A stretch of 34,413 bases of DNA, taken from NCBI GenBank assembly GCA_035541755.1, contig DATKMQ010000140.1, positions 1 through 34,413 on the forward strand, given 5' to 3'. Source of the DNA: Syntrophorhabdaceae bacterium. Lineage in GTDB: Bacteria; Desulfobacterota; Syntrophorhabdia; Syntrophorhabdales; Syntrophorhabdaceae. Below, piece by piece: positions 1 to 34,413 of this stretch. The position numbers were made by a program, and so were the translations under genes. Position 1 is the stretch's first letter; each line of letters opens with the position of its first letter. The notes under the pieces are model-generated. The model searched no databases. It saw only the letters and a list, made by a program, of their open reading frames with translations, and had not been told where the DNA came from.

Positions 1-137
1 CCCTGGGCCTGTTGCTGCGTGAAGCCAAACAACAGGACAAAGATGGGAATAATGATGACCCCGCCGCCGATACCGATAAAACCGCTCGTAATGCCCGCTG
101 CCATGCCGAGCAACATATAGAGAATTATGGTAACCAT
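1..137 (-). CDS. TauE/SafE-family membrane exporter, N-terminal fragment
   Basis: The gene runs off the left edge; only the first 45 codons are present. Translation of the minus strand from the ATG at 137 begins MVTIILYMLLGMAAGITSGF and continues with a run of glycines and isoleucines (IGIGGGVIIIP). This is the first membrane helix and the glycine-rich loop typical of TauE/SafE (DUF81) transporters, which move sulfite, sulfonates or related anions across the inner membrane. A GGAGG ribosome-binding site lies 11 bases upstream (149-153), supporting this start. The gene diverges from the truncated cusA. The substrate cannot be told from this fragment, although the nearby sulfur genes make an anion such as sulfite or sulfate an attractive guess. 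Confidence 0.75.
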   Translation of the reverse strand, partial: MVTIILYMLLGMAAGITSGFIGIGGGVIIIPIFVLLFGFTQQQAQ

Positions 138-234
138 CTTATGCGATCCTCCGCCCGTTCTATGTATGATCTTTATGCATTTGGATACACACGCACCCGC
201 TAAATTATATAGCCTGTTAAGGCCGATGTCATCG

Positions 235-1122
235 CCCGTTACTGGGGTGCTCGTTCCGGTGAGTATCGGAGGCGCCGAGGGTGGTAAGGCAATGGGTTCG
301 GGAAAGCTCACTCAGGCCACAAACGCTCAAGTCCCGACACAGATCGCCGAGATCCCCCTCTCGCAACTTGCCGATATCAAGGTCGTCAAAGGTCCCACGG
401 CCATCAAGAGTGAGCAGGGACTTCTCACCTCCTACGTCTTTATAGATTTCAGCGGCCGCGACGTGGGCGGGTATGTGGAGGAAGCGAGAAAGAGGGTCGC
501 CTCGCTCAAGATACCCGAAGGTTACCGTCTGGAATGGAGCGGTGACTATGAATATCTCGTGAAGACGCACGAACGTCTCAAGATGGTAATCCCACTCACG
601 CTGCTCATCATATTTGTTCTCATCTATCTCAACACACGGTCAGTGACCAAGACGGCAATCGTGCTCCTCGCGGTCCCCTTCTCGCTCGTCGGTTCGTTCT
701 GGTTCCTTTATCTTTTGAACTATAATATGAGCATCGCGGTCTGGGTTGGCATCATTGCGCTCGCCGGTCTCGATGCGGAGACCGGAGTGGTCATGCTCCT
801 CTACCTGGATCTCGCCTATGACCCGTGGAAAAACCAGGGGAAACTTACGGACATCGCGGGCCTCAAAGACGCTATCACGCATGGAGCGGTAAAAATGATA
901 AGACCAAAGATCATGACGGTGAGCGTGATCCTCGCGGGCCTCATCCCCATCATGTTCAGCCATGGTGCAGCATCGGATGTGATGAAAAGGATCGCCGCCC
1001 CCATGGTTGGCGGGGTAATCACGTCGACCATATTGGAGTTGATTATCTATCCGGTGATCTACAGGATTTGGAAAGGAAGAGAGTTTAGTGGTATAAAAGG
1101 TCAGTATGGAACCGAGAACTGA
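235..1122 (+). pseudogene. cusA: cusA/czcA-type heavy-metal RND efflux pump, 5'-truncated remnant
   Basis: About 295 codons match the C-terminal third of a CusA-type heavy-metal RND efflux pump. They begin near GVLVPVSIGG, pass through IPLSQLADIKVVKGPTAIKSE and EWSGDYEYL, and then give five membrane segments: VIPLTLLIIFVLIYL; VLLAVPFSLVGSFWFLY; the conserved ALAGLDAETGVVMLLYL helix; VSVILAGLIPIMFS; and GGVITSTILELIIYPVIY. Intact CusA proteins are about 1,040 residues, so roughly two thirds are missing, including the first six helices, most of the periplasmic pore domain and any RND start. The frame stays open upstream to 127, but residues encoded before about 235 do not resemble the family, so the break lies there. 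The remnant ends inside the start of the following CDF gene (17-base overlap), as in an intact metal operon. It is unlikely to make a working pump. Confidence 0.8.
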
Positions 1123-2014
1123 TCACGAGACGCGCCTTATCTGGGCTATCGTTATTAGCTTTATTGTCTGTGCCGGAGAAATAGTCGGCGGAATCTTAAG
1201 CAACAGCCTCGCCCTTTTGAGCGACGCGGGCCACGTATTTACCGATATATTTGCCCTTGCCTTGAGCTTGATCGCCTCGTACATCAGCCGCAGGCCATCG
1301 AACTATCGTGCGACCTACGGCCACCAGCGGATAGGATTGCTTGCCGCTCTGGTAAACGGATGCGCCCTGGTCGTGATTTCTATCTTTATTTTTATCGAGG
1401 CGTACAAAAGGTTCTCTCTGCCGCCTCAGATCAACACGGGTACCATGCTGGTCGTTGCGATCGCCGGTCTCGCCGGCAATGCGCTCATGATGTGGATACT
1501 GGGAGAGGGCCACGGAAACCTTAATATCAAGAGCGCCTGGCTTCACGTGGTGGGCGATACGCTCACGTCCGCAGGCGTGATCGTTGCGGCGGTGGTCATC
1601 GCATTTACCGGATGGTACATGGTTGATCCTGTCGTGAGCATCCTCGTTGGCCTCGTCATCATTGTGGGAAGCTGGTCCGTGATTAAAGAGGTGCTCTGGG
1701 TATTTCTCGAACTTAGTCCGCTCGGGTTTCATGCGGAGGAGATTTCGAGGATGATCTGCGCCATGGAAAATGTGAAAGGCGTGCACGATGTACACGTCTG
1801 GTCTATCGGACACGGAATACCGGCGCTCTCCGCGCATGTCCTGGTGAATGACCTAAGGATAAGCCAGACGGATGGCGTAAGAAAAGCCATCGAAGAAAAG
1901 CTTGAAGGGCTCGGCATAAAGCACACGGTTCTGCAGATGGAGTGCGCAGAATGCCAGGAAAATAGCCTTTATTGTCAGATCTCTCCGGCCGAGGAAGACC
2001 ACCACCATCATTAG
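1106..2014 (+). CDS. czcD: CzcD-like cation diffusion facilitator (zinc/cobalt/cadmium exporter)
   Basis: This 302-residue protein is a full-length CDF transporter, which exports Zn2+ or related divalent cations from the cytoplasm by proton antiport. Six membrane helices are visible. The transport-site motifs are intact: LLSDAGHVFTD gives H43-x3-D47 in helix 2, and LHVVGDTLTSAG gives H147-x3-D151 in helix 5. The cytoplasmic C-terminal domain (about 205-285) has the usual GVHDVHVWSIG sequence, and the protein ends in a metal-binding Cys/His tail (MECAECQ, then DHHHH). The start overlaps the end of the truncated cusA gene, so the two were probably one metal-efflux operon. A weak hairpin at 2022-2040 follows the stop. 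Confidence 0.92.
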   Translation: MEPRTDHETRLIWAIVISFIVCAGEIVGGILSNSLALLSDAGHVFTDIFALALSLIASYISRRPSNYRATYGHQRIGLLAALVNGCALVVISIFIFIEAYKRFSLPPQINTGTMLVVAIAGLAGNALMMWILGEGHGNLNIKSAWLHVVGDTLTSAGVIVAAVVIAFTGWYMVDPVVSILVGLVIIVGSWSVIKEVLWVFLELSPLGFHAEEISRMICAMENVKGVHDVHVWSIGHGIPALSAHVLVNDLRISQTDGVRKAIEEKLEGLGIKHTVLQMECAECQENSLYCQISPAEEDHHHH

Positions 2015-2021
2015 GCTTAAG

Positions 2022-2040
2022 GGCCACTAAGAAGGTGGCC
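2022..2040 (+). terminator. Hairpin after the CDF gene, weak terminator candidate
   Basis: GGCCAC (2022-2027) pairs perfectly with GTGGCC (2035-2040) around a 7-base loop, eight bases after the CDF stop codon. No T-run follows, so it is not a classical intrinsic terminator; it may only protect the 3' end or be chance. Confidence 0.3.
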
Positions 2041-2064
2041 GCCCCATAGACCTGAACGGATGAT

Positions 2065-2094
2065 TTGACAGACACTTTAGGAGCGCCTTAATAG
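2065..2094 (+). promoter_or_regulatory. Possible promoter for the secreted proline-rich protein
   Basis: A perfect -35 box TTGACA (2065-2070) stands about 80 bases before the next gene. The -10 region at 17-18 bases spacing (TTAATA or TAATAG, 2088-2094) is poor, so only the -35 half is convincing. Confidence 0.3.
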
Positions 2095-2146
2095 CTCAGA
2101 ACGAGGTGCGAGGACGGTACCGATCATAGATAGCCGGAGAAGGCTC

Positions 2147-2950
2147 ATGATGAGAAAGGTTGCACCACTTATTGCTTATGCCTTTGTGTGGATAATTGCG
2201 GGTTTGACCCCCGACGCTCACTGCGGGCAGAATCTAAGGATCGCGCAAAATCAAGGATCAAAGCAGACCGCAGCACCTGATGCAGCCTACGTGAATCCAC
2301 GCAGAGAACGCATAGGGTTTACGGTCAAAGCCGACCTTGCCACCGGGCTTCAGGACTATACAGGCCCCTGTCCGGTATCCGTTCGGTTTGAAGGCCGCGT
2401 GGAGACGAACAGGGCAACAACTGTAGAGTATAAATTCGTGCGTAACGACGATGTGCAAACCGCTCCGGCTAAGCTCGTCTTTGACAAGCCGGGAGTTCAG
2501 GATGTCAGCTACACCTGGGAGCTGGGACAAGCCGGCACGGGGGCCACCTTAAACGGATCGATATTCATGGAAGTCGTCTATCCGATCAATCTCATGGTCA
2601 AATCAAATATAGTTTCCGTTAAAGTGGTCTGTTTGCCCGTTGGCTCCAAGGTACGTGAGAGTGTGCCGGGTCAGATGACGGGCCCAACAAACCACTCGCC
2701 GCCCATGGGTCCCCCGGGGACGCCCTGGGACGAGAAGACAGGGCCGGGGGCAATACGTTCACCTTTATCACCGTCCGATCAGAACCCACCCCTTCCCGGC
2801 GCCATACCTCAAGCGTCACAAGGGAGTAGAGGGCCGGTACCTGGCATGCCTATGATTCCGCCCGACCCAAAAGCTTTGCCCCCCGGTATGGTGCCCCATG
2901 ATCTATCGGGCGACAAACCCGTGCCCATGAAGCTTCCCACGCCCCAATAG
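2147..2950 (+). CDS. Secreted protein with beta-rich domain and proline-rich tail, unknown function
   Basis: I do not recognise this 267-residue protein. Residues 1 to about 26 form a signal peptide (MMRK, then a hydrophobic stretch ending near DAHCGQ), so it is exported; the cysteine there is not in a good lipobox. Residues about 55-165 look like a single Ig-like beta-sandwich: alternating hydrophobic strands such as CPVSVRFEGRVE and TVEYKFVRNDD, ending with two valine-rich strands (IVSVKVVCLPVG). From about 175 to the end the protein is disordered and rich in proline, glycine and methionine (PPMGPPGTPWD, PGMPMIPPDPKALPPGM). A GGAGAAGG ribosome-binding site precedes the ATG at 2147. It is a stand-alone gene between a metal exporter and the sulfur operon, with no clear link to either. 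Confidence 0.75.
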   Translation: MMRKVAPLIAYAFVWIIAGLTPDAHCGQNLRIAQNQGSKQTAAPDAAYVNPRRERIGFTVKADLATGLQDYTGPCPVSVRFEGRVETNRATTVEYKFVRNDDVQTAPAKLVFDKPGVQDVSYTWELGQAGTGATLNGSIFMEVVYPINLMVKSNIVSVKVVCLPVGSKVRESVPGQMTGPTNHSPPMGPPGTPWDEKTGPGAIRSPLSPSDQNPPLPGAIPQASQGSRGPVPGMPMIPPDPKALPPGMVPHDLSGDKPVPMKLPTPQ

Positions 2951-3041
2951 GATTTATACCCTGCCATTTCCTCTTGTGACATCGTAACATGCTGAATTGA
3001 AAAGATAATATTTTGTCGCACCAATTATCCTATAGAAATAG

Positions 3042-3070
3042 TTGACAAAGGAAGACCCATATACTATATT
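3042..3070 (+). promoter_or_regulatory. Strong sigma-70 promoter of the Rrf2-met operon
   Basis: TTGACA (3042-3047) and TATATT (3065-3070) are separated by exactly 17 bases, a near-consensus housekeeping promoter. Transcription should begin near 3077, giving a leader of about 95 bases before the Rrf2 start. It is the only strong promoter I see ahead of the whole plus-strand sulfur cluster. Confidence 0.75.
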
Positions 3071-3095
3071 ATTCCTACTGGTTTAGTATAATATA
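3065..3095 (+). promoter_or_regulatory. Palindrome over the -10 box, likely Rrf2 autoregulatory operator
   Basis: TATATTAT (3065-3072) and ATAATATA (3088-3095) form a perfect 8-base inverted repeat with a 15-base centre containing CCTACT. The left arm includes the -10 hexamer and the right arm extends past the expected start point, so a bound dimer would block RNA polymerase. Rrf2-family regulators (IscR, CymR, NsrR) typically bind AT-rich imperfect palindromes of this size and often repress their own operon. The assignment to the adjacent regulator is an inference. Confidence 0.55.
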
Positions 3096-3120
3096 CTCTA
3101 TAAGCGTGACGTATTTGAAA

Positions 3121-3136
3121 CATGCTGTGAAGCATG
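3121..3136 (+). other. Leader hairpin with GNRA-type loop
   Basis: CATGCT and AGCATG pair perfectly around GTGA, a GNRA tetraloop, in the mRNA leader about 35 bases before the Rrf2 start. It could stabilise the 5' end or affect translation. It does not match a SAM riboswitch core that I recognise. Confidence 0.4.
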
Positions 3137-3170
3137 GGGGGAATGCAAACATCGGGGAGGCCGTGAAAGG

Positions 3171-3617
3171 ATGAAAATATCAACCAAAGGCAGATATGGG
3201 TTACGGGCGCTTATCGACCTGTCCAGGAATGGCAAAAACGGTCTACCCGTTCTCCTTTGCGATATCGCTAAGCGACAGGGCATATCCGACAAGTATCTTG
3301 AACAGATCGCAACACAACTGCACAGGGCAGGCCTTGTAAAGACGGTGCGCGGCAGAAAAGGCGGGTATCTTCTTTCAAGACCGGAAAACCAAATAAAGGT
3401 CAGTGAGGTGATCGAAATTCTTGAGGGGCCCATATGTGTTGTCGACTGCGTGCTGGAGCCCGATTCCTGTTCCAAGGCGGCCCTTTGTTCTGCCAGGGAC
3501 GTTTGGAGTCTCTTAAGCCAAAAGATCGGGGAAGTGCTATCCGGTTACACATTGGCCGATCTGGTGAAACTACAAGAGGAGAAGGCGTCAAAAGAGTACC
3601 CCATGTACTATATCTGA
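3171..3617 (+). CDS. Rrf2-family transcriptional regulator (IscR/CymR-like)
   Basis: This 148-residue regulator has the Rrf2 winged helix: MKISTKGRYGLRALIDL at the start, the recognition region ISDKYLEQIATQLHRAGLVKTVRGRKGGYLL (about 38-68), then the dimerisation helix. Four cysteines cluster at 89, 93, 100 and 106. The last three have the spacing C-x6-C-x5-C, one residue longer than the C-x5-C-x5-C of IscR, so binding of an Fe-S cluster is plausible. CymR-type sulfur regulators lack these ligands. A GGGGAGG site lies 10 bases before the ATG. As the first gene of the methionine/sulfur operon, just behind a promoter carrying a palindrome, it most likely senses Fe-S or cysteine status and represses this operon. 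The signal is not shown by the sequence. Confidence 0.9.
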   Translation: MKISTKGRYGLRALIDLSRNGKNGLPVLLCDIAKRQGISDKYLEQIATQLHRAGLVKTVRGRKGGYLLSRPENQIKVSEVIEILEGPICVVDCVLEPDSCSKAALCSARDVWSLLSQKIGEVLSGYTLADLVKLQEEKASKEYPMYYI

Positions 3618-4946
<1,329 letters not shown>

Positions 4947-4964
4947 AGGCGAACGGAAACAGGG

Positions 4965-6104
4965 ATGGTGGACAAAGACAAATATACAGGCGTGGTGGAG
5001 ACACATTACTATACGTTCGCCGATCCGCCCGATGCGCTTAAGCTGGAAAGCGGCGAGAAGCTCGGCCCCATCACCCTTGCCTACGAGACGTACGGGCGTC
5101 TGAATTCTGAAGGGACGAATGCCATTCTTGTCTGTCATGCCTTAACGGGGGATGCACATGCTGCGGGCTTTCACCGGGGGGACAAGAATCCCGGCTGGTG
5201 GGATAACATGATCGGCAGAGGCAAGGCATTCGATACCAACAAGTACTTCGTTATCTGTTCAAACGTGATCGGAGGCTGTAGGGGCTCAACAGGCCCTTCA
5301 TCGATAAATCCCGTAACAGACAAGCCATTCGGTCTCGAGTTTCCCTTGGTCACAATCAGGGATATGGTGAACGCTCAGGGCCGGCTCGTGGCGCATCTTG
5401 GCATCGAGAAACTCTTGAGCGTGGCTGGTGGTTCTATGGGCGGCATGCAGGTGCTCGAGTGGGTAGTATCCCATCCCGAGAAGGTGGCGAGCGCTATCCC
5501 TATCGCCACCACAGCGGTCCATTCACCTCAGCAGATCGCCTTTAACGAGGTGGGCCGGCAGGCCATTATGGCTGACCCAAACTGGAACGAAGGGAACTAT
5601 TATGACCATCGCCTTCCCATGAAAGGCCTGAGTGTGGCGAGAATGGTGGGCCACATTACCTACATGAGCGACGAGTCCATGAAGGCCAAGTTCGGTAGAC
5701 GCTTAAGAGGCGAGAAGCAGCCCTTTAAATTCAGCGCCGATTTTGAAGTAGAGGGGTATCTGCGATACCGGGGGGACAGTTTCATCAAACGCTTTGACCC
5801 TAATTCGTACCTCTACATCACAAAAGCGATCGACAATTTTGATTTGAGTAACGGTCAGGGCCTAAGCAACATGTTACGGGATGTGCGGACCAGATTTCTC
5901 ATCATAGGCTTCAAATCGGACTGGCTTTATCCTTCATATCAATCGCAGGAGATCGCGAAAGCGTGCAAGCGTGCGGGTGCAAGCGCTATTTACTGCGAGC
6001 TCAGTTCAACTTATGGACACGATGCCTTCCTCGTTGAGGTCGATGAGCAGTCCCACCTCGTGAGCCATTTTCTGGACAGGGTATTTGAAGAGGTGCAAAG
6101 GTGA
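4965..6104 (+). CDS. metX: Homoserine O-acetyltransferase
   Basis: This 379-residue alpha/beta-hydrolase-fold enzyme acetylates homoserine with acetyl-CoA to give the substrate of MetY. The nucleophile elbow [13 protein letters not shown] places the catalytic serine at 157. The acid/base residues are in FKSDWLYPS (Asp) and [11 protein letters not shown] (His). [12 protein letters not shown] and [15 protein letters not shown] are family signatures. MetX and MetA-type transferases can use acetyl- or succinyl-CoA, but pairing with metY favours acetyl. It starts 18 bases after metY and its stop overlaps the GTG start of metW by four bases, a typical metX-metW coupling. Confidence 0.95.
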
Positions 6105-6697
6105 CATCCTTAAGTGCCGATCACCAGGCAATCCTCGATTTTGTGACCCCCTCTTCATCGGTCCTTGACTTGGGCTGCGGCAGCGGGGACCTCCTCTTTC
6201 TTCTCGTGAGTCAAAAGAACGTGAAGGCCCAGGGAATCGAGATAGACGACAAGGCTATATTCGAATGCGTGGCCAAAGGGCTCAACGTGTTTCACGACGA
6301 TATCGACACGGGTCTATCCGAGTATCAAGACAAGTCATTCGATTTCGTGGTGCTCAACCAGAGCCTCCAGCAGGTGAAAAAACCCGAGGAGGTACTGAAA
6401 GAGGCATTGAGGGTTGGCCGAAAAGCGATTGTCGGCATCCCCAACTTCGCTCAGCTCCGTGCCCGATGTCAGATCTTCTTTAGAGGCCGAGTGCCCATCA
6501 CACCATCACTTCCTTTTGAATGGTATAATACGCCCAATCTACACTTCCTGAGCATCCTTGACTTTACTGAGTATTGCGCGCGAAGAAACATCGTCATTGA
6601 GACGGCCCGTTTCATGAGCGGAACACTGAGGATTTATATGCTGCCCAATCTTTTTGCGCGGACCGGACTTTTTGTTCTGTCGGGAGCGCTAGCATGA
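6101..6697 (+). CDS. metW: MetW, methyltransferase-like methionine biosynthesis partner of MetX
   Basis: This 198-residue protein has a class I SAM-binding fold: [17 protein letters not shown] (motif I, about 19-35), the acidic GIEIDD after strand 2, and [50 protein letters not shown] is the MetW signature. MetW is regularly paired with MetX in Proteobacteria and is thought to associate with and stimulate it; a methyl substrate is not established. The start is a GTG overlapping the metX stop (GTGA), and its own stop overlaps the next start (ATGA), so translation is coupled on both sides. Confidence 0.92.
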
Positions 6698-7875
6698 AGG
6701 ACGCAGAAAGATATGCGGAGCGGTTGGGCGATGTCACAGCCGCCATGGAAATCTCCGTTGATCGGGCGAAAGACCTGCTTCGTGATGACCAAAGGACTGT
6801 TATCATCGATATCCGGAGTAACGGCCAAACATCGTTGGGCTACATCAAGGGGGCCCGGTTTGTCCCTCTTGGCCTCATTCAGGGCGAGTTAAACAAACTG
6901 GCAGCCGACAAAAGCGTTCCCGTGATCGTGTACTGTGCCTTCGGGGACCGTTCGGTGAGCGCCGCTGAGATGCTCCGAAAAATGGGTTTTATCAATGCCT
7001 GCTCGCTCTCAGGAGGGTTCAATGCTTGGCTTAGTCGGGGCGGTGAGATCGTTACCGATAGTCTCTTTACAATTTCTCAGCTTAACCGGTACAGCCGAAA
7101 CATCCTCCTTGACGAGATCGGTGAACAAGGACAGCGCAAGCTCATGAGCGCCAGGGTCCTTCTTGTGGGCGCAGGGGGCCTTGCTTCTTCGGCGGGGCTT
7201 TATCTTGCTGCCTGCGGGATCGGAACCATAGGCCTTGTGGATTACGACTGGGTAGAGCTTTCGAACCTCAACAGACAGATAATGCACGGAACTGAAGATG
7301 TAGGAAGGCTAAAGGTAGAATCGGGAACCTCAGCCATCAAGAGGATCAACCCTGACGTGAATGTTGTATCCTTCCCCAACCGGCTCACCCCGATGAACGC
7401 CCTTGAGATTATAGAAGACTTTGATATGGTCATGGATGCCTCTGACAACGCAGGCACCAAATTTCTTCTCAACGACGCCTGCTTTTTTGCCGGCAAGCCC
7501 TACGTTTTTGGCGGCGCGGTGGGATTTAGCGGTCAGGCAGGCCTTTTCTGGCCCAAACAGAAAGGCCCGTGTCTCAGGTGTCTTTTTCCTGAGATGCCTT
7601 CGCGTGCGCTCGTGCCAACCTGTAGTGAGGCCGGCGTGCTGGGCGTCGTGCCCGGGCAGATCGGTCTTGTTCAGGCCACAGAAATCATAAAGCTTATTCT
7701 CGGCATAGGGGAACCCATGATCGGCAAGTACTACATCTACAATGCACTCAGCCTCACGGCCAGGTTTATTGTCACGGGCAGGAGCGTCGATTGCCCGCTG
7801 TGCGGGACGAACCCCCGAATCACGAGTCTTTCCGGCGAGGGCAGTGTTTCCTACGAAAACGAGGAATGCGCCTAG
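6694..7875 (+). CDS. Rhodanese-MoeB/ThiF fusion: sulfur-carrier activating E1-like enzyme
   Basis: This 393-residue fusion has an N-terminal rhodanese domain (about 18-118, active-site C81 in VYCAFGDRS) and a C-terminal MoeB/ThiF adenylating domain (about 125-375). The E1 part has the ATP loop GAGGLASS (159-166), LVDYDWVELSNLNRQ, two zinc CxxC pairs (C293/C296 and C367/C370) and the conserved C310 in TCSEAGVLG. Such enzymes adenylate the C-terminal glycine of a MoaD/ThiS-like protein, and the rhodanese donates sulfur to make a thiocarboxylate. The order is the reverse of eukaryotic MOCS3/Uba4, where the rhodanese is C-terminal. Its place directly after metY-metX-metW recalls HcyF of the protein-thiocarboxylate homocysteine pathway. 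Possible partners here are the Gly-Gly protein just downstream or the MoaD at 21.5 kb. Confidence 0.9.
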   Translation: MKDAERYAERLGDVTAAMEISVDRAKDLLRDDQRTVIIDIRSNGQTSLGYIKGARFVPLGLIQGELNKLAADKSVPVIVYCAFGDRSVSAAEMLRKMGFINACSLSGGFNAWLSRGGEIVTDSLFTISQLNRYSRNILLDEIGEQGQRKLMSARVLLVGAGGLASSAGLYLAACGIGTIGLVDYDWVELSNLNRQIMHGTEDVGRLKVESGTSAIKRINPDVNVVSFPNRLTPMNALEIIEDFDMVMDASDNAGTKFLLNDACFFAGKPYVFGGAVGFSGQAGLFWPKQKGPCLRCLFPEMPSRALVPTCSEAGVLGVVPGQIGLVQATEIIKLILGIGEPMIGKYYIYNALSLTARFIVTGRSVDCPLCGTNPRITSLSGEGSVSYENEECA

Positions 7876-7939
7876 ATATATTCAGAGGACAAGATGAGAA
7901 AAGGGCGCAAACGGTTGTGAGATTAAGGAGGTTTTTACA

Positions 7940-8350
7940 ATGAATTGTTCAATGTGGAGCCATGGCGTATGCTCCGAATGTGATCTGTTCAAGGGCAGAG
8001 GCGGTGAGTGCAACGGTTATCCGGATACGGCAGAGCAAGGCAGCCAGGATGTATTTGAGGCGCTCAGTTCGGCCCGTAAACCGGCCGGACGCGTTCAAAA
8101 GAAACAAAAGAAAGAGCCCGACATCAAATTACTGGTTGTGGATGCGGAGAACGATCAAGTGAGGCCGTCGAGCCTCAAGGAAGCGCGCACGTGGGATTGG
8201 AAGAACCCCGAGATCATGAGGATTGTTGACGACTGGCAGATATCGAGCTATGAAATGCTCCTCTTCATTCTTAAGGAGAAAGCGGAAAAAGGCATCAAGG
8301 AAGTGCGGCTCTTCGAAGCGCCCCGATTCATGGTTCTCGCCGGTGGATAG
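7940..8350 (+). CDS. Small Cys-rich protein ending in Gly-Gly, candidate sulfur carrier
   Basis: I do not recognise this 136-residue protein. Its first 30 residues hold four cysteines (C3, C11, C14, C24; GVCSECDLFKGRGGEC) that could bind zinc or an Fe-S cluster. A basic linker follows (about 52-60, VQKKQKKEP). The remaining ~75 residues are predicted by eye as strand (IKLLVVDAEND), a middle segment, one long helix (SYEMLLFILKEKAEKG) and a last strand (EVRLFEAPRF) running into the C-terminus MVLAGG. A terminal Gly-Gly after a final strand is the hallmark of ThiS/MoaD/HcyS/TtuB sulfur carriers. It sits between the E1-rhodanese fusion and a PP-loop sulfurtransferase, which is where such a carrier belongs. 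The start has a very good AAGGAGG site. The carrier role is inference; the Cys-rich N-terminus is not typical. Confidence 0.8.
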   Translation: MNCSMWSHGVCSECDLFKGRGGECNGYPDTAEQGSQDVFEALSSARKPAGRVQKKQKKEPDIKLLVVDAENDQVRPSSLKEARTWDWKNPEIMRIVDDWQISSYEMLLFILKEKAEKGIKEVRLFEAPRFMVLAGG

Positions 8351-8379
8351 GGTAGTGGTCGCCTGCGGTGAAGAGTTTA

Positions 8380-9372
8380 ATGAATAGGAAGGCGATTTCA
8401 CTCCTGTCCCGTGGTCTCGACAGCACGCTCGCCACGAAACTCATTGTCGAGCAGGGTATCGAGGTCGTGGCCCTTCACTTCACTTCCCCATTTTGTACCT
8501 GTTCCAAGGGAAACGAAGGTTGCGGCATTCAGGCCCTAAGATCGGCCGGCGAACTGGGCGTTAAGGTGATCGTACGCCCGAAGGGCATGGAATATCTCAA
8601 CGTAGTCAGGGCACCGAAACACGGCTACGGTAAGAACCTGAATCCGTGCATCGATTGCAGAATATTCATTCTTAAGGAAACGAAAAAAGTCATGGACGAG
8701 ATTGAGGCAAGCTTCGTTATTACCGGAGAGGTTTTGGGACAGCGACCCATGTCTCAACACAGAAATGCCATGAGGCGGATAGAAGAAGAGAGCGGCCTCG
8801 AAGGTCTTATCCTGCGCCCCTTATCGGCGAAACATTTTGACCCCACGTTGCCAGAAATAGCTGGCATCATTGACCGGCAGAAACTCCTCGACATATCAGG
8901 CCGCTCGCGAAAGACCCAGTACGAACTGGTGGATGCCTTTCACCTAAAGGAATTCAGCTGCCCGGGAGGCGGATGTCTCCTGACGGACCCAATTTTTGCG
9001 AGAAAACTCAAAGACCTTTTTGCAAACATCCCTGATTTTACCATGAGGGATGTCAACCTCCTCAAGATTGGAAGACATTTCAGGTTTGATGCATGCACAA
9101 AATTGATAGTGGGCAGAAACCAGGACGAAAACGTGAGACTCAGGGCTTTGCATGCAGTTCCCTCGGCGCTCCTTGAACCCTCGGATTTCAAGGGCCCCAC
9201 GGGACTTCTCTTTGGAAACACACACGATGCTCACCTCAATGTTGCAGCCAATATAATGGCGCACTACGGCAGGAAGGAAACATCCCCCGTTTGGATAGAT
9301 GTAATGAATGGAGCGAAGGCTCGCTACTGCGCAGAGAGAAGGTTCGTTGATTTGGAGAAGTTGGCTATTTGA
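8380..9372 (+). CDS. PP-loop (ThiI/MnmA-like) tRNA sulfurtransferase family protein
   Basis: This ~330-residue protein belongs to the PP-loop ATPases that adenylate uridine for tRNA thiolation. The ATP motif reads LLSRGLDST near residue 10, where the family has SGGxDS. Two cysteine motifs follow: FTSPFCTCSKGNEGCG (about 30-45) and the CxxC of NPCIDCR. A CxxC like this binds the catalytic [4Fe-4S] cluster in TtuA-like enzymes. GEVLGQRPMSQH and LRPLSAKHFDPTLPE are features of the anaerobe-enriched ThiI-like group, and the C-terminal ~100 residues (FRFDACTKLIVGRNQDEN) look like the NFACT-R/DUF814-type RNA-binding domain. A GTG at 8368 is an alternative start; I prefer the ATG at 8380 because the family begins just before the PP-loop. 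The exact tRNA base is unknown. Confidence 0.82.
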   Translation: MNRKAISLLSRGLDSTLATKLIVEQGIEVVALHFTSPFCTCSKGNEGCGIQALRSAGELGVKVIVRPKGMEYLNVVRAPKHGYGKNLNPCIDCRIFILKETKKVMDEIEASFVITGEVLGQRPMSQHRNAMRRIEEESGLEGLILRPLSAKHFDPTLPEIAGIIDRQKLLDISGRSRKTQYELVDAFHLKEFSCPGGGCLLTDPIFARKLKDLFANIPDFTMRDVNLLKIGRHFRFDACTKLIVGRNQDENVRLRALHAVPSALLEPSDFKGPTGLLFGNTHDAHLNVAANIMAHYGRKETSPVWIDVMNGAKARYCAERRFVDLEKLAI

Positions 9373-9458
9373 TCACAGGGGTGTAAGACCGGACGTGGAT
9401 GAAGAGCAGATTGGTATGACGCCGGTCAGTGCTTGAGGTGCGGCAGGAAGGAGAGGTT

Positions 9459-10439
9459 ATGCCTGACAATGTTCTTGAACTGAAAACGAGGGCCATAGAG
9501 AGAAAGGACATAGGAGCCGAAGACGCTCTTGTGTTGTACCGGCTCGGGATGGAACGTCCTTTCTCTCTCATGGCTGCCGCCGCAGAGATAAGGGAATACT
9601 TCAAGGGAAAAAAAGTGAACCTCTGTGGCATTGTCAATGCAAAATCGGGACTTTGCCCGGAAGATTGTAAGTTCTGCGCACAGTCTGTGCACTATTGTAC
9701 TGAGGCTCCGAAATATCCCTTTATAGGGAAGGCGGATATTGTAGAGAAAGCGCGTCGTGCTAAGGCATCAGGCGCTCACATGTTCGGTATTATTACAAGC
9801 GGCACCAGAATTGACGATGAAGGCGAGTGGGACGAAATCTATCAGGCTGTGCGCGACATAAGCTCTCTGGGACTTAAACCCTGTGTTTCTCTTGGCATGC
9901 TCGACGCCGAGCGCGCGCACACACTGAAGAAAGCCGGTCTGTACCGGTATCACCATAACCTCGAAACGGCCCGAAGCTACTTCGACAATATCTGCACGAC
10001 CCACGAGTATCAGGAGGATGTTGACACAGTCGTGGCTGCACAGAGCGCGGGTCTCTCCACCTGCTCGGGCGGTATCATCGGCCTCGGCGAATCCATGGAG
10101 CAGAGAATCGAGCTTGCCATGACCCTCAAGGGGCTTGATGTTGACTGTGTGCCTTTCAATATCCTGAATCCGCGACCGGGGACGCCCCTTCAACATGTGC
10201 CGCACCTCTCTCCCGTTGAGCTCCTTGTGACCATTGCAATATACAGATTCATACTCTCAGACAAAGACATAAAACTCTGCGGGGGCAAAGAGTCAAACCT
10301 GAGGCAGCTACTGCCTCTGGGTATTGTGGCTGGGTGCAATTCCCTCATGATCGGAGATTATTTGACCATGCCGGGACGAAGCCCTGAGCTGGACGCAGAG
10401 ATGATAAAGGACCTGGGGCTCGAACCCGTATGCGATTGA
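9459..10439 (+). CDS. bioB: Biotin synthase
   Basis: This 326-residue radical-SAM enzyme inserts sulfur into dethiobiotin. The radical-SAM cluster motif is C66-x3-C70-x2-C73 in GLCPEDCKFCAQS. Further BioB signatures are GIITSGTR, YHHNLETARSYF, CSGGIIGLGES, PFNILNPRPGTPL and the C-terminal LCGGKESNLR with MIGDYLT. The frame is open from a GTG at 9429, but the ATG at 9459 is the likely start because AAGGAG (9448-9453) lies five bases before it. No other biotin genes are present. Its place between a thiolation enzyme and the Fe-S/Moco genes suggests it is grouped by its need for sulfur and Fe-S clusters. Confidence 0.95.
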   Translation: MPDNVLELKTRAIERKDIGAEDALVLYRLGMERPFSLMAAAAEIREYFKGKKVNLCGIVNAKSGLCPEDCKFCAQSVHYCTEAPKYPFIGKADIVEKARRAKASGAHMFGIITSGTRIDDEGEWDEIYQAVRDISSLGLKPCVSLGMLDAERAHTLKKAGLYRYHHNLETARSYFDNICTTHEYQEDVDTVVAAQSAGLSTCSGGIIGLGESMEQRIELAMTLKGLDVDCVPFNILNPRPGTPLQHVPHLSPVELLVTIAIYRFILSDKDIKLCGGKESNLRQLLPLGIVAGCNSLMIGDYLTMPGRSPELDAEMIKDLGLEPVCD

Positions 10440-10510
10440 CCCCATGTGCCCTGTAATACCGGGTGATGTTAATAGATCGACGGTGAGGACGAGTTCGTCG
10501 GAGGCCTGAA

Positions 10511-11509
10511 ATGAAGAATATATACGTTGTCATAGATGAATATCTCGACCGAGGAGAATCAGGTGTCCTGGCAACGATCGTAAAAAGGACAGGCGCAACT
10601 CCCCAGGGGGCAGGCGCAAAAATGTTCATCGGCGCCGACGGCAGGATGTTTGGCACGGTCGGGGGCGGCTGTCTTGAAGCTGAGATCTGGCAGAACTCGC
10701 GAAAAATTCTAAAAACTAAAGAAGCGGACGTGTTCCGCTACGTTCTCGACGGAAAGAATGTGGAGGATGACGGGATGATCTGCGGTGGCAACATAGATGT
10801 TCTTCTTGAACCCGTGGATGAGAAGTACCGCGATCTCTACAGACAGATCTCCGGGTTCAAAGCGCAAGGGAAGAAGGCCGTCACTATTACTTCTTACGGC
10901 GCTCGGGGGTTCACCAAAACGCTCTGCACCAGCGAGGACGAATTGATCGGAGATCTCACCGGCCACGAGAAAGACATCGCCGCACCCGTCTTCCACGAAA
11001 AGAAACCTACGGTGCTCGACAACAGAGTTGTTGAACCTATTGTCTCATCGTCGACCCTTTACTTGTATGGTGCCGGCCACGTGTCGCAATTCATCTGCAG
11101 ACTGGCTAAGACAATGGACTTCGCTGTCACTGTCTTTGATGACCGGGTAGAGTTCGCGAACCGGGAGCGCTTCCCCGAGGCCGACAATGTCATCGTGGAC
11201 GATTTCGGAAACGCCCTCAAATACGCCGATGATGAGGATAACATATATGCAGCGGTTGTCACGAGGGGCCACAAGCACGACGCCCTTGTGCTCGAACAGA
11301 TACTGACAAGACCACACAGGTATATCGGTATGATAGGAAGCAAGAGAAAGATCCGTATAATTTTCGATTATCTTGAAACAAAAGGGTTTGGCGAAAGCCT
11401 TCTCCAGTCCATCTACGCGCCGATCGGGGTCGATATTAACGCCGAGACCCCCCAGGAGATAGCTTTGAGCATAGTGGCAGAGATCGTAAAGGTGAGGGGC
11501 GGGAAATAG
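10511..11509 (+). CDS. xdhC: XdhC/CoxI-family molybdenum cofactor insertion factor
   Basis: This 332-residue protein has both XdhC domains. The N-terminal part holds ATIVKRTGATPQGAGAKMFI, GTVGGGCLEAEIW and the conserved GMICGG (cysteine about 93). The C-terminal Rossmann-like domain holds YLYGAGHVSQF, VFDDRVEFANRERFP, TRGHKHDALVLE, GMIGSKRKI and the ending APIGVDINAETPQEIALSI. XdhC-type proteins bind molybdopterin cofactor and help its sulfuration and insertion into xanthine dehydrogenase-family enzymes. No such hydroxylase is in the window, so the client is elsewhere; it could serve a selenium/sulfur-dependent hydroxylase. A GGAGG site at 10500-10504 supports the ATG. It is downstream of bioB and upstream of an IscU-like gene. 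Confidence 0.9.
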   Translation: MKNIYVVIDEYLDRGESGVLATIVKRTGATPQGAGAKMFIGADGRMFGTVGGGCLEAEIWQNSRKILKTKEADVFRYVLDGKNVEDDGMICGGNIDVLLEPVDEKYRDLYRQISGFKAQGKKAVTITSYGARGFTKTLCTSEDELIGDLTGHEKDIAAPVFHEKKPTVLDNRVVEPIVSSSTLYLYGAGHVSQFICRLAKTMDFAVTVFDDRVEFANRERFPEADNVIVDDFGNALKYADDEDNIYAAVVTRGHKHDALVLEQILTRPHRYIGMIGSKRKIRIIFDYLETKGFGESLLQSIYAPIGVDINAETPQEIALSIVAEIVKVRGGK

Positions 11510-11540
11510 GACCCACTGGCACCTCTGAAGAAGGGTATAT

Positions 11541-11927
11541 ATGTGGGAATATTCGGATATAGTCAAAGACCATTTTCATAACCCACGTAATGTGGGAGAG
11601 ATAGAGGACCCTGACGGCGTAGCCCAGGTGACGTCCATGGCCTGCGGAGACGTGCTCAAGATTACTTTGAAAGTCGATAAGCACGCAAGGATTACGGACG
11701 CAAGATGCAAGGTAGCGGGGTGTGTCGCCTCCATCGCGTGTGCGTCCGCCCTGACCGAGATGATAAAGGGTGTTACCTTGGAGGAGGCCGTGAGGATCAC
11801 AGATCAGGACATCATCGACTATCTCGGAGGTCTGCCTCCCGGTAAAACGCATGCCCCGGGCATGGCGCAAGAAACCCTGGAAAGAGTTGTCGAGGACGTA
11901 GTAAGGAGACGCCTTGGCACCGATTGA
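11541..11927 (+). CDS. IscU/NifU-like Fe-S scaffold lacking the third cysteine
   Basis: This 128-residue protein has the NifU N-terminal/IscU fold: YSDIVKDHFHNPRNVGEIEDPDG, MACGDVLKITLKVD (C35 and D37, equal to IscU Cys37 and Asp39), KVAGCVASIACASALTEMIKG (C61, equal to Cys63) and LPPGKTHAPGMAQE. In IscU the last motif is LPPxKxHC; here the histidine is kept (H104) but the cluster-ligand cysteine is alanine (A105). Two extra cysteines (C56, C67) lie nearby. It may therefore hold a cluster differently, act as a sulfur or metal chaperone, or be specialised. It lies between xdhC and hydE, and its 3' end contains the ribosome-binding site of hydE (AAGGAG at 11902-11907). Confidence 0.85.
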   Translation: MWEYSDIVKDHFHNPRNVGEIEDPDGVAQVTSMACGDVLKITLKVDKHARITDARCKVAGCVASIACASALTEMIKGVTLEEAVRITDQDIIDYLGGLPPGKTHAPGMAQETLERVVEDVVRRRLGTD

Positions 11928-12989
11928 CCTAAATAACCTTGAAGACCGGAAAATAACGAAGAATGATATGCGCGCCCGTCTCGATCTCACCGACAAGGCA
12001 GACGTAGAAAAACTTTTCGAGGCAGCCTATGCGGTAAAAGCCCGTCACGTGGGGAAGAAGGTCTATTTCAGGGGTATTATAGAATTCAGCAACGTGTGCA
12101 GGAAGAACTGCTTCTATTGCGGCATCAGGAAGGACAACCAGAACCTGACCCGCTATTCCATGGGACTGAACGAGATCGTTGAGAGCGCCCGATGGGCCTA
12201 CGACGCGGGTTATGGCTCCGTCATACTCCAATCGGGGGAAAGGAGGGGTCGGGCCTTCACGGAGTTCATTGAAGATGCCATCAAAGGGATAAAGGAGGCG
12301 ACATCGGGAGGGCTTGGTATTACGCTCTCGGTGGGTGAGCAGGATGAACAGACATACGAACGGTGGTTTGGTGCCGGCGCGCACCGATACCTGCTCAGGA
12401 TAGAGACGTCCAATGAAGACCTTTACCGGCGATTGCACCCGGCCGACCATAGCTTCTTCAAAAGGCTCAAGTGCCTTGAAACCCTGAGTGCCATAGGATA
12501 TCAGACCGGTACGGGGTCATGATCGGCCTTCCCGGTCAGACCGTCGAAGACCTTGTCAACGACATCCTCTTCTTTGAAGAGTTGGACGTAGCCATGATAG
12601 GCATGGGCCCTTATCTTACGCATCAGGATACGCCGCTCTATAAGCGGGGCATGTTAAGCGGTATGTCCAAAGAGGGTTTGCTCGAACTTGCCTTAAAGAT
12701 GATAGCCGTTACAAGGATCTATTTGAAGGATGTGAATATTGCCTCGACCACCGCGCTTCAGGCCGTCGCCCCTACCGGCAGAGAGATGGGGCTTCTCGCG
12801 GGCGCCAATGTGATTATGCCGAATATTACTGACGTGCGGTACCGTAGCCTCTACCAGCTCTACGACGATAAGCCGTGCATTAATGAAACCGGCCAGGCTT
12901 GCCTCAATTGCCTGGACGGTCGAATCCGCTCTATCGGCGAGACCGTGGGCTACGGTGAATGGGGTGATTCGCCCCATTTTACGAAATAA
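11914..12989 (+). pseudogene. hydE: [FeFe]-hydrogenase maturase HydE, split by a one-base frameshift
   Basis: Two adjoining frames together encode a full HydE (about 357 residues), a radical-SAM enzyme that helps build the diiron site of [FeFe]-hydrogenase. The first frame (11914-12522, TTG start, AAGGAG six bases before it) has the radical-SAM motif C62-x3-C66-x2-C69 (NVCRKNCFYCGIR), and GYQTGTG at its end. The second frame (12519-12989) resumes with MIGLPGQTVEDL and ends with the HydE-type second cluster motif C-x7-C-x2-C (PCINETGQACLNC). HydE proteins read GTGFMIGLPGQT, so one base, probably a T after GGGG near 12516-12518, is missing. It may be a real mutation or an assembly error. HydF and HydG are not in the window. 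Confidence 0.88.
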
Positions 12990-13033
12990 CGCGGGGGCAA
13001 GAACAGCATTCAACTCTTCAGGGAAGCAGCGTT

Positions 13034-14167
13034 TTACGATGATGGGTTGTTCTCATCCGGCGGATGAAGCTCGTCGCGAGATAGATTCACGGTACCGCTC
13101 GCTAGCACCGTGTCGTGAGCATAAAACACGACGGCCTGGCCGGGTGTTACGGCCTTCTGGCCCTGTGTAAACCTGACAAGGGCTCCTCCGGCATTATTCG
13201 GCTCAACTGTGCATTCGGCCGGAGCGCTTCTATAACGAACCTGGGCGTGAACAGGGCCTTGCCAAAGGGGATGACTGAAAGGAACAAACCAGTTCATATT
13301 CTCGGCGAGGAGGTCCTTTCGAAAAAGATATTTTTCGGGCCCCGCCACAATTTCATTCTTCGCATGACTGATGTGCAGCACATAGAAAGGTTCTTTCAAT
13401 CCCGGGAGGCCAAGGAAACGCCGTTGTCCTATGGTATAGGAAGGTATGCCCCGATGTACCCCGATTACATTGCCGTGTACGTCCCTTATATTCCCGGGAA
13501 CGCCTTCGTCCTTGAGCAGCATCGTATAATTGTCATATTCGAGGAAATCCTGGCTTTCAGGTTTTTGAAGAAACTCTTGCAGGCCCGACTCGAGGGCTAT
13601 TTGCCTGACCTCTCTCTTCTCATACTCTCCGAGCGGAAAGTGAAGCCTTTCAAGTTGCTCCTGCTTAAGGCGGCTCAAGAAATAGGACTGGTCTTTTTGG
13701 GCATCCATGCCTCGTTTGAGAAGATTGATTCGATAGGCCGGTTCATATGCGACCCTCGCGTAATGTCCCGTTGCAAAGAAGTCGAACTCGATTCCGCTCG
13801 AGAAGGCCTTCTCAAGCAGGGAGCCGAATTTTATCCTGGCGTTGCAGACCACGCAGGGGTTGGGCGTTCTTCCCTGCCCGTATTCCTTTCGAAAATACTC
13901 GATGACCGTCTCCTGGTATTCTTCCCGAAGATCAACGATATAGTGTGGAACGCCTAGTATCCGGGCAGCTTTTTCAGCGTCCGCTATATCGTGGGCTTCA
14001 TTTGGGCCGTAACAGCCTCCCCTCTTGGTGGCATGGGTTTGTGGCCCGTCCCATATCTTCATAGTAAGGCCGATCACATCGTAGCCCTGTTTTTTGAGAA
14101 GATACACGGCCGTGCTTGAATCAATCCCTCCGCTCATCCCCACCGCAATGGTCTTTTTGGTCGACAT
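13034..14167 (-). CDS. mnmA: MnmA-family tRNA-specific 2-thiouridylase paralogue (CxxC type)
   Basis: This 377-residue enzyme is of the MnmA/TrmU family, which puts sulfur on position 2 of the wobble uridine. The PP-loop is GMSGGIDSST (about 10-19), and QKDQSYFLSRL, IPSYTIGQRRFLGLPG and the C-terminal beta-barrel (VRYRSAPAECTVE) are all present. Two catalytic features differ from E. coli MnmA. NPDxLC is here NPCVVC (C105, C108), and the distal catalytic cysteine in the STGICF motif is absent (KPESQDFLEYD). This CxxC form suggests an Fe-S-dependent enzyme rather than the persulfide-relay mechanism. It is the last gene of the minus-strand operon metB/C-like, metC-like, larE, mnmA, and converges on hydE. 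A canonical MnmA may exist elsewhere in the genome. Confidence 0.88.
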   Translation of the reverse strand: MSTKKTIAVGMSGGIDSSTAVYLLKKQGYDVIGLTMKIWDGPQTHATKRGGCYGPNEAHDIADAEKAARILGVPHYIVDLREEYQETVIEYFRKEYGQGRTPNPCVVCNARIKFGSLLEKAFSSGIEFDFFATGHYARVAYEPAYRINLLKRGMDAQKDQSYFLSRLKQEQLERLHFPLGEYEKREVRQIALESGLQEFLQKPESQDFLEYDNYTMLLKDEGVPGNIRDVHGNVIGVHRGIPSYTIGQRRFLGLPGLKEPFYVLHISHAKNEIVAGPEKYLFRKDLLAENMNWFVPFSHPLWQGPVHAQVRYRSAPAECTVEPNNAGGALVRFTQGQKAVTPGQAVVFYAHDTVLASGTVNLSRDELHPPDENNPSS

Positions 14168-14195
14168 GATATCTAATATACCTCAATCAATTTCA

Positions 14196-15011
14196 TCATC
14201 TGTTTTGCTGCGCTAGCGAAATGTTCATACTGCCAGTCTGGTAACCTCGTAGATCGAGAGCGACATGAGCAAACCCACACTGCCTAAACGTGTCCGAGAT
14301 TGCCTCTCCATGCGCAAGGATAACCCTGAAATCTTTCCTAAGAACCTCGATGCGCGCTGTGTCGCCGTGATGTCGCACACGGACCTGCCTGACGCCCAGA
14401 CTTTGCAGGTAATCTTCGGCGCGCTCTATGTTCTTCAGGAGAATTTCGTCAATAGCGGTTCCATACGGGACCCTTGAGGAGAGACAGGCGAAGGAAGGTT
14501 TGTCGTACGTTGGGAGTAAGAGCCGCTTTGACAATCGTCGGATCTCCAGTTTGGTCAGGCCCGCGTCGAGTAGCGGGCTTTTTACGCCCTGTTCGGCGCA
14601 GGCTTTGCGTCCCGGCCTGAAATCATTCACGTCGTCCGCGTTCGACCCTTCCAGAACATGCAGGAAACCTCTCGATGCAGCTATCTCCCTGGCTTTCGTA
14701 AAAAGGTGAGTCTTGCAAAAATAGCAGCGCGACCTGTGGTTTTCGATAAAGCGCGGGTCATCCATCTCGGATGTCTCCGCCACGATATATTGAGCGTCGA
14801 TTTGCAGGGCAAGCCTCTGAGCCTGATCCATCTCCCTAGCCGGACAGGTCGGTGATTTGCCAATGAAGGCCAGAACATTGTCTTTTCCGAGTGTGTCCAC
14901 TGAGACCTTCAGAAGAAAGGTGCTATCCACGCCGCCGGAGAATGCCACCACAACCCTTTGCAGGTCTTTGACAGTTGTCTTCAGGAACTCGTATTTGGCC
15001 TTCATTTTCAT
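14196..15011 (-). CDS. larE: LarE-like ATP-dependent sacrificial sulfur transferase
   Basis: This 271-residue PP-loop protein matches LarE, which adenylates a pyridinium dicarboxylate and gives up its own cysteine sulfur to make the nickel-pincer cofactor of lactate racemase and related enzymes. The ATP motif is AFSGGVDST (SGGVDS at 25-30). RSRCYFCKTHLF (C96, C99) and EGSNADDVNDFRPG are family signatures. The sulfur-donor motif is KPSFACLSSRVPYGT, with its cysteine at residue 176, the same number as in Lactobacillus plantarum LarE. LarB and LarC are not in the window, so it may serve a distant locus or another thiolation. It lies 28 bases before mnmA and 40 bases after the preceding PLP gene in the operon. 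Confidence 0.9.
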   Translation of the reverse strand: MKMKAKYEFLKTTVKDLQRVVVAFSGGVDSTFLLKVSVDTLGKDNVLAFIGKSPTCPAREMDQAQRLALQIDAQYIVAETSEMDDPRFIENHRSRCYFCKTHLFTKAREIAASRGFLHVLEGSNADDVNDFRPGRKACAEQGVKSPLLDAGLTKLEIRRLSKRLLLPTYDKPSFACLSSRVPYGTAIDEILLKNIERAEDYLQSLGVRQVRVRHHGDTARIEVLRKDFRVILAHGEAISDTFRQCGFAHVALDLRGYQTGSMNISLAQQNR

Positions 15012-15051
15012 ACAACCCTCATGCGAAATAAAACCGAGCCAATGCGGTCAG

Positions 15052-16197
15052 CTATTTATATGCGCCACGTATGGCCTGCGCCAGATCCTTGCAAAGATCG
15101 CCTGGATCCTCGAGTCCCACAGAAAGACGGACGAGCCCATCGGTGATGCCCCGGGCATGACGTTCAGGTTCTGGCATGGCGGCGTGTGACATGGTTGCAG
15201 GATAGGAAAGAATGCTTTCAACGCCCCCAAGGCTCACCGCCATGAGTGGAACCTTTACATTTCGTAAAACGTGCTTGGTAATCTTCCTACTCCCCAGGTC
15301 AAAAGAAACCACTGCCCCACCGCCCGATGCCTGGCTGAGATGTATTTCTCTTCCGGGGTGTGAGGGGAGGGTCGGATAATAGACTGCCTTTACCTCCGGT
15401 TGATCCAAAAGCCATTGTGCGATAGTTTCTGCATTTCTCTCTTGCGCTTCCATCCTCGCCGAAAGCGTCTTTATTCCCCTGAGAACGAGCCATGAGTCCT
15501 GAGGCCCTAATATTGCTCCGAAAGTGTTCTGAATCGATTGTATCTTCTTCCCGGTAGTCCTGTCAGCGGCAACCACAAGACCGGCAATAAGATCACTATG
15601 ACCTCCCAGAAACTTCGTGGCGCTGTGAATCACAATGTCAAAGCCGAGTTCCAGGGGCCTCTGGAAATAGGGACTCATAAAGGTATTGTCGATGATCGTG
15701 AGAAGCCCTCTTTTTTTTGCAATGTCCGCAACAGCTCGGATGTCGGTGATCTTCAAAAGAGGGTTCGACGGTGTTTCGGCAAAAATCGCTTTTGTCCCGG
15801 GCAGAAGAGCGCGTTCAATTCTGTCCGGGTCCGTCATGTCGACAAATGTATGCTTGAGGCCCCAGCGATTAAAAAGAGTGTTGAGCGCCCGATACGTTCC
15901 GCCGTAAACGTCTTCAGCCACGATGATATGGTCCCCCGATTTGAACAGGAGAAGGACCGAAGAAATCGCCGCCATGCCCGATGCGAATGCGTAACCCATC
16001 TTGCCGCTCTCGAGCGATGCGACAGTGTGTTCGAGGGCTTCTCTCGTGGGATTCTTCCCCCTGGCGTATTCATAGGGTCCGAACTCGAATGGGTCATCCT
16101 GCGCAAAGGTAGAGACCTGGTATATGGGGATACTCGATGCCCCCGTGTGCGGGTCTCTGTCTTTGCCTGAATGCAATATTTTTGTGCGATAATTCAT
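15052..16197 (-). CDS. Cystathionine gamma-synthase/lyase-family PLP enzyme (copy 2)
   Basis: This 381-residue Cys/Met-metabolism PLP enzyme has KILHSGKDRDPHTGASSIPIY at the start, YEYARGKNPTREALE, ASGMAAISS, DVYGGTYR, and the PLP lysine K195 in HSATKFLGGHSD. The C-terminal SLGGVESILSYPATMSHAAMP is typical of cystathionine gamma-lyase/synthase and beta-lyase. The family members cannot be told apart reliably by eye. With its neighbour at 16217-17365 it could form a reverse transsulfuration pair (homocysteine to cysteine) or carry sulfide-forming activity that feeds LarE and MnmA. It begins 19 bases after the previous gene in the operon. Confidence 0.9.
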   Translation of the reverse strand: MNYRTKILHSGKDRDPHTGASSIPIYQVSTFAQDDPFEFGPYEYARGKNPTREALEHTVASLESGKMGYAFASGMAAISSVLLLFKSGDHIIVAEDVYGGTYRALNTLFNRWGLKHTFVDMTDPDRIERALLPGTKAIFAETPSNPLLKITDIRAVADIAKKRGLLTIIDNTFMSPYFQRPLELGFDIVIHSATKFLGGHSDLIAGLVVAADRTTGKKIQSIQNTFGAILGPQDSWLVLRGIKTLSARMEAQERNAETIAQWLLDQPEVKAVYYPTLPSHPGREIHLSQASGGGAVVSFDLGSRKITKHVLRNVKVPLMAVSLGGVESILSYPATMSHAAMPEPERHARGITDGLVRLSVGLEDPGDLCKDLAQAIRGAYK

Positions 16198-16216
16198 ATG
16201 TGCTCCTTGAAATTGC

Positions 16217-17365
16217 TTAGCCCTCTATGGCCGACTTCAGATCTTCAATGAGGTCTTCTACCGCCTCCGCACCCACCGAGAGGCGGATAAGACAATCATT
16301 GATGCCGATTCTTGTTCTCACGTCGGGATTCATATCGGCGTGAGTTTGTACCGCGGGGAAGGTAATCAGAGACTCCACACCGCCCAGACTCTCCGCAAAG
16401 ATAAAAACCTCAACGTTAGACAGTATCTTCGGCACAAGGGTGGGATCGTCAACTTCAAACGATACGACTGACCCGAAGCCTGTAGACTGTGCCTTGAGCA
16501 GCGTATGGCCGGGGTGGTCCGTGAGCCCAGGGTAGAAGACCTTTCTGACCCTCGGGTGCCCCTTAAGCCACTCGGCAATTTCCTGTGCGTTCTTTTGCTG
16601 GCGCTCCATGCGAAGAGAAAGTGTCTTGAGGCCTCTTAAAACGAGCCAGGAGTCCCAAGGCCCAAGGGTCGCCCCCGTGGCATTCTGATAGAAGTGAAGC
16701 TTCTCTCCGAGTTTTTCAGTGCGTGCCACAACGAGTCCTGCCAGGACATCGTTGTGGCCGGACAGATATTTCGTCGCGCTGTAGGCCACTATATCCGCCC
16801 CCAGGCTGATGGGTCGCTGAAAATAGGGTGTCAGAAAGGTATTGTCCACAATGGTGAGGACGTTGCGGCCCCCTGCCATTCTGCAGATTTCGGGGATATT
16901 GGCTATCCTCTGGAGCGGATTTGTGGGGCTCTCGAGCAATATGGCCCGGATGTTCTTACCCAATACCTTGTTTACCTCATCAGTCTGTGATGTATCGATG
17001 TACAAGAACTCGATCCCGAGAGGACGATAGACCTTATCGAGGAGCCGGCATGTGCCGCCATAGGGATCTTCCGTGACTGCAACAATATCGCCCGACCTAA
17101 AAAGTTTCATGACGCAGTCGAGGGCCGCCATACCTGAGGAGAAGGCTAAGGCTCTTTCGCCTCCTTCGAGACTTGCAATAGCCTTCTCAAGCACACGACG
17201 GGTGGGATTTTCACTCCTTGAGTAGTCGAACCCCGTTGTCTCTCCCAGAGAAGGGTGAGCAAACGTGCTTGTCTGGTATACTGGCGCGGAAACGGCCCCC
17301 GTGGCCTTATCCTGGTCAACCCCGGCATGTATGAGCGCGGTTTCTATTTTTACGCCTTCCTTCAC
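16217..17365 (-). CDS. Cystathionine gamma-synthase/lyase-family PLP enzyme (copy 1)
   Basis: This 382-residue paralogue of the next gene has IETALIHAGVDQDKATGAVS, FDYSRSENPTRRVLE, SSGMAALDC, DPYGGTCRLLD and the PLP lysine K199 in AYSATKYLSGHND, then SLGGVESLITFPAVQTHADM. The substitution pattern is close to cystathionine gamma-lyase/synthase, but I cannot fix the reaction. The start is GTG at 17365, with GAGGG five bases upstream. It is the first gene of the minus-strand operon that continues with the second PLP enzyme, larE and mnmA. Its upstream region contains a candidate promoter and a perfect 12-base palindrome. Confidence 0.9.
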   Translation of the reverse strand: MKEGVKIETALIHAGVDQDKATGAVSAPVYQTSTFAHPSLGETTGFDYSRSENPTRRVLEKAIASLEGGERALAFSSGMAALDCVMKLFRSGDIVAVTEDPYGGTCRLLDKVYRPLGIEFLYIDTSQTDEVNKVLGKNIRAILLESPTNPLQRIANIPEICRMAGGRNVLTIVDNTFLTPYFQRPISLGADIVAYSATKYLSGHNDVLAGLVVARTEKLGEKLHFYQNATGATLGPWDSWLVLRGLKTLSLRMERQQKNAQEIAEWLKGHPRVRKVFYPGLTDHPGHTLLKAQSTGFGSVVSFEVDDPTLVPKILSNVEVFIFAESLGGVESLITFPAVQTHADMNPDVRTRIGINDCLIRLSVGAEAVEDLIEDLKSAIEG

Positions 17366-17376
17366 ATGACCCTCAA

Positions 17377-17388
17377 TAAGTATACTTA
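17377..17388 (-). promoter_or_regulatory. Perfect 12-base palindrome in the leader, candidate operator
   Basis: TAAGTATACTTA is self-complementary and lies 12-23 bases before the first gene of the PLP-larE-mnmA operon, just downstream of the predicted transcription start. It shares AGTATA with the right arm of the Rrf2 palindrome, so control by the same regulator is possible but weakly supported. Confidence 0.35.
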
Positions 17389-17403
17389 AACTATAGACAT
17401 TAT

Positions 17404-17433
17404 ATACTATTACGATTCCATGTATGAAGTCAA
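17404..17433 (-). promoter_or_regulatory. Candidate promoter of the PLP-larE-mnmA operon
   Basis: On the minus strand TTGACT (17433-17428) and TAGTAT (17409-17404) are 18 bases apart. A TATAAT (17404-17399) overlaps but would need 23-base spacing. The AT-rich stretch and position 40-70 bases before the GTG start fit a promoter. Confidence 0.45.
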
Positions 17434-17562
17434 TCTGAAAATCCCTGCGCTCAAAAAAAGCGATGCGGTCTACGCCTGGGATATTTGTTGTTCCTTAAGC
17501 CCTGAGCATTGCAGGAAATGGTGATGTTGTGGTTTGTTGAAGAGGTGTGCTATTCATATACT

Positions 17563-18876
17563 ATGGAACCGCGAATCATCCCGCGCCACGAGCATCATAT
17601 CTCGCGAAAACAGATGAGTCCCAACGCCGTGCGTACGCTTTACCGGCTGCTTCAGCGCGGCTTTATCGCCTACCTCGTGGGCGGATGTGTACGCGATTTG
17701 CTCCTCAAACGCACCCCCAAAGATTTTGACATCGCCACCGATGCAACCCCAGGACAGGTGAGACGACTCTTTCGCAACTGCCGCCTGATAGGCCGGCGGT
17801 TCCGCCTGGCCCACCTCCATTTTCAAGACGAAATCATCGAGGTCGCCACGTTCCGCAAGTCAGCCCGCACGTCCGATGATTTGGATACTGAAGAGTTGGG
17901 CGAAGATAACCGTCCCTTCCGTCATGTCAAAGATGCCGACGGAATGGTAGTGAGCGACAATGTCTTCGGGACCCCCGAGGAGGATGCCCTGTCCCGGGAT
18001 TTTACCGTCAATGCCCTTTTCTACAATATCGCGGATTTTTCGGTTATCGACTACAGCACGGGGCTTAATGATCTCGAAGAAAGACTCATCCGGTTAATCG
18101 GCGATCCCTATATCAGGTTTACCGAAGACCCGGTTCGCATGCTCCGGGCAATCCGTTTCGCCGCCTCTCACGGATTCACCATAGAGACTTCCGCCTGGCA
18201 AGCGCTCTCAGAGCTTTCTTCAACCATTTCCCGTGTGCCAACATCAAGACTCTATGAAGAGATACAGAAGGTCTTTCTTTTTGGAACAGCCCGGCCGGCG
18301 CTTAATCTCATGAATACGAGCGGGCTTGTCGCCGCCCTCTTTCCGGGCCTGAACAGTTGGATTCTCAAGGACTACAATCATTTTCGTCTGATCGAGGCTA
18401 ACCTTCAAGCCCTGGATGAACTCCATAAAAGCGGCGCGCCTGCCTCCATGGCCCTCTGCCTTGCGGCCCTGTTCGGGCCTGCGCTTGAGGAGGAAGCCCT
18501 TGAGCGTACGCGAGACGGTATTCCCCGCCAGCAGGCTTTGGATTCAGTATGCACAGACTTTATGGAAGAGGCCCGCAGAACTGTTTGTATTCCAGGCCGC
18601 GTGGGTAGCGGGCTACGCGCCATTCTCGGAATTCAGCCCGCTCTGCACAGAATGCCGCCAAGAAGGCCTCTTGTTATAGCAGGCAGGCGAGAATTCGCCG
18701 AAGGGCTTGCGTATCTGCGTCTTGTGTCCGAGACGAGAAGGGAGAATGAGCGCACGCTAGGATGGTGGGACGCCTTTCGTGCGAATGTCCCGTTGCCGCC
18801 TACTGAGCAGTCGGGTGACGAAGCCACTCCAAAGAAGAGATCAAGGAAACGTCGAAGACGTCGCCGTGATGCTTAA
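17563..18876 (+). CDS. pcnB: Poly(A) polymerase I / CCA-adding nucleotidyltransferase family
   Basis: This ~437-residue class II nucleotidyltransferase begins MEPRIIPRHEHHISR, the usual PcnB start. The catalytic head has YLVGGCVRDLLLKR (GG at 40-41) and the carboxylates of DFDIATDATP, followed by GRRFRLAHL, DALSRDFTVNALFYN and the EDPVRMLRAIRFAASHGF motif. These enzymes add poly(A) tails that mark RNA for decay, or CCA to tRNA; the RIIPRxxHxISR start favours poly(A) polymerase. The C-terminus is a very basic tail (KKRSRKRRRRRRD), likely RNA-binding. The frame is open back to 17509; an ATG at 17524 with AGGA upstream is an alternative start. It stands alone, divergent from the PLP operon. Confidence 0.9.
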   Translation: MEPRIIPRHEHHISRKQMSPNAVRTLYRLLQRGFIAYLVGGCVRDLLLKRTPKDFDIATDATPGQVRRLFRNCRLIGRRFRLAHLHFQDEIIEVATFRKSARTSDDLDTEELGEDNRPFRHVKDADGMVVSDNVFGTPEEDALSRDFTVNALFYNIADFSVIDYSTGLNDLEERLIRLIGDPYIRFTEDPVRMLRAIRFAASHGFTIETSAWQALSELSSTISRVPTSRLYEEIQKVFLFGTARPALNLMNTSGLVAALFPGLNSWILKDYNHFRLIEANLQALDELHKSGAPASMALCLAALFGPALEEEALERTRDGIPRQQALDSVCTDFMEEARRTVCIPGRVGSGLRAILGIQPALHRMPPRRPLVIAGRREFAEGLAYLRLVSETRRENERTLGWWDAFRANVPLPPTEQSGDEATPKKRSRKRRRRRRDA

Positions 18877-18952
18877 GCCTAACGGATGATAATGCCGCTC
18901 GCGATGATCGAGTCTTAAGGGGAGTCAGCGAAGGGCGAGTTGCGGTGTGATC

Positions 18953-20176
18953 TCAGGCCTGCTTCGCCGTCTCCAGTCTGTCGAGCGTTTCAAAATACGC
19001 CTCAATCCTGGTTCGCACCTGTGATTCGGCGTAGAACCGTTGATCGCCCATATCGCTCTCGAAAACGAGTGCGGGGATACCGGTCTTTTTGGTCAAGATG
19101 TCTTTGAGCGTGGGCACTGCAAAGGAGACCGCCTTGCAGCTTCGGTTCATGAACATGATCATGCCGTTCATCGCATACTTCTGAAACAGCTCAAGCGCCA
19201 TGGATGCCCTGTCTTCCATAGTCGAATTGGAGAAGCGCGATACATAGTTCTCAGCAAGAGTCACAAGAGGGTCTTGATCGAGGTCGAATTCGAAACTCCA
19301 GGCATGTACGTACAGGGAGGTCAGGATCACTGCGCCGTAAGAACCGAGCAGTTTCGCATGGTCGCTGAACTTGAACCACACGGGCAGGTTCTCCCAGTAA
19401 AGCCTGTACTTCTCATTCGCAATCGCGCCGATGCCGCCGCTCACTTTGGCCTCGATCTCGTCGCAGAGGGTCTGGTAGTACTCGACGCACTGCTCGGTGC
19501 CTCTCCGATAGACGGCAATTGCCATGCCGATCAGCGCATCAAAGATGCTGATGGGGGACGGTTTGTATTGCGCCATATCGAGGAACTTTTTGTAGAGCAC
19601 GCTCGAGGCGGCTGAGTATCTCAAGACTTCTTTGAGTCTGTCGTAGTCGAATTTCTTGCCCGTGACTTTTTCCAGGAATGCGATGAGTTCTTTCATCTGG
19701 ACCACACAGTACTTGACGATCTCCTGTCGCGCCGTTTTGTCCATGACGTATTCCGGCGTGTCAAAGATGAAGACCGGGAGATTGCCTCTCCGTGCTAAGA
19801 CCTGAAACCATTTTGTAAGCGTGAAACACTGGGCGTTGCAGGCGAGAAACAGGTCCGGTTCAGGTATGCCCTTGGTGACGGTCTTTCCCGACTGCCGGTA
19901 TCCGAGGTCCGATCTCGCGTATGCACAGAGATGACTCGTATATCCGAGGTTCTCCGTGATGGAGCAGAGTTCGGCTCCTTTTTTCGCCGTCAGGTTGGCC
20001 ACGGCGTGATTTTCCGGATACACGGGGATAATGTCGTGGGCCACGAAGATCTCCACAGGCGAGATGGCTGTTGAATAACCCACGAGTTTACCCAGTTCGT
20101 GGGCGTGGAAGGCCTCTTCCAGGTATTCATCGGTAATCTTTTTTGACAGCTGCTTGGATGTGAGTTTTTCGTTCAT
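18953..20176 (-). CDS. BcrB/HgdB-like 2-hydroxyacyl-CoA dehydratase or benzoyl-CoA reductase subunit
   Basis: This 407-residue protein belongs to the HgdB/BcrB family, which carries an Fe-S cluster that reduces or dehydrates aromatic or 2-hydroxyacyl-CoA thioesters at very low potential. Family marks are GKLVGYSTAISPVEIF, IIPVYPENHAV, the ligand cysteines C84 (SHLCAYARSDLGY), C113 (LACNAQCFTLTKWFQ) and about C344 (MFMNRSCKAVSF), and the closing ESQVRTRIEAYFE. The YPENHA motif is closest to BcrB of ATP-dependent benzoyl-CoA reductase. It overlaps the end of the upstream BcrC-like gene by four bases, so the two subunits are made together. The ATP-hydrolysing activator (BcrA/D or HgdC type) is not in the window, so the substrate cannot be assigned. 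A double-cubane-cluster protein is an alternative. Confidence 0.85.
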   Translation of the reverse strand: MNEKLTSKQLSKKITDEYLEEAFHAHELGKLVGYSTAISPVEIFVAHDIIPVYPENHAVANLTAKKGAELCSITENLGYTSHLCAYARSDLGYRQSGKTVTKGIPEPDLFLACNAQCFTLTKWFQVLARRGNLPVFIFDTPEYVMDKTARQEIVKYCVVQMKELIAFLEKVTGKKFDYDRLKEVLRYSAASSVLYKKFLDMAQYKPSPISIFDALIGMAIAVYRRGTEQCVEYYQTLCDEIEAKVSGGIGAIANEKYRLYWENLPVWFKFSDHAKLLGSYGAVILTSLYVHAWSFEFDLDQDPLVTLAENYVSRFSNSTMEDRASMALELFQKYAMNGMIMFMNRSCKAVSFAVPTLKDILTKKTGIPALVFESDMGDQRFYAESQVRTRIEAYFETLDRLETAKQA

Positions 20177-21318
20177 AGAGCGCCGCCTTTGATCGATTCG
20201 AAGAAGGCCTGTAATCTCGTCCTTACGTGTGAGAGAGAGGTGGTCTGATATTCGGTATCCAACACATGTATGGGTATGCCTTCCTGCTTGAGCATCTTCT
20301 TGAGGTCCGGTAGATCGTACTCCTGGGATTCGCAGAACTCGATATGAACATAGATGATTGCCTGAGCTTTTGTGTCCCGATAAAGTTTCCTGATCTCCTC
20401 GAAGTTTTTGTACACATCATCGTGAATCGGAGAATAGAATCCCCTTTTAAAATGTCTCTCCGTAAGCGCCTCGACAACATTGCCGTTTGTGAGCGCCACA
20501 TCGCCCTGAAGGTAGCGTGACCCCGTGACAAGCGTATCACCTACCACGTTCAGCTTGAGTTCATCGAAGGCATCAAATATCTCAGGGGGATCGCAGGTAA
20601 TGCCCACGAGGATTACGTCGGTGAAAGATGCACCCTTGTTTCCCTGATTGGGTTGAATCTTTTCCTTGATGGCCTTGAGGCTTTGGTTAAACTCGGCCTT
20701 ATCCACCTGTTCCGATAGCTTGAGCATGGAAAAGAATTCCCTGTTACTGAGCGCGCCGGGGGAAACCTTCTTGATCTCATAGATCTCCCGAAGCAATACC
20801 TTGTTCTCATTATGCACGGCGATGGAGGCCTTTAAGTCCTCATCGGTGATTTTCCTGCCCGACCATCGGCTGAGTGACACGATCAGTCTTTCGATCTCCT
20901 CTTTGACCCAGTATCTGGCGCTCGGCCGATCAACCTGCCGCGGGGCGAGATAACATTCCACATAGGTGTCAGGGAAGTTTATCCTCCAGATATCGGACAG
21001 GTGCTGCGTGGTGTCGCACACCTGCGGCAGCACGAATCCATCGAAGAGATCGCCCTCATAACTGAGCGCCAGCTCGAGATTGCTCCTCGCCAAAGAGCAC
21101 GCATTATCAGGCAGGTGGCTTGGGGCCCTCTTCAAGGGTTTCTGCGTACCCAGTATGGCCACAGGCAAGAACCCGAAGGCATATATGACCTCCTCGGGCA
21201 CATCGGCGATCGTACTACCTATGACTTTCTTCCCGTTATCCCCGGCCCATTTTCTGATGGACGGGTAAGGGTCAGCGGCATACTGCACTATTTTCTTAAG
21301 ATCGAGATTTTCCCACAC
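20173..21318 (-). CDS. BcrC/HgdA-like 2-hydroxyacyl-CoA dehydratase or benzoyl-CoA reductase subunit
   Basis: This 381-residue partner of the BcrB-like protein has the same fold. Typical features are GKKVIGSTIADVPEEVIYAFGFLPVAILG, C74 in DNACSLARSNLEL, C101 in LPQVCDTTQHLSDIW, VILVGITCDPPEIFDAFDEL, and about C329 in HIEFCESQEYDLPDLKKML. The C-terminus SLSHVRTRLQAFFE repeats the ending of its partner. The heterodimer would bind Fe-S clusters and reduce an acyl-CoA after activation by an ATP-dependent ferredoxin-type activator encoded elsewhere. The start is GTG with GGGAGGC close upstream. It is the first gene after its own strong promoter and operator-like repeat. Confidence 0.85.
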   Translation of the reverse strand: MWENLDLKKIVQYAADPYPSIRKWAGDNGKKVIGSTIADVPEEVIYAFGFLPVAILGTQKPLKRAPSHLPDNACSLARSNLELALSYEGDLFDGFVLPQVCDTTQHLSDIWRINFPDTYVECYLAPRQVDRPSARYWVKEEIERLIVSLSRWSGRKITDEDLKASIAVHNENKVLLREIYEIKKVSPGALSNREFFSMLKLSEQVDKAEFNQSLKAIKEKIQPNQGNKGASFTDVILVGITCDPPEIFDAFDELKLNVVGDTLVTGSRYLQGDVALTNGNVVEALTERHFKRGFYSPIHDDVYKNFEEIRKLYRDTKAQAIIYVHIEFCESQEYDLPDLKKMLKQEGIPIHVLDTEYQTTSLSHVRTRLQAFFESIKGGAL

Positions 21319-21335
21319 GGCGCCTCCCGACGAAA

Positions 21336-21352
21336 TGTGTACAAATTACACA
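21336..21352 (-). promoter_or_regulatory. Inverted repeat at the BCR start site, candidate operator
   Basis: TGTGTA and TACACA arms flank a 5-base centre, covering about +1 to +17 of the predicted transcript. The sequence just before it (TTCTG on the minus strand) and the TGTA half-site recur at the AOR promoter. Confidence 0.5.
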
Positions 21353-21359
21353 GAATATA

Positions 21360-21388
21360 CTTATATGAAGGTTCTTTGTAGATGTCAA
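21360..21388 (-). promoter_or_regulatory. Strong sigma-70 promoter of the BcrC/BcrB-like operon
   Basis: On the minus strand TTGACA (21388-21383) and TATAAG (21365-21360) are exactly 17 bases apart. Transcription should start near 21353, about 35 bases before the GTG start of the BcrC-like gene. So this pair is not simply the tail of the AOR operon. Confidence 0.75.
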
Positions 21389-21420
21389 GGCAAGTTTTTC
21401 GGCACGACCTCGGTTGCAAC

Positions 21421-21437
21421 GCCCCGGTAAGCGGGGC
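21421..21437. other. GC-rich hairpin between the MoaD and BCR genes
   Basis: GCCCCG and CGGGGC pair perfectly around GTAAG. The surrounding 21389-21546 stretch is GC-rich with no believable gene. The hairpin lacks a T-run, so it may be a weak terminator for the AOR operon or part of a dispersed repeat. Confidence 0.4.
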
Positions 21438-21546
21438 GGACAGGGCCCGTGCGGTTCTAACCCGATGGATATGACAGGCGCCGTCTGGCCTCTCGTGAAA
21501 ATGGCGGTGCAGGTTCTACCTCCGAACCCGGCTTCGGCTCTCAACT

Positions 21547-21771
21547 CTAGCCCCCTCCTATGGGAGGGAAAAGCGCCAGCGTGTCCCCATGGGTGAGCTT
21601 GGCGTCGGTTAGCCTGTGATGACCGTTAATAAAGACCAGAGTGACCTCGGTATCGGGTATACCGACCCTCTGAATCATCTCGCCTACCGTTGTGCCTTCC
21701 GGAACGTCAACCTCTTTTATGTCGAACCGGTCTTTGCGTAACGTGGCAAATAGTTTGACTGTAACATGCAT
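21547..21771 (-). CDS. MoaD/ThiS-type sulfur-carrier protein of the AOR operon
   Basis: This 74-residue ubiquitin-fold protein (MHVTVKLFATLRKD, VDVPEGTTVGEMIQRVGI, VFINGHHRLTDAKLTHGDTLALFPP) ends in IGGG, the Gly-Gly terminus that is adenylated and turned into a thiocarboxylate. MoaD supplies dithiolene sulfur for molybdopterin, and MoaD-like genes commonly accompany AOR genes, whose enzyme needs a tungsten bis-pterin cofactor. It lies 10 bases after the tandem beta-grasp gene and is the last gene of the AOR operon. The only E1-like activator in the window is the rhodanese-E1 fusion at 6694-7875. Confidence 0.9.
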   Translation of the reverse strand: MHVTVKLFATLRKDRFDIKEVDVPEGTTVGEMIQRVGIPDTEVTLVFINGHHRLTDAKLTHGDTLALFPPIGGG

Positions 21772-21781
21772 GGGCTCTTCC

Positions 21782-22534
21782 CTAAGGGGTTAACGCTGAA
21801 CGCGAGATTATTTTGGTCCGGCTCTCTTCGGTGTCCACCGAAACGATCACGTATTGAGCGTCACCGTAAATGCTCTTTTCCATGAGTCTTTCAGGTTCGA
21901 TGCGTTTGCCGTCGAAGGCCACTGAGACGACCTCTTGCGGGAACTCGTCTGCGTGCACGTGAAGAAGCCTCATAAGAGAAGAAGGCTCTATGGCAAATCC
22001 CTTGCTTAAGAACTTAGGCCCGAGTTCATCCATCAGAAGATTAAAAAGCTTGACAGTAATGATCCCTTGATCAGGACAGATGTGCCCGTCTTCTTCTCGG
22101 TAGGTGATGGGGCTTCTAAGCCCCGCGTAGAGCCCGTCTCGTCTCAGCGTGGCGCCGGCGAGACCCGGGAGGGCCGAGGAGAATGCTACGGTGGACCCGT
22201 GCGTAAGAATCGCTTTAGCCATGTGGTCCACACAATGTCCGTCAAGGAATACGGTACTGACCTTATCGTCCACGATCTTTCTTTCGAGTCCCAATTGCCG
22301 CAGCAGAAGGTCTTCGATGCTGCATCCCACTTCACAGGGGAACAGGAAGCCTGCCTGGAATATGGATCGGAATGCCAGAAGAAATGAGGGTCTTGCTTGT
22401 ATGCTTACAACGGGTCCTGTTAGGACCGCCCTCTTGGCCTTATTAATTTCGGAAACTCCAACAGATCCGACATTGCCCGCCTTCACGGATGGCGTTTTGC
22501 CAGGATGTAAGGGGGGGGAGGCATCAAAGCACAT
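21782..22534 (-). CDS. AOR-operon protein with two MoaD-like beta-grasp domains, function unknown
   Basis: I recognise no named family for this 250-residue protein. Comparison with the adjacent MoaD shows two related stretches. Residues about 63-128 (GCSIEDLLLRQLGL, STVFLDGH, AILTHGSTVAFSSALPGLAG) line up with MoaD GTTVGEMIQRVGI, LVFINGH and AKLTHGDTLALFPPIGG. Residues about 158-234 (ITVKLFNLLMDELG, AIEPSSLMRLL, VVSVAFDGKRIEPERL) line up with MoaD HVTVKLFATLRKD and its second half. Neither copy ends in a free Gly-Gly, so it cannot be a carrier itself; it may be a structural partner, cofactor chaperone or decoy. RBS AGGGGAG supports the ATG at 22534. The first ~45 residues are low in similarity and contain a short repeat and a hairpin, so the true start may be later. 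Confidence 0.7.
   Translation of the reverse strand: MCFDASPPLHPGKTPSVKAGNVGSVGVSEINKAKRAVLTGPVVSIQARPSFLLAFRSIFQAGFLFPCEVGCSIEDLLLRQLGLERKIVDDKVSTVFLDGHCVDHMAKAILTHGSTVAFSSALPGLAGATLRRDGLYAGLRSPITYREEDGHICPDQGIITVKLFNLLMDELGPKFLSKGFAIEPSSLMRLLHVHADEFPQEVVSVAFDGKRIEPERLMEKSIYGDAQYVIVSVDTEESRTKIISRSALTP
22413..22427. other. Perfect hairpin inside the 5' part of the tandem beta-grasp gene
   Basis: GGTCCT and AGGACC pair around GTT. It lies in the poorly conserved N-terminal coding region (about codons 36-40) and may mark a non-coding or inserted segment. Confidence 0.35.
22511..22525. repeat. Copy 1 of a short GGGGGGGAGGCATC repeat
   Basis: The 14-base sequence GGGGGGGAGGCATC occurs here near the start of the tandem beta-grasp gene, and again at 24408-24421 upstream of the AOR gene. 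On the minus strand both copies lead into similar Pro-rich readings (DASPP). Confidence 0.45.
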
Positions 22535-22573
22535 GATCGCTCCCCTCTGTATACGTTCGCAACGCGTCTTTGC

Positions 22574-24310
22574 CTACCAGTTGAACACCCGATCGAGATC
22601 CTCGTCGGGCACGTCGAAAACCACGTTGTGAGGGGGCACCGCCTGGGTCTTGAAGAACCCCGGCAGCCTGTCCGCCTCCTTTGTGAAACCGGCCTTCATA
22701 TTGAAATCTCTTTCCATTTTGAGCACCTTCTTGCCGTATTCCGCGACATCGTCAGCGGTCATCTGAAGGCCGCAGAACGAATTGATCAGGTCAAGAAGCG
22801 CTTGAAATGTCTCCGGTTGATCGAGTATTGCGAAGGCAATAAAAAGACACATACCCGTGGAATCGATGGCTGCGGTGGCAATTTGAAGATTCCGTGAAAG
22901 CTCCATCTGTCCCTCGGGGCTCAACGGGTCTACAAATCCACCCACTTTAAGTATATTGGTCGCCGTCGCATAACCGGCTGTGTGGTCCGCGCCCATAGGA
23001 CTTGTGGCGTACGTTACTCCAAGTCCCTTTACACCGCGCGGGTCATAGGCCGGCATTGCCTGTCCTTTGACCACGGGAACTCTTTCGATGCCGAATGCTT
23101 TGCCGGTCACGGCCGCGCCGCTGCCTATGATGCGGCCGAGAGGGGTGCCTTTTCCTACCTCGTGCATAAGGTTGATTGCGCCGTCGGCGTCTCCGAACTT
23201 GAGTAGACCTGCTTCCATGGCTACACCGATAGTAACGCCCATCTCGATGGTGTCAAGCCCGTAGTTGTCGTCGAGAAAATCGAGCATAGCGATCTTGTCC
23301 ATGTCGTCGATGCCGCAATCGGCGCCATGCGCCCAGACCGTCTCGTACTCGGGCTGTTTACTTAAATAATGGCCGTCTTTATCATTGTAAATGCCTGAAC
23401 AACGGATCACGCATCCGCGATGACAGCCGTGAGTGGCCACCCCACCCCTCTCGGTCTCGAGCGCCGCTTCGGTCTCACCGCTTATCCTGGCTACCCCGGC
23501 GAATGTCCCCTGTTTGAAATTATAGGTGGGATAAGCCCCTGCTTCGTTCAAGATGTTGGCGAGCACGTTTGTGCCGTAGGCCGGAAGCGCCTGGCCAGTG
23601 ACGCCATGTTTCCTAAGCCCGTCCACAAAAGCCTTATTGGCCTGTTTGTATTTTTCCGGGTCTTTGGGCTCACGCGCGCTCATGCCGGTGTCGTCGAGCA
23701 CGATGGCCTTCACACCCTTGGATCCCATGACTGCGCCCGGCCCACCTCTGCCCGCATGTCTTGCCGGCCTTAACTCCATATCGGTGAAAGCGATGGAGGC
23801 GGCAGCGAGGCGCATCTCACCTGCGGGCCCGATGGAAATACAGGCGATCTTATCCCCGAATTTGTCCTTCATCCTCTGAACCGTATCATAGTTGCCGAGC
23901 ATTTTGAGGCTTAAATCACGGGTGATCTTTACGCCATTCCTGTCGATGAATATGGTATAGAGATCGTTATCTTCAGGCTTTCCTTCGAGTACGATGGCGG
24001 CATATCCGAGACGGGCAAGTACCTGAGACGGCTGGCCGCCTGAGTTCGATTCCTTGATCCCTCCCGTGAGAGGGCTCTTGCATCCCACGGAGATCCTTCC
24101 TGACATGGCGGCCAGGCTTCCGCTCAAAAGACCGGGGGCTATGACGATTTTGTTGAGTTCACTCAAGGGATGACAGGTAGGGGGCACCTCATTTGATATA
24201 ATAGCGGAGGTGAGCGCCCTGCCGCCTAACCCCTGGTACCGGCCGATCGGTTCAACGGTAGTTAAAGGCCCCCCCTTCCCACCCATATTGATCCGTAAGA
24301 TCTTATCCAT
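22574..24310 (-). CDS. aor: Aldehyde:ferredoxin oxidoreductase, tungsten-dependent
   Basis: This ~578-residue enzyme oxidises aldehydes to acids with ferredoxin, or reduces acids in reverse, using a tungsten bis-pterin and one [4Fe-4S] cluster. The start MDKILRINMGG, GRALTSAIISNEVPP, SGRISVGCKSPLTGGIKESNSGG and RHAGRGGPGAVMGSKGVKAI are AOR signatures. The cluster ligands are the CxxxCxxxC of HGCHRGCVIRCSG and the distal cysteine in DSTGMCLFIAF. The GVTYATSPMGADHTAGY motif binds pterin. The frame is open upstream to 24424, but the ATG at 24310 with AAGGGGG just before it fits the family start. It is followed by the tandem beta-grasp gene and MoaD, and is near the BCR pair, which suits oxidation of aromatic or fatty aldehydes. 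Confidence 0.93.
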   Translation of the reverse strand: MDKILRINMGGKGGPLTTVEPIGRYQGLGGRALTSAIISNEVPPTCHPLSELNKIVIAPGLLSGSLAAMSGRISVGCKSPLTGGIKESNSGGQPSQVLARLGYAAIVLEGKPEDNDLYTIFIDRNGVKITRDLSLKMLGNYDTVQRMKDKFGDKIACISIGPAGEMRLAAASIAFTDMELRPARHAGRGGPGAVMGSKGVKAIVLDDTGMSAREPKDPEKYKQANKAFVDGLRKHGVTGQALPAYGTNVLANILNEAGAYPTYNFKQGTFAGVARISGETEAALETERGGVATHGCHRGCVIRCSGIYNDKDGHYLSKQPEYETVWAHGADCGIDDMDKIAMLDFLDDNYGLDTIEMGVTIGVAMEAGLLKFGDADGAINLMHEVGKGTPLGRIIGSGAAVTGKAFGIERVPVVKGQAMPAYDPRGVKGLGVTYATSPMGADHTAGYATATNILKVGGFVDPLSPEGQMELSRNLQIATAAIDSTGMCLFIAFAILDQPETFQALLDLINSFCGLQMTADDVAEYGKKVLKMERDFNMKAGFTKEADRLPGFFKTQAVPPHNVVFDVPDEDLDRVFNW

Positions 24311-24323
24311 AACAACACCCCCT

Positions 24324-24359
24324 TGGTGTATTCTGTGACCCTTATGCAAGTATACACCA
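24324..24359 (-). promoter_or_regulatory. Long-spaced inverted repeat over the AOR promoter, candidate operator
   Basis: TGGTGTAT (24324-24331) and ATACACCA (24352-24359) are perfect inverted arms 20 bases apart. One arm covers part of the -10 box and the other lies downstream of the predicted start, a layout suited to repression. Half-sites resemble those at 21336-21352. Confidence 0.55.
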
Positions 24360-24376
24360 GAATCGGGGTTTTGCAA
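24349..24376 (-). promoter_or_regulatory. Sigma-70 promoter of the AOR operon
   Basis: On the minus strand TTGCAA (24376-24371) and TATACT (24354-24349) are 16 bases apart, five of six matches at -10. The expected start near 24342 leaves a leader of about 30 bases before the ATG at 24310. Confidence 0.6.
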
Positions 24377-24407
24377 GCTCGGTGGGCGTCCGTTCAGGTA
24401 ACGGAGT

Positions 24408-24421
24408 GGGGGGGAGGCATC
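24408..24421. repeat. Copy 2 of a short GGGGGGGAGGCATC repeat
   Basis: This copy is identical over 14 bases to 22512-22525 and lies about 100 bases before the AOR start, in untranslated sequence by my start choice. It may be part of a degenerate dispersed element. Confidence 0.45.
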
Positions 24422-24462
24422 CACTCGACATGAATACGCAAGGTCCGCCCTTAAGCGGTTAT

Positions 24463-24780
24463 CTATATGGTTTCTTCGGCCACCCAGTTCATATATTCGG
24501 GTAGCCCGCGGCTTAAGCCGATCGCTATGATTTCAGGTACTTCGTAGGGATGAAGGCGCTTTATCTCGTCTTCTATTACCGGATAGAGCGATGATTTACT
24601 CTTCATCAACAGGAGCCATTCGTCTGTTTGTTCCACCTTTCCCTTCCACCGGTAGATGCTCCTGATGGGTCCCACGATCTGGGCGCAGGCAACAAGCTTT
24701 TTTTCCACGAGTTCCTCACCGATTCTTTGAATGACCCCCCTCTCGTCCGCGGTGGTTACGATCTCAATGATCTCCTTCAT
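24463..24780 (-). CDS. cutA: CutA divalent-cation tolerance protein
   Basis: This 105-residue protein has the trimeric CutA1 signatures: EIVTTADERGVIQRIGEELVEKKLVACAQI, GPIRSIYRWKGKVEQTDEWLLLMKS and RLHPYEVPEIIAIGLSRGLPEYMNW. CutA proteins are small cytoplasmic or periplasmic trimers linked to copper and other divalent-metal tolerance; their molecular role is uncertain. The frame extends upstream to 24954 with a Cys/Arg-rich reading, but the ATG at 24780 is preceded by GGGAGGTGAG and gives the usual length, so the extension is probably leader. Confidence 0.93.
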   Translation of the reverse strand: MKEIIEIVTTADERGVIQRIGEELVEKKLVACAQIVGPIRSIYRWKGKVEQTDEWLLLMKSKSSLYPVIEDEIKRLHPYEVPEIIAIGLSRGLPEYMNWVAEETI

Positions 24781-25149
24781 GCGGCTCACCTCCCGACATG
24801 TGGCTTTACGGACTGGCCTTACGCACCGGCGGCATGACTCGCATTTTCGCCGCCTTGTCCGGCCACAGATTAACATATTTGACTTGAAATTATAGAGGAT
24901 TTCGTATATTTTTCTATATCCAGGGGCTTTGGCACGCGCCCCCTCTACCGGCAACGCCCGCCAGAGGCGGGAATCCCCCTCAGCGATTGTTCGCCTTGTT
25001 CACACATCCCCCGGGGCGACGCCAGGTCGGCAGAGGACCGCCTCCTTAAAGATGCGGATGGATGCGTAGTATGAACGCGCCGCCTATGGTTGAAATAACC
25101 GGGCGAGCCCGTGAGTGTCTATGATACAATAGTGATAAAGAGGTTACTC
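24781..25149. other. Divergent intergenic region between cutA and maf
   Basis: This 369-base gap contains a perfect minus-strand TATAAT (24894-24889) about 110 bases before cutA, with only a weak -35, and an AT-rich stretch around 24886-24925. It also holds a GC-rich hairpin at 24957-24971 (CCCGCC, AGA, GGCGGG). I see no convincing gene or RNA. Confidence 0.5.
24889..24894 (-). promoter_or_regulatory. Candidate -10 box for cutA
   Basis: TATAAT on the minus strand matches the consensus exactly and lies in AT-rich sequence. No good -35 is found 16-18 bases upstream, and the implied leader is about 100 bases. Confidence 0.35.
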
Positions 25150-25740
25150 GTGTTTCAGGTACGGGATGGAGATGCAATAATACTGGCAAGCGAATCGGTG
25201 AGAAGGGTCGATATTCTCCGAACCCTCGGGGTGCCCTTCTCGATTGTCCCGCCCGATATCGACGAGACGAGAAGAGTCGAAGAGACGCCCAAGGATTATG
25301 TGCTCAGAATATCCTATGATAAGGCGCACAAGGTGGGAAGTCATTTTCCGGACAAGTGGGTCATCGGGGCAGACACGGTTGTGGTATACAAGAACAAGAT
25401 ACTGGGCAAGCCGCGCAACGAAAAGGACGCCCTTGCTATGCTCAAAACGTTAAGCGGGAGATGGCACCGGGTGATAACCGGTTTTTGCGTGCTCAACATG
25501 TCGCGTAGCGTTGCTTACCGGGATGTGGTGGAAACAAGGGTATTCATGAGAGACATGCTCGACCATGAAATCATGCGATACATCGGAACCTCCGAGCCCC
25601 TTGATAAAGCGGGCTCGTATGCGGTGCAGGGTAGAGCGGGATATATGGTGAAGGAGATAAAGGGTTCCTACAGCAACGTCGTCGGCCTTCCCATTTGTGA
25701 GGTGGCGGAAGTCCTTCTCTCGTTAGGCGTCCTGTCGTGA
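25150..25740 (+). CDS. maf: Maf-family nucleoside triphosphate pyrophosphatase
   Basis: This ~196-residue protein hydrolyses non-canonical or excess nucleoside triphosphates to monophosphates. Signatures are IILASESVRRVDILRTLGVPFSIVPPDIDE, the conserved lysine in YDKAHKV, VIGADTVVVYKNKILGKPRNEKDALAML, LSGRWHRVITGF and the closing DKAGSYAVQGRAGYMVKEIKGSYSNVVGLPI. The frame is open from a GTG at 25111. I choose the GTG at 25150 because AAGAGG lies six bases before it and the family starts just ahead of ILASxSxRR. It overlaps yggS by four bases and leads the maf-yggS-argH-lysine operon. Confidence 0.9.
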   Translation: MFQVRDGDAIILASESVRRVDILRTLGVPFSIVPPDIDETRRVEETPKDYVLRISYDKAHKVGSHFPDKWVIGADTVVVYKNKILGKPRNEKDALAMLKTLSGRWHRVITGFCVLNMSRSVAYRDVVETRVFMRDMLDHEIMRYIGTSEPLDKAGSYAVQGRAGYMVKEIKGSYSNVVGLPICEVAEVLLSLGVLS

Positions 25741-26411
25741 AGCCTATGGCGGATTCCATCAGGGCCGTCCGAGAGCGGATTGACAGGGCCTGTACAAAGG
25801 CGGGCAGAAACGCTGGCCAGGTTAGATTGGTTGCCGTAACCAAGACCGTTGGAATCGAAGGCATCGAACAGGCCATACGATGCGGGCTCGTAGATTTCGG
25901 CGAGAATTATGTGCAGGAGGCAAAAGAAAAGATCTCTCGCATAGGCCGCGAGGGAATACGGTGGCATATGATAGGACACGTGCAGACGAACAAGGCGAAG
26001 TACATACCCCAATTTTTCGATTATGTTCACTCCGTGGACCGATGGGAATTGCTCGCCGCGCTCGAAAGATACGGCAAACCCATGAAGGTTCTCTTTGAGC
26101 TGAATCTGGCACAGGAGGCGACCAAACATGGTACGGATGAGGACGGGTTGAGAGCTATGCTGGAAAAGGTTTTTTCCCTGAAGCACGTCAAGCCTGTGGG
26201 GCTCATGACCATGGCGCCTTACTCAGACGATCCGGAAACGGTGAGGGGCCTCTTCGCGACTTTACGGAAGATGCTCGAAAAGATGAACAGGGAATTTGCG
26301 CTTGCTATGAATGAGCTTTCCATGGGCATGTCTTCGGATTTCGAAGTGGCCGTGGAGGAGGGAGCAACCATGGTGCGTGTAGGCACAGCGATATTTGGAG
26401 AGAGGACATGA
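25737..26411 (+). CDS. yggS: YggS/PLPBP pyridoxal-phosphate homeostasis protein
   Basis: This 224-residue TIM-barrel protein binds PLP without a known reaction and balances vitamin B6 pools. The PLP lysine is in LVAVTKTVG (about residue 34); GENYVQEAKEKI, WHMIGHVQTNKAKY, HSVDRWEL, GLMTMAP and the C-terminal LSMGMSSDFEVAVEEGATMVRVGTAIFG are all present. The start is GTG overlapping the maf stop (GTGA), and the stop overlaps the argH ATG. The operon contains lysA, a PLP enzyme, and there are three more PLP enzymes in the window. Confidence 0.95.
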   Translation: MKPMADSIRAVRERIDRACTKAGRNAGQVRLVAVTKTVGIEGIEQAIRCGLVDFGENYVQEAKEKISRIGREGIRWHMIGHVQTNKAKYIPQFFDYVHSVDRWELLAALERYGKPMKVLFELNLAQEATKHGTDEDGLRAMLEKVFSLKHVKPVGLMTMAPYSDDPETVRGLFATLRKMLEKMNREFALAMNELSMGMSSDFEVAVEEGATMVRVGTAIFGERT

Positions 26412-27781
26412 AGCCCTGGGGCGGGAGATTTAAAGGCAAGACCAATCCGCTGTTCGAGGCCTTCAGTGCATCGATCGATGTGGACAGGGCGCTCTACCGG
26501 CAAGATATAGAGGGGAGTAAAGTCCATGCCGAGATGCTCGAAAAGATCGGCATGCTGACAGGGCGGGAGAAGAATAGTATCGTGAAGGGTTTAAACGAAA
26601 TACGAAAAGAGATCGAGACGGGGGTATTTCATTTCGATCAGGCCCGTGAAGACATCCATATGCACATAGAGGCGAGGCTGATAGAGAAAATAGGCGACGC
26701 CGCCAAAAAGCTCCACACGGGCAGGAGCAGGAACGATCAGGTTTCTCTGGATATGAGGCTCTATCTTAAAGAAGAGCTCGCGAACATCGATAAAGTACTT
26801 CTCAAGCTGCTTATCAGTCTCGTGAGGAAAGCGGAGAAGGAGAAGGGTGTCATCATGCCGGGTTATACGCATATGCAGAAGGCCCAGGCGGTCCCCTTTA
26901 CCCATTATATCATGGCCTACTATTACATGTTTAAGCGAGACAGGGCGCGCCTTAACGAGGCAGCCGCGCGCATTGATGTGCTCCCCTTGGGAAGCGGTGC
27001 GCTAGCCGGTTCCACCATACCGCTCGATCGGGATTTCGTCAGGAAGAAACTTGGCTTTGCAGGGGTTTCAGAGAACAGCATGGATACAGTGGCCGACAGG
27101 GACTTTGTGCTCGACGCCCTCTATACGGCCGCCATGGTCATGCTCCATTTGAGCAGGCTCTCCGAAGACCTGATTCTCTTTGCCACGGAAGAGTTCTCCT
27201 TTGTGGCGCTGCCTGATGAACTCTGCACAGGCTCGAGCCTCATGCCACATAAGAAGAACCCCGACGCCCTCGAATTGATTCGGGGCAAAACGTCGCGTGT
27301 GATCGGCGACCTCATGAGTCTGTTCTCGCTCCTCAAAGGGCTCCCTATGACCTATAACAGGGATCTCCAGGAGGACAAGGAACCGTTGTTCCACGCAGTG
27401 CGTACCATCAAAGATGCCGTGTCGATCATGACACTCTGTATTGACGGTATGACGCTCATGAAAGAGAACATGAGAAGAGCCGCAGAGGCAGGCTTCATGC
27501 CGGCTGTGGAGATGGCCGAATACTTGACCACCAAAGGCGTGCCCTTTCGCCAGGCGCACGCTATTGTGGGGAAGATTGTGAGTGTGTGCGAGACAAAAGG
27601 AAAAACGTTAGCGCAATTGTCTATAAAGGAGTTGAAAAAACATTCGGCGGCTTTTGATACGGATGTCTTTTCATACATGGACGTGGCTAATGCGTTAAAT
27701 AAAAGAAGGACCAAAGGGGCCGCTTCCTTCAAAGAGGCGGCAAGGCAGATCAATGAAGAGAAATCCTATCTTAATATGTAG
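26408..27781 (+). CDS. argH: Argininosuccinate lyase
   Basis: This 457-residue enzyme cleaves argininosuccinate to arginine and fumarate. It starts MKPWGGRFKGKTNPLFEAFSAS, with the family HMHIEARLIE, LHTGRSRNDQVSLDMRLY, GYTHMQKAQAVPFTHY and the superfamily signature GSSLMPHKKNPD, whose serine is the catalytic base. The ATG overlaps the yggS stop by four bases, and its last 29 bases overlap the lipoprotein gene. No other arginine genes are here, but argH next to lysA/dap genes is a common arrangement in this bacterial group. Confidence 0.96.
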   Translation: MKPWGGRFKGKTNPLFEAFSASIDVDRALYRQDIEGSKVHAEMLEKIGMLTGREKNSIVKGLNEIRKEIETGVFHFDQAREDIHMHIEARLIEKIGDAAKKLHTGRSRNDQVSLDMRLYLKEELANIDKVLLKLLISLVRKAEKEKGVIMPGYTHMQKAQAVPFTHYIMAYYYMFKRDRARLNEAAARIDVLPLGSGALAGSTIPLDRDFVRKKLGFAGVSENSMDTVADRDFVLDALYTAAMVMLHLSRLSEDLILFATEEFSFVALPDELCTGSSLMPHKKNPDALELIRGKTSRVIGDLMSLFSLLKGLPMTYNRDLQEDKEPLFHAVRTIKDAVSIMTLCIDGMTLMKENMRRAAEAGFMPAVEMAEYLTTKGVPFRQAHAIVGKIVSVCETKGKTLAQLSIKELKKHSAAFDTDVFSYMDVANALNKRRTKGAASFKEAARQINEEKSYLNM

Positions 27782-28751
27782 CGTTATTCTGGCACTTTTG
27801 GTGTGCGCTTGCGGGAAGAAATCGGACCCGAGGCCTCAAGTGCTCCCCGCAGCGGGGAAGATCAACGATTTGACCGGGGAGGTGAAAGACGGGGTGCTCT
27901 TTCTCTCTTTCACCATGCCTGAGAGTGCCAAAGGGGACACCCAGCCAAAGGAACTTGGCGGTTTCAAGGTCTTTAAGGCGTGCGGGAGCTGTATGGGGGC
28001 ATTCGAACCTTTTAGGGACATCGCTCTGGAGCAGGACAAGGGATATACCATTGCCCGCGGACGTCTCTATTTTTATGACGATGACCTGATGAACGGTTTC
28101 GAATATGCCTACAGGGTCTATCCCTATACCAAACGGGGTACCCGTGGGGATTCCTCAAATACATTTACCATCAGGTGGGTAAAGCCGCCGGAAGCCCCGA
28201 AGGATGTCACCGCCACGGCGAGTGACGCAAGGATCGGGCTTTCCTGGCCTGAGGAAGAAGGGTATCTCTATAATGTTTATCGATATGAGGGGAATGCTTA
28301 TCCACTTTTTCCCCTGAATTCGGCCCCCCTTGCATCGGGACTTTATGCGGACTCAGGGTTGACAAACGGAAAGAAGTACACCTATGAGGTAAGGAAGCTG
28401 AAAGAGGCAGACGGCTTACTACGGGAAGGGGAGGGTGTGAAGGTCGAGGCAACGCCGGTGGACAGAACTGCCCCTGCCGCACCAACCATGGTGAGCGCCG
28501 TGAAGACGGGCAATGCGGTTTCTATCACCTGGAAGGAGAATTCGGAAAAAGACCTGGCAGGGTACAACGTATACAGACTAGGCGCAGGGGGAAGCAAATC
28601 GAAACTGAATAGAGACCCTATAAAGGAGAATTCCTATCTTGACGCAAAGAGCCCTAACGAACGCTACGTTTCCTATTATGTCACTGCAGTGGATATGGCC
28701 GGCAATGAAAGTGCTCCCTCACGGGAGTCTATCGTTATTTTGAAAGAGTAG
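27753..28751 (+). CDS. Lipoprotein with fibronectin type III repeats and LptM-like N-terminus
   Basis: This 332-residue protein begins with a lipoprotein signal (MKRNPILICSVILALLVCAC), with lipidation expected at C20. The next residues, GKKSDPRPQVLP, resemble the short CGxKGPLxLP tag of LptM/YifL, the small lipoprotein found next to lysA-dapF in enterobacteria. Three beta-sandwich segments follow (about 35-130, 140-225 and 232-332). The last two look like fibronectin type III: PPEAPKDVTATASDARIGLSWP and APAAPTMVSAVKTGNAVSITW, with YNVYR and GYNVYRL strands. It would sit at the outer membrane or periplasmic face. It overlaps argH by 29 bases and ends five bases before lysA, so it is firmly inside the lysine operon. 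Confidence 0.85.
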   Translation: MKRNPILICSVILALLVCACGKKSDPRPQVLPAAGKINDLTGEVKDGVLFLSFTMPESAKGDTQPKELGGFKVFKACGSCMGAFEPFRDIALEQDKGYTIARGRLYFYDDDLMNGFEYAYRVYPYTKRGTRGDSSNTFTIRWVKPPEAPKDVTATASDARIGLSWPEEEGYLYNVYRYEGNAYPLFPLNSAPLASGLYADSGLTNGKKYTYEVRKLKEADGLLREGEGVKVEATPVDRTAPAAPTMVSAVKTGNAVSITWKENSEKDLAGYNVYRLGAGGSKSKLNRDPIKENSYLDAKSPNERYVSYYVTAVDMAGNESAPSRESIVILKE

Positions 28752-28755
28752 ACCT

Positions 28756-30015
28756 ATGAACTATTTCGAGTATCGGAACGAAGAACTGTACTGCGAAGGC
28801 GTCCCCGTTCGCCAGATCGCGCGGGCTGTGGGGACACCTCTGTACATATACAGCCACAAGACCTTTGAAAGGCATTTCACGGTTTTCGACAGGGCCTTTG
28901 AGGACGTGCCCCATCTTGTCTGTTATTCATGCAAGGCCAACGCGAACGGCGCGCTCCTGAGAACCGTGGCCCGTCTCGGCGGCGGTGTAGATATCGTGTC
29001 CGGTGGAGAGCTGTATAAGGCGCTTAAGGCAGGCATTCCCCACAACAGGATCGTTTTCTCCGGTGTGGGCAAAACCGAAGAGGAACTAAAAGATGCCATC
29101 AGGGCAGATATTCGTATGATCAATATCGAGTCCGAGGGTGAACTGGACCTCTTGAAGAAACTCGCCCGGCGTATGAAAAAGACTGTGCCCGTCTCGGTCA
29201 GGGTTAACCCGGAGATAGACCCGAAGACCCATCCGTACATCACGACAGGCCTCAAAAAGAATAAATTCGGCGTGCTGTGGGCCGAGGCCCGAAGGCTCTA
29301 CGGAGAGATCTCGCGGGAAAAATACCTCTCTCCTGTTGGCATATCATCGCATATCGGTTCCCAGATAGTGGAGCTTAATCCGTTTATGGAGGCGGTAATG
29401 TCGTTGAAATCCATGGCCAAAGAACTCGAGAACATGGATATAGCGATTTCCATGCTCGATATCGGGGGCGGCCTCGGGATTACTTATAAGGACGAGCTAC
29501 CGCCGCACCCCGAAGAATATGCGAAAGTCGTCGCGCGTGAAATCAAGGGCACGGGGCTCACGCTCGTTTTGGAGCCGGGCCGAGTAGTTGTAGGGAACAG
29601 CGCAATATTCGTGACCAAAGTTCTCTATGTGAAGCAGTCGCCGGAAAAGACTTTCTATATTGTGGACGGGGCCATGAATGATCTCGTGAGACCGTCACTC
29701 TATAATGCGTATCACGAGATCAAACCGGTGAAGCAGGATAAAGGTGGCGTTATACAGGTGGACCTTGTGGGCCCGATCTGCGAATCCGGTGATTTTTTTG
29801 CGAAGGATAGGGAGATGGCGGAGCTGAAAGCGGACGATCTCCTTGCGATTTTTGGCGCCGGCGCCTATGGTTATTCCATGTCATCAAACTATAACGCGCG
29901 CAGGAGGGCGGCAGAGGTGTTAGTAAGAGACGAAGAGTTCTTTGTGGTGCGTAAGAGAGAAACCTTCAAAGACCTCGTCAAAGGGGAATCTGTCCCGGAA
30001 TTTCTGGAGGAATGA
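28756..30015 (+). CDS. lysA: Diaminopimelate decarboxylase
   Basis: This 419-residue PLP enzyme makes lysine from meso-diaminopimelate in the last step of the pathway. The PLP lysine is in CYSCKANANGALLR (about residue 60). GGGVDIVSGGELYKAL, NPEIDPKTHPYITTGLKKNKFG, SHIGSQIVEL, LDIGGGLGITY, LEPGRVVVGN, CESGDFFAKDREM and GAYGYSMSSNYNARRRAAEVLV all belong to the LysA family. The ATG starts five bases after the lipoprotein stop and the gene overlaps dapF by four bases. Confidence 0.96.
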   Translation: MNYFEYRNEELYCEGVPVRQIARAVGTPLYIYSHKTFERHFTVFDRAFEDVPHLVCYSCKANANGALLRTVARLGGGVDIVSGGELYKALKAGIPHNRIVFSGVGKTEEELKDAIRADIRMINIESEGELDLLKKLARRMKKTVPVSVRVNPEIDPKTHPYITTGLKKNKFGVLWAEARRLYGEISREKYLSPVGISSHIGSQIVELNPFMEAVMSLKSMAKELENMDIAISMLDIGGGLGITYKDELPPHPEEYAKVVAREIKGTGLTLVLEPGRVVVGNSAIFVTKVLYVKQSPEKTFYIVDGAMNDLVRPSLYNAYHEIKPVKQDKGGVIQVDLVGPICESGDFFAKDREMAELKADDLLAIFGAGAYGYSMSSNYNARRRAAEVLVRDEEFFVVRKRETFKDLVKGESVPEFLEE

Positions 30016-30833
30016 CGAACGTGATAGAGCTCGAATTTTCAAAAATGAGTGCCAGTGGCAATGACTTCATTGTTATCGATAACCGTACTGGCAGGGTGAA
30101 TAAGCGATTTCAGGATCTGAGCGAATTCGCAAAAAAGGTGTGCAGGGTACATCATTCGGTTGGTGCTGATGGCGTTATCCTCATCGAGAATTCCAGGGAA
30201 CAGGATTTCTCCTGGAGGTTTTTCAATGCCGACGGTTCTGAAGCTGAGATGTGCGGAAATGGCGGCAGGTGCGCCGCGCGCTTCGCATACACGAACGGCA
30301 TCGCAAAAGAAAAAATGGCCTTTGAAACGATCGCCGGCGTCATCAGAGCGGAGGTGCACGGCGCGAAAATCAAACTACAGTTGACAAAGCCTACGGAACT
30401 GAAGCTCGACTATCCCGTTTGTCTCGAAGACAAAGAACTTTTCGTGAGCAGCGTAAATACCGGGGTCCCTCATGCGGCCCTGCTCGTGTCGGATATCGAC
30501 CATGTTCCCGTGGAAGAACTGGGAAGGATGATTCGCTATCACAAGATCTTCGGCGAAAAAGGGACCAATGTGAATTTCGTTGAAGTGAAAGACAAGAAGA
30601 ACGTGAAGGTGCGGACCTACGAGAGGGGTGTCGAGGGCGAGACGCTCGCCTGTGGCACCGGCGCGGTCGCATCCGCTGTTATTCTCATGGAAAAGGGACT
30701 GGTCAAGAACCCCGTGAATATCCACACACGTGGCGGAGAGGTGCTTAAGATATATATGGATAACGATGTGTACCTCGAAGGTGATGCAAAAATGATCTAT
30801 GTGGGAAACCTTCACGAGGAGGCGTTGTTATGA
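30012..30833 (+). CDS. dapF: Diaminopimelate epimerase
   Basis: This 273-residue cofactor-free epimerase turns LL- into meso-diaminopimelate. It has the two catalytic cysteines, in AEMCGNGGRCAARF (about 72) and LACGTGAVASA (about 217), along with MSASGNDFIVIDNR and GAVGADGVILIE-like VHHSVGADGVIL. GTNVNFVEV and RTYERGVEGETLACGTG complete the C-terminal lobe. Start and stop each overlap the neighbouring gene by four bases if the first dapA ATG is used. Confidence 0.96.
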   Translation: MTNVIELEFSKMSASGNDFIVIDNRTGRVNKRFQDLSEFAKKVCRVHHSVGADGVILIENSREQDFSWRFFNADGSEAEMCGNGGRCAARFAYTNGIAKEKMAFETIAGVIRAEVHGAKIKLQLTKPTELKLDYPVCLEDKELFVSSVNTGVPHAALLVSDIDHVPVEELGRMIRYHKIFGEKGTNVNFVEVKDKKNVKVRTYERGVEGETLACGTGAVASAVILMEKGLVKNPVNIHTRGGEVLKIYMDNDVYLEGDAKMIYVGNLHEEALL

Positions 30834-30847
30834 AAAGGAGATACGAC

Positions 30848-31735
30848 ATGTATTTGAGAGGTATTCTTACGGCGCTGGTTACACCTTTCAGGAATGGGAG
30901 CCTTGACGAGAAGGCACTCAAGAACCTCATAGAATTTCAGCTCAAAGGAGGAGTGGACGGGCTTGTACCGTGCGGCAGCACCGGCGAAGCCCCGACCCTT
31001 TCCTACGAGGAGCACGAAAGGGTTGTGGATCTGACGATAAAGTACGTAAAAGGCAGAGTGCCGGTTGTTGCGGGCACAGGGTCGAACAGCACTCAGGAAG
31101 CGATCGAACTCACAAAGGGAGCGAAAAAGCTCGGCGCCAACTTTTGCCTCCTCACCACGCCCTACTATAATAAGCCCACGCAGGAGGGGCTCTATCAGCA
31201 CTTCAGGGCCATCGCCGAGGCAGTCGACATTCCCCAGATTCTCTATAACATACCCGGTCGCACGGGCATTAACATGACGCCGGAAACAATCTTCAGGCTT
31301 TCTAAGATACCCGGAATTGTTGGCATCAAGGAGGCGGCGGGCTCGCTCGCACAGGTTTCCGACATATACAGGCTTACCAAGGGAAGATTCACCATACTTT
31401 CCGGGGACGACAACATCTTTCTCCCCATGATGAGCGTCGGCGCTACGGGCGTCATATCGGTCCTTTCCAATATCATGCCCAAAGATATGCAGGCTCTGTA
31501 CAGAGCCTTCCTGATCGAAAAGAATATCACGAAGGCCATGGATATCCATACACGCCTTATGCCTCTTTTCCAGGCCATGTTCATCGAAACCAATCCCATA
31601 CCCATAAAAGAGGCGATGGCGTACATGGGCATGATAAAAAAGGAATTCCGTCTCCCGCTGTGCCCTTTATCGGGTGCGAACAGCAAATTTCTCAAAGAAT
31701 TGCTGAACGAGTACAAACTGCTGAAAAAAAAGTAA
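30848..31735 (+). CDS. dapA: 4-hydroxy-tetrahydrodipicolinate synthase
   Basis: This ~295-residue aldolase condenses pyruvate with aspartate semialdehyde. GSTGEAPTLSYEEH, TPYYNKPTQEGLYQHF (general tyrosine) and GIKEAAGSLAQ (Schiff-base lysine about 161) are diagnostic. Two starts are possible. The ATG at 30830 overlaps the dapF stop and has GAGGAGG in front; the ATG at 30848 has AAAAGGAG in front and gives the usual MYLRGILTALVTPF beginning. I prefer the second because it matches the family. It is followed 18 bases later by dapB. Confidence 0.95.
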   Translation: MYLRGILTALVTPFRNGSLDEKALKNLIEFQLKGGVDGLVPCGSTGEAPTLSYEEHERVVDLTIKYVKGRVPVVAGTGSNSTQEAIELTKGAKKLGANFCLLTTPYYNKPTQEGLYQHFRAIAEAVDIPQILYNIPGRTGINMTPETIFRLSKIPGIVGIKEAAGSLAQVSDIYRLTKGRFTILSGDDNIFLPMMSVGATGVISVLSNIMPKDMQALYRAFLIEKNITKAMDIHTRLMPLFQAMFIETNPIPIKEAMAYMGMIKKEFRLPLCPLSGANSKFLKELLNEYKLLKKK

Positions 31736-31753
31736 GGCCGTCGAGGTGAGACC

Positions 31754-32548
31754 ATGCCAAAGTTGATTATAACCGGCGCCTCTGGCAAGATGGGGGCTAG
31801 TGTTATCAAGTGCGCACTGGAGAACGAGGACTTCGTGATCGCGGGTCTGGTGGAGGCAAAGAACCATCCCGCCATTGGCAGGACCGTAGATATCACGGCA
31901 GGGCTGGCCGGCGGGTCACTTCCTATCCTGGATGACCTTGAAAAGATTATAGACAAGGGCGACGTGGTTATTGATTTCACCGAGGCCAAAGCGTCGTTTG
32001 AACATTTCAGGGTCGCAAAGAAACACGGAAAGGCGCATATTATCGGCAGCACAGGTTTTAGCGAAGAGGCGCTTGCCGAGATAAGGGCCGCCAAAGATGC
32101 GAGAATTGTCATCTCCCCCAACATGAGCATCGGCATGAATGTGCTCTTCGATATCTGTGGCCGGGTCTCCGGCCTGTTAAAAGACGGTTACGACGTAGAG
32201 ATATTCGAGATGCACCATCGGTGGAAAAAGGACGCACCCAGCGGATCGGCACTACGACTCAAGGATTCCATTGAGGCGGGAAATCCGCTACGGAAGTGGA
32301 ACGAAGTCTACGGACGAAGTGGCATGACAGGCGAGCGAAGCCCGGAGGAGGTCGGCATCATGGCGCTGCGCGGCGGCGATGTGGTGGGCGATCATACGGT
32401 CTATTTCGCGGGCATGGGCGAACGCCTCGAATTTACCCATCGAGCCTTTTCACGGGACAATTTTGCAAGAGGGGCGCTGCGCGCGGCCAAGTGGCTCGTA
32501 GCCCAGCCACGGGGTGTATATTCGATGAAGGACGTGCTGGGATTATAG
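31754..32548 (+). CDS. dapB: 4-hydroxy-tetrahydrodipicolinate reductase
   Basis: This 264-residue NAD(P)H-dependent reductase has the nucleotide-binding ITGASGKMGASVIKC at the start, DFTEAKASFEHFR, GSTGFSEEALAEI, and the catalytic/substrate loop EMHHRWKKDAPSGSALRLKD (His-His, Lys, and SG). RGGDVVGDHTVYFAGMGERLEFTHRAFSRDNFARGALRAAKWL closes the fold. The product of dapA is its substrate. No transaminase (dapL), which often follows in this group, is found, so the remaining steps lie elsewhere. The operon appears to end here; a gene on the other strand begins 49 bases on. Confidence 0.96.
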   Translation: MPKLIITGASGKMGASVIKCALENEDFVIAGLVEAKNHPAIGRTVDITAGLAGGSLPILDDLEKIIDKGDVVIDFTEAKASFEHFRVAKKHGKAHIIGSTGFSEEALAEIRAAKDARIVISPNMSIGMNVLFDICGRVSGLLKDGYDVEIFEMHHRWKKDAPSGSALRLKDSIEAGNPLRKWNEVYGRSGMTGERSPEEVGIMALRGGDVVGDHTVYFAGMGERLEFTHRAFSRDNFARGALRAAKWLVAQPRGVYSMKDVLGL

Positions 32549-32596
32549 CCCGCTGCGATTTGATTCGTCCAGTGTGGCTTTACTCGTACACCGCCT

Positions 32597-33043
32597 CTAT
32601 TTTGTCAACAGAACCGGACATCTGGAACCCTTGAGCACGTTACGGGCCACGCCGCCGATCAGGTATTTTGCGATGCCTGACCTCCCGAGCGAGGCGATCA
32701 CAATCAGGTCGATCCCCTTTTCTTTTCCCTCTTTGAGTATTTCTTCGTACGGGACGCCTTCACGGATATTGGTTTCTGTATCCACCTCTCTTGCCTGCGG
32801 AAATTTGCCGAGCTGCTCCTGCAGTTTGTCTTTTGCGTCAGCTAAGTGAGTAGCCTTGATCTCCTGCCCCAATTCTATGGAAGCAAAATAATCGGCATAT
32901 GCGTAGTGAATCTCCTGGTGAACAACGTGGAGGAGAAAGACCTTCGCGTGATATTGCTTGGCAATGTCGAGGGCCTGCGCTAATGCCTTGTCCGATGGTT
33001 CCGAGAAATCCGTTGGTACGAGGATCTTGGTTGGCATAAGCAT
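32597..33043 (-). CDS. UspA-family universal stress protein
   Basis: This 148-residue protein has the UspA fold: TKILVPTDFSEPSDKALAQALDIAKQYHAKVFLLHVV at the start and IDLIVIASLGRSGIAKYLIGGVARNVLKGSRCPVLLTK at the end. The G-x2-G-x9-G-S nucleotide loop is present only in part (GRSGIA and LKGSRCPVL), so ATP binding is likely but not certain. The frame is open upstream to 33079, but AAGGAGG nine bases before 33043 marks the start (MLMPTKIL). It is a stand-alone gene converging on dapB. Confidence 0.92.
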   Translation of the reverse strand: MLMPTKILVPTDFSEPSDKALAQALDIAKQYHAKVFLLHVVHQEIHYAYADYFASIELGQEIKATHLADAKDKLQEQLGKFPQAREVDTETNIREGVPYEEILKEGKEKGIDLIVIASLGRSGIAKYLIGGVARNVLKGSRCPVLLTK

Positions 33044-33223
33044 CTTACATAACCTCCTTCCCCCCCTCTTAACGCACAACCGCTATCTCATATAATTATA
33101 GCAGCACTCAAGAACATTTGGGGGATACCAGGCACCGGAAATTGGGGGGCCTCACCTGTGGTTTGTTGAGTGAATGTGGGGCCTGGGTGGTGCCAGCATT
33201 TCTCGCTTAAGGCAAATGAGGTA

Positions 33224-34031
33224 TTATCTGGAGAGCTGCATAATTCTATAGGCGCCCCTTGCCACGAGCACGAAGACAATCATACCCACAATGAGATCAG
33301 GTATTTTTGATCCGGTGAGGTAGACGAAAATTCCCGCAACCATAACCCCGAGGTTGAGAATAACATCTGTAGAGGTGAAAATTACGCTTGCCTGCATATG
33401 GGCGCCCCTGCTCTTGGATTTCTGCAGCAGGGTAAGACATAGCCCGTTTCCCGCAAGGGCAAGAAGAGAGATCACAATCATCAGGGAGAAGTCGGGCGTT
33501 GCTTCACGAACGACGAAGCGTCTCAAGACTTCGGCAAAACCGAAGATAGCAAGGGCTAGTTGAAAATAGCCGGCTATGCCTGCGATCCTCTTCTTTCGCG
33601 AGACGACGCCTCCGACCGCAAAGAGCGAAAGCCCGTAGACCAGGGAATCGGCGAGCATATCGAGACTGTCTGCAACGAGCCCCATGGAACCGGCGATAAA
33701 GCCTGTAAGGATCTCGAGAGCGAAAAAAAAAGAGATTGATGGCGAGAACCTGCCAGAGTGTACGACGCTCATCGCTATGCTCTTCGAGCACATGAATTGA
33801 CTCTGCTTTTTGTGTCGAAACAAACTCTGTATCAAGGTTAAGGCTTTCAAGGGCCGAAAGGAGACTTTGATAGTCGCCAGTATGGTATGCCTCAAGCCTG
33901 CGGGCCGGTATATCAAACTGCAGGGACTGAACACCTTCCATGCCGTCCAATTTCATGCGTATAAGTCTTTCCTCCGACGGGCAGCCCATCCCGGCTATAT
34001 TGAAGACCGATCTTTGAACCGCATTTTCCAT
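33224..34031 (-). pseudogene. CDF-type cation transporter with N-terminal HMA domain, frameshifted in a T9 run
   Basis: Two frames join to give one protein of about 268 residues. Reading from 34031, residues 1-70 form a heavy-metal-associated-like domain (FNIAGMGCPSEERLIRMKLDGMEGV) with only one of the usual two cysteines (C17). The frame then enters the first helix (WQVLAINLFFF) and goes off at T9 (33731-33723). The second frame continues ALEILTGFIAGSMGLVADSLDMLADSLVYGLSLFAVGG, the CDF metal-site helices, and ends with GSKIPDLIVGMIVFVLVARGAYRIM. Eight Ts instead of nine would restore the frame. The first metal-site motif is DxxxD-like (ADSLDMLAD) without histidine. It may be a sequencing error, a phase-variable tract or a site of transcriptional slippage. 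Confidence 0.82.
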
Positions 34032-34213
34032 GTTTTTGCCCCTTTTTGGTACTTACACCAATCTTTTCTATCACAATGTAGGGAGGGCATTCCATGCTAA
34101 AATACCGGACCGTGAGCTTAATAGAGGTCTCTGGGCTTACGCGAAGACGGAAAGAGGCAAGAAAACGAGCGGCGTCACAGGAGCACAACCCTTCTCAAGG
34201 TGCGCAACGCTTT

Positions 34214-34413
34214 TTAATCTTTGAACTTCTTTCTCAACCCTACAAGACTTAAGAGCCCGATGCTGAATAAGAATACCGCCGGAGGGATGGGTACGGAAGA
34301 AGGAGTCCTGTTGTATGTGGGGTCGTTGACGTTCAGGTTCGTAATGGTAGGGAAGTTCCAGGTCGAGGAGCCCCCGTAGTTGTAATTCAAGTAACTACCG
34401 AATACCTGGCCGG
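34214..34413 (-). CDS. PEP-CTERM-type surface protein, C-terminal fragment
   Basis: The last 65 codons of a gene that continues past the window edge. After a Tyr/Asn/Thr-rich stretch (YLNYNYGGSSTWNFPTITN), the protein ends in the three-part PEP-CTERM sorting signal: VPIPPA, one hydrophobic helix (VFLFSIGLLSLVGL), and a basic end (RKKFKD). Such proteins are sorted by exosortase and are usually exported, often as part of surface or exopolysaccharide material. The stop TAA is at 34216-34214. Confidence 0.82.
   Translation of the reverse strand, partial: GQVFGSYLNYNYGGSSTWNFPTITNLNVNDPTYNRTPSSVPIPPAVFLFSIGLLSLVGLRKKFKD

Follow-up and report, generated by a model that had tools for sequence, protein, structure and literature searches.

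A putative new family of sulfur carrier proteins encoded beside a rhodanese-E1 in a methionine operon of Syntrophorhabdaceae

The window analyzed here, a stretch of 34,413 nucleotides from a Syntrophorhabdaceae genome (G000), carries on one strand an operon that runs from an Rrf2-family regulator through metY, metX and metW to a gene for a rhodanese-E1 fusion, with a small open reading frame ending in Gly-Gly directly after it. The genes and features on which the analysis is based are the following:

3171-3617, forward strand: Rrf2-family regulator, CymR/IscR-like (TIGR00738 above cut-off; CymR model at 1.8e-38, below cut-off)
3648-4946, forward strand: MetY, O-acetylhomoserine sulfhydrylase, the proposed sulfur acceptor enzyme (TIGR01326 above cut-off)
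4965-6104, forward strand: MetX homoserine O-acyltransferase (NF001209 above cut-off)
6101-6697, forward strand: MetW (PF07021, 7.8e-67)
6694-7875, forward strand: rhodanese-E1 fusion of 393 aa (PF00581, 1.2e-16; PF00899 ThiF, 3.6e-75; NCBIfam MoeB/UbaA-type)
within 6694-7875, forward strand: rhodanese domain at aa 22-114, with Cys81 in a CAFGDRS loop, and ThiF/MoeB E1 domain at aa 133-367 (Pfam)
7621-7623, forward strand: TGT codon of the E1 catalytic Cys310, in VPT-C-SEAGVLG (position of an in-frame TGA in relatives)
7925-7931, forward strand: perfect Shine-Dalgarno sequence AAGGAGG, 8 nt 5' of the carrier ATG (read directly)
7940-8350, forward strand: proposed sulfur-carrier gene, 136 aa, C-terminus ...EAPRFMVLAGG followed by the stop codon (ORF and homologues)
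7940-8011, forward strand: optional Cys-rich N-terminal module with C3, C11, C14 and C24 (alignments)
8114-8347, forward strand: predicted beta-grasp domain of the ubiquitin-like class, ending in a flexible GG tail (AlphaFold2)
8368-9372, forward strand: PP-loop protein, ThiI-like with NFACT-R (PF02568 ThiI, 7.9e-11; PF18297 NFACT-R_2)

Further genes of sulfur metabolism are densely packed near the operon on the reverse strand (13034-17365), where MnmA, LarE and two PLP genes of the cystathionine lyase/synthase type are encoded. Between the two regions, a HydE-like radical SAM gene (11914-12989, forward strand) appears to be split into two overlapping frames of 202 and 156 aa, possibly by a frameshift or an assembly error; its homologue at locus L152 is intact with 384 aa.

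The proposed carrier gene starts 64 bp past the end of the rhodanese-E1 gene. A preliminary description of this DNA had drawn attention to it as a small Cys-rich frame with a LAGG end, lying between an E1-rhodanese and a PP-loop gene, and the ORF itself, Pfam and the homologues all bear this out. Among the small ORFs of the window (50-170 aa), the only other one ending in GG encodes a canonical ThiS/MoaD-type carrier of 74 aa with the C-terminus FPPIGGG (21547-21771, reverse strand). The 136-aa protein matched nothing in Pfam or NCBIfam at E<=1 and nothing in the PDB by sequence, where a search with the family alignment likewise returned only noise. Single-sequence searches found nothing in genome_contigs or viral_contigs, a tblastn search of plasmids was also empty, and the alignment-based search gave no match in viral contigs. 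Relatives were first obtained by searching 39 genomes of the window's taxonomic family, in which several other genera were positive; a profile search then extended the group to two further families, one in the order and one in the phylum, and, via genome_contigs, to a Dehalococcoidia MAG. The genomes surveyed are mostly draft MAGs. In all, the family comprises 17 distinct places (the window and 16 homologous ones), all of them aligned through the C-terminus, and its hosts are Syntrophorhabdus/Syntrophus-like MAGs, with Syntrophorhabdus sp. PtaU1.Bin058 and Syntrophus sp. SW.010 among the named records, plus the one Dehalococcoidia MAG. The reading frame with its GG end is more than a chance occurrence and belongs to a conserved family. 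At locus L011 the gene is present as two tandem overlapping copies (7224-7839) beside a selenocysteine-type rhodanese-E1, and genome G038 holds a decayed remnant with an internal TAG (L040; C112:6725-6841).

Conservation within the family is concentrated in the last ~75 residues, where WDW, an R, E.P and the GG tail are invariant or nearly so and the tail follows the consensus ...RFMxL[AS]GG. The expectation that the terminal Gly-Gly would be conserved holds for 14 of the 17 members, which end exactly in GG with no residue beyond it, and fails for three, one ending in ...NGS and two, both from a single genome, in ...FYMGC; none of these three adjoins a rhodanese-E1. The paralogues of genome G042 (L037, 112-366; L038, 101-625) have lost the GG and end in ...EAPFYMGC, and one of them retains the Cys-rich N-terminus. 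That N-terminus had been taken to set the carrier apart as a new type, but it does not define the family: it is absent from about half of the members, and small proteins of 61-95 aa that stand alone have its motif too. In the N-terminally extended relatives the motif reads CPF-x4/5-C-x2-C-x2-YRGRH, of which the window form is a degenerate version with a fourth Cys. Judging from the alignments, the Cys-rich segment is an add-on module and not part of the carrier core, and it perhaps binds metal. Stand-alone small proteins with CP[FI]-x5-C-x2-C-x2-[YF]RGRH are encoded at loci L137, L138, L139, L145 and L148; downstream of those at L138 and L139 there is a CoxM-like gene, recognized by eye as an apparent molybdenum hydroxylase FAD subunit.

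An AlphaFold2 model of the C-terminal domain, for which nine members of the family served as input, reached a mean pLDDT of 87.6 and a pTM of 0.75, the tail being its uncertain part. Nearly all of its top structure matches are ubiquitin-like beta-grasp folds, namely PB1, SUMO, ubiquitin, PI3K Ras-binding and UBX/UBL domains. The scores are moderate (best Z 7.6, for the PB1 domain 4mjs; Foldseek E 0.015), and the tail of the model aligns to the C-terminal Gly-Gly region of SUMO (e.g., 4wjp, model 1-77 versus chain 19-97). The domain is therefore predicted to be a ubiquitin-like beta-grasp, as the preliminary description had supposed, with the support coming from the consistency of the class more than from any single match. 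ThiS or MoaD chains are not among the structure matches listed, which is not evidence against kinship, and hhalign of the carrier family against 14 ThiS/MoaD sequences of the same genomes gave a probability of 0.3, i.e., no link. Lacking this sequence link, the carrier is not filed in PF02597. A ubiquitin/SUMO-like fold with a GG tail could also belong to a protein modifier that the E1 attaches to target lysines, and archaeal SAMPs and Urm1 act both as sulfur carriers and as modifiers. However, in 6/6 genomes the E1 found beside the carrier has a sulfur donor, the rhodanese, fused to it, the partner enzymes belong to sulfur amino acid metabolism, and no E2-, E3- or protease-like neighbor was seen at the carrier loci, so that we consider protein modification highly improbable.

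The genomic context of the family points to a function in sulfur amino acid synthesis. Seven of the 17 places, from six genomes (the window, L011 with its two copies, L012, L013, L015 and L017), have rhodanese-E1 immediately beside the carrier, and at about half of the places no rhodanese-E1 is in view. The fullest arrangement, at L017, places Sec-E1, carrier, CysK, Rrf2, MetY, MetX and MetW on a single strand, whereas at L018 CysK is followed by the carrier. At L039 the homocysteine-biosynthesis enzyme HcyBio, a NIL-ferredoxin and a rhodanese-less E1 come first; CysK, a probable CysE of the hexapeptide acyltransferase type, a MOSC/CoA-binding protein and finally the carrier follow. Across the 39 family genomes, an intact carrier is present in seven (the G038 remnant being left out), rhodanese-E1 in ten and MetY in ten. 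All seven carrier genomes have rhodanese-E1, compared with three of the remaining 32 (Fisher p 8e-6, kinship ignored), and the same counts and p value, with the same disregard of kinship, apply to MetY. The co-occurrence with the E1 and the link to MetY had both been anticipated, while the additional link to CysK had not been foreseen.

MetY operons also exist without this equipment. Genome G026, from the window's own genus, carries CysK-Rrf2-MetY-MetX-MetW and genome G015 carries Rrf2-MetY-MetX-MetW, both without rhodanese-E1 and without the carrier, from which we conclude that the E1-carrier pair is an optional module on the sulfur amino acid operon. For the operons that lack the pair, free sulfide is probably sufficient. 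In view of the G026 operon, the earlier proposal that sulfur is assimilated through a thiocarboxylate instead of free sulfide stands unproven.

The PP-loop gene was considered as a partner of the carrier and rejected, as it occurs in 35/39 family genomes independently of carrier presence; its product is probably a THUMP-less tRNA thiolase. With it falls the suggested parallel to TtuA-TtuB, in which the PP-loop enzyme had been counted as a member of the unit. The TtuA/TtuB/TtuC/TtuD system of tRNA thiolation, as it is outlined in PMC6225789 and PMC7138817, shares with the window an E1, a rhodanese and a GG carrier beside a PP-loop enzyme. In contrast to TtuA, the PP-loop enzyme here is of the ThiI/NFACT-R type and is uncoupled from the carrier across genomes. 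A broader version of this idea is that the same E1 charges the carrier for a sink other than MetY and CysK, which could be molybdenum/tungsten cofactor, thiamin, or tRNA via the PP-loop enzyme. The PP-loop gene does come next after the carrier in the window, and the family member at L035 (2547-5572) has a gene pair for ferredoxin and aldehyde:ferredoxin oxidoreductase ~200 bp upstream of it. However, the common neighbors of the carrier are metY, cysK, Rrf2 and E1, the near-universal PP-loop gene is distributed independently of it, and the carrier genomes already own ThiS/MoaD-type carriers; another sink is thus unlikely.

The protein that would activate the carrier is a rhodanese-E1 of the MoeZ/Uba4 type, with a ThiF domain, a rhodanese domain and the catalytic Cys, and the active-site residues of both domains are present in the sequence of the window fusion. 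In MoeZ and Uba4 the E1 domain comes first and the rhodanese second; the window fusion has the reverse order, rhodanese first. In all five relatives with a side-by-side pair, a TGA stands exactly at the codon of the E1 catalytic Cys, and when all rhodanese-E1 genes found are counted, the TGA occurs at this codon in 11 genes and one fragment. Since the window copy happens to have Cys, the selenocysteine codon escaped the preliminary description. The rhodanese-E1 of G023 has Ser (AGT) rather than Cys at the catalytic codon. Counted among the copies with TGA at the catalytic codon is another rhodanese-E1 of the window's genome (L078, 7732-8880; G000 C93:86740-87855), which has no gene of the new carrier family beside it. 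Past the TGA the E1 frame runs on, and its C-terminal piece shows 44-61% identity. About 15 nt 3' of the TGA lies a SECIS-like stem of the type GUCCUGGG-loop-CCCGGGAC, whose stability exceeds the average for synonymous recodings in 10/10 genes (fraction at least as stable, 0-0.13) and over which synonymous sites are more conserved than upstream. Of 12 genomes tested, 11 have SelB above cut-off and nine have tRNA-Sec above cut-off, G000 being included in both counts; in G031 and G043 the Sec-E1 is present and tRNA-Sec is below cut-off. A pseudogene or sequencing error as the origin of the TGA was rejected in view of its recurrence at one codon in the 11 genes and the fragment, the homologous frame after it, the SECIS-like stem and the Sec machinery. 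In the E1 tree, which is small and rooted with distant outgroups, the window Cys copy is nested among Sec copies, and Cys at its catalytic site is therefore probably secondary.

A selenocysteine E1 as such is not new, since Sec-containing MoeB has been predicted in metagenomes, with 11 sequences (COG0476) in the Sargasso Sea (PMC1088965) and 19 in the GOS data (PMC2398784), and also appears in selenoprotein lists (PMC9312934, PMC13188914). Sec-MoeB has thus been a predicted selenoprotein since 2005, and the entries for it in these four sources give no experimentally tested role. The predictions in PMC1088965 and PMC2398784 share with our genes a UGA-coded Sec in a ThiF/MoeB-family E1 and a downstream stem-loop; their accounts of Sec-MoeB leave the position of the Sec unstated and do not mention a carrier, a rhodanese fusion or a sulfur amino acid operon.

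Two further loci place a canonical carrier in the same setting. At L128 (genome G044), CysK and Rrf2 are followed by a PF02597-type carrier and a Sec rhodanese-E1, and at L081 (genome G025) a 71-aa ThiS-family carrier comes after CysK, beside a Sec rhodanese-E1. In these gene orders, canonical carriers fill the slot held elsewhere by the new protein. The L128 carrier ends in FMMLVAGG, near to the RFMMLSGG tails of the new family, a likeness that may reflect recognition by the E1. The occupation of this slot also bears on the idea that the 136-aa protein regulates the Cys/Met enzymes or serves them as a scaffold, with a metal-binding N-terminus and an incidental GG. Such a role would suit the Rrf2/CymR-like regulator nearby, the presence of the Cys-rich N-terminus in about half of the members and the existence of three members without GG. 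It is at odds with the evident carriers at L128 and L081, with the absence of the N-terminus from the other members and with the retention of GG in the large majority, distant members and that of another phylum included, and we regard it as distinctly unlikely.

The proposed system resembles two known ones. With HcyF-HcyS-MetY it has in common an E1-type enzyme, a GG carrier and MetY for methionine synthesis. HcyS has an extra C-terminal residue and a protease, HcyD, whereas the new carrier has a free GG end and no detectable similarity to ThiS. The E1 differs as well, being fused to rhodanese and carrying Sec in relatives, and MetY is of another subfamily: the window enzyme is nearer to ordinary sulfhydrylases (best 7kb0, 8sf5 and 2ctz) than to chain 3ri6, which we take to be the Wolinella MetY. 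The second system is CysO/CysM/MoeZ of Mycobacterium tuberculosis, for which PMC6225789 cites Burns et al. (2005). It reportedly consists of a MoeZ-type rhodanese-fused E1, the GG carrier CysO and the PALP cysteine synthase CysM. The proposed system would share with it such an E1 charging a GG carrier that serves a cysteine synthase of the PALP kind; here, in contrast, the carrier is from another family, the partner is of the CysK type and the E1 of relatives contains Sec.

Taken together, the best explanation, and one that we consider likely, is that the 136-aa protein is a sulfur carrier of a new family that is charged by the neighboring rhodanese-E1 and feeds MetY for homocysteine and CysK for cysteine. 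In the predicted structure, the ubiquitin-like C-terminal domain would present the flexible tail. By analogy with MoeZ/CysO and HcyF/HcyS, the E1 domain would adenylate the terminal glycine, and the catalytic Cys (Sec in most relatives), together with a persulfide on the fused rhodanese, would convert the acyl-adenylate to a thiocarboxylate; the charged carrier would then pass its sulfur on to PLP enzymes encoded in the same operons. An overview of the chemistry of thiocarboxylate carriers is given in PMC6225789. We lean, with less assurance, toward the fuller reading that a beta-grasp carrier without traceable kinship to ThiS/MoaD took over the slot in the Cys/Met operon and is charged by a rhodanese-E1 with catalytic Sec.

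In the account of PMC6225789, thiocarboxylate carriers for Cys/Met synthesis are on record for very few bacteria, namely M. tuberculosis and W. succinogenes. If the interpretation is correct, another carrier family would serve this synthesis, and its slot would be open to an unrelated-looking ubiquitin-like protein. The selenocysteine E1 would be tied to a defined pathway, giving the long-predicted Sec-MoeB selenoproteins a role, and activation of the carrier would proceed by way of selenium. With its natural Cys copy, the window forms with the Sec copies of its relatives a ready pair for asking what selenium contributes. Most likely, Syntrophorhabdaceae and their relatives hold a new carrier family that does a known kind of job, in most relatives with an unusual, selenium-dependent partner.
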